DNA from: an uncultured Schlesneria sp.
GTDB taxonomy: Bacteria; Planctomycetota; Planctomycetia; Planctomycetales; Planctomycetaceae
Length of the DNA: 64,000 nucleotides
Assembly: GCA_903840265.1 (NCBI GenBank)
Contig: CAIMFH010000190.1
Location: forward strand, 124,001-188,000
Direction of reading: 5' to 3'
In this document: positions 1 through 64,000 of the stretch, in pieces
How the letters are laid out: the number at the start of each line of letters is the position of its first letter
Position numbering within the stretch: the stretch's first letter is position 1
Made by a program: the position numbers and the translations under genes
Notes under the pieces: model-generated
The model's database searches: none
What the model was told of the DNA's origin: nothing
The model's input: only the letters and a program-made list of their open reading frames with translations

Positions 1-84
1 CAGCGCATCGACTTGCTCGATGTTCTTTGCCCGCCTAGTAACGGACGGATTCTGGCAACATCACCGCAGGCTGACAACCAATGA
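1..84 (+). CDS. C-terminal end of an unidentified protein (cut by window edge)
   Basis: An open frame enters from the left edge in frame 1 and ends at a TGA at 82-84, giving 27 residues ending in SPQADNQ. The stop overlaps the next ATG as ATGA, a layout typical of translationally coupled genes. The fragment is too short to recognise. It is kept because the overlap with the next frame, and that frame's overlap with the DUF4392 gene, suggests an operon. Confidence 0.3.
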   Translation, partial: QRIDLLDVLCPPSNGRILATSPQADNQ

Positions 85-254
85 ACCTGAATCGTCCTGC
101 AATTTCTCAGAACCAAGAAATGGAAATCCTGTTATATCAGCAAGATTCAGCAGCCGACATCACCTACGGCGACCCCTTCAACAGACCCGAAAAAACACTG
201 TTTGCCAACCACATTTCGGACTCCATCCGTGACAAAATCGCTGACATTGGATGA
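81..254 (+). CDS. Small 57-residue ORF between two overlapping genes
   Basis: The ATG at 81 overlaps the preceding stop (ATGA), and the frame ends at 254 inside the start of the DUF4392 gene, so three frames overlap end to start. No known domain is recognised. A second ATG lies at 120. It may be a real small operon gene, or the remnant of an N-terminal extension of the downstream gene displaced by a frameshift. Only the overlap geometry supports it. Confidence 0.25.
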   Translation: MNLNRPAISQNQEMEILLYQQDSAADITYGDPFNRPEKTLFANHISDSIRDKIADIG

Positions 255-1260
255 GCTGGAACGACTAATCCGTCGCGACCCCGCTCGACGCGGATTGATC
301 GCGCATGAGGAGCAGCGCGGCCCCCTCTGCCCTGGCCACCTCGCCCAAGCCGCCCGCGATTTGGCACAAAACGGCCAGCGAGTGGCCATCGTCACCGGTT
401 TTTTTATTCCCGCAGCAGACCCACCCGCAGCCGAGACCGACGGCCCACCAGGAGCGGCGCTGCTGGCCGCCGCACTCACCTCCATCGGAATACCGGCGAC
501 GCTAGTGACCGATGAATACTGCCGACACGCGGTCGAAGTCGCTGCTAAGGCCATGAATCTGCCACCGTCGGTCGTGGCTGTACCTGGCAAGTCGACCCAT
601 GAAATTGATGCATGGTTTGAAGCAACCATCAATGACTTCACTCAACCCCCGTGGACACACTTGATCGCCATCGAGCGAGCCGGCCCATCGCATACGAGAC
701 TTTCCGTCGAACAGCAAATCCCGGCACCACAAGCCGCTGACCTCGAACTATTTGAACAGCTTGTGGCCCCGACAGACCGAGATCGCTGCTTCAACATGCG
801 TGGAATTTGCCTGGACGCCCAGACCGCGCCACTTCATCGGTTGTTTGAACTGGCTGGCCGCACAAAAACACTGAAGACAGTGGGAATCGGCGACGGAGGA
901 AACGAAATCGGCATGGGATCGATCCCGTGGCAAGAACTTCAGCAGCGACTCGCAGATCCGGCTGTCGCCAAGATCCCCTGCCGCATTGCGACGAACTGGA
1001 CGATTGTTGCCGGCGTGAGCAACTGGGGCGCACTGGCACTCGCCGCCGCCACCTTACTGCTGCGAGATCAACAGTCGAACTTGCAACCGTGGACAGCCAA
1101 CCAACAGCTCCAATCGCTGAAGCAGTTGGTGACAGCAGGCCCCGCCGTCGATGGAATCACCCGACTTCCTGAGGCGACAGTCGACGGACTCCCCTTCCTG
1201 ACCTACATCCAGCCCTGGGAAGGAATTCGCCGAGCCGTCGGCCTGGCAACAGAGTCGTAA
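229..1260 (+). CDS. DUF4392 / D-glutamate cyclase-like C-terminal domain protein
   Basis: The protein is about 343 residues from a GTG at 229; a TTG at 202 is an alternative with no ribosome site. It opens with a helix containing RRDPARRGL, followed by VAIVTGFFIP, the nucleotide-like glycine-rich start of the family. GIGDGGNEIGMGS in the second half is the most diagnostic motif of the DUF4392 family (the C-terminal part of mammalian D-glutamate cyclase). By family, it probably handles glutamate or 5-oxoproline-type substrates in the cytoplasm; the reaction in this organism is an inference. It overlaps a small upstream frame and looks like the last gene of an operon entering from the left. Confidence 0.8.
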   Translation: MTKSLTLDELERLIRRDPARRGLIAHEEQRGPLCPGHLAQAARDLAQNGQRVAIVTGFFIPAADPPAAETDGPPGAALLAAALTSIGIPATLVTDEYCRHAVEVAAKAMNLPPSVVAVPGKSTHEIDAWFEATINDFTQPPWTHLIAIERAGPSHTRLSVEQQIPAPQAADLELFEQLVAPTDRDRCFNMRGICLDAQTAPLHRLFELAGRTKTLKTVGIGDGGNEIGMGSIPWQELQQRLADPAVAKIPCRIATNWTIVAGVSNWGALALAAATLLLRDQQSNLQPWTANQQLQSLKQLVTAGPAVDGITRLPEATVDGLPFLTYIQPWEGIRRAVGLATES

Positions 1261-1740
1261 TCGACTGGACCCAGCCGCGCACAAGCACAAACAGCACGCA
1301 GTAAACCAGAAGATTTATCGAGAAATCAGCGAAGACCGTAATGCACGAACGCCAGTCTCAGACGGCATGCGTACAAAGTCTTGCGTCAGAGTCAGAGAAA
1401 AATCGGCTTCCATGCCGAAGAATCATCCCTGATCTTTCGATGGAGGTCTCGCGAAACCGCGGAGAGCCCATATCATCTTAAAGACCAATCGCACCCACTT
1501 AAGCCGTTAAGTGATCGACGAACCGATCATGATTAAGCCGTCTCAACCATGTCGCCCCGAAGGCGTTGTGTTGGTGCGACAACTTACAGACGAGCGTGCC
1601 GAACCGCAAACGACTTGAGAACTTTTTTTGCCCGAGAACGGCGAAATCGTCCGCGAAGCAGACGCTCCAATCGCAATGATAACTTCACTGGAGCCAAACG
1701 CCCGCACACGTCCCAGCAGGAATGTGCATCGCCGGAAGGA
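1261..1740. other. Intergenic space, no gene seen
   Basis: About 480 bases between the convergent DUF4392 and sigma-factor genes. Short frames here have no recognisable domain, no ribosome site and no neighbour support. No strong terminator hairpin was identified. Confidence 0.5.
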
Positions 1741-2331
1741 CTATTCACTAACGCTCGCCAGCGAACTCTTCCGCAGCTTCTCTCGCGCGCGACTCAGAAT
1801 CGGGCCGATTGAGTTCTCAGGAAGGTTCAACGCGACAGAGACCTCGTGGTAAGACTTCCCTTCAAGGTGAAACATTCGCACGATGGCGGCTTCCCCTTCA
1901 GGCAATCCGTCCAGCATCCGCTGCACGAGCTCACGGTTCTCAATCCGTGTCGAAGCATCTGCCTCAGCAACATGAGCTCGCTCAAGCGCGCTCCCGTGCG
2001 ACTTCACGTGACCCATCTCTTCGGCCATTCGACGACGAATCATTTCGTGAACCACGATTCGGCGGCAAATAACTGTCAGGTAAGTCGCCAACGACGAATC
2101 GCCTCGAAAACGACGCAGCACTTCTGAATTATTCGCCAGCAAAGCCAGAAACGCATCCGCCAGTAAATCGTCGACATCCGGCAGTGACAGGGTGATACTG
2201 CGAGCGTGCGCTGTATGCTGTATGACATGCACAAACAGCCCGGAAAATCGATCGACGAATTCCTTCCAGGCGCCGTGCTCCCGCTCCAGACATCGACTCA
2301 ACAGATTACGATCAATTTCCGTAAGCGCCAC
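1741..2331 (-). CDS. ECF-type RNA polymerase sigma factor
   Basis: A 196-residue protein starting at GTG 2331. Region 2 lies around residues 20-95: the helix DVDDLLADAFLALL corresponds to the core-binding segment and LATYLTVICRRIV to the -10 recognition helix. Region 4 lies around residues 135-190 and ends in the helix-turn-helix LNLPENSIGPILSRAREKLR. Two-domain proteins of this size without regions 1 and 3 are ECF sigma factors that direct polymerase to stress or envelope regulons. No anti-sigma gene lies beside it on this strand, so its control is not visible here. It stands alone between long gaps. Confidence 0.85.
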   Translation of the reverse strand: MALTEIDRNLLSRCLEREHGAWKEFVDRFSGLFVHVIQHTAHARSITLSLPDVDDLLADAFLALLANNSEVLRRFRGDSSLATYLTVICRRIVVHEMIRRRMAEEMGHVKSHGSALERAHVAEADASTRIENRELVQRMLDGLPEGEAAIVRMFHLEGKSYHEVSVALNLPENSIGPILSRAREKLRKSSLASVSE

Positions 2332-2698
2332 GGCAACACCTGACTGATGCGGAACATTAGTCGTCCATGAGCGAAATAACTGAGTTGCTCACGAGCCTGT
2401 TTTCCAACATTCTCGCAACTCTATTCCTGAAAGGCAGATTCAGCAAGCTGACAACACCGGCAGACAATCACCCACCATGAGTATATCTTCGCAATCAACC
2501 AAGATTCCCGTCAACGAGAATCCCAGACCCGGATTCTTGACGCACCCTCAAGCTAGGCCTAAGATTTCGCCGATTTGTGGAATGAACGTGAAGATCGTCT
2601 GGATTCTGGACATTTGGCTTCATGTGTCAGTTGGTGGCTGCCACTGCGAATCCGCGTAACACCTGATTCTTACATTTTTTGAGGAAAGTGAGCTTCAA
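2332..2698. other. Intergenic space upstream of fdxA and sigma gene
   Basis: Divergent intergenic region of 367 bases between the sigma-factor gene and fdxA. Apart from the fdxA promoter candidate listed separately no gene is supported; a 60-codon frame at 2477-2659 has no ribosome site or family resemblance. Confidence 0.5.
2537..2565 (+). promoter_or_regulatory. Candidate housekeeping promoter of fdxA
   Basis: TTGACG at 2537-2542 (five of six matches to the sigma-70 -35 box), a 17-base spacer, then TAAGAT at 2560-2565 (four of six to the -10 box). It predicts a leader of roughly 125 bases before the fdxA start. The match is by eye only. Confidence 0.4.
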
Positions 2699-2986
2699 AT
2701 GACGCACGTAGTCGCCGAGCCCTGCTTTAACTGCAAATACACCGACTGCGTGACGGTCTGTCCAGTCGAATGCTTCTACGAGGGTGAAGCAATGCTCTTC
2801 ATTCACCCTGACGAATGCATCGATTGTGAAGCATGCGTCCCAGAATGCCCTCCAGCAGCAATCTTCCACGAAGATAACCTGCCTGCCGAATGGGCCGATT
2901 ACACGACTCTGAACGCCGAAATGTCGCCGAACTGCCCGGTGATCACGGAACGAAAAGACCCCATGGGTCCGCCAATCGAAAAATAA
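2699..2986 (+). CDS. fdxA: 7Fe-type ferredoxin FdxA
   Basis: A 95-residue acidic electron carrier. The N-terminus holds [14 protein letters not shown] (cluster ligands with an insertion, as in 3Fe-4S/4Fe-4S ferredoxins), followed by [12 protein letters not shown], a classic CxxCxxCxxxCP 4Fe-4S motif. The remaining 40 residues form the tail usual for FdxA. A GAGG ribosome site precedes the ATG. It would shuttle electrons between cytoplasmic redox enzymes; the partners are not identifiable from its neighbours. A strong terminator follows within 75 bases, so it is transcribed alone. Confidence 0.93.
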
Positions 2987-3038
2987 CCGATTCGCACAGT
3001 GCAGCTAATCTGATGCGGCCATCCCGCTGTATCGCTGA

Positions 3039-3067
3039 AGCTCGCTCTGTAGAGCGAGCTTTTTTTA
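3039..3067 (+). terminator. Rho-independent terminator after fdxA
   Basis: AGCTCGCT (3039-3046) and AGCGAGCT (3053-3060) form a perfect stem around CTGTAG, followed by seven T residues. Confidence 0.85.
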
Positions 3068-3072
3068 TGTCA

Positions 3073-3093
3073 CCAATCTCGCCACGAGATTGG
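3073..3093. repeat. Palindromic repeat half, CCAATCTCGCC family
   Basis: CCAATCTC and GAGATTGG face each other around GCCAC. The same palindrome starts longer elements at 29941 and 63692, so it belongs to a dispersed family. Confidence 0.6.
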
Positions 3094-3195
3094 CAACACT
3101 GCCCGTCTTCCGGCGCGGACCGGAAGAGTGAACAGGCCTCCTGATCAAGCCCTGCTCTCTGATCAAAGCAGACATCAGGCCGTGAAGCTGCCGGG

Positions 3196-3528
3196 TTAGT
3201 ATCGCGGAACAGCTGGGTCAATGGCTTGCGACCACTGATCAATACCACCGGCCATGTTGGTCGCCCTGGCAAATCCCTGTTGCCGCAGCCAGTTCGTCAC
3301 GCGCAGGCTTCGACCACCGTGATGGCAATGCACGATGATCTCCTGATCTTTATGCGCATCCAACTCATTCACCCGGTTGACCAGTTCGCTCATCGGGATT
3401 AGCACAGTCCCTGTGATGTTCGCGGTCGCATATTCATCCTTCTCCCGGCAGTCCAGAAACAAGAACGACTCACCAGCATCGAGCTTACGCTTCACAGCCT
3501 GACAATCAACTTCCAACGGCGCTGTCAC
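3196..3528 (-). CDS. Single-domain rhodanese (sulfurtransferase)
   Basis: The protein is 110 residues, one rhodanese domain, cytoplasmic with no signal peptide. The catalytic loop is HCHHGGRS with the nucleophile at Cys68, and the N-terminal FLDCREKDEY matches the conserved Asp-Arg region. Such proteins carry sulfane sulfur as a cysteine persulfide, often to biosynthetic acceptors. The start is a GTG with an AGGAG ribosome site seven bases upstream. It follows the next gene (stop 3573 to start 3528) on the same strand and may be cotranscribed with it, though no functional link is obvious. Confidence 0.88.
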   Translation of the reverse strand: MTAPLEVDCQAVKRKLDAGESFLFLDCREKDEYATANITGTVLIPMSELVNRVNELDAHKDQEIIVHCHHGGRSLRVTNWLRQQGFARATNMAGGIDQWSQAIDPAVPRY

Positions 3529-3572
3529 CGGAATCTCCTTAATAGCCTGAACATCTACTTTTTGAGTTGTTA

Positions 3573-4589
3573 TTAATCCACAAGCCTCATTCTCTGCCCC
3601 AACTCCCGCAATACATCCACGTCGCTATCGGGGCGACGCTGCCCTTGTTCGTGAGTCCGGTCGCAGCCGACCCATCCGCGCAGCTTCAAAAACTGAGCAC
3701 ACGAGTGCTTGTACGCAGGTGACGGTGCCCGAAAGGTGAAGTAGCCAAGGTACTGCAACTGATCGTTCAGTTCATAAAAACGAGGATCGCCCGATTCCCA
3801 GTAAGTGTCGCGAACGGCAAATAGGTCGGGAGCAAAACTACTGAGGCCTAGCAGATAATCGCTCCCGTACATCATCATATCAATTGCAAAGTCATTCCCT
3901 GTATAGACCGCGAATTCAGGCCGCTTCGCATCTCGCAGTTTCAGGCGTTCCCACTCGGGTTCACGATGAAAAGAGGAGTGCTTAGCACCGATGCATTTTC
4001 GGATCGACATCATCCCGGCATAGGTCTCCAGATCATAGATGGCACCAAATGCAGCCAGATCTGTCGTCAGTTCAAACCCGATGAACTTGTCGCAGGCCGT
4101 CGCCAAGCGTTCGTAACTTCGCACAATCTCTGGACCCGATTGTTGTGTGAGCCCATACGACTGAAAGATGACGGGCGTCCCCCCAGCAGCTTGAATCGAC
4201 TGCATTCGCCGGGCATAGCCATCAAAATCAAACGCATCTTCGGGACGATCACTAACAAAAGCACCGGCGACGAACGAGCCGTTCCCGACAATTCCTCGCG
4301 TCCGGCGCAGCACCTCATCCTGAGTCTCGTGATCGATCAGATTCACATAGCCGGTATCCATATTCACGGCCGGTGTCAGTCCCGCGCCCGCCGTTCGGGC
4401 CACATGAGCATCAAACGCAGCCCAATCAACATCACCGCTGTCAGTGAATGGCAGCAGGACAGCAGAAATACCCGTCACACGGCGACGAGGCCGCAACATG
4501 GGCAAGGGATCGATCGGCATTCGAATGCTCTGGGAAGGTGCTTCGCAAGTTTCACATTCGATTCTACCGAACGCGGATCGACCTGGCAT
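3573..4589 (-). CDS. Dihydrodipicolinate synthase (DapA) family lyase/aldolase
   Basis: A TIM-barrel protein of 338 residues (315 from the internal ATG at 4520). ISAVLLPFTDSGDVDW matches the opening strand of the DapA/NanA family; the Schiff-base lysine is probably in CIGAKHSSF near two-thirds of the length, and GNDFAIDMMMYGSDYLLGLSSF is the usual late barrel segment. The family condenses or cleaves pyruvate-derived substrates; the true substrate cannot be read, and the usual DapA context is absent. ATG 4589 has an AGGA ribosome site six bases away, but the first 23 residues are extra to the family, so either start is possible. Confidence 0.82.
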   Translation of the reverse strand: MPGRSAFGRIECETCEAPSQSIRMPIDPLPMLRPRRRVTGISAVLLPFTDSGDVDWAAFDAHVARTAGAGLTPAVNMDTGYVNLIDHETQDEVLRRTRGIVGNGSFVAGAFVSDRPEDAFDFDGYARRMQSIQAAGGTPVIFQSYGLTQQSGPEIVRSYERLATACDKFIGFELTTDLAAFGAIYDLETYAGMMSIRKCIGAKHSSFHREPEWERLKLRDAKRPEFAVYTGNDFAIDMMMYGSDYLLGLSSFAPDLFAVRDTYWESGDPRFYELNDQLQYLGYFTFRAPSPAYKHSCAQFLKLRGWVGCDRTHEQGQRRPDSDVDVLRELGQRMRLVD

Positions 4590-4689
4590 CCGAGTCCTGA
4601 CTTCGACCGCCGGTGTTCATCGAGAGAACGGTCCGGGTGTAGACATCGCCCAGATACTGGGGCTTCATGAATTCGATTGCGATAACGCA

Positions 4690-7668
4690 CTAATTTCCTC
4701 TCGACGGCCCCCCTTGATCAAACCGAATACTGTTTGGCAATTTGAAAGAAAGTCGCCCGTGTTCCAACTTCAATCGCAACCGATTATCGGAGTCAACGCG
4801 GATACCCGCCCAAGATCGCAGTTCGGTGGCCGAGGATGGCGAGATGACATAACCAATCGGGACCTCGCGAAGTTGAAACTGACTTACTGTAGACAACACA
4901 AACACGGGTGAGCCATCTTCTTGATGCTGGTTCAGCAATGAGCCGTCATATTGGAAAGTCTGTCCGCACCAAGGGTCGATGGCCGTCACCGTTGGCCAAC
5001 GGTCAAGTGATTCAACCAAAGTATCAGGCCACCGATTGTGATCCTGCTTCCAGGCAAGTAATGACAGAGCTAACAATGATTCGCGAACTGCTACCTCCCC
5101 ATCGATCAGCATCGAAGCGATCTGATCTCGCTTGGACCCCATCATGTAGACCAATGGCGTTGTCGATTGCCAGTACGATTTATCTACAATCTGCTCAATC
5201 AGATGATACAGCTCGATTTGATCGAAGCGACGACCGACATCGACGCCCGGTTCTCGCAACATCCCTAAGATGTCTTTCGCCAGTTGATCCCGATCGAGCA
5301 ATTCCTGTTCGAGCCAGCGTTTCGCTCGCACCTTTTCCCATGGGAGAAATCGAAAATAGTCGATCGTAAACAGTTGCCACGCCGATTCCGGACCTCTGCT
5401 CCATCGCGCACCTTGCTGAATCGTTTCCTCGAGTGCCACCAGGTCACCACGGTGCTCTGCCACCAAGGTCTGATTTATTGACGGAAACAACTCAAATTCT
5501 GTTTGAAGTCGTCGTCGCGCCAAACGGAGTTTCTCGCCGTTTTGATCAGGATGACTCGCCCATTGGATGATGCCGTCCAGTGTCAACAGCTGCTGTTGCT
5601 GAGCCTCCAACCGCGTCGACACACCACTATCTGTTGCCCAAAAACTGGCAAGACGTAAGCTCGCAAGGTAGTACTGCAAGGCCTCGTCCAGCCGGCCCTC
5701 ACGCGTTCGCAATCGCCCGGCCTCCACCAACAACAATTGCTGCGGCATCATCGCAGCCGATGGCCTAGCAAACTCCAGCCAGCGGCTCGCCGAGGAACCG
5801 CGCGCATTGCTGGTAATCTCCAGCAGTTCCTTCAGCCGCGGCTCGTTGTTGTGCCAGAATGCTTCGACCGGATCTGCTGGCTGGTGGGGATCCGCAGCGG
5901 CCAGCCCCCCACGATGAAGCCCGAGCACAAAGTCTTGCTCCCTGTTAAATCCACCCATCAAAAGCGCAAGCCGGTCGAGGAGCTGTTGATCGTATGAGGT
6001 AATCTGCACCGGAGCGAGTCCCACTTGCTCCTTGTGGACATTCGCGGTGTTGATTCGTTCAAAGCTCTGCTTGCTACTCAGTAGATTCGGATGGAATCCG
6101 GGGATCTCATACGCGCGCCATGCCGCCCAGGCCACAATCAAGAGGACTGGGGGCACTGTGTATGCCACCAATCGCTGCAGCCGACCAGGAAGCGGACGTT
6201 CGATCAACCACGACGGGATCACCAATAAGGTCACGGAATAAATCCAGACGACTAGCCCACCGACAGACCACCACAGCGGAACCTTCAGCGTCACTGCCAA
6301 CAGCAGCCAAAACGTCGCCAGCAAGCTGGCTGTCAGCCCCACAACGATGGCCATGATCGTCCGGCGAAACAGGATCGCACCTAAATGCCCACACCCATAG
6401 CTTAGTAGAACGAACGCCAACATTCCGACGGGATATGTCCGAAGCAGAGAAAAGTTCTCCAGGAGGTGACTGTCCGGTGCCGTAGGGATCTGACGAGGCA
6501 GCAGCAACTGCATCAACCCAGCAACCAGCCAGATAAGGAACGGAATCCACATCGCACGAGGCAGCCAGACCGCATGTTTGGCCATCCAGAGGAATCGACC
6601 TTCGACGCCGCGATTGGAGAGAAATCGCATCGGGTGCCCTTCTCCATCGTATCTGAATCCCAGCACTCCCATGACCATGGGCAGCACGACAATGAGCGGA
6701 AGGATGAGCGGCATGATGTCATCCCCATTCCTCCCTCCCAAGACTGCGAGCACCAGGCTGACCATCCACCCCAGGTACAAGAGGTTGCGGTGATAACGGT
6801 CGCGATAACGCTCTTGCCAGACCAATCGCTGCCACTCGCGACGCCACGGACTATCGAATTCGAGCCGCTTCGGCACACGCATTTTCGCCGCTGTTCGCCC
6901 CCGCAACCGGTTCCACCTCGCAGCGATGTTTAAACCGACGTTATCGAGCACCGTCGCGTCGAGATACCTGCCCTGACACCACAGCCACCCCAGAACCAAG
7001 TTGGCAATTCCTACGGCAACGAACGCCAATGTCGCCACACGATCTTGGACATGCGGGTGTTTCGGATCAACGAATCTGAAACCCAGCAGCGACGGAAACC
7101 AGATCACCGGGACAACGAACGTCATCAGCCACAAAAAGCCACTGGCAGGGACAGCGGTCATCACACGACGACTGACTAACGACCCAAGCACGCCCCACAG
7201 AAACACGCCGGCGAAGACCATCATCCACCGGAATACGACCATTTCATCTTGATAATCCTGACCACGCCATCGCTCCGACTCTGCCATTCCCGGGCCAGTC
7301 CAGACCAAGAGCAGCGCCGAAACGGATAAGGTCGCAGCCAGCGCCAAAGTGGAGACGAGGAGAAACGTCCACTTCGCCAGCAGTGTCCATTGAGGCGGCA
7401 CCGCCAAGTTCAATAACCAGTCAACAGTGCGTTCTTCGCGCTCTCCTGCAAACAGGATGGCCGTCGAACCAATCACGAACAGAATCGGCAAAACCCCCGC
7501 CATGGCCCAGACCAAACCCACGCGGGGTGCAGCTTCGCCGATCGTCAATCTCAATAGAATTTGCGGCACAATGCCCAACACCAGCATGGCCAGCCACAGC
7601 GATCGCTGAGTCCGATACTCTTTCCAAAACAACCGGCTCAGCGGAGCGACCGCGTGTGATGCATTCAT
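4690..7668 (-). CDS. ABC-2-type permease with large C-terminal soluble domain
   Basis: A 992-residue membrane protein. Residues 1-520 hold about 12-13 hydrophobic helices starting after the LFWKEYRTQRS amphipathic segment typical of ABC-2 permeases. The remaining 470 residues are soluble, alpha-helical in their first part (repeated Leu/Ala-rich helices, TPR-like), and end with RWPDTLVESL...IDPWCGQ-FQYDGS, a pattern often seen at the ends of planctomycete pseudopilin-like proteins. A GAGG ribosome site precedes the ATG. It lies 113 bases downstream of the ATPase gene, and with the GntR gene forms a YtrA-type export operon. The exported substrate is unknown. The long extracytoplasmic or cytoplasmic tail is unusual for a permease. 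Confidence 0.85.
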   Translation of the reverse strand: MNASHAVAPLSRLFWKEYRTQRSLWLAMLVLGIVPQILLRLTIGEAAPRVGLVWAMAGVLPILFVIGSTAILFAGEREERTVDWLLNLAVPPQWTLLAKWTFLLVSTLALAATLSVSALLLVWTGPGMAESERWRGQDYQDEMVVFRWMMVFAGVFLWGVLGSLVSRRVMTAVPASGFLWLMTFVVPVIWFPSLLGFRFVDPKHPHVQDRVATLAFVAVGIANLVLGWLWCQGRYLDATVLDNVGLNIAARWNRLRGRTAAKMRVPKRLEFDSPWRREWQRLVWQERYRDRYHRNLLYLGWMVSLVLAVLGGRNGDDIMPLILPLIVVLPMVMGVLGFRYDGEGHPMRFLSNRGVEGRFLWMAKHAVWLPRAMWIPFLIWLVAGLMQLLLPRQIPTAPDSHLLENFSLLRTYPVGMLAFVLLSYGCGHLGAILFRRTIMAIVVGLTASLLATFWLLLAVTLKVPLWWSVGGLVVWIYSVTLLVIPSWLIERPLPGRLQRLVAYTVPPVLLIVAWAAWRAYEIPGFHPNLLSSKQSFERINTANVHKEQVGLAPVQITSYDQQLLDRLALLMGGFNREQDFVLGLHRGGLAAADPHQPADPVEAFWHNNEPRLKELLEITSNARGSSASRWLEFARPSAAMMPQQLLLVEAGRLRTREGRLDEALQYYLASLRLASFWATDSGVSTRLEAQQQQLLTLDGIIQWASHPDQNGEKLRLARRRLQTEFELFPSINQTLVAEHRGDLVALEETIQQGARWSRGPESAWQLFTIDYFRFLPWEKVRAKRWLEQELLDRDQLAKDILGMLREPGVDVGRRFDQIELYHLIEQIVDKSYWQSTTPLVYMMGSKRDQIASMLIDGEVAVRESLLALSLLAWKQDHNRWPDTLVESLDRWPTVTAIDPWCGQTFQYDGSLLNQHQEDGSPVFVLSTVSQFQLREVPIGYVISPSSATELRSWAGIRVDSDNRLRLKLEHGRLSFKLPNSIRFDQGGPSRGN

Positions 7669-7726
7669 CGAATCACCTCATAACCAAACGCAACAGCGAT
7701 CAATCGTAAATGGGAATGCCGATGGG

Positions 7727-7790
7727 AGGGCGAAGCTTCTGCTGAGCCGCAAAGTCGATGTGCATCGACCTGCAACGCGGCTCAGACGGC
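7727..7790. repeat. Imperfect inverted repeat related to the 48166 element
   Basis: GGGAGGGCGA followed by GCTGAGCCGC resembles the left half of the element at 48166-48249; inside it GAGCCGC (7745) faces GCGGCTC (7779). It sits between the ATPase stop and the permease start. Confidence 0.4.
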
Positions 7791-8708
7791 TGTCTTTGTC
7801 GGTGCTATCTCGAACACTTCAGCCTTGGCCGTCATGCAGGCAACAAAGATCTCTTCCAGCGTAGGTTGCCGGATATCGACGACCGCGTGATTGGGATCGC
7901 CCGCAAGCGCGATCTTGCCTGACTCGTCGAGGTCGCGAATATACAGCCGCCAGATGCGATCGTGACGCTGAGCCGTCAACAGCCGCGCGGCCGCAGGCAA
8001 CTCCGGCGGAGCCGTCTCAATATCATTGAGCGTGACCACGACTTCACAAACTCGCGTCTTCAGCACATCCAAAGGCTCGCAGAGGATCATTCGTCCGCCG
8101 CGAAGAATCGCCACGATGTCGGCGACTCGTTCAACCTCCGCAATCTGGTGACTCGACAGCAACACCGTCCGCCCTTCGGCCGCCACGTCGACCATGCTTT
8201 CCAGGAACTCGCGTCGAACTAGCGGATCCAGCCCCGATGTCGGTTCATCAAGCACCAGCAATTGCGGATCGTGAGCCATCGCCAATGCCAGCGACACCTT
8301 TCCCTGCATCCCTTTCGACAACGATTTGATCGGCAGATCAGGTAGCCGAAATCGCTGAGCGATCTCTTCGAACCGATGCTGGAATCCCAGCGGATAAAAG
8401 CCCGCGGCGAACCAGCCGATTTCACGCACCGTCATCCATTCGTAGACGGCCGGCCGATCGGGCATATAGCCGACCCGACGACGGATCTCGGCACCATGAG
8501 TCTGGCTATCCAGTCCCAGCACTTGCGAAGCTCCCTGATCGGAAGGGAGCAGGCCCAGCAGGATCTTTAAGGCGGTGGTCTTCCCGGCTCCGTTCTCGCC
8601 CAGCAACGCGATCACCTGCCCGGGTTCACCGGACATCGACACCCGGTCCAAGGCCACGTGTGAACCAAAGCGTTTGCTGACACTCTGAAACTCAAACACC
8701 TTCGACAT
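7782..8708 (-). CDS. ABC transporter ATP-binding protein
   Basis: A 308-residue ATPase. The Walker A motif GENGAGKTT is at residues 37-45, the signature is LSKGMQGKV, Walker B is LLVLDEPTSGLD, and the switch histidine is in LLSSHQ. The last 80 residues form the C-terminal extension found in ABC-2 exporters of the CcmA/YtrB class. It powers the adjacent permease. It begins 57 bases after the GntR regulator gene, and a GGGG ribosome site precedes the ATG. Confidence 0.93.
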   Translation of the reverse strand: MSKVFEFQSVSKRFGSHVALDRVSMSGEPGQVIALLGENGAGKTTALKILLGLLPSDQGASQVLGLDSQTHGAEIRRRVGYMPDRPAVYEWMTVREIGWFAAGFYPLGFQHRFEEIAQRFRLPDLPIKSLSKGMQGKVSLALAMAHDPQLLVLDEPTSGLDPLVRREFLESMVDVAAEGRTVLLSSHQIAEVERVADIVAILRGGRMILCEPLDVLKTRVCEVVVTLNDIETAPPELPAAARLLTAQRHDRIWRLYIRDLDESGKIALAGDPNHAVVDIRQPTLEEIFVACMTAKAEVFEIAPTKTAV

Positions 8709-8765
8709 CGCACTACCCCGCTTCTGGCAATCTCTGTCCTTGGAATTCTAGCGCCACTCAACCAC

Positions 8766-9188
8766 TCACGACGTTGGCTGGGACACCAACTGCTTTTGTA
8801 TCGCTCCCGTTTGCTGCATCTTCTCCCAGACTTCGTGGACCAGAGCGAAGAAATCACGCTCGGCAAATCCGCTTTGCTGAGCCTCCGTCACAACGGCAGT
8901 CATCCGTTCGAGCAGCAGGCGATGCCGTTCCTTGCGACACTTTTCCGTCGCCTGTTTGGAAACGCGCAGCCCTTCGCCACGCATCGCTTCCAGCACCGCA
9001 TCGTTCTGCAGATCGCGATACGCTTTGGCAACCGTGTTTGGATTCACGGCCAACATCAACGCCAACTCACGAACCGAAGGAACCAACTCCCCAGTCCGCA
9101 ACGCGCCATTGGCGACGGCATACTTCACCTGGCGAGTGATCTGGTCATAGATCGCCACACCATTGTTTGCATCAATCTTGAAGAACAT
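8766..9188 (-). CDS. GntR-family regulator, YtrA subfamily
   Basis: A 140-residue protein with a winged helix-turn-helix over residues 10-75 (LVPSVRELALMLAVNPNTVAKAY is the typical GntR pattern) and only a short helical tail in place of an effector domain, which defines the YtrA type. These regulators usually repress their own operon of ABC exporter genes in response to cell-envelope stress. A GGAGG ribosome site lies seven bases before the ATG and directly abuts a 7-6-7 perfect inverted repeat that is the likely operator. It is the first gene of the regulator-ATPase-permease unit. Confidence 0.92.
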   Translation of the reverse strand: MFFKIDANNGVAIYDQITRQVKYAVANGALRTGELVPSVRELALMLAVNPNTVAKAYRDLQNDAVLEAMRGEGLRVSKQATEKCRKERHRLLLERMTAVVTEAQQSGFAERDFFALVHEVWEKMQQTGAIQKQLVSQPTS

Positions 9189-9200
9189 GCCCGCGCCTCC

Positions 9201-9220
9201 TGTACTAGCATGATAGTACA
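9201..9220 (-). promoter_or_regulatory. Candidate GntR operator (7-6-7 inverted repeat)
   Basis: TGTACTA and TAGTACA flank a six-base centre. The repeat begins one base upstream of the GGAGG ribosome site and overlaps the predicted -10 region, so bound repressor would block transcription of its own operon. Confidence 0.7.
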
Positions 9221-9246
9221 GTATTCAGTAAAACCAGACTCGTCAA
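9218..9246 (-). promoter_or_regulatory. Candidate promoter of the GntR-ABC operon
   Basis: On the minus strand TTGACG (9241-9246) is followed after 17 bases by TACTGT (9218-9223). The -35 is strong and the -10 weak, and the operator overlaps the -10. Confidence 0.5.
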
Positions 9247-9286
9247 GAGGGCCGTTTCTCAAAATGATCGGAATCCCGCAAGTGAC

Positions 9287-11293
9287 TCAACTGCCAACGC
9301 GCAGCCAGCACTTGATATACAAGACACCCGCCCCGAAGCAGACGCTAAATGACGCCATCGCCACGAACGGATCGAGCATCCTTCGATAACGCGACGGCCG
9401 CAGAAACTCATACGCGGCAAGGGCCGCGGCGGGAAAGCCCGGCAATAGCCCCGTCAGGAAGCTCCACTCAATGCTTAAGCCCAGCTTCCGGCACAAATGA
9501 AAATACAACGCGGTGACGCCGAGAAACGCCAATCCTGCCAATCGCGAAGTCCAACGTGCTCGACGACGATTCGCTTGACGCTCAGCCCAGACAATTGTCA
9601 GCACGGTGATCTGCAAGGCCGTCCACAGCACCAGCGGCCACAGGAAGATGTACTCCGATTGCCATCTGTTCAAGATCGGACTTCCCACCAGTCCGCTGAC
9701 AATGATCAAGATCCAGAACACCGATTGAGACACCAACCGCTGCGAACTTCCGCCACGAACAGGTTCGGGGACTGTCACTTGCCCGGCCTCACCAATCACG
9801 CCGGTCGGCAATAAACGTGAGGGAACCACAAACGAGACCAGGGCAGCCAATACCCCCGCACCTGCAATCGCGAGCAGACTCCACCCATACCACAGACCAA
9901 GTTCATTCCATTCCGGCGGAGTGGCGGGATATTCACGCTCGCCCCCCAAGAGCGATGTCGGATTGAACGACGCCGCCTGCGGAATCGCGGCCACAGTTTG
10001 AGTTGGCTGCTCTGTCTTCAATGCCTGCTGCCCCAAGTACAGGCAGACGGCCCGCGTCTGGGTGCGAAGATAAAGACGCCCTCGATCCAGCGCCGCAGGC
10101 GACCAGCAGATCTCATCTTGAAACACCGGGACTCGAGCCAACTCTTCATATCGTTCCGGAGTCGCCCGCGCCAAAATGACCTCACCGCGATCGTTGAACA
10201 GAATCAGCTTGCCATCGGCGACGATCGTATTGGCATGCCCCGGCTGATCGCTCGACCAGACGATCTTGCCCGTTTCAAAATCCAGGCAACGATACTCACC
10301 GCGCGAAGGACGATTGACTCGAGACTGCGCGTCCCGCAGATCAAAACCGTAGATATGACCTTCGTACAGCACACTCGAAGCGGTGTCATTGGAAAACTTC
10401 GGAGCATCCCACACGCGAGTCGGCTTGGCATCTTCCTGTAACCTGAGACACTTCGCGCCACTGCGAAACGGACCAGCAATCATCAGCAGCGGTTCCCGAT
10501 AGAGCGGTGCCGCAGAATGCTCGTCGTATCCTTGCGAAAGCTCGTCCTCCCACAGCAGTCGCCCCGTCTTCAGATCGAATGCCGCCATCGAGTTTTCCAG
10601 GAGAGCAATAATCTGCCGCTGACCATTCAAAGTGATGGGCAGCGGCGACGCATAACTGGCCGACGAGTCGCCCCCCTTCCACACCACCGAGCCATCTTTC
10701 GCATCCAGCGCGACGACACTGGCCCCTTCACCTCCGACAGGAACGATCACCTTGCCATCCACGACGACCGGCGAACACGAATAACCAAAGTCGGTCCCCT
10801 GCCCTCGAAACTGCTTCGTCGGATTCACCGACCAAATCGAGCTGCCATCGGCCGCATTCAGACATCCGATCGTTCCATCCGGTGCCGCAAAATAGATCCG
10901 CCCGTCGTACCAGGCCGGCGTCGAACGAGGCCCCGGATACAGCCCGCCCCCTTCATAGGGCCAGCTATAGCGACTCGACCAGACCGTCTTGCCAGTCTCC
11001 GCATCCAGGCAGACCACAGCCTGCTCGTACAATGTCTGATTGAGCGTGTAGACATGAGAACCAACGGCAATAAAGCTCGAATACCCCTGCCCCAACTCGC
11101 GACTCCACAACACCGGCGGCCCCGCTTCAGGCCACGAATCTGCCAACGCGGTCTCCAATGAAATAGAATCAAAAGTCGGCCCCCGCCACTGCGGCCAGCC
11201 ACGAGAGTCTGGTTCAGCACTCTGACCCACATGCCCGAGAAGTAGCAAACTCGCGCCCGAAATCAACGCGGCAATCAATTTCATACCGCGCAT
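9287..11293 (-). CDS. PQQ-like beta-propeller protein with C-terminal membrane domain
   Basis: From the ATG at 11293 the protein is 668 residues: a signal peptide (LIAALISGASLLLLG...SAE), then about 420 residues of beta-propeller repeats (WPQWRGPTFD opening; repeated VVCLDAETGKTVWSS, VVALDAKDGSVVW, CLDFETGKIVWSS blades), a linker and about six transmembrane helices over the last 200 residues. The Asp-Gly-Trp blade motif is that of PQQ enzymes, but no catalytic quinoprotein residues are apparent, so a scaffold or binding role outside the membrane is likely. The upstream ATG at 11350 would place the protein start in a dispersed repeat, so 11293, which has a GAGGG ribosome site, is chosen. Confidence 0.85.
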   Translation of the reverse strand: MRGMKLIAALISGASLLLLGHVGQSAEPDSRGWPQWRGPTFDSISLETALADSWPEAGPPVLWSRELGQGYSSFIAVGSHVYTLNQTLYEQAVVCLDAETGKTVWSSRYSWPYEGGGLYPGPRSTPAWYDGRIYFAAPDGTIGCLNAADGSSIWSVNPTKQFRGQGTDFGYSCSPVVVDGKVIVPVGGEGASVVALDAKDGSVVWKGGDSSASYASPLPITLNGQRQIIALLENSMAAFDLKTGRLLWEDELSQGYDEHSAAPLYREPLLMIAGPFRSGAKCLRLQEDAKPTRVWDAPKFSNDTASSVLYEGHIYGFDLRDAQSRVNRPSRGEYRCLDFETGKIVWSSDQPGHANTIVADGKLILFNDRGEVILARATPERYEELARVPVFQDEICWSPAALDRGRLYLRTQTRAVCLYLGQQALKTEQPTQTVAAIPQAASFNPTSLLGGEREYPATPPEWNELGLWYGWSLLAIAGAGVLAALVSFVVPSRLLPTGVIGEAGQVTVPEPVRGGSSQRLVSQSVFWILIIVSGLVGSPILNRWQSEYIFLWPLVLWTALQITVLTIVWAERQANRRRARWTSRLAGLAFLGVTALYFHLCRKLGLSIEWSFLTGLLPGFPAAALAAYEFLRPSRYRRMLDPFVAMASFSVCFGAGVLYIKCWLRVGS

Positions 11294-11300
11294 GATTTTC

Positions 11301-11343
11301 CCTCTCTTCCTTTGCGTCTCTGCGCCTTGGCGACTTTGCGTTA
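11301..11343. repeat. CGCAAAG-family dispersed repeat
   Basis: On the minus strand AACGCAAAG, CGCCAAGG and GACGCAAAGG follow in order. Related copies are at 30373, 35793 and 35900. Confidence 0.7.
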
Positions 11344-11524
11344 AATCCACTCAACTGCAACCGGAGTTCGGTAGTTAAGTCCGAGCAAGCTCTCTTGTTG
11401 ATTGGCATCGAGATGAGACCAGAGTGTGGTAGTAACAGAAAGGCGCAATGGAAACGTAGAAGCCAGATAGATCTGAAATGAAGCCACAGCTTACCGCTTC
11501 CTAGGGAGCGAACACACCAAAGAA

Positions 11525-11563
11525 TAAAAACACCCCGACTCACTCTCCAATGAGTCGGGGTGT
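11525..11563 (-). terminator. Rho-independent terminator of nrdJ
   Basis: Perfect 13-bp stem (11530-11542 with 11551-11563) followed on the minus strand by a T-rich tract, 80 bases after the nrdJ stop. Confidence 0.85.
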
Positions 11564-11644
11564 CCCGAACACCGCGTCGCCCGCCAATCCTTCAGCTGTC
11601 GGCGCGGGCGGTTTTCTTGTGGACAGGCCTAACCTGTCACGATC

Positions 11645-14600
11645 TCAGCTACAGCCGTGGCTGGTTCCACAGTTATGGCACAGGTAGCAATTCCCGTTAC
11701 GAACGGTGATTGCTCCGCAGTTACCACAGCTGGGGGCATCGGATTGGAACTTGGCGAACTGCTGGTTGCGGTCCACGGTTCCCTGCAGCACCTTGATTGA
11801 GGGAGTCATCCGTTGAGCCACCGCGGCGGGAACTTTGCCGTTTCCGTTCGCATGGCCATTGGCGTGACCGTTTGCATGTCCATTATGACTGTTGCCATTG
11901 TTGCTGGTCTGAGGGGCCGAAGTCGCTGGCAGTGCTTTCGCGACGACTTCAGCCCCGTGATGACTTTCTTCCGATTCGTCATCCAGGCCGACATCCCGCT
12001 TCGGAGTGTTTGCCTCCCGGAATCCAGCGATAAACTGAATTCCTAACCAGCGGAAGATGTAGTCGACCAGACTCTTGGCCACCGGGATATCCGGGTTCGG
12101 CGTCCAGCCGCTCGGTTCAAAGCGAGTATGCGAGAACTTCTCGACCAGCACTTCCAGCGGCACGCCGTATTGCAGGCCCATCGAAGTCTCGGTCCCGATC
12201 ACGTCCATCAGGCCGCCGATCGTGCTTCCTTCCTTCGCCATGCTGATGAACAGCTCACCCGGAGTTCCATCTTCGAACAGCCCGACGGTGATATACCCTT
12301 CGTGACCGCCGACCGAGAACTTGTGAGTCAGCGACTGTCGCGTGGCGGGCAGGCGACGACGAGCCGGACGATCGCCATTCGCACCCTTCTTGCGATCCCC
12401 TTCCTTCGTGGTCGATAGCGGTTGGCTTTGCTTGGAGCCGTCGCGATAAATCGCCAGGGCCTTCAGTCCCAATCGCCAGCCTTCGAAGTAAGCCTGCTCG
12501 ATGTCTTCGACCGTGCTGTCCGAAGGCATGTTGACGGTCTTGGAAATCGCACCCGACAGGAACGGCTGAGCTGCCGCCATCATCTTGATATGCGCCTTCC
12601 AATGAATCGTGCGCGTACCGTTGGTGGCCTTAAACGCACAGTCAAACACTGGCAGATGCTCAGGCTTGATGTCGGCCGCACCTTCGATCGTTTCACGATC
12701 TTCGATGTGCTTGATCATTCGCTCGATCTCAGGCGTATCGTAACCGAGCGTCTTCAGCGACAACGGAACCGTGCGGTTGACGATCTTCATCATCCCGCCG
12801 CCAGCCAGTTGCTTGTACTTGACTAGAGCGATATCCGGTTCGATCCCAGTCGTGTCGCAGTCCATCATGAACGCAATCGTTCCGGTTGGAGCCAGCACTG
12901 TCGCCTGAGCGTTGCGATAACCGTGCTGACGGCCCGAATCGACGCATTCGTCCCAGACTTTGCCAGCGGCAACGCGCAGGTATTCTGGACACTGGTAGTC
13001 GATCCGATCAACAGCGTCGCGATGCATCCGCATCACTCGCAGCATCGGCTCGGAGTTTTCCTTGTATCCGGCGAACGGACCGAGGTACCCAGCGATCCGG
13101 CTTGAGGTCAGGTAGGCCTGGCCGGTCAGCAATGCGGTCAGCGATCCGGCGATCCCACGACCAGCGTCGCTATCGTAAGGAATCCCCATCGACATCAGCA
13201 GGCTGCCCAGGTTGGCAAAGCCCAGGCCCAGTGGCCGATACATATGGCTGTTCTTGGCAATCGTCGGGGTCGGATAGCTGGCGTGATCGACCAGGATTTC
13301 CTGAGCCGTGATGAACACCGACGCCGCCGCTCGGAAGCGATCAACGTCGATAGTCCCCTCGGGTCGCTGGAACTTACGCAGGTTCAAGCTCGACAGGTTA
13401 CAGGCCGTGTCGTCCAGGAACATGTATTCCGAGCAAGGGTTCGAGGCATTGATGCGGCCCGAATTCGGACACGTGTGCCACTTGTTGATCGTGGTGTCGT
13501 ACTGCACACCAGGATCACCACAGGCCCAAGCCCCTTCCGACATTTGTCGCAGGACGTACTTAGCGTCGTACTCAGGACCGTTCTTGGTCGGATCGGTGAC
13601 CCAGCGAGTCTTCCACTTGCGGCCTTCTTCGACCGATCGCATGAACTCGTCGCTCAACCGGACCGACAGATTGGCATTCTGGAACATGATCGACGAATAG
13701 GCTTCGCCGTTGAAGTTGGCATCGTACTCGCCGCTGTCGATCAGGACGCGAGCCTTCTTCTCTTCTTTATTCTTGCACTGGATGAACTCAAGGATGTCCG
13801 GATGCCAGTCCTTCAGCGACTGCATCTTGGCAGCACGACGAGTCTTACCGCCCGACTTCACGACGGCGGCAATCTGATCGTAGACGCGCATGAACGACAG
13901 CGGGCCGGAAGGAGTTCCCCCGCCCGAGAGCTTTTCCTTCGATCCACGAATGGTCGACAGATCGGTCCCGGTTCCCGAACCAAACTTGAACAGCATCGCC
14001 TCGCTGGTCGCGAGACGCATGATGTCTTCCATGTTGTCATCGACCGCTTGAATGAAGCAGGCAGAAGCTTGTGGCAGTTCGTACGACGTGGCAGGACGCT
14101 CAACTTCTTGTGACTTGGGGTTGAAGTGGTAGTTCCCTCTCGCACCCTTGACACCGTATTGATGGTAGAGACCGACATTGAACCACACGGGCGAATTGAA
14201 CGACCCGTACTGGTGCAGACACATCCAGGCCAGATCGCGGTAGAAGTTCTCGCCATCTTCTCGGCTGGCGAAGTAACCGTCGGCAATCCCCCAATCGGCG
14301 ATCGTCCGAGCGACGCGGTGAATCACCTGCTTGACGCTGACTTCGCGTTCAGGAGTTCCGGGTTCGCCGTAGAAGTACTTCGACACGACAACGTTTGTCG
14401 CCAAGGAACTCCACGTGGCAGGGATTTCGCAGTTGGTCTGTTCGAATAGAACCTTGCCATTTTCATCTTTGATGGCGGCGGTGCGGTAATCCCATTCGAC
14501 CGTGGTGAATGGGTCGGTATCGGCGGGGCAAAACCGAGGGGGGACTGACATGGGTCGGGTCTCGGGCAGGTTACGTGGAGCAGTTCCTGCTCCTGAAGCC

Positions 14601-14650
14601 ACTGCCACTGACGAACCTGCTGACATCGACATTCCTTTCGACTCGTGCAT
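11645..14650 (-). CDS. nrdJ: Vitamin B12-dependent (class II) ribonucleoside-diphosphate reductase NrdJ
   Basis: A protein of about 1000 residues that reduces ribonucleotides to deoxyribonucleotides using adenosylcobalamin. NPCSEYMFLDDTACNLSSLN near residue 406 holds the conserved Asn-Cys-Glu catalytic set. FGSGTGTDLSTIRG and GTIAFMMDCDTTGIEPD are family motifs. A zinc-ribbon (CGNCG...CYLCHNCG) closes the protein and probably carries the redox cysteines. Between them, near residue 925, lies a low-complexity HisAsnGly repeat (HANGHANGHANG). The second ATG (14650) has a GGAG six bases upstream and is preferred to 14653. No other RNR class is in the window. A terminator follows. Confidence 0.97.
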   Translation of the reverse strand: MHESKGMSMSAGSSVAVASGAGTAPRNLPETRPMSVPPRFCPADTDPFTTVEWDYRTAAIKDENGKVLFEQTNCEIPATWSSLATNVVVSKYFYGEPGTPEREVSVKQVIHRVARTIADWGIADGYFASREDGENFYRDLAWMCLHQYGSFNSPVWFNVGLYHQYGVKGARGNYHFNPKSQEVERPATSYELPQASACFIQAVDDNMEDIMRLATSEAMLFKFGSGTGTDLSTIRGSKEKLSGGGTPSGPLSFMRVYDQIAAVVKSGGKTRRAAKMQSLKDWHPDILEFIQCKNKEEKKARVLIDSGEYDANFNGEAYSSIMFQNANLSVRLSDEFMRSVEEGRKWKTRWVTDPTKNGPEYDAKYVLRQMSEGAWACGDPGVQYDTTINKWHTCPNSGRINASNPCSEYMFLDDTACNLSSLNLRKFQRPEGTIDVDRFRAAASVFITAQEILVDHASYPTPTIAKNSHMYRPLGLGFANLGSLLMSMGIPYDSDAGRGIAGSLTALLTGQAYLTSSRIAGYLGPFAGYKENSEPMLRVMRMHRDAVDRIDYQCPEYLRVAAGKVWDECVDSGRQHGYRNAQATVLAPTGTIAFMMDCDTTGIEPDIALVKYKQLAGGGMMKIVNRTVPLSLKTLGYDTPEIERMIKHIEDRETIEGAADIKPEHLPVFDCAFKATNGTRTIHWKAHIKMMAAAQPFLSGAISKTVNMPSDSTVEDIEQAYFEGWRLGLKALAIYRDGSKQSQPLSTTKEGDRKKGANGDRPARRRLPATRQSLTHKFSVGGHEGYITVGLFEDGTPGELFISMAKEGSTIGGLMDVIGTETSMGLQYGVPLEVLVEKFSHTRFEPSGWTPNPDIPVAKSLVDYIFRWLGIQFIAGFREANTPKRDVGLDDESEESHHGAEVVAKALPATSAPQTSNNGNSHNGHANGHANGHANGNGKVPAAVAQRMTPSIKVLQGTVDRNQQFAKFQSDAPSCGNCGAITVRNGNCYLCHNCGTSHGCS

Positions 14651-15410
14651 CATGCACTCCTCATATCCAGTTTTTCAGGGCGCAGACAAAGAAGTCAACG
14701 GAAACTCCGCCGACAGGAATCCAGAATCCGAAGGTCAAAATAGGGGGTTAGAGGAACCAAGAGAGCCGAGGACAGAACCACTATCGGTTGTGCCTCGACC
14801 GAATCTGAAGCCCAAGACTTGGGGACCAACGGGGCCTCAACATAAAGCTGCGATCTGAGAATGTCAACTGTCTGTTTTCGCGATACAACCACTTGCCGGT
14901 GCGCGATCCACACAAGTGGGCTTCGCTCACGAAGTTATCGATTTGTGAAAAAATTTGCGGCACGCTCACACGGCGAGTTGGGCCATCTTAAGACGATCAC
15001 ATTCGCCAGTTGTGAGGAACGCGGGACGATCAGTTTCAGATCGATTTCGGCAACGCGAATTTATCACAACTCTTTTTCAGTATTCACTTAATAGCGACAA
15101 CAATCGATCAAATGACTTTCTTACGAAGCGCTGAGGCTTCTGTCAGATCCCGATTGATCCCCTCCCGCAATTTCACAACGCGACTGGTGTCTGTACACGA
15201 CGAATCTTCACATTTCGGCTACCCGAAGAATCGCCTCTCAGGGAAAGTCTGAGGCGCATCAACCGATCCCTCAGACGACACCACTTCTCTCGGCTCCAAA
15301 TCCATCCGAGAAGCGGCGAACTCGAACAAAAATTAGCCGCCCTATGAGCGATTTCGGAAGACTCGAAATCAGCAAATTTTCATATCTACGCTTCGGCATC
15401 CCGCCACAGG
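14651..15410. other. Intergenic space between nrdJ and the 15.4 kb operon
   Basis: About 760 bases without a supported gene. It was searched by eye for a cobalamin riboswitch and NrdR boxes because nrdJ lies downstream; none was convincing. A hairpin is listed separately. Confidence 0.45.
15247..15276 (-). terminator. Hairpin, possible terminator after endonuclease gene
   Basis: GTCTGAGG (15247-15254) pairs with CCTCAGAC (15269-15276). On the minus strand TTTCCC follows, a weak tract, 135 bases after the stop. An overlapping alternative hairpin (CGCCTCTCAG with CTGAGGCG) uses the same arm. Confidence 0.4.
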
Positions 15411-16289
15411 TCACGGAGTTGGGATTGGTTGCTCGATTTCAAACTCTGCAACGAGGGCCGGGTGATCCGAGGCGTCATTCTCGACGACCTTTCCCGATCG
15501 GCACCGCAGGCCGCGGGCCAGGATCCAGTCGATCCGTTTTCGGCCCCGGGCATCTAAGGGCGTCTCTTGCTGAGCATCAACCACGTCCGGGTGAGCTAGC
15601 AACTCGCCCATTTGCGGATCATCCGAGGTCGAGTTCAGATCGCCCATCAGGATCGCAGGCGCCTGCAACGCCAGGAACATCGAAATGACGGCCTGCAGTT
15701 GCGGTTCGCGGTCCGATTGGCTGTCGATATGGACCGTCAGCAGTTGCACAGTCTGCTTCTGAAACTCAACCTGCGACAAGGCAGCGCACCGAAACGCCTT
15801 CCCTCGCAGGCCGGGCAACGGCAGTCGCTGGATCTGGCGAATCGATAGCCGTGTCAACAAGGCGTTCCCAAAGTGATCGTGCCACCATCGTCGTTCGGTC
15901 GGCATGAATGCCGACTGCATCCCCCACAGTTGGCTCAGTTGCTCAGCCTGATTCGGTCCGAGCGACTGACTCCAGGTCCCTCGCACTTCATTCAACCCCA
16001 CCACATCGAGCGGTGTCTTGAAAACACTCGCCGTGCGAGCCAGATCCGTCTTTCGATCACGCCCCCTGCCACTGTGAATGTTAAACGTCCCGACACGCAG
16101 GACCGCGCTATCAGACTCCAACGACGCGGAACCAACGATCTGGATTGGTTTGTTAGGGTCGGCCGGAGTGCATCGCGAACCATCAAAGATCGCGGCCACC
16201 GCGAGCAACAATGCCGCAGCCAACCACAGGCGCGAGCGCCTTTGAACACAAGACTTTACTGGCAGATTCGTTTGCGGCTCGCACGACAT
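15411..16289 (-). CDS. Endonuclease/exonuclease/phosphatase family protein
   Basis: From the ATG at 16289 the protein is 292 residues: a membrane anchor or signal (LWLAAALLLAVAAIF) followed by the EEP fold. VGTFNIHSG, VVGLNEV, LTVHIDS, ILMGDLNS and DHPALVAEF are the ordered metal- and phosphate-binding motifs. The family cuts phosphodiesters in nucleic acids, lipids or small molecules; here it would act outside the cytoplasmic membrane. It begins four bases after the stop of the glycosyltransferase gene, so the two are cotranscribed. An ATG at 16334 would overlap that gene by 41 bases and lacks a better ribosome site. Confidence 0.85.
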   Translation of the reverse strand: MSCEPQTNLPVKSCVQRRSRLWLAAALLLAVAAIFDGSRCTPADPNKPIQIVGSASLESDSAVLRVGTFNIHSGRGRDRKTDLARTASVFKTPLDVVGLNEVRGTWSQSLGPNQAEQLSQLWGMQSAFMPTERRWWHDHFGNALLTRLSIRQIQRLPLPGLRGKAFRCAALSQVEFQKQTVQLLTVHIDSQSDREPQLQAVISMFLALQAPAILMGDLNSTSDDPQMGELLAHPDVVDAQQETPLDARGRKRIDWILARGLRCRSGKVVENDASDHPALVAEFEIEQPIPTP

Positions 16290-16293
16290 CGCG

Positions 16294-17418
16294 TCAGCTT
16301 CTCTCAGGAACGAGTGATCGGTTAACGCGACCATGACGCGTCAGCATCGTGCGTATCGCAGCGAGTGCATCCGGCGTGCCATTCAATCGACCACAAAGCA
16401 CAGCCGTGTTGGCGCGGTAGCTATCCAATTGCCTCAAGAATTTCTGCAATGGATCTAGAGCAAATGCTTCCAAGACGCACCAGTTGCCCGCTCCCATTTG
16501 CTTCAGGAAACAGGCGTTAATCTGCTGCTCGTGATGCATTTCCTCGGGGATCGCGAAGACGGGCTTCCCCAAATACAAGGCCTCCCCCAGCAATTGGTTT
16601 CCGGCAGCACTCACGAGCGCGGCGCAACTGGCCAGATCATTCACGAACCGCTGTTCGTCGATCGCGTGAAACGTAATGCGGCCCTGTCGAGGCCGTTCGC
16701 CCAAGCCGTAAACTCGCACGTCCCAATCGCAAGCCGCCAGCGTTTCCAGAACTCGCGGCGGCGTGTTCGTTCGCAGGTACGAGAGCAGAAAATCGCCTTG
16801 TTGTGGTACTGTGGCAACTAGGTCTTCGCGCAACATCGGACCGACCTGCTGCACGTTTTCAAATCCTGCCTTCAGCGGCGGCGTGTAGAACGACGACGTC
16901 ACGGCTTGATAGGGCCCGCTGCCGTAGTAGTAGCGAATCGACCAGCTCATCCACCACGCATAGCGTCGCAGCAACAGCGGCAACGTCTTCAAATCGTAAG
17001 CGAGCAGAACGTGCTGATGATCGATACTCATCAGTGGCACGCCTGCCTTTCGAGCGGCCCGTGGCAACGACGGCTCGAAGTCGCTGATACACAGATCTGG
17101 CTGCTCGGCGTCAATCCGTCGGCGAAACGCATTGACCAGCGTTGGTAGGTCACGACGAGCGTAATTCAACCCGTGCCCGATGGACTTGAACAGATCGAGC
17201 TTGCCTCCGGTGTAGTGAAACTTGATCCCCGGAATCCGCGTCAGTCGCACATTTTCGACGGAGCATTCATCGCCGTACGATTTGACCAGGAAATCGTACG
17301 CTTCGTCCGGAGCAAACAGCACCAGTTCGTGCGCATGCCGCAGATGTTCGACCAACGTCCGCACGCGAACAGCGTGGCCGCGGCCTTCGCCCGCCATGCT
17401 GTAGAAGATCCTCGCCAT
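16294..17418 (-). CDS. Glycosyltransferase (MJ1255/VC2487-type, GT28-like)
   Basis: The protein is 374 residues with a strong GGAGG ribosome site. The N-terminus [15 protein letters not shown] is the glycine-rich acceptor-side loop of GT-B enzymes; the C-terminal half contains [27 protein letters not shown], the nucleotide-sugar binding motif. A cytoplasmic or peripheral enzyme transferring a sugar to an unidentified lipid or envelope acceptor is inferred. It lies between a methyltransferase gene (56 bases upstream) and an EEP-fold gene, which together could make or modify a membrane glycolipid. Confidence 0.85.
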
Positions 17419-17473
17419 GGTTGACCATCCTCCCTGAGGTCGTGTCGAGCGCGATCAGATTCTGCTGCAGAGT

Positions 17474-18250
17474 TTAACTTTCGTTGACTGGCTTGCGACC
17501 GACGAACTGATAGTACGGCGCGCGGACAAATGGCAGATAGGGGACTTTGCCTTTGTGCTGCTGCAATGACAATGTTTCGAAGCGGCTTTGCAGGTACGGA
17601 ATATGGTCGTCGTTCAGGAAGACGTTGTCGTTCGCAAACCAGGTGGGCCAGAACGTGCGAGTACTCCAGCCATGCTTGGACAGGCCGTCGGCCGGCCATT
17701 TCCGAGCGACGAAGAAGTCGACCACCCCCAGAATCCCCCCCGGCTTCAGCATGCGGCGGGCCTGATCCAGCGCCAGAAACCAATCGGGAATCATCGTCAG
17801 CGAGTACGAGAACGTGACGATGTCAGCCGCCCCTTCGGGAGGCAGAAACTTCGTTGCATCGGCATGCACAGTGGAGACGTTGTTCCAACCACGAGCCGCA
17901 ATCCGCTGATCGGCCACCTTCAACAGCGACGAACTGAGATCAACCAGATACACCTGCTTGAAGTCCGTCAGCCGCTCGCCCCAGTTCTCAGCGTTCTCGC
18001 CGGTCCCGGCCCCCATGTCGACCCAGACACCGGGCGAGGTCGGCAGCGCGGTAAACAGCTCTTCGCGTCCGTGCAGCAGACGTTTGCGAAACGCGTCGTA
18101 TCCCGCGGCTTGCCCCGAGTAAAAGTTCTCCAGCCGTTCCTCGTGAGTCTTCCCACGTCCCCCGGTGACAGCCATATGCCAGAGAATCTTGATGTCGTTA
18201 AGGAAGCTCCCCTTGGGGGTCGGCTTCGTGGGGGTCTTGGCTTCGGTCAC
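17474..18250 (-). CDS. SAM-dependent methyltransferase, betaine-lipid (BtaB-like) type
   Basis: A 258-residue class I methyltransferase. The SAM-binding glycine loop is [10 protein letters not shown]; motif II/III are near VHADATKF and [17 protein letters not shown]. The N-terminus [20 protein letters not shown] is characteristic of BtaB proteins, which trimethylate diacylglyceryl-homoserine to the betaine lipid DGTS. It is followed at 56 bases by a glycosyltransferase. No BtaA partner is in this window, so assignment to betaine-lipid synthesis rests on similarity recalled, not on context. The start is GTG 18250 with GGAAG close by. Confidence 0.72.
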
Positions 18251-18460
18251 GAACTTCCAATTCTTCTCGCGGTCGGACGTTGCAGCGTGTGCAAGATGAT
18301 ATCAACCGCCACGAAAGCTCGGGAGTCTTCAGACCAGAGGAAGCCACGGACGAAATGCGAACATCCGACCGCAGGGCAACCCATCCGCCCCCTCGACCCT
18401 ATTCGCCCCATCACCCTATGCAGAATAGACTTATGCAGTCCCTGTCCGCATGATCACCCA

Positions 18461-20266
18461 CTATTCGTCGCTACCAACCTTCAAATCGGGCTTTTGCGCC
18501 ACGGCCGTCACATTGGCTGGCTGGGTCGCATCGGCTGGCGTTTCAGAGACAACCGGCTTGGGTTTATCGGTGGACGACTCGCGCAGAGATTGACCGATTT
18601 GAAGTCGATGCACGTCTTCGCCGTCCGTAAAGACAATCTGCTTCTTATCGATTTGAGAGACCGTGCCATGGATATCGGCAACGGCGAAGCGAGTTCCCAC
18701 GCGCAGGTCTGTGGACTTGTCTTGCGAACGGTCGTACAGCTTGGCCAGTACCTTCCCATCCACCGAGAAGATCGTCGTCAAATACGTAAACATCGCCGCG
18801 TCGTCCTGGACATTCAGATTCAAAGGCTGCGAGGCAGACTGAGCGGGACTGCCATCATCCGTCACGGTGACTTGAACCGTCTTCTCGCCCGCTTCGGTCG
18901 ATTCGTCAGGGGTCCAGTTGATTTCACCCGTCCGGCCGTCAATCGTCATTCCTGGTGGAGGATTTTCACCCAGTTTCCAAGTCAGTTTGGTCTTGGTCGA
19001 TTCGGCGTCGGTCGCTTCCAGCGCGAATTTCCAGGGCCGTCCGATGAACACATCCGGAGCAGGCTTCGTTGCGATTTTCGGCGGCGTATTTGGCTCGCGC
19101 AGGACAACGGTCACAGATTCCGATAACCGGCCACCTGTCGCCGAGGGATGTTTCACATCAATCTTGAACGTGTACTTACCGGCCTTCTGCTCTTTAGACG
19201 GCGACCACGAGAACTTGCCTGACGACTTATCAAGTTTGCTCCCCTCGAGTGCCGGAGCGACCAGCGAGTACTCGGGCCGTCCTTTGGCGGGGTCATAGCC
19301 CAAGGCGACGATACTGAACTCGATCGGCTTGCCTCGGGTCAGCGTCTTCTCACCCAGCGGCGCGATCCGGGGCTTGTACTGCACTGGCGGAGCCGGTTTG
19401 ACGAAGACGTTGCTGGCCAGCAGTTGCTTGATCTCCTGAGCCGAACGTGCCGGAACTTCATCATTCAACCGCATCTGCTCGATACTCGCCCCGACAGGAC
19501 AGGCCGATGCCGTTGTGAAATCTTGAGCTCGCTCGACCGTCCAGGTTGTTCCGCTCATCGCGGTCACTCGCAAGAGTTCATTCTTGATGCGAATCAGGAA
19601 ATCGGGCTTCTCCGGAAAGCCGTCCGTCGATTCCACGATCAGTTCCGTCGCATCTTCCGCCAGATCTTCTTCGAGAGTGGTCTGCGGGAATAACCTTCGA
19701 TTCTGTGGAGCGGCAACGATCGCCAATCCCTCTGCATCAATCGTGATCTGCAGCAAGGGGTCGCCGTCCGATTCGCGACTTTGCACGCGCATGGCAGTCA
19801 CTCGGTGCAGGATGTCGGCACGATAGAACCGATTCAGAAAGTGGCAGATCTGCTCATAGTGAGCGTGCGCTTCGATCTTCACGTTCACAGACACGAAGAC
19901 GTTGTCGCGCGACACCATCAAACGTTCGGGGCGGATCTCGAGATCTTCGAAGCCGCTCAACTGTGCCAGGTCATGCAGCCAGTCCTGATACAGGCGCTGC
20001 GCATTCAAGGCGTCAGGACGTGCCTTCGCATTTTTCAGCGGATCAGGCGGCAGACTGCGGGACTTCCACTTGTCCAGACTCTTTTTCTGTCGTGCGAGTT
20101 CGATCAGATCTTTTTTCTTCAGCCCAACCGTCTTTTCCAGTTCCACCAACTCCGTCCGTTTATCGCGGAGCGGTTGCAGGAACGTGGAATCGAGGATGCG
20201 CGCCCCTTGCCAGAGCACGACCACGGCGATCAGACCGAACAGCAGGTATTGTTGTCGTCGTTGCAT
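18461..20266 (-). CDS. PilO/PilP-like pilus assembly protein with Ig-like repeats
   Basis: A 601-residue membrane protein: one N-terminal helix (LLFGLIAVVVLWQGARI), a coiled coil, then a ferredoxin-like PilO domain (about 95-190, FVSVNVKIEAHAHYEQICHF). Two or three Ig/cadherin-like modules (about 290-490, with NTPPKIATKPAPD and GEINWTPDES) follow, and the last 100 residues (VDGKVLAKLY..GTRFAV.DIHGTV..I) resemble the small barrel of PilP/GspC. It starts six bases after the upstream PilM/N-like gene. By analogy it would form the inner-membrane alignment complex of a pilus or type II secretion machine. Confidence 0.68.
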   Translation of the reverse strand: MQRRQQYLLFGLIAVVVLWQGARILDSTFLQPLRDKRTELVELEKTVGLKKKDLIELARQKKSLDKWKSRSLPPDPLKNAKARPDALNAQRLYQDWLHDLAQLSGFEDLEIRPERLMVSRDNVFVSVNVKIEAHAHYEQICHFLNRFYRADILHRVTAMRVQSRESDGDPLLQITIDAEGLAIVAAPQNRRLFPQTTLEEDLAEDATELIVESTDGFPEKPDFLIRIKNELLRVTAMSGTTWTVERAQDFTTASACPVGASIEQMRLNDEVPARSAQEIKQLLASNVFVKPAPPVQYKPRIAPLGEKTLTRGKPIEFSIVALGYDPAKGRPEYSLVAPALEGSKLDKSSGKFSWSPSKEQKAGKYTFKIDVKHPSATGGRLSESVTVVLREPNTPPKIATKPAPDVFIGRPWKFALEATDAESTKTKLTWKLGENPPPGMTIDGRTGEINWTPDESTEAGEKTVQVTVTDDGSPAQSASQPLNLNVQDDAAMFTYLTTIFSVDGKVLAKLYDRSQDKSTDLRVGTRFAVADIHGTVSQIDKKQIVFTDGEDVHRLQIGQSLRESSTDKPKPVVSETPADATQPANVTAVAQKPDLKVGSDE

Positions 20267-20272
20267 CGCTCG

Positions 20273-21763
20273 TTACTTGTCCTTCCTGGTGGTTGGACTC
20301 GCGGGCGCTGTGGCCGGAGCGGGCTTGCCCGGCGAAACGAGGTTCGCATCGAGTGCAAATCGGTTCGGATAATCGGGGTCGCGGCTCTGCTGCGTCAATT
20401 CCGACGGCTTCACCTGATAGCTGCGGGTATCGACCAGACGCTGCGCCAATTGCTGCCAATCGGTCCGTTCGCGGGCATTGCCTGTGGCGTGCAGCTTGGC
20501 GATCGCATCGCCCGTGATCTGCCCGAAATCATAGTCCGCCAGATATAGCCGTCCGGTCCCCTGCATCACTTCGTGAAGCTCGACAAACTGTTTCAGTTGG
20601 TCAACGTCATGCGTCTTCCATTCGCCAATCATCAAGGCGGCATTACGCTTTGGCTCATCAACCTTCAGTTGGCCGCTCAGCTTGGTCACTTCATCTCGCG
20701 TCTGACTAATGCTCGCTTCCAGACTCGCCAGCGAAAGCTGGTAGTACGACGTGAACAGAGCAATCACGACCAGGGCTGCCGCGGAACCAGCGGCCAGTTG
20801 CAGCTTGCGAGGGTCTTGCTTCGGTTTCGGTTGTCGCGGATGCAGCAGATCGAGAACAGGCGATCGAGGTTGCAGCCGAGTCAGCGCCAAGCCCAGGACT
20901 GGGCCGAACTGCGCGATCGAATCGCTCAGCTTCGACAACTCCAGCTCGCGAATCTTGCCGCTGACCTGCGAATCGAATCGTTCGACAGGACAGTTCCAGC
21001 GTTCGCGCAGTGCGTCGTCCAGCCCCTGCCATTCGGGTGAATCTCCAACGATCCAAATGCTCTCGATCGGATTGTTGGTCAGCCACGGTTGAGCGGGGAC
21101 CAGCACTCGCGACACGTCTGCCGCCGACTTCGCAATGACAGGACGGCCTTGCTCGTCCAGCGGAGGACGAACCATGTGAGCCGCGATCGGCTCGTTCTTG
21201 CCGAGCAACACCACTTCCAGACGATTGGCATCGGCATACACCACCAACCGGCTATGTGGTCGCGTCAGCCCGAGTGCGCTCTCGGCACGCAGGACGAGTT
21301 CCGCCAGGCAAAACGACGTGACCGATAACGAGAGCAATTCGACGCCCGCATCACCGAGTGCCGCACGAATCGGATCGACGGTCGACCTGGGTGCCGTAGC
21401 CAGCAGCACATCGCGTTGAACAGTACCAGCGCGACGCGGCAACGGGAGATAGTCGACGACAAGTTGATCAAGTGGCGTAGTCGATCGCGTCGACGCCTGG
21501 AAGTACACCATCGACGGCAGTTCGTCATCGGGGACGTCAGGCAATTCCAATTGACGCAGAATGGCTTCTTCGCGAGCCAGACAAACGATAGCTTGGCGAG
21601 CCGTCGTCCCCTTTTGTCGCAGCGCATCTCGCAACCAGGTTGTTTTCAATGTCTCCGGAATATCGAGCGTAAAGCTCTGATTGACCCGGACGCTCGACCC
21701 AATGGACGCCTCGACGACGCGCAATCGTCGCTTGTCCCAATGAATCGCTAAGATGTCCGGCAT
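20273..21763 (-). CDS. Fused PilM-PilN-like pilus assembly protein
   Basis: The protein is 496 residues from the ATG at 21763, which has a GGGAG ribosome site. Residues 1-320 have the actin-like PilM fold: ILAIHWDKRRLRVVEA at the start, CLAREEAILRQLELPDVPDDE and LVVYADANRLEVVLL. A proline-rich linker leads to one transmembrane helix (LAAGSAAALVVIALF) and a periplasmic coiled coil plus small domain like PilN. In most bacteria PilM and PilN are separate genes. With the PilO/P-like gene just downstream, two proteins replace the usual four. Role: inner-membrane platform for pilin or pseudopilin assembly, inferred. Confidence 0.72.
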   Translation of the reverse strand: MPDILAIHWDKRRLRVVEASIGSSVRVNQSFTLDIPETLKTTWLRDALRQKGTTARQAIVCLAREEAILRQLELPDVPDDELPSMVYFQASTRSTTPLDQLVVDYLPLPRRAGTVQRDVLLATAPRSTVDPIRAALGDAGVELLSLSVTSFCLAELVLRAESALGLTRPHSRLVVYADANRLEVVLLGKNEPIAAHMVRPPLDEQGRPVIAKSAADVSRVLVPAQPWLTNNPIESIWIVGDSPEWQGLDDALRERWNCPVERFDSQVSGKIRELELSKLSDSIAQFGPVLGLALTRLQPRSPVLDLLHPRQPKPKQDPRKLQLAAGSAAALVVIALFTSYYQLSLASLEASISQTRDEVTKLSGQLKVDEPKRNAALMIGEWKTHDVDQLKQFVELHEVMQGTGRLYLADYDFGQITGDAIAKLHATGNARERTDWQQLAQRLVDTRSYQVKPSELTQQSRDPDYPNRFALDANLVSPGKPAPATAPASPTTRKDK

Positions 21764-21884
21764 CAATTTCTCCCGTCAACCTGCAGCCAGCGTTGAAGAT
21801 CCAGCACTCACATCGAATGGGCACATCGTGTCCATGAAGCGATTGCGGCGATTACCCAACTTCGCGTCACTTATAGAATAAGGC

Positions 21885-21914
21885 AAACCCGGCACCGTTT
21901 GGAATACCGGGTTT
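21885..21914 (-). terminator. Hairpin between lipoprotein and PilM/N genes
   Basis: AAACCCGG and CCGGGTTT form an 8-bp stem 140 bases downstream of the lipoprotein stop; the following tract is only moderately T-rich, so termination is uncertain. Confidence 0.4.
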
Positions 21915-22054
21915 GACCTGAAGATTAGCTGAAGGTGGATCGGGCTTTTGGCGGGAGAATCTGGACGCCGTTTATTGACGTGATAACACGATGGGCGATC
22001 CTACTGTCGCGCACAGAACCGGCTTGATTTGCGAAGGTTTCCCACCACAAATCA

Positions 22055-23143
22055 TTACCTACGCCCCGGGACTCGCGTATTCGTAGGAAGTTTCGAAACC
22101 TTGAATTCGCGAAGCAAATAGGCATCGTCGGCCTCTCTCATCAGCGTGAAGCTCAGCAGTTCATGCTTGGCGTTGCCTAAATTGATGGCTTTGCCAACCC
22201 CTGTCTGTCGGGCATTGAGTTTCGTCATGCCTTGCGGCGAGAATGACTCCTTTAACTCATCCGTTTTCTCTTCAGAAATGCTCCCATCGCGAATCGTAGC
22301 CAGTAGCCCTTTCGCTTTCGGACTGATGTACTCCGCTGCCTCAGTGAGATTGCTGTCGGCCATCGCCACACAGAACTTCGCTAACGCTTCTTCTGCAGAA
22401 CCGGGCTCAAATTGCGACGCTGCTGCCGCACCACCTGGAATTCCCAGCCCCCCTGCATTCATTGCTCCGGGAACAGCCATCGCCGCCGGATTACCTGCAT
22501 GAGCTCCACCAGGACCGGCGGCTGCCGCAGCCCCCGCCGCTGCGGCCATATTCGCAGGAACGACGCCGGGCTGATTGTGCCCGCCACCGGGCAATGGCAT
22601 TGGCATTGGCGCCATGTTTGAACCGGGGGCTCCCTGACCATGACCAGCGGGCATCGTTGCCGGACCGTTCGGTTGACCGGGTCCGCCAGGGCCTGCTTGA
22701 CCATGGTGAGCCATCGCGGGGTTCGCCGAAGTCGGACCGGCCGCAGGGGAACCCGATGTCGGTGCCTGGCCATGAGCATTGGCCATCATCTGTGCGGGAG
22801 TCATTGAAGGAGAACCTGGCATGGCGGCATGGGCACTGGACGGAGCCCCATGGGCAGTTGGACCCGCGTGAGCCGACGATGGTGCACCTGGCATTGGCAT
22901 TCCATGCCCTCCGCCAGGAGCTTGGCCGTGCATCGGCGCTTGTCCAGGTGCAGGCGAGGCGCCGTGAGCTCCCGGTGCGGCAGCCATCATCGGCATGTGA
23001 CCGCCCGCCGGCGCAGCTGCCGCCGGAGCCGCAACGGGCGGAGCCGGTGGTTTCGACGATCCGCATCCCACCACCAGCGAAGTTGCCAAGCCGATCGCTC
23101 CGCACCAGATCGTCAACGTCTGCTTCTGGATTACGCTAGCCAT
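22055..23143 (-). CDS. Lipoprotein with long Gly/Ala/Pro/His/Met-rich region
   Basis: From ATG 23143 (GAGG ribosome site; the TTG at 23149 is only an open-frame start) the protein is 362 residues. A signal peptide ends in the lipobox VVGC (cleavage before Cys). Residues 30-235 are low-complexity, mainly Gly, Ala, Pro, His, Met and Gln (GHGMPMPG, HGQAGPGGPGQP). The last 125 residues form a compact helical domain (SAEEALAKFCVAMADSNLTEAAEYISPKA and KLNARQTGVGKAINLG), the probable functional part. It is likely anchored at the outer face of a membrane; function unknown. Confidence 0.75.
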   Translation of the reverse strand: MASVIQKQTLTIWCGAIGLATSLVVGCGSSKPPAPPVAAPAAAAPAGGHMPMMAAAPGAHGASPAPGQAPMHGQAPGGGHGMPMPGAPSSAHAGPTAHGAPSSAHAAMPGSPSMTPAQMMANAHGQAPTSGSPAAGPTSANPAMAHHGQAGPGGPGQPNGPATMPAGHGQGAPGSNMAPMPMPLPGGGHNQPGVVPANMAAAAGAAAAAGPGGAHAGNPAAMAVPGAMNAGGLGIPGGAAAASQFEPGSAEEALAKFCVAMADSNLTEAAEYISPKAKGLLATIRDGSISEEKTDELKESFSPQGMTKLNARQTGVGKAINLGNAKHELLSFTLMREADDAYLLREFKVSKLPTNTRVPGRR

Positions 23144-23605
23144 GCACAAAATCCTCTAGAACGTCTGCCGAAGACGAAGGTCGTCTTTAATCAGGCACTT
23201 TTCTGAAACTGCAACGCGAGATAGGACCGCCGATATGAATGGCAAAACGCCCGCGGTTCCATAAATGATGCCGTGCCCGTTACTCTTTCGCAAGGAGTTC
23301 TTTCGATCTGAACGCCATGTTTGAGCGGGTCTTCGGCCCAAATCTGTCCATTTCAGGTAAATCCGCACAGTCCGCAAGACATCTCTTTCGGAAATCATCA
23401 TCTGTCGTTTAACCGCGTGGGCGTCGCCCCGCGCGTCGTTAGAGGCAACCAAAGTTCGTCAACCGGCTCGCAGTCGCATCCAAGCGAGATCTCAGCGCAC
23501 GCGCGGGGCGATGTCCACGCGGTTAAACTATGGCGCGCAGATGGTACTATTGCTCGTTGCCCCGAAATCGGCGACGCCTAACTCTATCGTGGACAAACAC
23601 AAGTA
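23144..23605. other. Intergenic space holding a pair of facing palindromes
   Basis: A 460-base gap between the divergent lipoprotein and YkgJ genes. Its only clear content is the GTTTAACCGCG repeat pair listed separately. Confidence 0.5.
23407..23528. repeat. Facing pair of GTTTAACCGCG palindromes (REP/BIME-like)
   Basis: GTTTAACCGCGTGGGC at 23407 continues into CGCCCCGCGCG, itself a hairpin; the reverse complement of a near-identical unit lies at 23500-23528. Another single copy is at 40878. Paired inverted REP units are usual for BIMEs. Confidence 0.65.
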
Positions 23606-24874
23606 ATGACTGCGGTCCGCCTCAGCCTGCCCGTCCTTCAGAACTGGGATTGCCACAATTGCGGCGGTTGCTGCCGCCAACATCAGATCGAAATCACCGC
23701 GGAAGAACGACAGCGAATCATCGATCAGAACTGGACCGAGGCCGACGGAGTTCCTGCGGACAAAGCGATCGTACCGATGAGCGGCTGGTTTGGCACCCCG
23801 CGTTATCGGCTGGGCCATCAACCGGATGGGGCGTGCGTGTTCCTCAACGAACAGGGGCTGTGCCGCATTCACGCCAAGTTCGGCGAACTCGGAAAACCGC
23901 TGGCGTGCCGAGTCTACCCCTACGCGTTTCATCCTGCCGGCAAGACCGTCGCGGTTAGTTTGCGGTTCAGTTGTCCCTCTGTCGTGAAGAACGTGGGACG
24001 CCCGGTCAGCAGCCAGCAGGCGGAGATTCGACGCATCGCCGATGCGGTCGTTCCCGGAGATTCGACAACGATCGCGCCCCCTGCCCTGAACGCGACAGAC
24101 CGAGTCGACTGGTCAGATTTTCATCGATTTGTCGACGCCCTGGATGCCACCTTGGCCCAGGCAAACACGCCGTTTCTCGACCGCGTGCTGCAAGCCTATG
24201 TCTGGACCAGCCTGGTCGGTCAATCGACATTCGCCAAACTTCGCGGCGACCGCATTCGCGATTTCCTGGAACTGGTCCAGACCGCAGCCGCAGCAGAAGT
24301 CCCGTCGCTGCGGTCAAATCTCGTGGAACCAACTAAGGTCGGTCGGCTCTACTTTCGGTTGCTGGTCGCTCAATACGCTCGCAAAGACACCGCAGCCAGT
24401 GTCGCCGAAGGCTGGCTGGGCCGCTGGCGTCTGCTGCGAGCGGTCTGGAAGTTTTCTCGCGGTCAGGGAGACATCCCACCACTGCAAGAGTTATTTCACT
24501 CAGTCCCGTTCAGTGCCTTAGAGCCTTCATTTGGACCGCTTTCGCCCGATCAACAGGAAATCTTTACTCGCTACTTTCGCGTGAAAGTCCAAGGCCTGCA
24601 TTTCTGCGGCCCCGCCTACTATGACGTGCCGTTCGTCGAAGGCTTTCACAGTCTGTTACTGGTCCTGCCGGTGACGATGTGGATCGCCCGATGGCTGGCC
24701 GTCGGCGAGGGAAGAAACCAGCTCACGACCGACGACATCGCGCACGCGCTATCAATTGTCGATCATCATCACGGGTACTCGCCCGCCCTCGGCCAAACCG
24801 CAGCACGCAGCCGCGTCCGCTCACTCGCTTCCACCGGAGATATTCCCCGGTTGGTCCAGTGGTACTGTCGATAA
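23606..24874 (+). CDS. YkgJ-family cysteine cluster protein
   Basis: A protein of 422 residues, longer than the 100-residue minimum family because a helical domain follows. Metal-ligand cysteines are clear: CHNCGGCC near residue 16, CVFL and GLCRIH near 75, CRVYPYAF, then a CP. YkgJ proteins bind a metal or iron-sulfur centre; the reaction is not established. The N-terminal cluster occupies the first 140 residues and the remaining 280 are unassigned. The downstream phosphopantetheinyl transferase begins 61 bases after the stop on the same strand, suggesting cotranscription. Confidence 0.85.
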   Translation: MTAVRLSLPVLQNWDCHNCGGCCRQHQIEITAEERQRIIDQNWTEADGVPADKAIVPMSGWFGTPRYRLGHQPDGACVFLNEQGLCRIHAKFGELGKPLACRVYPYAFHPAGKTVAVSLRFSCPSVVKNVGRPVSSQQAEIRRIADAVVPGDSTTIAPPALNATDRVDWSDFHRFVDALDATLAQANTPFLDRVLQAYVWTSLVGQSTFAKLRGDRIRDFLELVQTAAAAEVPSLRSNLVEPTKVGRLYFRLLVAQYARKDTAASVAEGWLGRWRLLRAVWKFSRGQGDIPPLQELFHSVPFSALEPSFGPLSPDQQEIFTRYFRVKVQGLHFCGPAYYDVPFVEGFHSLLLVLPVTMWIARWLAVGEGRNQLTTDDIAHALSIVDHHHGYSPALGQTAARSRVRSLASTGDIPRLVQWYCR

Positions 24875-24935
24875 TCGTCTTGCGACAATTGGCTGGCCCT
24901 ACATCCCGCCCGACCACTTCGCTACTTTATTCGGT

Positions 24936-25700
24936 ATGACCTCATCCGACTGGCCCCCGCTCTCTGAACTGCTGCCACTGTCGCGGCACGACGTACACGT
25001 CATTCGCATCCCCCTGCAGGTCGAAGACGACACGCTCGATCGCTTGAAGACGCTGCTTTCACCCACAGAAGTCGCGCGAGCGGACCGCTTCAAAGTCCCG
25101 CAACCACGACGGCATTTTATTGTCTGCCGAGCCACCTTGCGGCAACTGCTGGCTTCGTGCTTGGACTGTACAGCCAATGAAGTTGAATTCGATTACGGCC
25201 CGCACGGCAAACCGGCACTGCGACGATCAACGCCCCCGGCCTCACAAATCGAATTCAGTGTGTCGCATTCGGCCGATCAAGCACTGATTGCCATCGCGCT
25301 CGACCGACCGATCGGTGTCGACATTGAACAGATCGACCCAGCCGTCCGCATTTTGAAGCTGGCCACTCGATTCTTCTCACCGCGTGAAGCGGCCGAACTC
25401 ATCGAGCTGCCGGAAGGCGATCAGCTGGCCGGTTTCTATCGCGGCTGGACATCGAAAGAGTCCTATCTGAAGGCCACCGGCAGCGGATTGTCATTTCCAC
25501 TCAACAAGTTTTCCGTCTCGCTGAATCCGCACCAACCGGCCCGATTGATTGAGGTCTTCGATCAACCTGCCGAACTCGACCGCTGGCAGATCCTGGCCCT
25601 TGATCCGATCCACAACTTCGCCGCGACCGTTCTGTACGAAGCCACAGGTGCCGAGCCGACCACCTTGCATCGATGGTCGCTCTGCCCCAGCGCGGACTAG
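24936..25700 (+). CDS. 4'-phosphopantetheinyl transferase superfamily protein
   Basis: A 254-residue Sfp-type enzyme using the ATG at 24936. The metal-binding GVDIEQID and catalytic WTSKESYLKATG motifs are both present in the usual order; FSVSHSADQALIA marks the first subdomain end. It transfers the phosphopantetheine arm of CoA to carrier proteins of fatty-acid, polyketide or peptide synthases, acting in the cytoplasm. No carrier protein or synthase is visible nearby. The ORF track start 60 codons upstream lies in the preceding gene and was not used. Its last bases overlap the convergent transglutaminase gene. Confidence 0.92.
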   Translation: MTSSDWPPLSELLPLSRHDVHVIRIPLQVEDDTLDRLKTLLSPTEVARADRFKVPQPRRHFIVCRATLRQLLASCLDCTANEVEFDYGPHGKPALRRSTPPASQIEFSVSHSADQALIAIALDRPIGVDIEQIDPAVRILKLATRFFSPREAAELIELPEGDQLAGFYRGWTSKESYLKATGSGLSFPLNKFSVSLNPHQPARLIEVFDQPAELDRWQILALDPIHNFAATVLYEATGAEPTTLHRWSLCPSAD

Positions 25701-26503
25701 ACAGCGACCGGCGTCACTTCATCACAGATCACTGTGAATCCCGCCAGCGTGTTCGGGCCAAAGGTGGTACTGATCGCCACATCAGTAGCATCCCGGCCTC
25801 GCGCAATCAGCACTCGGCCAATTCGCGGGACGTTGTTGCGAGGGTCGAAGGTGTGCCACCGACCACCCAGGAATGCCTCAAACCAGCCAGCAAAGTCCAT
25901 CACGCCATAAGGGGGCAACGTCCCCGCATCGCCGAGATACCCCGTGCAGTACCGAGCGGGAATGTTCAGGCAGCGACACAACGCGACAGCCAGATGGGCA
26001 TAGTCTCGGCAGACCCCAATCCGCTCACGAAACGCTTCCATGGCCGTTCGAGTTGCCCGGGCCTGCATGTAATCGAATTTGATGTGGTTGTGGACGAAAT
26101 CGCAAATCGCCTGCACGCGAGCCCAGCCAAGCGGCGTGTGAGCAAACTGCTTCCAGGCAAAATCACTCAGCAGATCTGTTTCGCAATACCGGCTTCCCAG
26201 CAGGAACGGCAGCGTGTCTTCCGGAAGTTCCCAGACAGGATGCTGGCGAGCATCGTAACAAGCAGGATCAGGGGTTCCCTTCAAACGAAGGACCGCGGTC
26301 GTGCTGATCGTTGTTCGGCCGGCAGGGGCTTCGATCCGACTGCACCAGTTGCCATACCCGTCTCGATAGGGGGTGACCGTCACGCTGGGATTGGTGACCA
26401 GACAGTCCGCCACAAGGATCTCGTAGGCATGGCTGTAATGAATGTTGAGCATCAACAACATAGGCGTCGGTTGCGGGCAGTCATAAATCAGTTCGTAGCC
26501 CAC
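25697..26503 (-). CDS. Transglutaminase-like cysteine protease/amidase
   Basis: A 268-residue cytoplasmic protein. The catalytic triad is recognisable in order: Cys in RIGVCRDYAHLA, His in WHTFDPRNN and the Asp in that motif, as in the planctomycete/proteobacterial transglutaminase family with an N-terminal beta domain (SYDCP-like IYDCPQPTP). Such enzymes hydrolyse peptides or form isopeptide bonds; the substrate is unknown. The start is uncertain: a GTG at 26503 is the first codon of the sequence GYEL, but the family often begins a few residues earlier at a non-ATG. It ends in overlap with the convergent PPTase gene. Confidence 0.85.
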   Translation of the reverse strand: MGYELIYDCPQPTPMLLMLNIHYSHAYEILVADCLVTNPSVTVTPYRDGYGNWCSRIEAPAGRTTISTTAVLRLKGTPDPACYDARQHPVWELPEDTLPFLLGSRYCETDLLSDFAWKQFAHTPLGWARVQAICDFVHNHIKFDYMQARATRTAMEAFRERIGVCRDYAHLAVALCRCLNIPARYCTGYLGDAGTLPPYGVMDFAGWFEAFLGGRWHTFDPRNNVPRIGRVLIARGRDATDVAISTTFGPNTLAGFTVICDEVTPVAV

Positions 26504-26628
26504 TTTAATGTCGATAGAATGCTCACTTTCATCGGAGGTTGAGATTTGCAGACCTCATCGTACCGCTGAACGCCCCTCCAGAGTGCAGAGAAATGTGTTA
26601 ATTCGCCCACTTGCGGTAAATACGCATA

Positions 26629-27411
26629 TCATTTGCGACATACGTCAACAAACCGCTTCAGCAAATCGAAGTTGAACAATCCCTCACCACGCTCTGGATG
26701 CCACTGCACTCCGAGGTAAAAGAATCGAGCCGGATCATCCACCGTTTCAATCACGCCAGCGGGCGACCGTGCCACCACTCGCAGCCGACCAGCGTCATCA
26801 ACCGCCTGATGATGCGATGAAACCACGGTCTGGTCGCTCAGGTCGATGTCACCATATCGCTTCTCTTCCTGAGCGGGGAACGTCAGTCCCCTGGCTTCTT
26901 CGGGTTTCAGCCCTCGTGACGGCACCGATTTCCCCGGAAGCCCCGCCGTTCGCAACAGCGCCGAATCCAACACCTCAACCAAGATCCGGTGCCGATTGTT
27001 GTGCTGATGCTCTTCGACATCGGCACTCAACACATCCTGCAGATGTTGATTCATCCGCCCCCCGGCATGCAGCGACATTAACTGCATCCCCAGACAAATC
27101 CCCAACACAGGCCGCTGTGGCTTCTTCGCCAAAGCATCCAGCAACGCCATCTCAAACACCTGCCGCCGCGGTTCAATGCATTCCGACATAGGATGCCGAG
27201 CAATCCCAAACCCCTCCAGCCGGGCATCAGGCCCCCCGGTCAACAGGATCCCATCACAGATCTCGACATACGATGCCGCCAGTTCCACCTCCTGCGGCAA
27301 CAACAACGGCAGCCCCCCAGCCCCGGCAATCCCCTGGCTATATGCGATGTTGCTGACATATCGATCCGTATCGAGGTTGTCGACCGTAATGCCAATGAGT
27401 GGTGTTTTCAT
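26629..27411 (-). CDS. Class I glutamine amidotransferase-like gamma-glutamyl hydrolase (peptidase C26, PuuD-type)
   Basis: A 260-residue cytoplasmic protein. The nucleophile is Cys106 in GICLGMQ, and the downstream QWHPERGE supplies the catalytic His and Glu. LIGITVDN at the N-terminus and LPLLLPQ match the gamma-glutamyl-GABA hydrolase group, which cleave gamma-glutamyl amides such as those of putrescine breakdown. No other putrescine genes are near, so the substrate is open. It lies 21 kb away from other nitrogen genes and next to a RAYT; a REP palindrome sits between them. Confidence 0.88.
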   Translation of the reverse strand: MKTPLIGITVDNLDTDRYVSNIAYSQGIAGAGGLPLLLPQEVELAASYVEICDGILLTGGPDARLEGFGIARHPMSECIEPRRQVFEMALLDALAKKPQRPVLGICLGMQLMSLHAGGRMNQHLQDVLSADVEEHQHNNRHRILVEVLDSALLRTAGLPGKSVPSRGLKPEEARGLTFPAQEEKRYGDIDLSDQTVVSSHHQAVDDAGRLRVVARSPAGVIETVDDPARFFYLGVQWHPERGEGLFNFDLLKRFVDVCRK

Positions 27412-27430
27412 GGGAATGCGTTTTCTTCAG

Positions 27431-27461
27431 GTGAGCCGCGCTGCGTAAGCACGCGGACCCG
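27431..27461. repeat. REP palindrome beside RAYT gene
   Basis: GTGAGCCGCGCTGCG, a 2-base loop and GCACGCGGACC: CCGCG and TGC pair with GCA and CGCGG, leaving one bulged base. Located immediately downstream of the transposase gene. The same unit occurs at 28115, 28233 and 35666. Confidence 0.8.
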
Positions 27462-27478
27462 TCGCGCAAGTTGCGAAA

Positions 27479-28057
27479 CTACTTTTCGACGCCACGAGGT
27501 ACGATCAATCCCTCGCTCCGAGTCCAAATCAACAAAGGGTTCGCCTGATTGCGAATGTAGTGGACAACAGTTTCAACCGCCCGTTCGTCAGGTAACTTTC
27601 GATTCGATCCGCCCCGCGTCCACCAATCCTCCCGAGGAGTTCCCATTCGATTGAGACAACGAGTTCCATATGCCTTCAAATCACCCAAGATCTTTTCGGG
27701 ATCAGGATCTCCCGAAACGCCAACGACCGCATGCAGGTGAGTCCGCACGATTCCGGTCGCAATCAACAGCCAGCTGCGAAACCTCGTCGTTTCCTGAAAC
27801 TGCCCCAACAGAGCCGAGGCTTGAGCGGCAGCCAGCAGAACTTCAGTAGACTTCAGCCTTCGCTCGAGCGCACCGAACAGATTTGGGTTCGGAGGAGCGG
27901 ATGGAGTCGCAAACTCGTTGAAGTCAACCAGATATCCACGATCATCGAAGTCGGAACCAACGAAGCCCCGTTCGTCACCAGGTAGCCAAGAGCCATAGGT
28001 GGTCCATGTCAGGAACCAATAGCGTTCAATGTTCACTAGGTTGATTGGCTCTGGCAT
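27479..28057 (-). CDS. REP-associated tyrosine transposase (RAYT, Y1/IS200-like)
   Basis: From ATG 28057 the protein is 192 residues. YWFLTWTTYGSWLPGDERG opens the Y1 transposase fold; the metal-binding HxH is in RTHLHAVVG; the likely nucleophilic Tyr is in TVVHYIRNQANP. RAYTs are domesticated single-strand transposases that act on REP hairpins rather than carrying their own element ends. REP palindromes of matching type flank the gene on both sides (27431, 28079, 28115, 28233), which is the classic arrangement. The ORF extends 58 codons upstream to 28231, but that part runs through the repeats and is not used. Confidence 0.88.
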   Translation of the reverse strand: MPEPINLVNIERYWFLTWTTYGSWLPGDERGFVGSDFDDRGYLVDFNEFATPSAPPNPNLFGALERRLKSTEVLLAAAQASALLGQFQETTRFRSWLLIATGIVRTHLHAVVGVSGDPDPEKILGDLKAYGTRCLNRMGTPREDWWTRGGSNRKLPDERAVETVVHYIRNQANPLLIWTRSEGLIVPRGVEK

Positions 28058-28078
28058 TTGGTGGCCTGTATCAACAAT

Positions 28079-28290
28079 CGGGTCCGCGTGCTGACGCAGA
28101 AGGCTTTTGATTTTGGTGAGCCGCGCTGCGTTAGCACGCGGACCCGATGAACATGGGGCTAACGACTTCTCTACGGCAAGCGACAACGGATTTACCTGAT
28201 TTCGACTGGTATCAGTTGCCTGTATCGACAATCGGGTCCGCGTGCTGACGCAGCGCGGCTCACCTGAAAACGTTGGTGAGCCGCGCCATT
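28079..28290. repeat. Cluster of REP palindromes upstream of RAYT
   Basis: Units lie at 28079-28099 (truncated, reverse), 28115-28146 (forward), 28233-28264 (reverse) and 28274 (partial forward), each built from GGTGAGCCGCG / CGCGGACCC arms. Alternating orientation makes BIME-like mosaics. Confidence 0.75.
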
Positions 28291-28301
28291 GCTGTTTCCG
28301 A

Positions 28302-29765
28302 TTAACCCAAGCTCATCGTCACGGTCTTCGATTCCGTGTAGTTCGCCAGTCCAGCCTCTCCAAGTTCGCGACCCATGCCGCTCATTTTGAAGCCGCCAAA
28401 CGGAGCTGCCGCGTCGAAGACATCGTAACAGTTCACCCACACGGTTCCGGCGCGAACACTGGCTGCGATGCGATGAGCCTTCTGTACATCGCGCGTCCAG
28501 ACTGCCGCCGCCAAGCCGTAGCACGTGCTGTTCGCTCGCTCGATGATTTCATCAACGGTCTTGAATGGCAGAATGCTCATCACCGGGCCGAAGATTTCGT
28601 CCTTGGCAATCGCCATTTCATCACGCACATTGCTGAACACGGTCGGTTCGATGAAGAAGCCTTTGTCACCGACGCGGCGACCACCGGTCAGGCACGTCGC
28701 TCCTTCTGATTTCCCCTTGTCGATGTAGCCCAGAATCTTATTGAACTGGTCGGCATCCACCTGAGGACCATGAGTCGTGTTCGGATCGAAGGGGTCACCG
28801 GTCTGGCGCGTCTTGGCTCGGGCCACGACCTTCTCGACAAACTTGTCGTGGATCGACTGTTCGACAAACAATCGCGAACCCGCGGTACAACACTGCCCCT
28901 GGTTGAAGAACAGGCCAAACTCGGCCCCGGCCACGGCGGCGTCCATGTCGGCATCGGCAAACACGATATTGGGACTCTTGCCACCCAGTTCGAACGTCAG
29001 CCGCTTCAGCGTCCCCGCGGCATCGACCATGATCTTCTTCGCGGTGTCGGTGTGACCGGTGAACGCGATCTTGTCGACACCCGGATGCTTGACGATCGCA
29101 GCACCAGTCGCGCCATAGCCAGTAACGACGTTGATCACGCCATCCGGAATCCCCGCTTCCTGAGCCAACTCGGCCATCCGCAGACAAGTCAGCGGCGTCT
29201 GCTCGGCCGGCTTCATCACAATGGTACAGCCAGCCGCCAGAGCCGGTCCCCATTTCCACGCGGCCATCAGAATCGGGAAGTTCCACGGAATGATCTGGCC
29301 TGCGACTCCGACGGGTTCACGCCGCGTATAGCAGAAGTAATTGCCGCGAATCGGAATCGTGTCGCCAGTCAGCTTATCAGCCCAGCCCGCATAATAACGT
29401 AGGCAATCAATCGCCAGCGGCAAGTCAGCCGCAAGAGCGTCTCGAATCGGCTTGCCATTATCGAGCGTCTCGAGAGCCGCCAATTCTTCCAGGTTGGCTT
29501 CCATCAAATCAGCCAACTTGTTCATCATCCGGCCACGATCACGCGCATCCGCCCGAGACCACGGCCCCGAATCAAATGCTGCTCGAGCGGCCTTTACCGC
29601 GGCATCGACATCGCTGGCATCTCCTTCAGCGACTTCCGCAATCACTTTTTCAGTAACAGGACTGATCGTGGCGAATCGCTTGCCGCTACGCGACTCCTGC
29701 CACTTGCCACCAATAAACAGATTGGTCTGACGAATCTTCGGGGGAGTAACCATTGCTGCTGCCAT
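28302..29765 (-). CDS. NAD(P)-dependent aldehyde dehydrogenase
   Basis: A 487-residue ALDH. The catalytic Cys is in [11 protein letters not shown] near residue 296 and the general base Glu in FELGGKSPN near 258; the nucleotide-binding [12 protein letters not shown] segment is also intact. It oxidises an aldehyde to a carboxylate in the cytoplasm, probably of the betaine-aldehyde/aliphatic group by motif, though the substrate is not decided by sequence. Starts at ATG 29765 with AGGAG ten bases upstream. The RAYT is just downstream and REPs between; no pathway partners adjacent. Confidence 0.92.
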
Positions 29766-29890
29766 GATGCAGAATCTCCTGAACTCAAGATGAGGGGTTC
29801 ACTGGACCTACTACCAGCGTATCCAACTGACCCCGTCGAGGACAGGTTTTCAACTCATCTAATTGTCGCGAGCCCGCTGATTCCCACTCC

Positions 29891-30020
29891 GGGTGCCACG
29901 GTGTCGGAGTCCTCGACGTCGCCGTGTCTTCTCTTTTGTAGCCAATCTCGCCAAGAGATTGGGCGAAGTCGATGAGCATTCAACCTCGGTTGTTGCTCCC
30001 CCAAAGTCTTGTCGACTTTG
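29891..30020. repeat. Two dispersed repeat pieces: GGGTGCCACGG and CCAATCTCGCC families
   Basis: 29891-29931 shares 41 identical bases with 31950-31990 (begins GGGTGCCACGGTGTCGG). 29938-29963 holds the GTAGCCAATCTCGCC palindrome, continuing with the degenerate AAGTCGATGAGC seen again at 63718. Confidence 0.8.
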
Positions 30021-30040
30021 ACTTCGCAAATCATGCACTG

Positions 30041-30325
30041 TCATCGAGCCCGTAGTCGACGCAGCAGCCTCACCCGAACAATCACACATCCCACCAGGAT
30101 ATTGATACACGCCGCTTTCCAGACCAGAAGCCACCAAGGCCGCCACCACGCTTTTGTGTAAAGCTCCACCGCATCGGATAGCCCAAACACAACCAGCGTG
30201 ATCGCAGCGATGACCCCCAATCGTAGCCAAGGCTGCGAAGCCCCCACGGTCCGTCTGGCAACGTAGATTCCCAGCGCCGGCCACCAGACCAGTTCAATCA
30301 CATTGATGATGTCGACATAGGTCAT
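30041..30325 (-). CDS. Small membrane protein
   Basis: A 94-residue protein with three hydrophobic helices (IELVWWPALGIYVA; LGVIAAITLVVFGL; WWLLVWKAACINILVG) and a basic tail (VRVRLLRRLRAR), so it is an inner-membrane protein. Family not recognised. It stands alone with weak ribosome site, flanked by repeats on both sides. Confidence 0.6.
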   Translation of the reverse strand: MTYVDIINVIELVWWPALGIYVARRTVGASQPWLRLGVIAAITLVVFGLSDAVELYTKAWWRPWWLLVWKAACINILVGCVIVRVRLLRRLRAR

Positions 30326-30372
30326 GCTCGGTGGCCCAAGAGTTTATTGGCTACTATGCTCGAACGGAACCA

Positions 30373-30410
30373 ATTAACGCAAAGTTTAAGGGGCGCCAAG
30401 ACGCAAAGAC
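30373..30410. repeat. CGCAAAG-family dispersed repeat
   Basis: TTAACGCAAAGTTTAAGGGGC, then GCCAAG and ACGCAAAG, the same order as at 11301 and 35793. Confidence 0.6.
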
Positions 30411-30421
30411 CTGTAAATCAA

Positions 30422-30826
30422 TCACGAGTCTACGGAACGAGTGATCAGAGCGTCGTTTATAATCCGGCCGATTTTCAGCACAGCTTCGTCACCACGCGAG
30501 TCATAGCAAACGCCGCGAAACTTCAGGATTTCACCATCCTTGTACCAGCCAAAAGGTGACTTCCGATCCAATGCACAGCGGATTCGAAAACGATTTCCGC
30601 TGACATGCTCAATAGTCAAGATCGGTGTATTCTGGATCTCACAAGACATTTCATCGTTGGGGTCAGTTCCGATACAAAACTGGTCGTGACTCCAGTGGCC
30701 GAACACCAACTCTGCCTGATCGAGAGTCGCTAACTTGCCGATCAATTCAGCATAGGGAGCAAGCCATTTTGCCCGCTGTCGGAAGTGTTCGACATGTAAC
30801 GGAGAACTCAATGGTGACCAGGACAT
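30422..30826 (-). CDS. Hypothetical protein in YgfZ operon
   Basis: A 134-residue cytoplasmic protein, no signal or membrane segment. ATG has a GGGAG ribosome site seven bases upstream and follows the YgfZ stop by 18 bases, so the two are one transcript. Acidic-basic mixed; a stretch around IRCALDRKSPFGWYKDGEILKF is rich in charged and aromatic residues. No family recognised. Confidence 0.6.
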   Translation of the reverse strand: MSWSPLSSPLHVEHFRQRAKWLAPYAELIGKLATLDQAELVFGHWSHDQFCIGTDPNDEMSCEIQNTPILTIEHVSGNRFRIRCALDRKSPFGWYKDGEILKFRGVCYDSRGDEAVLKIGRIINDALITRSVDS

Positions 30827-30844
30827 TCACTTCTCCCGAACCGC

Positions 30845-31786
30845 TCAATGTTGGTCTTGGACCACGCCCTGAGCCTCCGACACTCGTACCTTCGCCCCCG
30901 CCGCACCAAACCGTGTCTTCAAATACCCGATGACCGCAATCTCTCCCTTAGCATTCGCATTCGGCGCGACAGACGTAGTCACTCCCGCTTCGTCCTCAGT
31001 ATCTGCAGCGAGAATCGACGTCCCTGCTGTCAGAGTCGCCCCCTGCTCAAAGACAACCCGCCGTAGTTCTTTATTCGTATGCCCCATCGCGTCCAGCCGT
31101 GCAATCGGTTCCTGCCCAAGATAGCAACCTTTGGTGAACGAAATCGCCTGCTTCGTCCGAGCCACCTCTTGAGCGATGTTGTCCTCGGTGATATCCCGAC
31201 CGTAGTACGGGAAACCCGCTTCGATTCGGCGAGTCTCAAATTCGTCGGCCGATCCCGCTAGACATCCAACAGCCAGCAGACTCGAACGAGTCGCCTCGAT
31301 CGCCGACCGCGGCATCGACAGCAGAAAGCCAGGCTCGTTCAACAGATCAACCCGACGAATATCGAGCGGATTGCCGAATGCTTCTCGCGACACGCACCCG
31401 TATAGCGATAGGCCTTCCTCAACCATCAGCAATTGCGCGGCATGAGTCCCCGTGACAAACAGCTCGCCCCGTTCTTCGGATCGGCCAACCAGCTGGACAT
31501 CTTCGCGGATCAGATACCGATCCAGATGCGGGATGATTTTCGTTTCCTGGCCAGCCGTCGTATCGAGCCACAACGATTGCGGCCCAGCGAACACGAAGAT
31601 GTGGCCGAGGACTCGCCCCTTGATGTTCGGCAGAAACGCTTCGCACCCCTGCCCCGGCTGCAAGCCCTTAATGTCGTTCGTACAGAACCCGTGCAAAAAC
31701 TTCGCGCGGTCCTCGCCCGTCACTTCGATCTGCGTTCGATCGCTCAAGTCGTATACAGTAATCGCGGTTGTCGTCTCGTCGGTCAT
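30845..31786 (-). CDS. ygfZ: Folate-binding protein YgfZ (iron-sulfur cluster maturation)
   Basis: A 313-residue protein of the GcvT/T-protein fold. The YgfZ signature KGCYLGQEPIAR is present near residue 218 and its conserved Cys is intact. GEDRAKFLHGFCTNDI is the opening tetrahydrofolate-binding segment. YgfZ acts in the cytoplasm to maintain or repair Fe-S proteins such as MiaB and fumarase. Followed after 18 bases by an unknown gene with a good ribosome site. Confidence 0.9.
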   Translation of the reverse strand: MTDETTTAITVYDLSDRTQIEVTGEDRAKFLHGFCTNDIKGLQPGQGCEAFLPNIKGRVLGHIFVFAGPQSLWLDTTAGQETKIIPHLDRYLIREDVQLVGRSEERGELFVTGTHAAQLLMVEEGLSLYGCVSREAFGNPLDIRRVDLLNEPGFLLSMPRSAIEATRSSLLAVGCLAGSADEFETRRIEAGFPYYGRDITEDNIAQEVARTKQAISFTKGCYLGQEPIARLDAMGHTNKELRRVVFEQGATLTAGTSILAADTEDEAGVTTSVAPNANAKGEIAVIGYLKTRFGAAGAKVRVSEAQGVVQDQH

Positions 31787-31949
31787 GCCTACTGCTGCTC
31801 CAGTCGTTGAATTGGTTGAATGCCAATTCTCACGTGGTGATCACGATCTGGCAACGCGACGTCAAATAAGAATTTGGACGGCACATCTGTGAATTGGTCG
31901 TCAGGTGACGATCATTGAGGATCTGATGATCTCAAGCAACAAAACTCAC

Positions 31950-32037
31950 GGGTGCCACGGTGTCGGAGTCCTCGACGTCGCCGTGTCTTCCTCTTTATCA
32001 GCACGGCCACCCCGAAGATGGTGAGTCCGTGGCACCC
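31950..32037. repeat. Inverted-repeat element, GGGTGCCACGG ends
   Basis: GGGTGCCACGG (31950-31960) and CCGTGGCACCC (32027-32037) are perfect inverted ends of an 88-bp element. Its left 41 bases occur again at 29891. Confidence 0.7.
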
Positions 32038-32085
32038 AGAACTCTTGAACAGAAGTCGAAGTAGACCACGCCAACCAACATCCGT

Positions 32086-32110
32086 CCAAGGTCTTGCGGA
32101 CCTTGGCTAC
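32086..32110. repeat. Right end of CCAATCTCGCC-family element
   Basis: CCAAGGTCTTGCGGACCTTGG followed by CTAC; the same end is present in the full element at 63753-63777. Confidence 0.55.
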
Positions 32111-32165
32111 GAGAAGAGCAACTCGAATCGCATTCATTTCCCGTCATGATCTCCATTCGTGCAAA

Positions 32166-32247
32166 TTCGTCCGATTCGTGGTCCCGTTCTTTTTCTTCCT
32201 CTCGCCCCTTCCGTGTCTTCCGTGGTTCATCTCTTCTCCGCATTTGG
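32166..32247. repeat. Dispersed repeat, TTCGTCCGATTCGTGG family
   Basis: About 80 bases shared with 46060-46141: the same TTCGTCCGATTCGTGGTCC opening and TCTTCCGTGGTTCA ending, with a divergent centre. Confidence 0.65.
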
Positions 32248-32356
32248 TAGCCGATTCCGCCGAAGATCGATCGTCGCGGTTCAACACGAGTTTCAATCGT
32301 CGGCGGGATTGGCTCACAGCAACCAACAACTCAAAACCGTACCCAAAGAAAGCTTT

Positions 32357-32382
32357 GAGGACGGACCTCTTGGTCCGTCCTC
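32357..32382 (-). terminator. Hairpin downstream of the S41 protease gene
   Basis: GAGGACGGACC pairs with GGTCCGTCCTC over a four-base loop, 70 bases after the stop. There is no run of T on the minus strand, so it may be a processing or repeat hairpin rather than a true intrinsic terminator. Confidence 0.5.
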
Positions 32383-32449
32383 AATGTTGGCCGTCAACAT
32401 CGGTGATCCTTTTCCGATGGAAGTGATAAAGCGAGTCGTCTTGACTCGA

Positions 32450-34216
32450 TCAGATAGTCGTGCGTGCAGCTCGTGGAGCTTCACTGGTGCGGATGTATCG
32501 CAAAGCCATTTGCTTCAACCGTGGATCAACCGCGGTCTTCAAGGCAGCAGCGATGGCAGCGTCGTTTTCAGCGTCGTCTCCAATCGTGGGGTCAACTTTC
32601 AAATCCGGTGTCACACCAGCACCAGCCATTTCGCGACCTTCAGGGCTATAGAACTTAGCCGTCGTCAATCGCAATCCAGCAGGAGCCGTCTGCAGTGGGA
32701 ACAGAGTCTGAACCGTCCCCTTACCGTATGACCGTTCACCGACGATGATTCCACGACCATTTTCTTGAATCGCTGCCGCCAGGATTTCGCTGGCACTGGC
32801 ACTATTGCGATCGATCAGGATCACCAGCGGAACCTTCCAGGTCTGAGCATAGTTGGCTTCTTCTTTCGAGTTGTCCGATGCGTTGCGACCCTTTGTGGAA
32901 ACGATTGTCCCGGCTGGCAGGAATCGATCCGAGATTGCAATCGCCGAGGTCAGCAGCCCACCAGGATTACCTCGCAAATCGATGATCAGCGATTTCATCC
33001 CGTCATTGTGCAAGGCCATCAACGCGTCATCCATTTCCTTCACCGACGATTCGGTGAACGATTCCAGCTTGATGTATCCGACCTTACCCTTGTCATCAAC
33101 CATCTTCGAAGCCACGGCGTGCAGCACGATTCGGCGACGAACCAGCGTCACGTCGGCTCGTTGAGCACCACGCAGCAAGTCCAGCTTCAGTGACGATCCG
33201 ACTTGTCCCAGGATGTGTTCCACAGCCTGATTCAATTCCAAACCTTTTAGTGTCTGCTGATCAACAGCCGTTAACACGTCACCTCGACGAATCTGAGCCT
33301 CTGCAGCAGGACCACCTGGCAGCACCTTGAGCACCTTCAAGCCTTCAGTATGAGGTTCGACTTCGACACCAATCCCCACGATGTTCTCTTTCAATCCGAC
33401 ACTCGGACCACCCACTTTCTCAGGAGGGATCAGTGATGAGAACTGATCGAGCGTATCGAGTTCCGCATGCACGAATTCCAGGCCAACCGCCCCGGGTCGA
33501 ATCCCGACTTTGCTGCTGACCAGGTCTTGCACACGATTCATCGTCGTCACGGCGTCATCCAGGTTCTTCACGTTCACTCGTTGACGCATCTGATTCAACG
33601 CGTCTCTCAACTGTCCCAGCGATTGCTCATCAGCCTGCAGTTTGGCCGTCTGTTGGAACGAACGAGTGGTTAACGCCAGGTCCAGGTGTTCGAACGCGGC
33701 ATCGACTCGCTGAGCATACGTCGAAGGCTTGATATGGCGAGCGTCCACCATCTGCGACACTTCCACATACAACTGCTGAGCCGTCTGGTTATTCAATCGT
33801 TCCAGCAATCGTTGTTCGCGAGGATCCGCATATCGGTATTGGATCTTTTCGGCGACAGTAAGCTGTTTTGGTGGTTTGCGTTCTTCGACAGCCGGCTTGC
33901 GAACCGGGGACGCTTCCGTCGGAGTAACCTGTCGTGGTGGAGCAGGCAACTCTTCCACTTGTGGCTGACGAGCTCGGAACTTTGCTGGCTTGGCATCAGC
34001 GACTGAAGTGTCGTCCAGGATTCCTTCACGAAGCAGACGTTCTCGTAGAGTGATCGGGCCCTTGGGAGTCGGCTCCAGCTTCCCAATAAAGCTATCGGGA
34101 GCGGTACCGAAATCCGTGTTGCCGGCTTTATCGCCAGCTTGCACCAGTGTCGTGGCATAGAACAGAGTCAGAGCCACCATTCCGAATAAACGTCGGTTCG
34201 TGAAGTAAGTCGTCAT
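32450..34216 (-). CDS. S41-family C-terminal processing protease (CtpA-like) with PDZ domain
   Basis: A 588-residue exported protease: signal peptide (LFGMVALTLFYATTLVQAG), a basic/Pro-rich region, a long helical region, PDZ domain around residues 270-355, then the S41 core. DLRGNPGGLL marks substrate binding; the catalytic Ser is in NSASASEILA near residue 472 and the catalytic Lys in SYGKGTVQ near 497. It cleaves C-termini of secreted or periplasmic proteins and works with pilus or cell-division factors in other bacteria. Its helical insert of about 200 residues makes it larger than E. coli Prc-type cores. It is followed by no gene on the strand; csrA precedes it by 135 bases. Confidence 0.9.
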   Translation of the reverse strand: MTTYFTNRRLFGMVALTLFYATTLVQAGDKAGNTDFGTAPDSFIGKLEPTPKGPITLRERLLREGILDDTSVADAKPAKFRARQPQVEELPAPPRQVTPTEASPVRKPAVEERKPPKQLTVAEKIQYRYADPREQRLLERLNNQTAQQLYVEVSQMVDARHIKPSTYAQRVDAAFEHLDLALTTRSFQQTAKLQADEQSLGQLRDALNQMRQRVNVKNLDDAVTTMNRVQDLVSSKVGIRPGAVGLEFVHAELDTLDQFSSLIPPEKVGGPSVGLKENIVGIGVEVEPHTEGLKVLKVLPGGPAAEAQIRRGDVLTAVDQQTLKGLELNQAVEHILGQVGSSLKLDLLRGAQRADVTLVRRRIVLHAVASKMVDDKGKVGYIKLESFTESSVKEMDDALMALHNDGMKSLIIDLRGNPGGLLTSAIAISDRFLPAGTIVSTKGRNASDNSKEEANYAQTWKVPLVILIDRNSASASEILAAAIQENGRGIIVGERSYGKGTVQTLFPLQTAPAGLRLTTAKFYSPEGREMAGAGVTPDLKVDPTIGDDAENDAAIAAALKTAVDPRLKQMALRYIRTSEAPRAARTTI

Positions 34217-34351
34217 GTTTGCGGTTCCTTCCAGGAGTCAGCACCGGTCACGGTGCTTGGGGACAATTGCTCAGCAGAAATCCCAGGCTTGGCGATCTTT
34301 CGCCGCACTAACGTCAGTTCTTAGTGCACAATCCCATGAGTGCGACCAGCA

Positions 34352-34552
34352 CTAGTGCTGAAGAAGCAGAGTGTCGGCAACGCCGTCCTCATGCGTCATG
34401 GTCATCTCGTGCAGTTCACCGCGGATGATGCGAACCGAATCCGGTGCATCGATCCCGATCTTCACACTTCCCTTAGAAGTGTGCATCACTCGCACAACAA
34501 TGTTGTCGCCAATAATGATCGCGTCGTTTCGCTTCCGTGTGAGGATCAACAT
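34352..34552 (-). CDS. csrA: Carbon storage regulator CsrA
   Basis: A 66-residue RNA-binding protein. The N-terminus MLILTRKRNDAIIIGDNI and KIGIDAPDSVRIIRGEL are the two RNA-contact strands of CsrA dimers. It controls translation of target mRNAs by binding GGA in their leaders, typically of motility, glycogen and biofilm genes. Length is family-usual. A GGGAG ribosome site lies eight bases upstream. It lies 135 bases upstream of the S41 protease gene on the same strand and is not coupled to it. Glycogen phosphorylase, a typical target, is in the window but far away. Confidence 0.95.
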   Translation of the reverse strand: MLILTRKRNDAIIIGDNIVVRVMHTSKGSVKIGIDAPDSVRIIRGELHEMTMTHEDGVADTLLLQH

Positions 34553-35066
34553 CTTAGTACTCCCTTTGGTTGATCGTGCGACCTGTTCAATCCTTTGGTG
34601 TGACTGTCGGTCGTATGACTGTCACATGAGAAAAGGTGATAAGCAGCGATCGTGCCAGAGTCGTTGTGTCAATCCCTTTTTTGAATTTGACCGGCCAGAC
34701 CTGCCGTTCAAGCGTATCGAAAGCACTCATAACCGAGAGAATTGGGCTTTTTCCCATTGGAAAACAGCGACTTGCGACTCCTCCAAATTGTAAGAGTCAC
34801 TGTGGTGAGAGATCAGCCACTGCAATGTTTACGAGACAGTTGGCTGCAAGAACGTGGAAGAACACGTCTGTAGCCACAGTGAATCGGCAGAAGCTGCCGC
34901 CTGGGCGACCGGATAACCCGGATTTCTTATCACGGATCGATCCGACCGCGCGTTCAGAGCACAACGAACTCAGTCCGCGTCCGTCGGCATGCTCGTTGCG
35001 ATGCTTGAAACAACGCTCGCGATCGCGACGAAGAACGACTCTGCCAGTTTTGAAAGGATTCGCATC
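34553..35066. other. Divergent gap between csrA and secreted protein gene
   Basis: 514 bases with no supported gene. A longer frame starting at 34989 continues into the gene at 35067 but lacks a better ribosome site. No strong promoter or hairpin stood out. Confidence 0.45.
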
Positions 35067-35576
35067 ATGCTTGGTAAAAAGGTAAATGCAAAACAGTTTT
35101 GTATGAGTTTGGCATTCGTCACTGCAGTCGCATGCAGTAACAGCGCCTTCGCCCAGAACGGAGGCTGGTACTTCCCGGCGATGCCGTGGCAGACCTATTA
35201 CAGTGCCCCCTCTTCCAACACACCTTCTTATCCTTATAGTGGACCAGCCTGTTCATCGGGCTCCTGCGGAATTCGTCAGGCCCCCATGCAACGCATGCCA
35301 GCCAACTCTCAGCCAACCTACGTCCAACCCAACTACGGAACAGCCCGCCCCACATTCCAGCCAGCCCCTCCCGCGTCCCAACCAGTCGCCTCACAATCTC
35401 CGATGACTCAAACCAGAACCTGGCAACCCTCAGCCAACCGCGAAAGCCCGTTCTACGAATACCGCGAAGCCCCCACCCGCCAGCCAGCCCCCGCAACTCA
35501 GTCGACTCGAAAGCAACTCCCCGCCCAAACCCCAGTCGCCCGCAACCAAAACGACAACAGCCCGTTCTACCCCTAA
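35067..35576 (+). CDS. Secreted Pro/Gln/Ser-rich protein, unknown
   Basis: From ATG 35067 (AAGGA ribosome site nine bases upstream) the protein is 169 residues. A signal peptide (FCMSLAFVTAVACSNSAFA) is followed by a mature region composed mainly of Pro, Gln, Ser, Thr, Tyr and Ala with no globular pattern (PTFQPAPPASQPVASQ). Two cysteines appear in ACSSGSCG. It is probably an extended surface or periplasmic protein. Similar low-complexity proteins are common in planctomycetes but no family name is recognised. Confidence 0.65.
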   Translation: MLGKKVNAKQFCMSLAFVTAVACSNSAFAQNGGWYFPAMPWQTYYSAPSSNTPSYPYSGPACSSGSCGIRQAPMQRMPANSQPTYVQPNYGTARPTFQPAPPASQPVASQSPMTQTRTWQPSANRESPFYEYREAPTRQPAPATQSTRKQLPAQTPVARNQNDNSPFYP

Positions 35577-35665
35577 CACGACATCATCCACGTTTCGGGT
35601 ACTCCTGAGCGTGGGGCGTAAGCCCCCTGGCCCATCCACACTCACCGCCACAACAAAAAAAACCC

Positions 35666-35691
35666 GGTGAGCCGCGCTGCGCCGGCACGCG
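35666..35691. repeat. REP palindrome copy
   Basis: GGTGAGCCGCGCTGCG, then CCGGCACGCGG, same hairpin as beside the RAYT at 27431 but 7 kb away. Confidence 0.65.
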
Positions 35692-35792
35692 GATAACTTG
35701 CTTTGCAGGGGAGAAAGCAATTTTCACGCGAAGCGGCAAGTCGCGGAGCGGCATACTAGAGACATCAGGGTTTGGGCAGCGACCACATCAAC

Positions 35793-35950
35793 ATGGAGAC
35801 GGTATCAACGCGGAGACGCAAAGGCGCCAAGACGCAAAGTGAAGACAGACAGAGTTCGAAGAACCCTCCGCACATAGGCCTTCTGAAATTTCTCCTCTTC
35901 CCTTTGCGACTTCGCGCCTTTGCGTCTCCGCGTTGATAACCGTCTCCATG
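35793..35950. repeat. Large inverted repeat of the CGCAAAG family
   Basis: Forward unit at 35793-35840 begins CATGGAGACGGTATCAACGC and continues to GGCGCCAAGACGCAAAG; the reverse complement lies at 35900-35950, so about 48 bases at each end are inverted around a 60-base centre. A further GC-rich fragment (CGCGTCTTCGCGTCTTCGCG) is at 36006. Confidence 0.75.
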
Positions 35951-36221
35951 CAAGTAACGCCCCAAAGTCAGCACGCCCCTCCCTTCCTCTCTTCTCCGCG
36001 ACTCCGCGTCTTCGCGTCTTCGCGTGAAAATCGCTTCTCCTTCCTCCGCCATGCCAGCAAAGTGACCCACGTACTGACGTAGGGCAGCTAACCGATGCGT
36101 CCAGCCCCCCCTCGACCCGCACGAGGACCCGTCTACAATTCGGACTCCTGTTCCATATTCCACCCGAACAACGATCAACGCCCCTTGTCGGGGCGTCATT
36201 TGTTTCCGCTCGGGCAAGGCG

Positions 36222-37247
36222 ATGTTCATGATTCCGTTTTCGATTCTCGACCTCTGCCCCATCACCGAGGGTGGCAGTCCGGCCCAGTCGTTTCACAATA
36301 CGCTCGACCTCGCCCAGCATGGCGAGTGCTGGGGCTTCAAACGGTTCTGGCTCGCCGAACATCACGGCATGCCGGGCATCGCCAGTGCCGCGACGTCGAT
36401 CCTGATCAGCCATGTGGCCAGTGGAACTTCCACGATCCGAGTCGGCGCGGGCGGAATCATGCTGCCCAACCACTCGCCGCTCGTCATCGCCGAACAATTC
36501 GGAACGCTGGAAGCCCTTTACCCCGGTCGCATCGATCTGGGACTCGGCCGCGCCCCAGGTTCCGATCAGGCCACTTCGCGAGCGTTGCGACGGAACCTCG
36601 CTACGGACGCCAATCAGTTTCCGGAAGATGTGATGGAACTGATGGACTTCATGTCACCGGAACCAAGCCAACTGATTCGAGCTGTCCCCGGCACCGGAGC
36701 GAAAGTCCCCGTCTGGATCTTGGGATCAAGCCTCTTCGGTGCTCAGGTGGCCGCGATGCTGGGCCTCCCCTACGCCTTCGCCTCGCACTTTGCCCCAGCC
36801 GAGATGATGCCGGCGATTGCCCTCTACCGCAGCAAGTTCCGCCCCTCCGAGCAACTCGACAAACCCCACGTCATGCTCGGCTACAACGTATTCGCCGCTG
36901 ACACCGACGCCGAAGCCGTGCTACTAGCCAGCTCGATGCAGCAAGCTTTCGTCAACCTGCGCTCCGGCCGCCCCAGGCAGCTGCCCCCGCCCGTCGATGG
37001 CTACATGAATCGCATCGGCCCTGCAGAACGAGCCTTGATCGAACAAGTCCTCCCCTGCTCCGCCATTGGCTCCCCGTCAACAGTGGCCAAGGCGATAAAC
37101 GACTTCATCGCACGAACCTCTGCCGACGAACTGATGATCACATCCCAAATCTATGATCACCAAGCCCGCCTGCATTCCTACGAGATCACCGCAGACATTG
37201 GCAACTCCGCGGTCATCGAGCACCAATCCTCAGCGACTTCGTGCTGA
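36222..37247 (+). CDS. LLM-class flavin-dependent oxidoreductase (luciferase-like)
   Basis: A 341-residue (339 from the second ATG 36228, spaced better from AAGG) alpha/beta-barrel enzyme of the bacterial luciferase superfamily. [21 protein letters not shown] is the signature with the conserved His pair; [19 protein letters not shown] and [30 protein letters not shown] are further typical segments. It oxidises an unknown substrate with FMNH2 or F420 and O2. No substrate or regulator gene is adjacent. A hairpin (36178-36196, ACGCCCC/GGGGCGT) sits just before the start. A fragment related to its residues 222-270 lies at 41799. Confidence 0.87.
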
Positions 37248-37257
37248 CGCAGTACGC

Positions 37258-38112
37258 TCACGTGGAAGCCATCTGGCGTGGCTCGACTTTGACTTTCGCC
37301 GCGCCAGTCGTTTCTGCCAAGTGCCGCCCATTCAGCTTCTCAATCAGCGCTGGCAGTTCGCTGATTGAATTAACGACCGCATGACAACCCGCTTCGTGGA
37401 ATGCCTCCGCAGTGCAACGAAGCCGCTCTGCTCGTTCCTCGGCGGACAGCGATTGGTACTGTGTGAACGACAATCCCGTCAGGCTGCTGCTGTCACAGAC
37501 TCCCACCGACCAGCATCCGGCAGCGAGTCCCGCCTTGATGTCGGCGATGGTGTCTCCGACATTGACCACAGTCGATGGCGGATAGACTCCCAGTTGCTCC
37601 ATCACGCGATAGATCATCCACGGCGCAGGACGGCCCTGCGGGACATCGTCAGCGCAAATGTTGACGTCCGGAGCGAACCCCGCCTTCGCCGCCAGTCCCA
37701 GCACCGCGTCGGCAGCCTGGCGAAAATAACCAGTTGTCCCCCCGATGAGGATCCCCTTGCCGCGCAGTTTGCTGATTACCTCCAACAGATTCGGGACCAG
37801 TGCCGAATTTTGTTCGATGGCCTCAAGCTGAACCGGAATGAACTCGTGATACATCGTGTCGACATCGTTCTCGTTCCAGTCTCGGCCATGCACTTCTTTC
37901 CAGCGGGCAGCGACTTCGGGAACGTTGAGCATCGCGATCAGATGATCTCGCTTGTTGGCTCCCATCGGCCCGCGCGAAATCTTGTCGCTCACGGTGATGC
38001 CGTGGCGACCGAACACTTGCCCGAACGCAGCAGTAGGAGCACACGACCCAAAATCAACAGTCGTTCCGGCCCAGTCAAACACCACCAGGGAAATCGGCAA
38101 AGCAGTACTCAT
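37258..38112 (-). CDS. phnX: Phosphonoacetaldehyde hydrolase PhnX
   Basis: A 284-residue HAD-superfamily enzyme that splits phosphonoacetaldehyde to acetaldehyde and phosphate in the cytoplasm. The nucleophilic Asp13 is in VFDWAGTTVDFGS, the Schiff-base lysine is Lys54 in MGANKRDH, and VNVGDTIADIKAGLAAGCW near the end gives the third HAD motif. Such a clear Lys+Asp pair separates PhnX from other HAD phosphatases. Its start is 45 bases after the Fe-ADH gene stop, so the two are probably one transcript. Acetaldehyde produced here could be handled by the neighbour. Confidence 0.95.
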   Translation of the reverse strand: MSTALPISLVVFDWAGTTVDFGSCAPTAAFGQVFGRHGITVSDKISRGPMGANKRDHLIAMLNVPEVAARWKEVHGRDWNENDVDTMYHEFIPVQLEAIEQNSALVPNLLEVISKLRGKGILIGGTTGYFRQAADAVLGLAAKAGFAPDVNICADDVPQGRPAPWMIYRVMEQLGVYPPSTVVNVGDTIADIKAGLAAGCWSVGVCDSSSLTGLSFTQYQSLSAEERAERLRCTAEAFHEAGCHAVVNSISELPALIEKLNGRHLAETTGAAKVKVEPRQMAST

Positions 38113-38157
38113 CGGTCATTGGTCCTGTGGGTTAAAGAAAACACGGGTGATATCGCT

Positions 38158-39399
38158 TCAGAGCGCCGCTGCCGTCTGCTTTTGAGGTCGGTTCTGGATC
38201 GACGCTGGTGACAAGAGTTCAAACAGCGACACAGACGTTGCCTTCCGTGGATTGTTGGACAGTCGCTGAGTATTGACGGCCTCGATCACGTCCCGAAGCT
38301 CGTCCGCTGATGCAATTCCCGCTTCCTGCAGGGACGTTGGACAGCCGATCTCAGCCAGTAGCGACTGAATCCGAGCACATCCCCCAAGCACGCTTGTCGC
38401 TCCGAGAATGTCGAGGATCAGCCGGATTCTCGCTTGGACATGATCGGCACCTCGCACATCGACACAGTCTTCATCGGTCACGGCCGCGTTGTAAGCCAGC
38501 ATCGGGGCGAGTGTCAGTGAAACGGCGATCCCATGAGGGATCCCATATCGCGACGTCAGCGGATAGGACAGCGCATGAGATGCCGTCGTCCGACTGATAT
38601 TGATCGCTTTGCCCGCCAGATATGACGCGCGAGACATCGCTTCCCGTGACAAGCTGTTGGGAGCGTTCGTCGCCTGTGGCAAATGAGCAAGCGCCAGTGC
38701 GGCCGCCGTCTGTGCATAACGAACGGATTCGTCCGTCGCTCCAACGGCCCAGATCGATTCGATCGCCTGACAAAACGCATCCAACCCGGTGGCAGCGGTC
38801 ACGGCAGCCGGCAATGTGTTCATCAGTCGCGGATCGACAATCGCAATCGCGGGGCGAAGTGACGCATGATCCAGTGAGAATTTCTCGCCATCAATATAGA
38901 CGACCGCAAACTGAGTGGCTTCACTGCCCGTACCTGCCGTCGTGGGAATCGCAATGAATCGCGAACGTGATGCGACGATCGGTGACTTTCCGCGAATAAC
39001 GGCTTCTGGATCGACGGTTCCCGCCAGAGCCCGAATCAGCTTGGCCATGTCGATCGATGTTCCGCCACCAACAGCCACGACCAATTCGGGTTCGGCCTGC
39101 CGATAAAGCTCGATCCCTTTTCTGACATCGTCCAGCTTCGGATTCGGCTCAAAGTCCATGAATCGAGTGGTCGTGTTTCCGGAAAAATACTGCTCCAGCA
39201 GATCCTTGGCCCCTGAGTTGGCATAGGCCTGCTGATCCAGCACGGCAAAAATCCGCAGTGGCCGATCCGCCTCCAAAATCGAAGCCAGGTGATCACAAGC
39301 GGTGTCACCGAAATACGCAGTCTGGTCGTTCACATCATCCCTTCCATCAATCAATCCCGTCTCAAGTCCCTTAAGGTCGGTCGATCCAGGTTTCGTCAC
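38158..39399 (-). CDS. Iron-containing alcohol dehydrogenase, probable phosphonoacetaldehyde reductase
   Basis: A 413-residue iron-dependent alcohol dehydrogenase. [15 protein letters not shown] is the nucleotide-binding glycine motif, [12 protein letters not shown] the substrate region, and HALSYPL...[10 protein letters not shown] carries the iron-ligand histidines. It follows PhoD by a GTGA overlap, and PhnX follows it, so a phosphonate role is inferred: reduction of phosphonoacetaldehyde to 2-hydroxyethylphosphonate (PhpC-type). The alternative is acetaldehyde reduction. The GTG at 39399 is preferred as it gives the coupled overlap; an additional in-frame GTG lies at codon 23. Confidence 0.78.
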
Positions 39400-40727
39400 A
39401 GTCGGGATCGTTTCAAGTCCGCTTCAGTCAGTTCGAGCGTCCACATCGGCTTCCCGTCCATCTGAACCCACTCGGCGCGGAACGTCGGCGAAGAGCCCGT
39501 CGTATCCACGTCGACCTTCAACCACACGTGAGGGATCGCCGCACCATGAACCAGATCGGGATGCGGCACGTTCAGAGACGGGATCGTGCGATCGTGGATG
39601 GGCGACACAATCAACTGATGAATTGGATAGCCGACTTGCTCTGTCGTCTTGTATTTCAGCAGGCGCGAACAGTGGATGTCGCCCCCGATCAAGACCACAC
39701 CCGTAATTCCTTCTTTCCCAATGAATTCGAACAAGGCGTCTCGTTCGTAGGTATACGTTCCCCAATCGTCCGACTCCTTGTTCTCCTTGTCATCCCAGAT
39801 CATTCCGCAGGCAATGATTTTGAATTCTGCTTTTGAAGAACGAAGCGACTCTTTCAACCACTTCCATTGCGATTGGCCCAGCAGCGTCGGCTTCGAGGGA
39901 TCGACGGGGGATGGCTCTGCTTGCGAGAACCAGCGCGTGTCGAGCAGGAAGACCTCGACAGGGCCGCACTGAAACTTGGTGTAAATCCCCTGGTCACCAT
40001 CGCCATACTCCCGATTGGCGCGATATTCGACGAAGGCACGCCGAGTATTTTCCTTCCCCTTCAACCGACCATCGGTGTCGTTCCCACCGAAATCGTGATC
40101 GTCCCAGGTTCCCCAAGTGGGAGTGTGCCGAATCAGCTTGGCCAGTTCAGGCACCCCCAGGAATGTTCGATGCTTCTGTCGCGCAACATCCAGACGAGTC
40201 GAATCGACGTAGGGAGTATCACCCAGCAACACCAACCCCTGCACATCATCGGACTCGATCTGCGACCAGAGCGGCAACGGCTTCATGTCGGCGCACGACC
40301 CGAACGCCAATCGAACATGTGTGGGGGAACCTGCAGCGGGTGCCGTCTTGAACTGACACTCACCCCCTTCAACCAGGACCTTCGAACCCTGATGGATGGA
40401 ATAGTGATACTTCGTGTCAGGCTTGAGCCGGCTGGCGCGCCACACGACGCAGAGATCATTGGCAGGCAACGCTTCCGCTTTCAGCGTTTGCAGATCACGT
40501 TTGCCATCAGGTGCCTGAATGTGCAGTTGGTAACTTCCAGCGACCGACGGTCGAAACCAGACGTTCGCAGTCGTTTCCGAAACATCCCCCACCATCGGGC
40601 CAACAAAACCCAGACCGTCTTCGCTAGTAGCGGCACGAGCCTGATCTGCCCAACCGAGCAGCGGCGCACTCAGCGGAAGCGCAGCCAGCGACACACCAAA
40701 TTGGCGTCGATTGAATTCACCAGACAT
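39396..40727 (-). CDS. Tat-exported PhoD-type alkaline phosphatase
   Basis: From ATG 40727 (AGGAGG ribosome site seven bases upstream) the protein is 443 residues. A Tat signal ([20 protein letters not shown]) sends a folded, metal-loaded enzyme out of the cytoplasm. The mature part has a fibronectin-like N-terminal region and the metallophosphatase core: [24 protein letters not shown], and IGGDIHCSR are the PhoD metal-binding motifs. It hydrolyses phosphodiesters or monoesters, releasing phosphate. Its stop overlaps the start of the Fe-ADH gene by four bases (GTGA), so this phosphorus unit is translationally coupled. Confidence 0.9.
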
Positions 40728-41027
40728 CGGATACCCTCCTGAATGTGACCACCAGTCAACAGGTGTGATATCATGAACAAATGTTTCCTCGCAGTCAACA
40801 TTGTTTCCCGCCACGAACCGATGAAGAATTGGCAATGGCTTGGCACCCACGACGCAAATCAGCGGCCATAAGCCGTCGTTTAACCGCGTGGGCAACGCCC
40901 CGCGCGTCAGCCGCGCCATCGAAGATAAAGATCTGGGATAAGTCCCATCTGTCCCCTCGTGATGGAACCGATGCGACGAAGGGCCTTGGTCTGTTGCCAC
41001 TCGCAAGGCATTGAGCGAACTAACAAT
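40728..41027. other. Gap between PhoD and regulator with a palindrome
   Basis: 300 bases; no gene. The GTTTAACCGCG palindrome at 40878 is the only recognised content. The PhoD operon promoter is expected here but no clear match was found. Confidence 0.45.
40878..40906. repeat. GTTTAACCGCG palindrome
   Basis: GTTTAACCGCGTGGGC, AA, CGCCCCGCGCG; same family as the pair at 23407 and 23500. Confidence 0.6.
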
Positions 41028-41591
41028 TCATTCCAGCGGCGACTGGAACACGCACAGCACCACGGCCGGCTTCTTATAGGGGTTCATCAAGCGGTGCGGG
41101 ACTGTGGCATCGAAGTACAGGCTGTCGCCAGTCGCCAGCTTGTGAACCACATTGTCATACTCCAGATCAACTGTCCCCGATTGAACGAACAGGAACTCTT
41201 CGCCCGGATGAGGCAGCGCTTCTTCTCGAGCCACACCAGGCGGAATTGTGATCAGAAACGGGTCCATCGATCGCGAAGCACGTTTGTAAGCCAGCGACTC
41301 GTACACCGACGTATTTTGTGGCGACTGATTGCGGTCGACGATCTTGCGTTCGTTGTGTTTGACCAGAACCAGGACCGGCTTTTCATCCAGCCCTTCCAGC
41401 AACTTCGACGTCGAAATCCCCAAAGCTCCAGCGATTTCCGCCAGCGCTGGCAACGACGGTGTGACACGAAAGTTCTCGACCTTCGAAAGCCAGCTTCGTG
41501 TCTGGCCCGTCCTCGCGGCCACCTCTTCCAAGGTCAGTCTCTGATCAAGACGCAAAGTGCGAATTCGCTGAGCAAGTTCCACGAGATTCAT
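41028..41591 (-). CDS. XRE-family regulator with C-terminal cupin
   Basis: A 187-residue protein from ATG 41591. The helix-turn-helix is [28 protein letters not shown] over residues 18-45, then a small cupin barrel ([29 protein letters not shown]) over the last 75 residues. XRE-cupin proteins repress or activate small operons in response to a ligand bound in the cupin. Its stop lies 300 bases upstream of PhoD on the same strand, so it most probably regulates the PhoD-ADH-PhnX operon, though this is inferred from position only. Ribosome site is weak. Confidence 0.82.
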
Positions 41592-41798
41592 AGCGAAGTT
41601 CTGTCCAATCCGCACATCATCGTTCAGGCAAGGCGACTCGACAAAACCGGAAAGCGTATTCCATGGCCTACGAGTCTTTTGAGCAACAAGTTTGAGGCCA
41701 GCGAGCTGACTCCGCGACATGTCTCGGCAGCATAGAGGGTGGGACCGACGTCGTCAAATTGAGCAAAGAGAAGAAGGACCACGAAGAGGCGTCATTCC

Positions 41799-41943
41799 AG
41801 CTCAATACAGCAAGCCTTCGTCAACCTGAAATCCGGCAGCCCCAAGCAATTGCTCCCGACCATTGAAGGCGACGTGAATCTCGTCAGCCTCGCGGAGCGA
41901 ACCTTGATCGAATCCGTCGTCAATTGGGAAAATTCAGGTTGAA
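41799..41943 (+). pseudogene. Remnant of an LLM-class oxidoreductase gene
   Basis: 48 codons encode SIQQAFVNLKSGSPKQL and AERTLIES, matching [17 protein letters not shown] and AERALIEQ of the intact gene at 36222. The frame has no start and no preceding domain; it ends at TGA 41941-41943. It looks like a left-over piece of a duplicated gene, now between the regulator and the membrane protein. Confidence 0.65.
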
Positions 41944-42011
41944 TATTATGTAGTGTTAGATCAAGCTTTGAACTCCACTTCTCCTCTGCCCTTTCTCGAA
42001 GGCGGCTAACG

Positions 42012-42512
42012 ATGCAATTCACCATGCTCCCACTACTCGGCCAGGCAAGTCCCCCCATGTCTGAACTGGGATGGATCCTAAGTACTCAAGGATCGATGTC
42101 GTCGCTATTGGTACTTCTTTCCGCCGCGGCCATTTTCGCGGGGGCCTGCTATCTCGTCGCGTCGCAACGCCCAGCATCCGTCCTGGCGGCCTACCTGATC
42201 CTGCTGCCGCTCCCCTGCCTCATCAGCATCTGCGGCTGGATCAAGGGCTCATTATCGTCGTTGTCCGTCATCTCGATCTCTCCAGACATCACCCTGACGA
42301 CGGCCGACATCGCCGGAGGCCTGGCGGTCGCATTGGCGGGCCTGCTGATTGCCTTCCTCGTCTCCGCCCCGACATACTTTCTGCTCGCCTACGGACTACT
42401 GTCCCGCACGATGCGACCACCAACGAACTCAGCCACAAGCCGTCCCGCGAGTGCCACCCCACCGATGCCCTCACTCGCCAGCGGGCTTTCGATCAGTTCG
42501 CCGACTCTCTGA
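42012..42512 (+). CDS. Small integral membrane protein with Ser/Pro-rich tail
   Basis: A 166-residue protein with three or four hydrophobic helices (SLLVLLSAAAIFAGACYLV; SVLAAYLILLPLPCLISICGW; AGGLAVALAGLLIAFLVSAPTYFLLA). The C-terminal 25 residues are Ser/Pro/Thr-rich, and the stop codon lies inside the first copy of the 42.5-46 kb repeat element, so the natural end may have been altered by insertion of that element. No family recognised. Ribosome site AAGG is ten bases upstream. Confidence 0.65.
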   Translation: MQFTMLPLLGQASPPMSELGWILSTQGSMSSLLVLLSAAAIFAGACYLVASQRPASVLAAYLILLPLPCLISICGWIKGSLSSLSVISISPDITLTTADIAGGLAVALAGLLIAFLVSAPTYFLLAYGLLSRTMRPPTNSATSRPASATPPMPSLASGLSISSPTL

Positions 42513-42552
42513 ACCGTCAATCACGACCGATCAAGTTGACCAACTCGTTCGG
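42500..42552 (-). repeat. attC-like element copy 1 (partial)
   Basis: Contains the conserved core (ACTCTCTGAACCG, then TCAAGTTGAC) and the end CGTTCGGT. The left half found in copies 2, 5 and 6 is missing, which marks the array edge and a probable truncation point. Confidence 0.6.
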
Positions 42553-42562
42553 TGTGCCTGGG

Positions 42563-42967
42563 TCATTTGCTAAAGACCAGATTCCACGTGCTCTCGACGA
42601 GCACTCGACAGTCTTCTTCCACCTCCACCCAGATCACGCACGTGTCGGTTTCACAGTCGTCAAGATGCAGGCGCTTCGCCAACGCCGGATCGGTTTTGCC
42701 GACAGCATTGCGAATGAACTCGCCCCAACCATAGCCGTCCGAGTCGATTTCCAACTCCTCCAGCTTTGAGTTGACCGCTTCGAATTCCTCTTCCGACGGA
42801 TCAAACTCCATCTGCCATGCGACCGGGATCGCTCTCCCATCAAGCTCGGTTCCAGACATCACCGTCAAGAGAATCGGCGACCAGCGCTCATCCTCCCATG
42901 ACCCATCACCCTCTTCGAGCGCTTTAGCAATATTCTTCGGAGCTTTCCACTTGGGCATTTTAGGCAT
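42563..42967 (-). CDS. Cassette gene, Imm51-like possible immunity protein
   Basis: A 134-residue acidic cytoplasmic protein. DGYGWGEFIRNAVGK resembles the GYGW-containing core of the Imm51 immunity family, and the protein size fits. It begins 18 bases after the stop of the next gene upstream (same strand), so the two share one unit, and ends 10 bases before the partial repeat copy 1. If the Imm51 call is right it would neutralise a toxin, perhaps not present here. The family call is a resemblance, not a search result. Confidence 0.45.
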   Translation of the reverse strand: MPKMPKWKAPKNIAKALEEGDGSWEDERWSPILLTVMSGTELDGRAIPVAWQMEFDPSEEEFEAVNSKLEELEIDSDGYGWGEFIRNAVGKTDPALAKRLHLDDCETDTCVIWVEVEEDCRVLVESTWNLVFSK

Positions 42968-42985
42968 CAGTTCTTCCCGTCATCG

Positions 42986-43423
42986 CTATGAGTGCGCCCA
43001 AACTTCAAGGACCCAACAATCAGGTGCGGCAGCCAGCAACGCTCTGTAGTGAGCACCCCATCGGGCCAGTGAGTCTCTGTTGGCAGCACTTGCCCCGTCA
43101 ACCATTCGCCAACCAAAATCACTCAGGTCGTGCCACGTCCCGTCTGACGTGACCAATGCCCCGGGCACAAAATTGGGTGGAACACGAGATTTGTCACAGA
43201 CGTTTCCGGACCATGTACTCCGTTCCTGCTCCGGCAATCGTCCCTCGGCAATGGGGTCATTCAACGTTTTTCCAAACGCCCCCACGACGTAATCGAATCG
43301 GCCGGGTCGTGGTGATTCATCAGATTCAACCCGGCGGTGTTGTTCCAGTCGACTTAAGACCGCTTCGCTGAGATCAGACCCTGGCACATCGTATGGGACA
43401 AAAACCAGCACGTGAGTCTTCAC
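42986..43423 (-). CDS. Cassette gene, unknown protein
   Basis: A 145-residue cytoplasmic protein with GTG start at 43423, 15 bases from the end of repeat copy 2. The ORF continues upstream to 43600 but that part translates the repeat element and is discarded. HVLVFVPYDVPGSDL opens the protein and SRWGAHYRALLAAAPDCWVLEVW-like (SLARWGAHYRALLAAAPD) closes it. No family recognised. AGG eight bases before the GTG is a weak ribosome site. Follows the attC-like element closely, as cassette genes do. Confidence 0.55.
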   Translation of the reverse strand: MKTHVLVFVPYDVPGSDLSEAVLSRLEQHRRVESDESPRPGRFDYVVGAFGKTLNDPIAEGRLPEQERSTWSGNVCDKSRVPPNFVPGALVTSDGTWHDLSDFGWRMVDGASAANRDSLARWGAHYRALLAAAPDCWVLEVWAHS

Positions 43424-43438
43424 CGCTTTGCCTGCTCC

Positions 43439-43546
43439 GCCAAACGAAAAAGAGACCCTGCACGCGATCAACAACGGTCTTCGAACCGAACCGCCAATAC
43501 TCTGAACCGCCAGCCACTGCGGGTCAAGTTGACGGCCACGTTCGAA
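43439..43546 (-). repeat. attC-like element copy 2 (108 bp, full)
   Basis: Ends GCCAAACG and CGTTCGAA; core GAACCGCCAGCCACTGCGGG then TCAAGTTGAC. The TCAACTTGACCCGCAG arm partly pairs with GCAGGGTC near the other end. Confidence 0.75.
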
Positions 43547-43617
43547 CCAAATGGTAGTTAGTCGTTGAACGCGGCATCGCGAAAACGAACTGCATCCCAA
43601 TTTGCTTGTCGCGACGA

Positions 43618-44070
43618 TCAGTTCCTCATGAGCTGCTCGAACAATCCTTCAGTATCATTCGTTCCAGTAATCACGAACTGTCCCGCGAGCGGCTCACTCA
43701 CGGTGGGCATAAAAACCAGCGAGCCGTTCACCAGAAATGCCACCTGAGTTCCCACAACATTGGCCGTCGCGTTCGCCATTTTCGTGGCACCAGCGGGAGT
43801 CAACTTCACGCTGAGCGAGGGCGACTGATTGCTGTCCCTGGACCGCTGAACCGATTCCACATCGACCGCAGAAATGAACGGCGGCGTCACCAGATAGACC
43901 GGACTTTGGGTACCGGGCTGAACAACGACCTTTGCGGTTGGAGTCTTCGTGGGCGATACGATATAGACATCCAGAGCAGCAGTCTTCGAAAGTGGCTTCG
44001 AACCGCTTCCAAACGCATCGCACCCGACAAGCAGCAGTACGGTCAAGCAAGCACAGTCAGAGATTCTCAT
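43618..44070 (-). CDS. Cassette gene, lipoprotein with SecD-like head domain
   Basis: From ATG 44070 (GAGGA ribosome site eight bases away) the protein is 150 residues. The lipobox LLVGC follows a short signal (MRISDCACLTVLL). SVKLTPAGATKMANATANVVGTQVAFLVNGSLV matches the pattern of the SecD P1-head (LDSEGA..F...T..NVG..LAI.LDG) and the tail GQFVITGTNDTEGLFEQ fits. The SecD head domain is found alone in secreted or membrane-linked proteins of unclear role. It is one of the single-gene cassettes, bounded by element copies 2 and 3. Confidence 0.6.
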   Translation of the reverse strand: MRISDCACLTVLLLVGCDAFGSGSKPLSKTAALDVYIVSPTKTPTAKVVVQPGTQSPVYLVTPPFISAVDVESVQRSRDSNQSPSLSVKLTPAGATKMANATANVVGTQVAFLVNGSLVFMPTVSEPLAGQFVITGTNDTEGLFEQLMRN

Positions 44071-44097
44071 GTTCCGGGTCCTCAGGTCGTTCCAGTC

Positions 44098-44157
44098 GGC
44101 CACCGAATCAACACCCCAACACTATGAACCGCCAACGGCTCTGCGCCACGTTAACCG
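44098..44157 (-). repeat. attC-like element copy 3 (degenerate)
   Basis: AACACTATGAACCGCC aligns with the core; ends at GTTAACCG. About 60 bases only, so truncated relative to copies 2, 5 and 6. Confidence 0.5.
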
Positions 44158-44194
44158 ACACGTCAGGCTCTATTGCTACTCTCTTGCAGCCGAA

Positions 44195-44476
44195 CTATTC
44201 GGAACGGTCGTCTGGCCATATGGACCGGAGTACTTCGACTTCTGCTTCGCCCAATGGAAAGACATGATACCCGCAATGCTCCGTGAAGACAGCAACCTCG
44301 CCCGCCAACTCATCCTTGAGAGCGAACGCATACCGGAAGAGAACATGCGAACCATCAGGAAAGCGGATGATGACGCTCTGATCACTTCGAAAATCGCCAG
44401 CCGAGAGGCGATCGCGGTCCTCACGAAGGTGCTTCCGAATGTGTGACCTCCAGACTTCCGGCACGACCTGAGGCAT
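44195..44476 (-). CDS. Cassette gene, 93-residue unknown protein
   Basis: ATG 44476 with GGAG seven bases upstream; upstream codons to 44524 are in repeat copy 4 and are not used. The protein (VIIRFPDGSHVLFRYAFALKDELAGEV, then GYHVFPLGEAEVEVL) has a small alpha/beta look, acidic. No family recognised. Typical size of a cassette gene. Confidence 0.55.
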   Translation of the reverse strand: MPQVVPEVWRSHIRKHLREDRDRLSAGDFRSDQSVIIRFPDGSHVLFRYAFALKDELAGEVAVFTEHCGYHVFPLGEAEVEVLRSIWPDDRSE

Positions 44477-44542
44477 AGCTTTTCTCCGTCTGACACCAAA
44501 GGTTGTTCGCCCGCTTTTGAACAACGGGCCTCCAATACAGAG

Positions 44543-44590
44543 GCCAACACTCTGAATCGCTTGCGACTGCGGGTCAAGTGGATCTCTCGA
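44543..44590 (-). repeat. attC-like element copy 4 (core)
   Basis: GCCAACACTCTGAATCGC, then GACTGCGGGTCAAG, with strong match to copies 5 and 6; left and right flanks are diverged. Confidence 0.55.
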
Positions 44591-44948
44591 CAGGACCTCT
44601 AACCTGAATCGCGTAGCCCACAGTCGTTGCTTCCGTCCGGATGAACCGGTACGGAGAGCATGATAAAGCGTGATTGCCTGTAGCGATCAGTTGTCGGTCC
44701 CGTTGGAACAGGTCCAACGGAAACCAGAAAACAAGACTTTCATAGCCTCAGCCGCAACGCCGCTCAGATGTCGACAACAACCCGATTTCCGCCGGGCTCG
44801 CCCCGGTCGGGATCACAACTGACAAGCTACAAGCCCACTCTTCCTCAATGACTTCTGCTCTCCGTGTCGGCTCGCCCGCACGGAAGCAACGACTCACTAG
44901 CTATGTCGTTGATCAATGTCGATCGACTTTCAGCCAGCACTTTCCCGA
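44591..44948. other. Cassette region without a clear gene
   Basis: About 360 bases between element copy 4 and the stop of the 114-residue gene. Open frames are short and without ribosome sites. It may be a gene-less cassette or decayed cassette DNA. Confidence 0.4.
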
Positions 44949-45293
44949 TCACCATCGAAGCCAATCTGGTTCTTCCATTTCGGACAATCGCATCGGCGGG
45001 TCGATCGCTGCGGATGGAAATGAATCGTCAATTAGCGAGCGAAAATACTGGAACGCTCGAAACTTTGCATTGTCGTAGTTAACGACATTGCCGCGATCAT
45101 CCAGCTGGAGCCTATTCACAAACACCGCCATCGTTGTGCGCAGAATCGTTGGATCAGTAAATCCACACTGGTAGCCCTTCCAGTCACACTTGTCGAGATC
45201 CCAGTCCCAACGAGGATCATCAAGCAGCCCCTTACAAAGCAGAACGACGAACCCAACAATTGCGCCGCGAAGTTCCTCAGGAAGATTCTGCAT
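44949..45293 (-). CDS. Cassette gene, 114-residue unknown protein
   Basis: ATG 45293 lies only six bases after the CGTTCGGC end of element copy 5, without a good ribosome site. The protein is hydrophilic apart from LRGAIVGFVVLLCKGLL near the start; WDWDLDKCDWKGYQCGF is Trp/Asp-rich. No family recognised. Its placement at the edge of the element is the strongest reason to believe it is expressed as a cassette gene. Confidence 0.5.
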   Translation of the reverse strand: MQNLPEELRGAIVGFVVLLCKGLLDDPRWDWDLDKCDWKGYQCGFTDPTILRTTMAVFVNRLQLDDRGNVVNYDNAKFRAFQYFRSLIDDSFPSAAIDPPMRLSEMEEPDWLRW

Positions 45294-45299
45294 TCGATT

Positions 45300-45406
45300 G
45301 CCGAACGAAAAAGAGAACTTGCCTGCGTTAAACGACGGACTCCGACCAACTCGCCAACACTTTGAACCACCACCGACCGCGGGTCAAGTTGACCGCCTCG
45401 TTCGGC
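45300..45406 (-). repeat. attC-like element copy 5 (107 bp, full)
   Basis: Perfect inverted ends GCCGAACG (45300-45307) and CGTTCGGC (45399-45406). Inside, TCAACTTGACCCGC partly pairs with GCAGGCAAGTTCTC, giving an imperfect hairpin with a variable centre as in integron attC sites. Confidence 0.8.
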
Positions 45407-45452
45407 CTCCCTAGTTGATGATCTACCTCAACCTTTATGCCATGGGGTTCAC

Positions 45453-45905
45453 TTATTTTAAACAGCCCAATCGATGAATGATCTCATGGTAGCGTCGGCG
45501 TTGTTCCGGCGAGAACTTTCGTGGGGGCCACTCTGTTCGGGCATACCCGTCTTGTGCCCAAACAAACGCAAGCCGGTGGTCCGCACCCGCGGCGAGCAAA
45601 TATTGGACGACTTCAAGACGCCCCTCAGCGGCAGCCAACATGAGTGGTGTCACACCTGAGAATGGCCGACTAGCTGATCGCCCATTGATGTCGATCCCTT
45701 GTCGGACCAGATAATCAACGATTTGAACGTGGCCATAACGGGCCGCCCTGAACAATGCGTCGAGGGATACAGATGCGTCGTCAAACTCGGGTAAGAGCTC
45801 AATCACCAAATCAAGATGGCCCTGTTCGAGAGCTTTCGACAGTGCGCCCGAGGTACTCATGCGGCCCAAAGCAAGCTTGCGGCGAATGTCGTTGGCTGTC
45901 CCCAT
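45453..45905 (-). CDS. Cassette gene, ankyrin-repeat protein
   Basis: From ATG 45905 (15 bases after the end of element copy 6) the protein is 150 residues. Three ankyrin repeats are visible: LSKALEQGHLDLVIELL, LFRAARYGHVQIVDYLVRQGIDIN and PLMLAAAEGRLEVVQYLLAAGA. Ankyrin proteins bind other proteins and are frequent cassette cargo. The upstream codons to 46082 translate element copy 6 and are not part of the gene. Confidence 0.75.
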   Translation of the reverse strand: MGTANDIRRKLALGRMSTSGALSKALEQGHLDLVIELLPEFDDASVSLDALFRAARYGHVQIVDYLVRQGIDINGRSASRPFSGVTPLMLAAAEGRLEVVQYLLAAGADHRLAFVWAQDGYARTEWPPRKFSPEQRRRYHEIIHRLGCLK

Positions 45906-45920
45906 CGCAGTCACTTTGCA

Positions 45921-46027
45921 ACCGAACGTCAAAGGTAATTTGCCCAAGATCAACGACAGGCTTCGGCACGCCACGCCAACACTCTGAATCCCCACCGACT
46001 CCGGGTCAAGTTGACAACCCGCTTGGC
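45921..46027 (-). repeat. attC-like element copy 6 (107 bp, full)
   Basis: Ends CCGAACG (45922-45928) and CGCTTGGC (46020-46027). Core GCCAACACTCTGAATCCC and ACTCCGGGTCAAGTTGAC. The arms GTCAACTTGACCC and GGGCAAATTAC can pair imperfectly. Confidence 0.75.
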
Positions 46028-46059
46028 ATTCACATTCCGAGATTCTCGCCGCTGTTTTC

Positions 46060-46141
46060 GATTCGTCCGATTCGTGGTCCACTTCCTCTCCTATTTCCGT
46101 GCTTTCAGTGTCTTCCGTGGTTCACCTCTTCTCTGCGTTTC
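46060..46141. repeat. Dispersed repeat, TTCGTCCGATTCGTGG family
   Basis: Second copy of the element at 32166, about 80 bases, same opening and ending. A related GTTCATCCGTGCCAATCCGTGG piece lies at 46759. Confidence 0.65.
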
Positions 46142-46481
46142 AATTTTGACCCTCACAAGTTCACCGAAAGACATCGAAGTCTGCAGTGAGGAAGGCTGGG
46201 GAACGCGCTCGATGTGCCGTTGTCACAAAACACGCACTTTTTTGAGGAAAATTGCCAAAAACAGGGTCGTTTTGTCCCCCATTGTCAAGAATTGTCCTGG
46301 GGTGTCAAAATCTGTCAATAACGTGCCACGCAGCGCGGCTCATCCGGAGGTCCGATGAGGCAGTCTCCCGACATTTTCACCGCAAATTGCCGAAATAGGC
46401 AAAACACCGTCTAGCCCCGCGCACCCCGAAATGGCATAACGGCTCAATGAATATGTAACGAGATTTCAGTGGACCGTAACC

Positions 46482-46536
46482 AACGGCCACACCTGTTGAC
46501 CGCCAAACCGGGTCGACACGTGTGGCCGTTTTTTGT
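46482..46536 (+). ncRNA. Orphan terminator-like hairpin, possible small RNA 3' end
   Basis: AACGGCCACAC (46482-46492) pairs with GTGTGGCCGTT (46520-46530), an 11-bp stem with a 27-base loop, followed by TTTTG. No plus-strand gene precedes it, so it may end a short RNA. No promoter was firmly identified. Confidence 0.4.
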
Positions 46537-46855
46537 TGGAGGCAGATCCATGTGTCAGGCGCTACACCCCCAATCACAAAATCCCGCTAGACATCTCGCT
46601 GACAAAATGGGGTACCCCCCCAAAAACCTGCCATGGACTGACAAATTCTGCCATTTCGTAATGTTCGAGGCGCCGAGTGCCCTGCCTCAACCTAAACATC
46701 TGCGCAGTTGTTGCATGCGCTCGTGCGCCAGAAGACTCTGTCTCGAGCGCCTAAAAATCCGTGTTCATCCGTGCCAATCCGTGGCCTCGTCTTCATTGCC
46801 TTTTCAGCCCTTCGCGCTCAGCCCGCCTTCACCCGTCCCGATCATCAATTTTCAC

Positions 46856-46885
46856 TTTGCAATTTGCAATTTGCAATTTGCAATT
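46856..46885. repeat. Tandem AATTTGC heptamers
   Basis: Three consecutive AATTTGC units preceded by TTTGC and followed by AATT; a short AT-rich tandem in GC-rich DNA. Confidence 0.8.
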
Positions 46886-46993
46886 CCCTTTCGCATTCGT
46901 GGTGACACGCCGCCCAGTCGGATACACTTTGGGCTTCGTTTCCGTCCCGCTGGAAAAGTCAGTTTCCGTTAATTTCACCGTAAGCGATGCACC

Positions 46994-48118
46994 ATGAAAG
47001 CCGTTGCCGTTCTGCCTGGTAAGCCAAACAGCGTTCACCTCCGCGAGATCCCTCAGCCCAAGCTGAACGATCAGCCACATCCGCATGTGACGAAGATCCC
47101 CGAAGGCCGCGCCGTGCTGGTGAAAACCCTGCAAATCGGTGTCGATGCGACCGACCGCGAAATCAACGAAGCCCTCTACGGCAACGCCCCTCCCGGTGGT
47201 GAGCACCTGGTCATCGGCCACGAGAGCTTCGGTCAGGTCGTCGAGATCGGCGACAAAGTCACCGAGTTCAAAGTCGGCGACTACGTTTCCTGCACCGTTC
47301 GCCGACCGGGCGGGTCGCTGTTTGACAAAATCGGCCGCAACGACATCACCAGCGAAGAAGTCTACTACGAACGCGGCATCAACCTGTGCCACGGTTATAT
47401 GACCGAGTACTTCGTCGACGACGCCGAATACATGGTCCACGTTCCCGTCAAACTGAAACACCTGGGTGTCCTCTCCGAGCCCGCCAGCGTCTGCGCCAAG
47501 GCATTGGAGCAGGTGTTTCTGGCTCAGCAGCGCCTACAGGTCTGGAAGCCGAAGCTGGCCTTCGTCATGGGATCGGGCCAGATCGGCTTGCTCGCAACCA
47601 TGATGCTGCGCCTGCGCGGCCTGGACGTTTACACCCTGGCCACCAAGCCAGGTCCGCATCGCAAGTCCGAGATCGCTGAAGCCTACGGTGCGAAATACAT
47701 TAGTACCAAGCAGACCTCATTGCATGACTTGGCGAAGAAAGTCGGTCGCCCCGACATCATCTTCGAATGCACCGGCAACGCCGAAGCCTGCTTCCGATCG
47801 ATGGAAGTCCTGAACCTGAACGGAGCCCTTTGCTGGACCAGCATCACCGGCGGCAGTCACAAGGTCGAGATCGATGCCGCCAAGATCAACCTCGAATGGG
47901 TGTTGGGCAACAAGCTGCTGGTCTCCAGCGTGAACGGCAACCGCAGCCACTTCGAGCAAGGGATTCAAGCCCTGTCGCACGGCGAACTGACTTATCCCGG
48001 TGTGACCGAACGAATCCTGACCAACCCTGTCGATGGCTTGGACAACTACAAAGAAATGATGCGACTGCTGGTCGAAGACAAAGACGCCCTGAAGGTCTTC
48101 GTCAACGTCTCGAAGTAG
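46994..48118 (+). CDS. Glucose 1-dehydrogenase, zinc MDR family
   Basis: A 374-residue MDR oxidoreductase. [12 protein letters not shown] and [12 protein letters not shown] are catalytic-zinc region motifs; [17 protein letters not shown] is the nucleotide-binding motif. At the first zinc ligand position the sequence is [10 protein letters not shown], with Asp where Cys is usual; the same change is known from haloarchaeal glucose dehydrogenases. It oxidises glucose (or a close sugar) with NADP. C-terminus and length match the archaeal-type GlcDH group. No gluconate pathway gene is nearby, and the ribosome site is weak. Confidence 0.85.
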
Positions 48119-48140
48119 TCAACAAGAAGAGTATTTGAAA

Positions 48141-48249
48141 CACAGAGGCACAGAGAACACAGAGTTGGGAGGGCGAGGCTCCCGCCGAGCCGCGATGAAC
48201 GATGGACATCCAACGCCATTCACGGCCCGATGCATGCCTCGCCCTCCCA
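48141..48249. repeat. Inverted-repeat element with GGGAGGGCGAGGC ends
   Basis: TGGGAGGGCGAGGC (48166-48179) and GCCTCGCCCTCCCA (48236-48249) are perfect 14-bp inverted ends. CACAGAGGCACAGAG just before it is a separate short dispersed word. Related half at 7727. Confidence 0.7.
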
Positions 48250-48309
48250 CAAACTGTTCCGCATCTTCGTGACTTCAGTGAGCCTTGTCATTCAAAGATA
48301 GGCTGACTT

Positions 48310-50229
48310 GTGACTGATGGACCGCGTGATCCAACTGCGCTCGATACAGCCTCGCCGAATGCACACTCGGCGGGACGCGAGGGTGCGCTGCAGGAACTCG
48401 GCGGCCTGGTTCAAAAGCTGGCGACCTCCTTGGCGAAGCTGGAGAGCGCCGCGGTCGCCCTGCAGTTGCCGGCCCTCGCAGGTCGTGAGTGGTTCGACCT
48501 GCTGCAGCGAAAGCTACTCCCGCAACTTCAAGACGGTGCCTATCTGATTGTGGCGGTCGTCGGCGGCACGAACATCGGCAAGAGCGTCGTGTTCAACCAC
48601 ATCGCGGGCTTTCGAGCGAGCGCCAGCAGCCCACTAGCCTCAGGCACCAAACACCCCGTTTGTCTGGTCCCCGAACAGTTCACCGAGACCCACGATCTGC
48701 AGTTGCTCTTCCCTTCGTTTGAACTGCGTCCCTGGGCGGGCGGCGACGAAGCTCTACAAAGCATCCCCGAGAACTGTCTGTTTTGGCGCTCGCACGAACG
48801 AGTCCCCGACAACTTGGTGATCCTCGACACTCCCGATGTCGATAGCGATGCTCCCATCAACTGGCAACGAGCCGACGCCGTTCGCCAGGCGGCGGATGTG
48901 CTAGTCGCCGTGCTGACTCAGCAAAAATACAACGATGCCGCGGTGAAACAGTTCTTTCGCAAAGCGGCAACCGAAGACAAAGCCGCGATCATCGTCTTCA
49001 ATCAGGTCGAACTCCCCGACGACGAAGAGTACTGGCCCGTCTGGCTAAACACCTTCTGCAGCGAAACCGGCCTGAAGCCCGAATACGTCTACCTCGCCCC
49101 GAACAATCGCAAAGCGGCCGAGGCGATCGCCCTCGAGTTCGAAGAACGAGAATGGCAGGGAACGACGGGGCCACAGTTGACGCAACGTGGTTCACTTTCA
49201 GAAGTCCTCTCACGACTGCGGTTCGCCGAGATCAAACTGCGAACGCTACGCGGGTCGCTGCAGTTCGTCCTCGACAGCCACAGCGGAGCCCCCGCTTACC
49301 TGGAACAGATTCGTTCGCGAGGCCAGCAGTTTCGCGATGCTGCCGGAGTTTTTCTGCGACGCAGCATGGTCCAGAACGCCGATTGGCCCACGCCGCCAAA
49401 TTCGCTGATCATCAATGACATGTGGGCCTGGTGGCGCAACCATCGCGAAGCCTGGACCGCCGGTATTCACGGCTTCTACGGACGCATCGGCGGTGCCGTG
49501 CGAACCGGCTGGCAGGCAGTTCGCACACGTCTCGGACACACCGCTGTCGAGCCCATCAGTGCGTATCGCAAGCAGGAGTGGGCCGCGATCGTGCGAGTGC
49601 TGCAGCAACTGTACGAGCAGTTGCACATCATCACCACGCTCAACAACCCTCTACTCACGGCGCGATTGAATCACTTGCTCTCGGGAACCTCATGCGAAGC
49701 ACTGCTAAGTTGCCTGCAGCAAGAGCACGACCAGTTCGACTTCGACGCATTGATCCACGAACTTGTCAGCACCGAAATGGAATGGCTGCGGACCGAGCGT
49801 CAACCACTGTTTGATCTGCTACGAAAAGTGGATGGAGCGACAGCAGTATTCCGCCCAGTCTTCACCGTGGGATTCGCTCTGAGCGGCGGTGTCGGGGCGG
49901 AGCACTTTCTGGTAGACGCTGCGACTCACACACTGACCCACATGGCCGTTGATGCCTCGGCCGTCGCAGCGACGACGGTCGCCGGTGAAGCGGCTGTGGA
50001 TGCGGCGACGGGAATGTTGGGACAGGCCAAAGCCTCGCTGCTGCGACTGCAGGGAAAGTTCACTCAACGTCGCGAAGTCTGGCTCCTGGATCAGTTGAAG
50101 CAACACTTGCTGGGTGGACTGCTGGCCGAACTGGAAGCGGGCGCCACCGTCGCCGACTCCCCCTCCTTCCATGAAGTGGCAGGATTGTTACAAGACCTGA
50201 CGCGCCGAATGGGAGAGATCGAGTCATGA
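48310..50229 (+). CDS. Dynamin-like GTPase A (50S-binding/Era-like GTPase domain)
   Basis: A 639-residue protein. The G1 P-loop is VVGGTNIGKSVVFN; G3 reads DTPDVDSD with Asp in place of the usual Gly; G4 is a weak FNQVE in place of NKxD. Helical regions follow, and a hydrophobic, Ala-rich segment (about 520-570: GFALSGGVGAEHFL, DASAVAATTVAGEAAV) could insert in membrane. The stop overlaps the ATG of the second GTPase (ATGA), so the pair is coupled. Tandem GTPases of this kind recall bacterial dynamin-like pairs, in which one partner recruits the other. The GTG start at 48310 has no good ribosome site. Confidence 0.72.
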   Translation: MTDGPRDPTALDTASPNAHSAGREGALQELGGLVQKLATSLAKLESAAVALQLPALAGREWFDLLQRKLLPQLQDGAYLIVAVVGGTNIGKSVVFNHIAGFRASASSPLASGTKHPVCLVPEQFTETHDLQLLFPSFELRPWAGGDEALQSIPENCLFWRSHERVPDNLVILDTPDVDSDAPINWQRADAVRQAADVLVAVLTQQKYNDAAVKQFFRKAATEDKAAIIVFNQVELPDDEEYWPVWLNTFCSETGLKPEYVYLAPNNRKAAEAIALEFEEREWQGTTGPQLTQRGSLSEVLSRLRFAEIKLRTLRGSLQFVLDSHSGAPAYLEQIRSRGQQFRDAAGVFLRRSMVQNADWPTPPNSLIINDMWAWWRNHREAWTAGIHGFYGRIGGAVRTGWQAVRTRLGHTAVEPISAYRKQEWAAIVRVLQQLYEQLHIITTLNNPLLTARLNHLLSGTSCEALLSCLQQEHDQFDFDALIHELVSTEMEWLRTERQPLFDLLRKVDGATAVFRPVFTVGFALSGGVGAEHFLVDAATHTLTHMAVDASAVAATTVAGEAAVDAATGMLGQAKASLLRLQGKFTQRREVWLLDQLKQHLLGGLLAELEAGATVADSPSFHEVAGLLQDLTRRMGEIES

Positions 50230-52016
50230 CGACAGAATTGGCTCAACTCGAATTGCTGGCGCATATCGACGAACTGGTCACTCAGTTATCGACGTGGTCC
50301 GCAGCACCTTCCGCATGGGAGACCGTCAGTCATGGCAAGTCTCTGGTGAAGCGGCTGCTGCAACGGATCGAACCGCTGCGCGCCCGCGTCGAAGCCCCGC
50401 TGGTCGTCGCCACGTTTGGCGGCACGGGTGTCGGTAAGAGTTCGCTGGTCAACGCGTTGATCGGCGAAGAAGTGACGATGGCCGGTCGACAGCGACCGAC
50501 AACAACCAACCCGATCGTACTGGCGCATCCGCAGACGGACCTGTCAGCCTATGACTTGCCGTTGGCCGACCTGAAAGTCGTCACTCGCGATGTTCCGCTG
50601 TTGCGAGACATTGTGCTGATCGATTGTCCCGATCCAGACACCACTGAAGGCGAAACTGCAGAGAGTAACCTCGCCAGGCTGCATCGCCTGCTCCCGTATT
50701 GTGACGTCCTGCTGTATGTCAGTACTCAGCAAAAGTACCGCTCGGCCAAAGTCAGCGATGAGCTATTGCAAGCCGCGAGCGGCTGCCGGTTAGTGTTCGT
50801 GCAGACTCACGCCGATCTTGATGAAGACATTCGCGACGACTGGCGCAAGCAACTGAGCGCGAAGTACTCGGTCAACGACCTGTTCTTCGTCGATTCCAAA
50901 CAAGCCATTCAAGAACAGCGGTCTGGAGTCAGGCCGACAGGTGAGTTCGGTCGATTGATCGACCTGCTGTTCCGAGAGCTATCGGCAGCACAACGCGTGC
51001 GTATTCGGCGAGCCAATCTGCTGGGACTGGTTCACGAAGTGGTCGAACGGGCTCGTGACACGATTGCCGGGAATGCCGCAGCCGTCGAACAGCTTGAGCA
51101 GACGCTGGCCTATCAACGCAAGCACGCCACCGAGCGCATGGCCGCTCGACTGCAGGACGAATTGCTGGTCAGTCGCGGCTTGTGGGAACAACGACTGCTC
51201 GGTCAGGTCACTCAGTTGTGGGGCTACAGTCCCTTCGCTTCGGTCTTGCGGCTGTGGCATAGCCAAGCCGCGCTGCTGGCGTCCTACACATTGATGCGAG
51301 CGAAGTCGACTGCCCAGATGGCCCTCGTCGGCGCGTTCCACGGGTCGCGCTGGCTTGCTTCACGATCCAAATCCAGCGAGGCCGATCGAAGACTGGAAGA
51401 TGTCGCAACGCTCAGTCTGAGTGACGCGGATCTTCGCGAAGCTCAACTGGTGATCGCCGGACATGTTCATACGGCACGTCTGCAGCGTTCGATGTTGATG
51501 GATCAATCCTTCGATCGACTGCGACAAGCAGCGGCCGGTGTGCAGGACGAATTCATCACGGATGCCGCTCGACGAATCGACGATCTGATCCTGGAGACAG
51601 CGCGGCGGCATTCGCACTGGTTCACACGGTTTCGTTTCGAAATCCTGTTCGCCTGCTTGCCCGCATTTTTGCTCTATCGAGTCGGTCGCAATTTCTTCTA
51701 CGACACCTTCTGGCTGGGCCAGCCGCATCTGGAAGCGAACTTCTACATTCCGGCGGCGCTGTTCCTGGTGTTGTGGTCCGCCTTGCTGGTGATGATGTTC
51801 ACGGCTCGACTGCGCAGCGGCCTGACGCGGCGAGTCCAGGAACTCGCCAGTGAATTGGCCGCAGCCAAAATGGGGGCCGGCTTGTTCCCCGAAATAGAAC
51901 ATGACTGTCGACAGTTCAGCGAAGAAAGAAATCGACTGGAGGCATTTCTGATGAAGATCGATTCGATTCGCAGCCAATACACCGGCACCAGCGAACTGGG
52001 TTCGGTGAAGGCGTAA
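50226..52016 (+). CDS. Dynamin-like GTPase B with C-terminal transmembrane pair
   Basis: A 596-residue partner. G1 is FGGTGVGKSSLVNAL; G3 is DCPDPDT, again with Asp for Gly; the base-recognition motif is VQTHADLD in place of NKxD. A long helical region (about 250-480) is followed by two hydrophobic helices (LFACLPAFLLYRVG; FYIPAALFLVLWSALLVMM) near the end, so it is a membrane-bound GTPase. The ATG overlaps the first GTPase, and a TAATG overlap links it to the symporter gene, making a three-gene unit. GGAG ten bases upstream. Confidence 0.75.
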   Translation: MTTELAQLELLAHIDELVTQLSTWSAAPSAWETVSHGKSLVKRLLQRIEPLRARVEAPLVVATFGGTGVGKSSLVNALIGEEVTMAGRQRPTTTNPIVLAHPQTDLSAYDLPLADLKVVTRDVPLLRDIVLIDCPDPDTTEGETAESNLARLHRLLPYCDVLLYVSTQQKYRSAKVSDELLQAASGCRLVFVQTHADLDEDIRDDWRKQLSAKYSVNDLFFVDSKQAIQEQRSGVRPTGEFGRLIDLLFRELSAAQRVRIRRANLLGLVHEVVERARDTIAGNAAAVEQLEQTLAYQRKHATERMAARLQDELLVSRGLWEQRLLGQVTQLWGYSPFASVLRLWHSQAALLASYTLMRAKSTAQMALVGAFHGSRWLASRSKSSEADRRLEDVATLSLSDADLREAQLVIAGHVHTARLQRSMLMDQSFDRLRQAAAGVQDEFITDAARRIDDLILETARRHSHWFTRFRFEILFACLPAFLLYRVGRNFFYDTFWLGQPHLEANFYIPAALFLVLWSALLVMMFTARLRSGLTRRVQELASELAAAKMGAGLFPEIEHDCRQFSEERNRLEAFLMKIDSIRSQYTGTSELGSVKA

Positions 52017-53050
52017 TGTCGATACCAAGTACGAACAACGGTCAGCCCTCCTCCATGCGATGGATTGTTCAATCATGGTTTCTGCTGACGCTATTGATCG
52101 TGCTTCCCGGCGGAATGGGTTACGGATTACTGGCCAGCAATGAATGGCGACAAGCGATCTCGGGTCGAATCCAGCCAGCTCCTACGACGATCGCCATTTT
52201 GTTTCTGATGGCGTTCAGCTTAGACAGCAGTCGCCTGCGGGATGCGTTTCGAACGCCCTTCCCCGTTATTTGGGGAACGGTGGTCAACATCGGCCTGCTC
52301 CCGCTGATCGCGTGGCCAGTAACGGTGTGGTTCTCATTGCCCGACTTTGCGCTGGGGTTAATGATTGCCGCGGTCGTCCCTTGCACTCTGGCCACGGCCT
52401 CGGTGTCGACGAGACAGGCCAAGGGGAACGATGCGATTTCACTTCTGATTACGTTGGTCACCAATCTCGCCTCGGTCTTCCTGACACCGCTGTGGCTGAA
52501 GTGGACGATCTCAATGGAAGCGGATATCGACCCGTGGCCGGTCATCGGCAACCTGGCCGTCACCGTCCTGCTACCGACAATCGTCGGCCAAGTCTCTCGG
52601 TTCGTACCGCTACTGGGGCCGATCGCAAAGGCGTACCGTTTTCAAATCGGTATTCTGGCACAGTGCCTGGTGTTGCTGGTCGTCTTCAAAGCGGCAATCG
52701 ATGCCGGTGGTCGACTGCAGGAGCAGGATGTCTGGCCAGCAGGATTCGAATTCGTGGCACTCGTGCTGGCCTGCACGGGAGTGCATACGGCCGCGATGTT
52801 AGTAGCCCACGTGGGCGGACGCCTCTCGGGCATCGCTCGCGAAGATCGAATCGCGACACTGTTTGCTGGAAGTCAGAAGACGCTTCCAGTGGGCTTATTG
52901 GTGGCGGCCATGCCCGCGATCACTCATGGACGCAGCCTGCCGTTCATCACCTTTCCGATACTAATCTTTCACGCCTGCCAGTTGCTAATGGATTCCGCGA
53001 TTGCGGATCGGCTGGCCAGTCGCCATCAAAAGCCGAACGCCCCAGCCTGA
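52016..53050 (+). CDS. Bile acid:sodium symporter family (BASS) transporter
   Basis: A 344-residue protein with about ten transmembrane helices (SWFLLTLLIVLPGGMG; TTIAILFLMAFSLD; LGLMIAAVVPCTLATASVS; ISLLITLVTNLASVF; GSQKTLPVGLLVA). PCTLATASVSTRQAKGNDAI in helix 4 and ASVF fit the crossover region of the fold. The family moves organic anions with sodium. Its ATG overlaps the stop of GTPase B (TAATG). The stop codon is inside the stem of the terminator just after. Confidence 0.87.
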   Translation: MSIPSTNNGQPSSMRWIVQSWFLLTLLIVLPGGMGYGLLASNEWRQAISGRIQPAPTTIAILFLMAFSLDSSRLRDAFRTPFPVIWGTVVNIGLLPLIAWPVTVWFSLPDFALGLMIAAVVPCTLATASVSTRQAKGNDAISLLITLVTNLASVFLTPLWLKWTISMEADIDPWPVIGNLAVTVLLPTIVGQVSRFVPLLGPIAKAYRFQIGILAQCLVLLVVFKAAIDAGGRLQEQDVWPAGFEFVALVLACTGVHTAAMLVAHVGGRLSGIAREDRIATLFAGSQKTLPVGLLVAAMPAITHGRSLPFITFPILIFHACQLLMDSAIADRLASRHQKPNAPA

Positions 53051-53073
53051 ATGATCAGGCCGGGGCGTTTTAT
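53036..53073 (+). terminator. Terminator after the BASS transporter
   Basis: AACGCCCC and GGGGCGTT, plus GCCTGA and TCAGGC, form a long stem with a 4-base loop and TTTTATTC; the TGA stop is part of the stem. Confidence 0.85.
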
Positions 53074-53097
53074 TCTAGCAGTCAATCACGACACGAA

Positions 53098-53550
53098 TCA
53101 CTCGTCGTCGTCATCGTCGTCTGCTTCTTCTTCCTCTTCTTCATCATCTTCCGAGCGAACTGGCTTCTTCTTTGGCTTGACGGGTTCGTCATCCAGATCG
53201 ACGACTGCCGTCTTGGCGATGACCACACCACCTTCGCCGAGGATCTCTTTAACGGGCTGAATGAAGTACAGCTTCTTGGACTTCAGCTTCAGCTGTTCGA
53301 TTTTTTCGTGAGCCGCTTCGAGTTGGTCGTAAGCGAAGCGCCCTTCTTCTTTCATGCTGCCGCTGTAGACGACCCAGACCAGTCGCTTGCGCGCCTGCAC
53401 CTTTTCTTTGGTGCGTTTCGCGCGAGGGGCAGCCGCCTTCGTCGACTTAGCGCGCGTCTTTTTTTCTTCGCCGCCCTTTTCGCCGCCAGCGGCTTCGGCC
53501 GCTTCGACTTGCTTCCGCATTTCCAACCGACTGGGTGATTTACGAGGCAT
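53098..53550 (-). CDS. Small charged protein with acidic tail, unknown
   Basis: A 150-residue cytoplasmic protein. The N-terminus (45 residues) is Lys/Glu-rich (KKTRAKSTKAAAPRAKRTK), the middle has a small mixed-charge domain (VWVVYSGSMKEEGRFAYDQ, HEKIEQLKLKSKKLYFIQPV), and the end is almost pure Asp/Glu. Such polar tails may bind nucleic acids or basic partners. No family recognised. Confidence 0.6.
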   Translation of the reverse strand: MPRKSPSRLEMRKQVEAAEAAGGEKGGEEKKTRAKSTKAAAPRAKRTKEKVQARKRLVWVVYSGSMKEEGRFAYDQLEAAHEKIEQLKLKSKKLYFIQPVKEILGEGGVVIAKTAVVDLDDEPVKPKKKPVRSEDDEEEEEEADDDDDDE

Positions 53551-54184
53551 CGCCGTTCCTGAGTCTCTTTAAATGCCGAGCAGCTTTTCCGTTACCGATC
53601 CGCGACCAGCACGTAAATCGGGGTTGGGAGTATACTGCGACCAGCAGCTGATAACCAGCGCCGCAGCATTCCAAGGCGAAATCGAGTTGGCAGTCTGCGG
53701 AATTTGGGAAACGAGTCGTATTAGATCGTCTAGATCTATTGACTGGATTGTTGTCAAATTTCGGCGAATCAAGACGCATAACAGGTTACCCAAAAACATC
53801 TTAAGCCACTTCATTCCAGTACCGTCTCAGTTGGATGGGCATTGAGTGTGGGGTGAGCGTCACTGCCCGAAATTCGCTGAACTCGATTCAACCGGCCTCT
53901 TCGTTAGAACTCATTTTCTCGAAACAACCAGAATAGTTTGTGTATCCGGACTTTCCCGACCGATGAATAGATGGAACGGGGAATCAGCGCGCCTGGGTTG
54001 GCGGAGCACGAGTTCCGTCTCCGCGGCAATTCTGGCCGGACCATGTGGTCCACCAAACGGCTGATTCGTCGTCCGGATTTCCGATGAAGTCCATTCGATG
54101 CCATTCTCGAATGTTTTGTCGCCGGATGAGCCCGTCCCAGCAGATTCGAAGACGGTCAGCGAGGAATCGAAGGAGAACCATTCC
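53551..54184. other. Gap between the divergent acidic-tail and BON genes
   Basis: About 630 bases. No gene is supported; a longer frame from 54098 enters the BON gene at its real ATG 54185. Confidence 0.4.
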
Positions 54185-55468
<1,284 letters not shown>

Positions 55469-55921
55469 TCGGATGTCCAGGGGCTTGCCCCCACGGACAC
55501 GCGATGCTTCACACGGTCGGTCTGTCATGGGCCCACAAACAAGCTCGCTTCGAGAACCTTTAAGACATAGCGTCAGCTCTATCTGCTGCAAGGCGGCCAG
55601 TTGACCGTGATCTGGCTGCCGATGAATGGCTCAGCGTCTGCGAACCCTTTCGCAGACGCTGTTTCCATTTAATGACCGGGGTCAACAACCTGATCGCCAT
55701 AATCGGTAAAGTCGGAAGATTCTCACAAGTTTTGACCTGAAAGACTCGATACATACAGCATAACCGTTCAGATCGGATGGCCGCTGGGTGTGACGAGGTC
55801 ATCAGTTGATGATCTGCAGGACACATGAGAACCATCAGACGACTCACTTCCTGAGTCACCCTGATGGCGTCACCAGCCAACTTCGGCTCGACGTCGACAG
55901 TCAGCGAATTCCCGGAGAGGA
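55469..55921. other. Gap upstream of the 204-residue lipoprotein
   Basis: 450 bases without a supported gene; only a ribosome site at its end. Confidence 0.4.
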
Positions 55922-55927
55922 ATGATG

Positions 55928-56536
55928 ATGAAGCCAGGATCATTGCTCAAACGCATCAGTCTTATGGTCGGCCTCGGTCTGATGACAATGACCAATAGTG
56001 GTTGCATCTTGGTCTCGATGACGGGTTACGGCCTGTTTGCGGGCATGCTGTATAATGCCTTCCAACTGGCCGGCTTCTACGGAACGACGCCGCTGATCCC
56101 TGTCAGTCCGTATTACAGCGAACTGATTGAGGATGCGTATATTCGCGAAGAACGCTACGACAAGGTTCCAGTACTGGACCCCGTCGAAGGCGAACACGCG
56201 CCAACCTTCTGCCAGGATCCACCCTATCCTGACGAGGTCATGCGAGCCCTGCCCAATGAAACATCGGGTGGTGCGTCATTCATGGCCGAAACTCAACGCA
56301 GCAACGTCAAGATGGTGGTCGAGCCGATCGTGGACCGCATGGATGATTGCCGGTTCTACCCACTGGTCGGTCCCGCTCGTCTGCATCACTGCCACTACAA
56401 GTGCACCGTGTACTACGACAAGGTGATCCGATCCGACTGGCCAGTTCCGTTCTTCCACAAAGACGAAACGATCCAGGTCGTCTACATCGATCACGATCAC
56501 CTGATCCGCTGCACCGGCCCAGCGACTCCTCAATAA
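55928..56536 (+). CDS. Lipoprotein, conserved in planctomycetes (unknown)
   Basis: ATG 55928 is chosen because GGAGAGG (55914-55920) is seven bases upstream; two earlier in-frame ATGs at 55922 and 55925 are too close. The protein is 202 residues with signal MVGLGLMTMTNSGC (lipobox SGC). FQLAGFYGTTPLIPVSPYYSELIED follows the membrane stretch, then a compact Pro/Cys domain (HAPTFCQDPPYPDEV, FYPLVGPARLHHCHYKCTVYYDKVI). A His/Cys-rich motif HHCHYKC may bind metal. No named family. A good terminator follows. Confidence 0.7.
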   Translation: MKPGSLLKRISLMVGLGLMTMTNSGCILVSMTGYGLFAGMLYNAFQLAGFYGTTPLIPVSPYYSELIEDAYIREERYDKVPVLDPVEGEHAPTFCQDPPYPDEVMRALPNETSGGASFMAETQRSNVKMVVEPIVDRMDDCRFYPLVGPARLHHCHYKCTVYYDKVIRSDWPVPFFHKDETIQVVYIDHDHLIRCTGPATPQ

Positions 56537-56561
56537 GTCGCACGCCAACCAACGAAACACC

Positions 56562-56596
56562 AGAGCCCCGCTTGTTCGCAAGCGGGGCTCTTTTCG
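56562..56596 (+). terminator. Terminator after the lipoprotein gene
   Basis: AGAGCCCCGCTT pairs with AAGCGGGGCTCT around GTTCGC; TTTTCGTTTTG follows. Confidence 0.88.
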
Positions 56597-56642
56597 TTTT
56601 GAGTGGGGGGCGGGGTAAGACGCCGACGACAAGAATCAACCT

Positions 56643-57089
56643 CTAATCATCACTGACTTCAAAGCAGATGCTTCGACCGGAAGATGGTAAGAACCACTCG
56701 CGAACGTGATCTGGAACCGCGTACGTGGCAGGCCGCATTTCAATCCGCTGACCGACGACTGAGACAACGCAGTTTGCGTATGCAGTGAGCAGCACTTCGG
56801 GGTGGAACATAAACAAACCTGCGGCGGGATACGGAACCATCTTGTCAAAGACATTGAACTCGCCGTCTGTTGAATACTCTCGCAGCCAGTCAACAGCGGA
56901 CGATACTTTCCACCAATTGCCGAGGCGATCTACGGTGGCCGGATGCGAACCGCGGAGCTGAGCCAATTTTGCCGTCAATTCGGCAAGGTATTCACCCATC
57001 GGTCGATCCGGGGGCAAAAACATCTCGCGGTGCTCGCGGATTCCTTTCACGACATCGACTATCTGGATCGAGTCGCGGTCATAGTGCAT
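56643..57089 (-). CDS. 148-residue partner of RHH protein, unknown
   Basis: ATG 57089 is preferred because GGAGG ending eight bases upstream lies over the stop codon of the previous small ORF. The protein is 148 residues. DSIQIVDVVKGIREHREMFLP resembles the opening of GyrB/ParE-type ATP-binding domains (IQVLEGLEAVRKRPGM), though the usual GxGxG ATP motifs are not seen in 148 residues, so this is a vague similarity. LGNWWKVSSAVDWLRE and FNVFDKMVPYP are other conserved-looking patches. Coupled to a DNA-binding-like small protein, as in toxin-antitoxin or regulator pairs. Confidence 0.5.
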   Translation of the reverse strand: MHYDRDSIQIVDVVKGIREHREMFLPPDRPMGEYLAELTAKLAQLRGSHPATVDRLGNWWKVSSAVDWLREYSTDGEFNVFDKMVPYPAAGLFMFHPEVLLTAYANCVVSVVGQRIEMRPATYAVPDHVREWFLPSSGRSICFEVSDD

Positions 57090-57094
57090 GTCGT

Positions 57095-57253
57095 TCACCT
57101 CCAGCAAACACTCGCGCCGACTGATGGCTCCCGCTCTGCCAATCGCTCAGCAACAATTTGTTTGACGAAGGTTCCGACATCCGTTCCCGCTGCGGCTGCC
57201 GTGAGACGCAAAGCGTTTTCGAGTTCGTCCGGGAAATTGATACTGACATTCAT
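57095..57253 (-). CDS. Ribbon-helix-helix-like small protein (antitoxin candidate)
   Basis: A 52-residue protein. NVSINFPDELENALRLTAAAAGTDVGTFVKQIVAERL is the RHH pattern: a beta strand followed by two helices that dimerise on DNA (limited here to known residues NVSINFPDELENALRL). The ATG has GGAG in GAAGGAGTCC upstream. Its stop (TGA) is within the ribosome site of the following gene, so both are translated together. The order (DNA-binding protein first, partner second) is common to type II antitoxin-toxin pairs. Confidence 0.6.
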   Translation of the reverse strand: MNVSINFPDELENALRLTAAAAGTDVGTFVKQIVAERLAEREPSVGASVCWR

Positions 57254-57410
57254 CTGAGGACTCCTTCTCACTCTGTCTTTTTACCATGGCCCGCCCGACG
57301 AGTCATGCACTCTTTTTGCCGAACCAAGCAGCACTGCGATGTTGTCCCGAGACTTTCACAGAATTGGCAGGGCACCCAGTGAAGTCGCGGACAATTAGCG
57401 AGAGGTACTG
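57254..57410. other. Short gap upstream of RHH gene
   Basis: No gene seen; likely promoter region for the RHH unit. No clear palindrome was spotted that would serve as its operator. Confidence 0.35.
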
Positions 57411-57785
57411 CTAGTGCTTCATTTCGGACCGTGGCCGCTCGCGCAAATCATCATGATCACGCGACTCGAACTCCTGGCGGGCGGCGGCTTCGATTGCTGG
57501 ATCAGTCGGAAGTGACCGCTTACGCAGCGACCGCCACTCGGCCAACGCATGCAACAAGCCACAAATGACGGATGTCGGGACAGAGATCTTCGCGGCTGGA
57601 AAGTGGCGTAGCAGATCCCACTGATAGCCCAGCAACGGCAAAATCAGGCTGACCAAGCCCCACACGATCCAAGGACTCGCGGCGCCCAGAATTCCAAACG
57701 CAACGATCCTGACAACGTCGACGAACCGCATCTTCGCTTTCGATGCGGTTTCGTCGAGTTGTGAGGTTGAAGATCGAGAGTCCAT
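57411..57785 (-). CDS. Small membrane protein with one or two helices
   Basis: A 124-residue protein. Residues 25-60 contain hydrophobic helices (FVDVVRIVAFGILGAASPWIV and WGLVSLILPLLGY), followed by a basic stretch (WRSLRKRSLPTD) and a charged tail (RDHDDLRERPRSEMKH). No family recognised. It lies 43 bases downstream of the glycogen phosphorylase gene and could be its operon partner. Confidence 0.5.
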   Translation of the reverse strand: MDSRSSTSQLDETASKAKMRFVDVVRIVAFGILGAASPWIVWGLVSLILPLLGYQWDLLRHFPAAKISVPTSVICGLLHALAEWRSLRKRSLPTDPAIEAAARQEFESRDHDDLRERPRSEMKH

Positions 57786-57827
57786 CAGCGGCTGGTTCTT
57801 TTGAGGACAACCGAGTAAATCGTTCGA

Positions 57828-59981
57828 TCAACCAAATCGGCTCATGTCGCATGACACGCCGCCGGCGGCGGGGATGTAGGCCTGCTGAACGTAGTCCATG
57901 ACCATGCGGTCGGCGTTAAAGCGCCAGCCCAGGGTTCGGACCGATCGCTTCATGCGGGCGATCCACGAATTCGGCAGTCCGTCGTCTTCGTCGCGTTCGT
58001 AAAACAGCGGGATGACCTCGTCCATCAAGACGCTGGTCAGAGCCTTGGCGTCGCGGTCGTCCTGAACATCCTGGTTCACGTGAGATCGGCCACTGCCGAT
58101 TGTGAAGCCGTTCTGTCCATCGAAGGCTTCTGCCCACCAGCCGTCGAGGATCGAGCAGTTCAAGCCACCGTTGAGCACCACCTTCTGGCCGCTGGTGCCC
58201 GACGCTTCCAGCGGTCGACGTGGGTTGTTCAACCAGACATCGACCCCCTGCACCAGATGGCGGGCCAGGTTGATGTCGTAGTCTTCCAACAACACTACGT
58301 GCCCCTTGAAGCCAGGCTCTTGCGTCAAACGGAAGATCCGCTGCAGAATCGCCTTGCCATTGTCATCTGCCGGGTGCGATTTCCCAGCGAAGATGAACTG
58401 CACCGGACGCTTCGAGTCGGCAATGATCTGGCCGAGGAACTCGATGTCGCGCAAGACAAGATCCGCTCGCTTGTAAGGAGCGAATCGGCGAGCGAAGCCG
58501 ATCGTCAGCGTTTCGGGATTGAGGCAGGTCTGGATTTCGGCGATCTCCGCGGCCGAAGCCCCGATTCGCTCGGCCCGTCGCTGCATGCGTCCGCGGGCGA
58601 AGTTGATCATCCGGTTCTTCAGCGACTGGTGCGTTTCCCACAACTCACCGGGGGTGACATCGTCGAATCCGGCCCAGACTTCAGGCTCGCCTGATTTCAG
58701 ATACCATTCCAGTGGCAGATGGCGGTCGTACAAGGATCGCATCTGCGGAGCCAGCCAACTGGAGACGTGCACCCCGTTGGTGATGTGACCAATCGGCAGT
58801 TCTTCTTCCGATTTCCAAGGCCACAGATTCGTCCACATGCGTCGACTGACAACTCCGTGCAGATTCGAAACAGCGTTTGCACGACGACTGCACTTGAACG
58901 CCAGCACCGTCATGCAAAACGACTCGTGCTGATTGTTGGGGTCGACTCGCCCCAGTCCGACGAGTCCTGCCGCACCCAAGCCGAGTTGGTCAGCGATAGG
59001 GCCCAGGTGCTCCTCGTACAGGTTCCAATCGAAACGATCGTGACCTGCCGGAACGGGAGTATGAGTCGTGAAGCAACAGTGCCAGACCACCTTCTGTGAC
59101 GCTTCGTCGAACGTCAGTCCATCTTCAGCCATCCGCATTCGGATGTATTCCAGCGGAGCAAACGCCGAGTGACCTTCGTTCATGTGGATTGCGCTGGGTT
59201 CATAGCCCAAGGCGGTGAGTAAACGCGTACCACCGACGCCCAGCAGCAATTCTTGTCGAATTCGGATTCGCTGGTCGCCGCCGTAGAGTCGCGCGGTCAG
59301 TTTGCGATCTTCGGGCGAGTTCTGTTCGATGTTGCAGTCGAGCAGGAACAGCTTGATGCGTCCGACGTCGGCTTGCCAGGCTTGCGCAAAAATGGGCCCC
59401 TTCCGGGTGTCCACCTGCACAATGACCTTTTCTCCGTTCGGATAACAGGCCTGCTTCACGGCAAGGCGCACATTGTCGACGTACGGATAGACTTCACGTT
59501 GCCAACCGGTTTCGTCGATCTGCTGCGAAAAGTAGCCTTCCTGGTAGAACAGTCCGCAAGCAACGAGGGGGATCCCCAAGTCCGACGCACTTTTCAGGTG
59601 GTCGCCAGCCAGGACGCCCAAGCCGCCCGAATAGTTTGGCAGCGATTCGTGGATGCCGAATTCGGCGGAGTAATAGGCCACGGGATTGTGGCCCAGCACG
59701 CCGGCGTGGGTGTCGCCCCAGGTGTGCTTGGAGTTCATGTACTCCACCCAGCGGCGATAGGCGTAGTTCACTCGGGAGTGCAGGACAGCTTCGCGCCCGC
59801 GATTTTCCAGTTGTTCTGGCGTGAATTCATCCAGCAGCAAAATCGGGTTGTGATCGAGTTGCCGCCAGCGGACGCGATCCAAGTCCTGGAAGATCGAAAC
59901 CACTTCCGGCTGCCAGCACCACCAGTAATTCCTGGCGAGAGCATAAAGTTTGTCGTGAAACGAGAGCTGTTCTTTGGACAT
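57828..59981 (-). CDS. glgP: Alpha-glucan (glycogen/maltodextrin) phosphorylase GlgP
   Basis: A 717-residue GT35 enzyme that releases glucose-1-phosphate from glycogen in the cytoplasm. [18 protein letters not shown] is the GT35 opening motif; HMNEGHSAF and [14 protein letters not shown] are conserved active-site runs. The pyridoxal-phosphate lysine lies in [13 protein letters not shown] near residue 600. [16 protein letters not shown] and [15 protein letters not shown] are further family signatures. Length matches the short bacterial form. The 124-residue membrane protein is 42 bases downstream. Confidence 0.95.
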
Positions 59982-60629
59982 CCCGGTTTGCCTTCCCTGC
60001 CAACGTGATTGACGAACGCCTGTCCATCGCCGCCATGGATTCAGTGCTGCGGAGTATATCGAGGGAAATGTCGCGGATCGAGTTAGGCGGTCGGTTGCAT
60101 CAATAAACTCATCGCGCCGCCGTGAAAGTCGTCAGGATTTCGCATATCCGAAGGGGAACTTGCGATTGGAGATTTTAGCTCTGCATCCGCGCGCGACAGC
60201 GCTGCACGAGCGACACGCGTCAGGGTCGTGATCCAGAGTACGATCCCAAAAACAATCCGGGAGTTTCGGATTGTCACGCGACAGGAACAGACTGAGCGTC
60301 ATCGAGAGCCCATTCCGCTGATTTGCATCGGTTACTTGTTGTTGCGCAGGCGGCATGTTGCCGAATAAACAGGTTTTCGAACCCAACCCGCGCTCCAAAC
60401 TCGCCTGCAGAAAAGCAAACACCGGCAACAGGCACGCGAGTTGCGTTACGCATCGATGGGCCATCTCAGTCAAAGTTCGGCATCCGAAGGTGATCCGCAG
60501 TTCATGCGGAACTTGATCTAGTTCCTTCGAAAAGCGTTTATCGCTGCCGTACTTCGCTTCGCCCCGGTCAAATGCGTGTTCGTAGACCGTCTTTTTACCA
60601 CTTGTCGTGGCTTCTTTTGAAGGAATGGT
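59982..60629. other. Upstream region of the first DUF1559 gene
   Basis: 650 bases, no supported gene; a 113-codon minus frame at 60132-60473 lacks any support. Includes the sigma-54 promoter candidate. Confidence 0.45.
60430..60445 (+). promoter_or_regulatory. Candidate sigma-54 promoter of DUF1559 gene 1
   Basis: GGCACG, four bases, TTGC: GG (60431-60432) and GC (60443-60444) are ten bases apart as at -24/-12 of RpoN promoters. Predicts a leader of about 175 bases. Confidence 0.55.
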
Positions 60630-61589
60630 ATGAGTCGTCGTTTTCGGAAGGGTTTCACATTAATCGAATTGCTGGTGGTGATCGCCATCATCGCCGTGCT
60701 GATTGCCTTGCTGTTGCCTGCCGTGCAACAAGCGCGCGAGGCGGCTCGCCGAACGCAGTGCAAGAACAACATGAAGCAGTTGGGTTTGGCCATGCATAAC
60801 TACGAAAGTACGTATACGTGCTGGCCAATCGGGTCGTACTACACACCAGCAGGGTCGTCCACATACGCTGGCACACCTAACTGGCGGATGCAGATTTTTC
60901 CGTATTTCGATCAAGCCCCCTTGTTCAACAGCATGAACTTCGGACTGCCGTTCGCGGGAAACGTCGTCAACGCGAATACGACAACCCTCTCGAATAAAGT
61001 GCTGACTGGCTATGTCTGCCCATCGAGCCCTCTCAATCCCTGTGCCAATATCGCGAACAACACGCAGTTCATCCAGACCCCGATGTACGTCGGAATCTCG
61101 GGGGCCTACCCCGATGTGGCTTTACGCACTGTAGGATCAGCCAGCAGCTACGGAGGCTTTTACACGAATAACGGGATGCTCTTGCATAACGAATTGACAC
61201 GAATGCGCGATGCGGTCGACGGGACATCGAACACGATCATGATTGCCGAACAGTCGGGCCAGGTGGGGACATCGGACATTCGCGCGGGATATTATGGCGG
61301 CTATTCGGGCACCAGTTTCGCCAATCCGGTCACGTCGTCCAACCCTGGTGGGGGTGATTCCTGGAGCGCCGGTCTGACGGGCGTGCAGTATAAAATTAAC
61401 TCACCAACGACAGCTGGGGGGTCTAACAGCCCCTACGACGCGAACACCGTGCTGAATTCATTTCACACGGGCGGCATCCACGTGTTGCTGTCTGATGGAT
61501 CGGTACGATTCATCTCCAACAACATCGACTTCAACACGATGGCCAACCTGTGCTCGCGAAACGACGGCGTGCCAGTGGGCGATTTCTAA
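60630..61589 (+). CDS. DUF1559 prepilin-like protein 1
   Basis: A 319-residue protein. The N-terminus is RFRKGFTLIELLVVIAIIAVLIALLLPAVQ(QAREAARR), a class III/type IV prepilin-like signal cleaved before Phe by PilD. The rest is the DUF1559 domain: AMHNYESTYTCWPIGS, an aromatic/Asn-rich middle, GTSNTIMIAEQSG and FHTGGIHVLLSDGSVRFISNNID near the end. Planctomycetes have many such genes; they probably form pilus-like or surface structures. AAGGA(ATGGT)ATG is the ribosome site. It is a tandem copy of the next gene. Confidence 0.9.
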   Translation: MSRRFRKGFTLIELLVVIAIIAVLIALLLPAVQQAREAARRTQCKNNMKQLGLAMHNYESTYTCWPIGSYYTPAGSSTYAGTPNWRMQIFPYFDQAPLFNSMNFGLPFAGNVVNANTTTLSNKVLTGYVCPSSPLNPCANIANNTQFIQTPMYVGISGAYPDVALRTVGSASSYGGFYTNNGMLLHNELTRMRDAVDGTSNTIMIAEQSGQVGTSDIRAGYYGGYSGTSFANPVTSSNPGGGDSWSAGLTGVQYKINSPTTAGGSNSPYDANTVLNSFHTGGIHVLLSDGSVRFISNNIDFNTMANLCSRNDGVPVGDF

Positions 61590-61643
61590 GCTTGTCTGTC
61601 TTCAGCGAAAGACTGCCCGTTCATTTGAACGTGGCATTAATCT

Positions 61644-61699
61644 GACGCAGGCTTCCGATCGTCGCTGATCCGACGAGGTGAGGCCTGCGTCCTATTTTT
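61644..61699 (+). terminator. Terminator after DUF1559 gene 1
   Basis: GACGCAGGC (61644-61652) pairs with GCCTGCGTC (61683-61691); CTATTTTTG follows. Confidence 0.8.
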
Positions 61700-62150
61700 G
61701 AGCGAAGGTTGGTTGTCGGTTTTGGCAGCCCAGATGTTTGATCGCAGTCATGATTGCCGACAGCATCACATCTCTCTTGAGTGCACTTGGCATTTGCGCA
61801 TCCCCGAAATTAGCGGGTTTCCAAACTGCGATTCTGAAGCCCACATCGCTTATCGATTGGCGGGGCGCCAGCATAAGTCTGGCTCCGCACATTGCGTGAG
61901 CCCGCGACACATTTGCCATGCAGATACGCGTGCGTTCGCGAGTGAGTTCTTCACTTGTAAGTGATTCAGCACGCCTTCGGATTCTCACAAGGTGTCGCAT
62001 ACTTCGGTAGATATCGAAGCGATATGGAACAAAGCGACCTCGGACAACCGTAAGACGGTCGTCTTGTGCTGCCATAGTGCAAGATTCTGCTTCTGCCGAG
62101 GGCGCTGCTGACTTCGAGGGTCGATCGACACCGAAACGAGTGGTCCGAGC
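61700..62150. other. Gap between tandem DUF1559 genes
   Basis: 450 bases without a supported gene. A 175-codon minus frame has unlikely composition and no ribosome site. Confidence 0.45.
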
Positions 62151-62166
62151 GGGCACGCGACTTGCG
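62151..62166 (+). promoter_or_regulatory. Candidate sigma-54 promoter of DUF1559 gene 2
   Basis: GGCACG, four bases, TTGC at 62152-62165. Same spacing as in front of the first gene; leader about 85 bases. Confidence 0.55.
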
Positions 62167-62260
62167 TTCATTCCAAAGTGGAACGGCGCTGTCCATTCAT
62201 TGTCGGACTTCTCGTTCACTATGTCTTCTGATTTTGTATTCGCGTATTGGAAGGAATGGT

Positions 62261-63217
62261 ATGCATCGACTTCTTCGCAAGGGTTTTACGCTGATTGAAT
62301 TGTTGGTGGTGATTGCCATCATCGCCGTGTTGATTGCATTACTGTTACCCGCAGTGCAACAGGCGCGTGAGGCGGCCCGTCGCACGCAATGCAAGAACAA
62401 CATGAAGCAGATCGGACTGGCTCTGCACAACTACGAAAGCACCTTCTCTTGCTGGCCACCCGGATCACTCGGGTTGAAGCAGAACGCGATGATGATCCCG
62501 AACTGGCGTTTGCAAATCTTCCCTTATTTGGATCAGGCCCCCCTGTACAATGCTATGAACTATACGGTGGCGTTTGGGGGAAGTGGGGCGACGGTCAACA
62601 CAACAGCGCTGTCTCGCCGTGTGATTCCGGCATACGTCTGTCCGTCGAGCACCTTGGATCCTTGTCCCGATCTCGGGTCCAATGCCCAATTAACGATGGT
62701 CCCCATGTACGTCGGCATCGCTGGTGGTTATCCAGATGTCGCAGGACGCGTTGTCGGCTCGGCCAGTAACTACGGGGGGTTCTATACGAACAACGGTATG
62801 CTGCTGGTTAACGAGATGACTCGCATGCGAGATGCCGTCGACGGAACGTCCAATACGATGATGGTGGCCGAACAATCGGGTCGCATCGGGACGCAGGATA
62901 TTCGTAGCGGATACTACGGTGGATTCACGGGATCAAATTTTGACAACCCAAGCCCCATCACCGCATCCAATCCGGCGGGTACAGATTCCTGGAGCGTCGG
63001 TGTGACCTGTGTTCAGTACAAGATCAACTCGCCGACGACGGCGGGAGGGTCTGACAACCCCTGGGATGCGAACACCGTTATCAACTCGTTCCACACTGGT
63101 GGAATTCATGGCTTGTTAGCCGACGGTTCCGTCCGGTTTATCTCGAACAATGTCGACTTCAACACGTTGGTGAATCTGTGCTCGCGAAACGACGGCGTTC
63201 CGCTCGGCGAATTCTAA
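62261..63217 (+). CDS. DUF1559 prepilin-like protein 2
   Basis: A 318-residue protein from ATG 62261, preceded by the same AAGGAATGGT ribosome site. N-terminus HRLLRKGFTLIELLVVIAII is the prepilin signal, and VGSASNYGGFYTNNGMLL and FHTGGIHGLLADGSVRFIS align throughout with the first copy, so the two arose by tandem duplication. Codons upstream to 62162 do not match the first copy and are not used. The following lipoprotein begins 66 bases after its stop and is probably cotranscribed. Confidence 0.9.
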   Translation: MHRLLRKGFTLIELLVVIAIIAVLIALLLPAVQQAREAARRTQCKNNMKQIGLALHNYESTFSCWPPGSLGLKQNAMMIPNWRLQIFPYLDQAPLYNAMNYTVAFGGSGATVNTTALSRRVIPAYVCPSSTLDPCPDLGSNAQLTMVPMYVGIAGGYPDVAGRVVGSASNYGGFYTNNGMLLVNEMTRMRDAVDGTSNTMMVAEQSGRIGTQDIRSGYYGGFTGSNFDNPSPITASNPAGTDSWSVGVTCVQYKINSPTTAGGSDNPWDANTVINSFHTGGIHGLLADGSVRFISNNVDFNTLVNLCSRNDGVPLGEF

Positions 63218-63283
63218 CTTGCCGCTCAGTTGGGAAGACCCAACTCGCGGAACCCTATTTCAAAGCATTTTCCGGAGAATAGA

Positions 63284-63676
63284 ATGAAGAGTTCGGGCCT
63301 GACTTGGTTTGCTTCTTCCCTGTGTCTACTGGCGACGATTGGGTGCGGAGATTCATCTCGACCCACCGCACCTTCGACAGTTCGTGGAGTCGTCACACTG
63401 GATGGTCAAGCATTGCCAGAAGGTGTCGTCAATTTCGTATCCTCCTCGACAGGTGACGCCGCCATTGCCAAGGTAGCCGACGGCAAGTTCGTCGTGACCG
63501 GCGGAATGGTCCCCGGCACATATAAGGTGAGCGTGACCCCTCCGACGCCAACGCCAGAGAACCCGATGCCCGCCGTTTCGAAGGTGCCCGAGAAGTACCG
63601 AGCCCCGGAAACAACCGACCTTTCCAGCACGATCAAGGGTGGTACCAACGAAGTGAAACTCGACTTGAAGTCGTAG
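63284..63676 (+). CDS. Small lipoprotein downstream of DUF1559 genes
   Basis: A 130-residue protein from ATG 63284 with GGAGA seven bases upstream. The signal ends in ATIGC, a lipobox; the mature part (VRGVVTLDGQALPEGVVNFVSS, VVTGGMVPGTYKVSVTPP) has the carboxypeptidase-regulatory-like/transthyretin-type beta pattern. These lipoproteins accompany DUF1559 genes in planctomycetes, possibly as structural or assembly partners. Confidence 0.78.
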   Translation: MKSSGLTWFASSLCLLATIGCGDSSRPTAPSTVRGVVTLDGQALPEGVVNFVSSSTGDAAIAKVADGKFVVTGGMVPGTYKVSVTPPTPTPENPMPAVSKVPEKYRAPETTDLSSTIKGGTNEVKLDLKS

Positions 63677-63690
63677 CACTAATTCCGCGT

Positions 63691-63778
63691 CGCCAATCTC
63701 GCCAAGTGATTGGGCAAAGTCGATGGGCGAACAACCTCGAATGATGCTTACCCCAAGGTCTTGGCGACCTGGGCTACA
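63691..63778. repeat. CCAATCTCGCC-family element, full length
   Basis: Starts CGCCAATCTCGCCAAGTGAT and ends CCAAGGTCTTGGCGACC..GGGCTAC. Ends are imperfect inverted repeats. Partial copies at 3073, 29938 and 32086. Confidence 0.65.
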
Positions 63779-63784
63779 GGGCAA

Positions 63785-63826
63785 TAAAAACTCGAGGCAC
63801 CGGCAATGAATCATCACCGGTGCCTC
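63785..63826 (-). terminator. Terminator of the minus-strand gene at the right edge
   Basis: GAGGCACCGG (63794-63803) pairs with CCGGTGCCTC (63817-63826); on the minus strand TTTTTATT follows. Confidence 0.75.
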
Positions 63827-63916
63827 GGGCTGGGGAGACCCCTCGTCAGCCTGTTCGAACAAGTGGAGAGTCCAAAACTTGCTCGAATGGCCAACGAAGG
63901 TCAATCATTGAATCAA

Positions 63917-64000
63917 CTAGCTCGCCAATACTCCTGAAAAGGATTGACCAGTTCCGTTCGGCATCACGGCCGACAGGTTCAGGCCGAACTTCTTCATGGC
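63917..64000 (-). CDS. C-terminal end of an unknown protein (cut by window edge)
   Basis: Frame read on the minus strand ends at TAG 63917-63919; it encodes KKFGLNLSAVMPNGTGQS and FSGVLAS at the C-terminus. The downstream terminator at 63785 supports it. Too short to identify. Confidence 0.45.
   Translation of the reverse strand, partial: AMKKFGLNLSAVMPNGTGQSFSGVLAS

Follow-up and report, generated by a model that had tools for sequence, protein, structure and literature searches.

A putative two-subunit pair of dynamin-like GTPases with a modified switch II motif in planctomycetes

The locus and its neighbours

Two genes for predicted dynamin-like GTPases, GtpA and GtpB, lie on one strand between a dehydrogenase gene and a transporter gene in the 64,000-nucleotide window, that is, the whole stretch of DNA analysed here:

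46994..48118, + strand, upstream sugar/alcohol dehydrogenase gene (Glu_dehyd_C)
48310..50229, + strand, GtpA, first predicted dynamin-like GTPase, 639 aa, GTG start
48826..48846, + strand, G3 of GtpA, DTPDVDS, residues 173-179
50226..50229, + strand, ATGA, start/stop overlap of GtpA and GtpB
50226..52016, + strand, GtpB, second predicted dynamin-like GTPase, 596 aa
50622..50642, + strand, G3 of GtpB, DCPDPDT, residues 133-139
51747..51803, + strand, strongest hydrophobic segment of GtpB, residues 508-526, within model helix 504-549
52016..53050, + strand, SBF-like (PF13593), BASS-type transporter gene, 344 aa, joined to GtpB via TAATG

The coordinates and overlaps confirm the preliminary description of two GTPase reading frames sharing ATGA and running through TAATG into a transporter gene. 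Its further proposal, that the pair and the BASS transporter gene make up a conserved three-gene unit, did not survive the comparison of gene order, so for the transporter the lack of a conserved order, named beforehand as a refuting outcome, applies. An SBF-like gene adjoins the pair in 3 of 80 related loci, some of them with short downstream flanks, and among the 16 of 40 genomes that have an SBF homologue (E<=1e-20) it stands beside GtpB in 3. On these counts a transporter-coupled unit is rejected. The dehydrogenase gene adjoins the pair in 4 of 80 loci (it is also seen at L054 and L085), and no conserved neighbours were found past the GTPase cluster, the commonest other cluster (clusters being unannotated) occurring in just 14 of 81 loci.

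A shared change in the switch II motif

GtpA has the G1 motif GGTNIGKS, G3 DTPDVDS followed by TQQKYND, and NQVE at the G4 position; the corresponding motifs of GtpB are GGTGVGKS, DCPDPDT followed by TQQKYRS, and THAD. This reading bears out the earlier observation that in both window GTPases DxPD replaces DxxG and NKxD is absent. Among homologues collected at E<1e-60 with a length of at least 540 aa and without duplicates, the D, P and D of this motif and the Asp two positions further on are invariant in 58/58 GtpA and 63/63 GtpB proteins, so DxPD is not a chance feature. In other words, all 121 homologues checked carry DxPD and none shows the canonical signature (G3 DxxG, G4 [NT]KxD). The motif is also found in all 30 proteins from 15 chosen pairs of other classes, and in the rows of our tree Asp is present in 60/60 first and second genes versus Gly in 10/10 control domains. 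DxPD is the hallmark of this paired GTPase family, and the idea that the same G3 change in both proteins marks a distinct family is thereby upheld. Five solo planctomycete dynamin-like proteins (DLPs; L314-L318, four sharing one family code) have DxPG. DxPG is also the G3 motif of mitofusin and BDLP, and Cj-DLP1/2 and IniA/IniC are not known to carry DxPD.

The G4 position follows a different pattern. Of the 121 homologues, GtpA proteins mostly have NQ[VC]x here and GtpB proteins [TS]HAD, whereas [NT]KxD (e.g. NKWD) is kept in 16 of 24 rows of distant second genes and in 2 of 22 rows of distant first genes. An altered G4 is therefore not a trait of the whole family, as had been supposed; since distant second genes retain NKWD and similar motifs, the change is, judging from the sequences, secondary and lineage-specific.

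Replacement of the DxxG glycine in every member checked, together with the scarcity of NKxD in distant first genes, raises the question of whether both proteins might be pseudo-GTPases, nucleotide-locked scaffolds that bind GTP and leave it unhydrolysed. However, neither the P-loop GxxxxGKS nor the G2 Thr varies in any of the 12 rows of alignment A8, and the frequent [NT]KxD of distant second genes argues for kept nucleotide use. We consider this explanation rather doubtful.

Predicted fold and membrane segments

The AlphaFold models of GtpA (pLDDT 76.4) and GtpB (pLDDT 78.5) are of middling confidence according to pTM (0.65 and 0.67 for the two models). Both display the dynamin arrangement, a GTPase domain plus an elongated helical bundle built from both chain ends. 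For GtpA the top matches were Fzo1/MFN1 by VIA and BDLP by Foldseek (3e-8); for GtpB they were MFN1/Fzo1 by VIA and BDLP/IniA by Foldseek (BDLP first at 3e-12, IniA 8e-12, Cj-DLP 6e-10). The GtpB model matches MFN1 (5yew) with Z 24.2 (3.9 A, 309 aligned) and Fzo1 (9kfe) with Z 24.0 (3.1 A, 296), followed by IniA with Z 19.0 and Era with Z 16.1 across 168 residues. The GtpA model matches Fzo1 with Z 24.1 (4.2 A, 331) and MFN1 with Z 22.6 (4.6 A, 325), and Era with Z 13.0 across 165 residues; it scores 16 against EHD ATPases, and its values for IniA (12.9) and Cj-DLP (12.3) are no better than those for GTPase-only proteins (12-13.5). In the Foldseek comparisons of both models with the PDB, whole-chain TM-scores stay low (0.18-0.52), with large rmsd values in many cases. 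At the profile level, Dynamin_N is matched at E<=0.001 by 79/79 GtpB and 11/40 GtpA proteins, window GtpA falling under the cut-off (19.8 versus 27 bits).

As the models are nearer to mitofusin/Fzo1 than to Era, and as Era, Der and MnmE branch apart in the tree, the term dynamin-like, already used in the preliminary description, holds for both proteins, with a predicted fold of the mitofusin type. The resemblance to mitofusin/Fzo1 and BDLP extends over the predicted GTPase domain, the helices from both chain ends and the long bundle, and includes the C-terminal hydrophobic part of GtpB; unlike those proteins, GtpA and GtpB carry DxPDxD and form two paralogues. Nonetheless, hhalign comparison of the helical halves across groups gave no match (at most 5% probability, reached by GtpB and the f3 second gene, and near the reversed controls), which leaves the GTPase domain, gene order and the anchor as the basis for distant homology.

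That the pair might instead be ribosome assembly GTPases of the Era/EngA kind with a helical extension is brought up by MMR_HSR1 scoring above its cut-off and by the PDB sequence matches, which are mostly to Era/Der. These matches are mostly confined to the P-loop region, however, while the models resemble mitofusin/Fzo1 past the GTPase domain. Era/EngA membership is rejected on the basis of the fold (Z 13-16 to Era) and of the tree, in which Era, Der and MnmE split off with 99/98 support; nesting of the family inside Era/EngA, the other refuting outcome named beforehand, did not occur there. This origin is thus extremely improbable.

Membrane parts had been placed at the C-terminal ends of both proteins; a clear hydrophobic segment is seen there in GtpB but not in window GtpA. 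A hydrophobic segment past residue 250 is present in 79/79 GtpB proteins; at a hydropathy cut of 1.6 the window GtpB has one segment (508-526, its helix being preceded by another at 465-494), and 38/79 have two or more. Hydrophobic segments occur in 16/40 GtpA proteins, and in the window GtpA a clear membrane segment is absent, the peak hydropathy being 1.52 versus the cut of 1.6.

Two old lineages and their possible roles

First and second genes sort almost cleanly into two old lineages in the tree, from which CrfC was omitted because it was misaligned. The first and second labels require 3 changes each, versus 22.6 and 23.1 in shuffles. A late duplication giving GtpA and GtpB inside the Planctomycetaceae-type rows was rejected (AU p 0.007). 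Exact monophyly of all DxPD rows, all first genes or all second genes is absent from the tree because several long branches, YfjP included, stray, but none of the three is rejected (p 0.355, 0.261 and 0.179, respectively). By hhalign, GtpA scores 98.7 against the f3 second gene and 98.4 against the f3 first gene, so partners are not cleanly sorted by this measure. GtpA and GtpB are old paralogues that have been kept together, in the order A-B where adjacent.

Among 61 genomes of one family, GtpB was found in 58, GtpA in 58 (fragments included) and both in 55. The expectation of a conserved order proved partly right: the order is A-B wherever the genes are seen adjacent, but only 42 of the 80 named loci have GtpA upstream of GtpB and on its strand. 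Many Planctomycetaceae retain both genes although the pair is split, and in two single-contig genomes (G003 and G018) the genes are far apart. In the class sample, 104 of 148 genomes have family matches, 101 of these at least two; the profile for the wide search was built from DxPD proteins alone, so the search favours such proteins.

Taken as a whole, we put the probability at about three in four that GtpA and GtpB are partner subunits of a bacterial DLP pair, a hetero-oligomer with a modified switch II, and membrane remodelling by such a pair is the most likely reading. In the predicted fold of each subunit, a P-loop GTPase domain is followed by a mitofusin-type long helical bundle. The hetero-oligomer would sit at the inner membrane, on its cytoplasmic face, with GtpB held there by its C-terminal hydrophobic part. 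GtpB would be the guanine-reading subunit, as its G4 Asp is mostly kept (THAD in the window, with [NT]KxD frequent among distant second genes), and GtpA a partner whose base specificity is weak or lost. In switch II, the Gly-to-Asp change and the KY motif after it may replace the gamma-phosphate contact of the Gly amide. Hydrolysis would probably be slow in a lone subunit and finish at the A-B interface, so that nucleotide state is coupled to membrane bending or tethering. There are parallels in Cj-DLP1/2 and IniA/IniC, DLPs encoded side by side and described as probably heteromeric (PMC6104087, PMC6715688). Like our pair they are encoded by adjacent genes, and they match GtpB clearly in structure but GtpA weakly; they are missing from the sequence matches in the PDB searches.

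Cj-DLP1/2 is described as a tethering tetramer for which a function in repair has been speculated (PMC6104087), and the planctomycete pair could similarly be a stress membrane-repair or tethering system, as has also been speculated for B. subtilis DynA, and no division factor. This is a possibility to be taken seriously, if not the one we favour. The patchy presence of the pair across class and phylum, the lack of conserved neighbours and the smaller genome G010, in which both genes are broken (or perhaps misassembled), are in line with it, but 55 of 61 genomes of one family have both genes, which points to a more basic role.

Alternatively, the pair might be the planctomycete counterpart of DynA/DynB, acting in FtsZ-less cytokinesis at the budding neck or septum. 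Streptomyces DynA and DynB carry the neighbouring locus tags vnz_12110 and vnz_12105 (PMC6428758), and DynB is described as having two transmembrane segments and interacting with DynA and divisome proteins (PMC8748795). Of the distant same-layout pairs compared (a Nonomuraea pair and one on a gut scaffold), that of Nonomuraea (L184) has the order seen in the window, DxPD in both genes and, in its second protein, hydrophobic segments spanning residues 519-537 and 558-576. In BLASTP, GtpA matches its first gene (29% over 219 aa, E 9e-11) and GtpB its second (36% over 127 aa, E 2e-11), but cross-matches to the opposite genes are nearly equal (2e-8, 7e-10). The tree weakly joins actinobacterial second genes to a second gene (89/84) and first genes to a first gene (96/33). 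That the Nonomuraea pair corresponds to DynA/DynB is itself our inference, the likeness being one of layout by published description.

FtsZ (TIGR00065) was above cut-off in 0 of 99 related genomes and was detected in 13 of 14 controls; any division role of the pair in these hosts would thus be FtsZ-independent, whereas DynA/DynB are described with an FtsZ ring. Moreover, the genes are mostly missing from family code f5 of the class (1 match, at least 9 genomes without). We therefore regard a DynA/DynB-like role as unlikely, though worth keeping in mind. One genome, G040, has a single short FtsZ match under the cut-off.

It is tempting to go further and, as a long shot, to speculate that an ancient two-paralogue dynamin branch with DxPDxD, usually plus KY, serves many FtsZ-less planctomycetes as their machine for membrane scission or neck constriction and became, in actinobacteria, the FtsZ-associated DynA/DynB. 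If so, the acidic DxPDxD would be a second way of building a dynamin switch, one in which only the A-B interface allows hydrolysis to be completed. A widely kept two-subunit DLP pair is a concrete candidate for how planctomycetes divide without FtsZ. More generally, the family suggests that DLPs can conserve switch II with Asp in place of Gly and that guanine reading tends to persist in one partner and to be lost from the other. Our search of open-licence PMC papers found none on the planctomycete pair, and a literature search for three motif words gave no match. A transposon essentiality data set exists for Planctopirus limnophila (PMC10632474); neither dynamin nor GTPase is mentioned in its main text.

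Among other known systems, E. coli CrfC (YjdA/RdcA) and YfjP are likewise P-loop GTPases with weak family-profile matches (E 2e-9 and 6e-9), but CrfC has G3 DTPG together with NKFD, and YfjP (287 aa) has DLPG and a very long tree branch. LeoA/LeoBC gave weak PADLOC matches to GtpB (E 3e-4, 1e-3), covering the N-terminal and P-loop part only.

Modified switch II in both GTPases

GtpA and GtpB, the neighbouring dynamin-like GTPases with D-x-P-D where DxxG is expected, are arranged with a BASS-type transporter gene as follows.

GtpA, 48310-50229: first GTPase gene, sharing an ATGA overlap with GtpB
GtpB, 50226-52016: second GTPase gene, sharing the same ATGA overlap with GtpA
SBF-like gene, 3' of GtpB: BASS-type transporter gene, junction TAATG

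The window comes from a planctomycete near Schlesneria, its best named relative being 98% identical in GtpB. In Pfam searches MMR_HSR1 passes the cut-off in both proteins and Dynamin_N only in GtpB (29.3 bits; GtpA reaches 19.8 against a cut-off of 27); at E<=0.001, Dynamin_N is found in 79/79 GtpB relatives and 11/40 GtpA relatives. With rows shorter than 540 aa, those with E above 1e-60 and duplicates excluded beforehand, Gx4GK[ST] and D-x-P-D-x-D are invariant across 58 GtpA and 63 GtpB homologues, as is the K of the TQQKY motif that comes after the latter. The G4 position reads NQ[VC]x in most GtpA homologues (Asp in 7/58) and [TS]HAD in most GtpB homologues (Asp in 47/63). Among distant rows, namely families f3, f4, f7 and f8 where first (upstream) or second (downstream) genes are named, other classes and the actinobacterial type, [NT]KxD is retained in 16 of 24 second genes and 2 of 22 first genes. 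The switch II (G3) change is thus a trait of the family, and the loss of G4 is secondary and uneven across the two partners.

We also built a tree of 70 GTPase domains, leaving out the trait column, which holds Asp in all 60 first- and second-gene rows and Gly in all 10 others. Era, Der and MnmE are set apart (support 99/98), and YfjP, a very long branch, groups with the remaining rows. First-gene and second-gene labels require three changes each, compared with 22.6 and 23.1 in shuffles, the stray rows being long branches for the most part; a single clade is not rejected for all DxPD rows, all first genes or all second genes. A late GtpA/GtpB duplication, which would unite the Planctomycetaceae-type A and B rows in one clade, is rejected (p 0.007).

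Distribution, linkage and co-retention

Wide searches used A8, a GTPase-domain profile of 12 rows from both partners, all DxPD, which is biased towards DxPD proteins; it matches 104 of the 148 genomes at least 90% complete in the class sample at 1e-15, with two or more matches in 101 of these 104. Family f5 is mostly negative in this sample (one genome positive, at least nine without a match). In the phylum sample 77/149 genomes match at 1e-8; matches fall below 1e-20 in 30, of which 27 have a second at 3.3e-20 or better. Fifteen regions from 14 phylum-sample genomes were chosen because two matches lay close together in each (as they also did in G187 and G227, which were left out), and there DxPD is present in 30/30 proteins and KY in 23/30. 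One genome, G180, has two separate DxPD pairs (L304, L305). Five solo dynamin-like proteins (DLPs) of about 580 aa, chosen among the weaker matches and four of them of one family code, have DTPG; with GEYN[AS]GKS and DTPGTNS, these proteins of other planctomycete classes (L314-L318) form a separate DLP family. In the window's own genome a further GTPase (L182, G000:C116, 263-1960) matches Dynamin_N and carries DTPG and SKID, the canonical forms; it adjoins a gene resembling polysaccharide export, and the arrangement recurs almost identically on another contig at L183 (G000:C62).

GtpA and GtpB are conserved and retained together. Across 61 family genomes, own included, GtpB is found in 58, GtpA in 58 (fragments included) and both in 55, several misses being incomplete assemblies. 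Both genes are retained yet often unlinked, for instance at 1.85 and 6.64 Mb in the single-contig genome G003. In 42 of 80 named loci GtpA lies 5' of GtpB on the same strand, no more than about 0.6 kb away, and nine of the other 38 carry less than 2 kb of upstream sequence. In G010, a smaller congeneric genome, stops and frame breaks disrupt both genes (L043, G010:C19), as if they had been lost together, or perhaps through assembly error. The SBF gene adjoins in 3/80 loci and the dehydrogenase gene, the upstream neighbour of GtpA, in 4/80; an SBF-gene homologue is present in 16/40 genomes, beside GtpB in three of the 16. When further conserved neighbours were sought in 81 loci, no other cluster occurred in more than 14.

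Predicted fold and proposed role

Both proteins are predicted to adopt a dynamin-like fold. The AlphaFold model of GtpB, built from 79 sequences, has a pLDDT of 78.5, and that of GtpA, built from 40, a pLDDT of 76.4; both match Fzo1 and mitofusin 1 with Z of 22.6-24.2 over 296-331 residues. For GtpB, IniA (Z 19.0), SynDLP (17.9), EHD (17.2) and BDLP (17.0, rmsd 37.7) follow, with Era at 16.1. For GtpA, EHD (16.5) and SynDLP (14.4) are next, and IniA (12.9) and Cj-DLP (12.3) do not rise above proteins that consist of a GTPase domain only, Era (13.0) among them. Foldseek places BDLP first for both models; whole-chain TM-scores are low for both.

Our preferred reading is that the two proteins form a hetero-oligomer on the inner membrane, each with a modified switch II. 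GtpB would be the anchored subunit that reads guanine, partnered by GtpA; binding, hydrolysis and cellular role are what we infer for the pair. FtsZ passes the cut-off in none of 99 genomes, own included (positive controls 13/14; one short match under the cut-off, in G040), and therefore any division role would be FtsZ-independent. Patchy presence in the class and the broken G010 copies speak against the pair being indispensable in all planctomycetes of the class.

Actinobacterial relatives

A tblastn search found adjacent DLP pairs in Nonomuraea gerenzanensis and on a phage-labelled scaffold from the gut. The Nonomuraea first gene matches GtpA (E 9e-11) and the second GtpB (E 2e-11), with nearly equal cross matches to the actinobacterial pair (E 2e-8 and 7e-10). 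Profile scores do not cleanly sort the partners either: GtpB scores 98.3 with the second gene and 98.5 with the first, GtpA 97.2 and 98.3, and GtpA against the f3 second and first genes 98.7 and 98.4. The helical halves of GtpA and GtpB had no match to those of distant relatives in profile comparison. Hydrophobic segments of the second Nonomuraea protein span 519-537 and 558-576, with a weaker one at 354-372. Streptomyces DynB is described as a divisome member with two transmembrane segments that adjoins DynA by locus tag (PMC8748795, PMC6428758). The Nonomuraea pair would correspond to DynA/DynB.

Its source record (L184, NZ_LT559118.1, 11.85 Mb), filed in a plasmid collection, is probably a chromosome. 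The 10-kb scaffold labelled Bacteriophage sp. (L185, MT837334.1) resembles an actinobacterial chromosome fragment and contains, judged by eye, the DLP pair, a peptidase-like frame and an SSB-like frame. A conjugative Burkholderia cenocepacia plasmid encodes a dynamin family protein (L186, 3434-5539) that weakly matches GtpB (E 1e-5), with a gene annotated MutS nearby.
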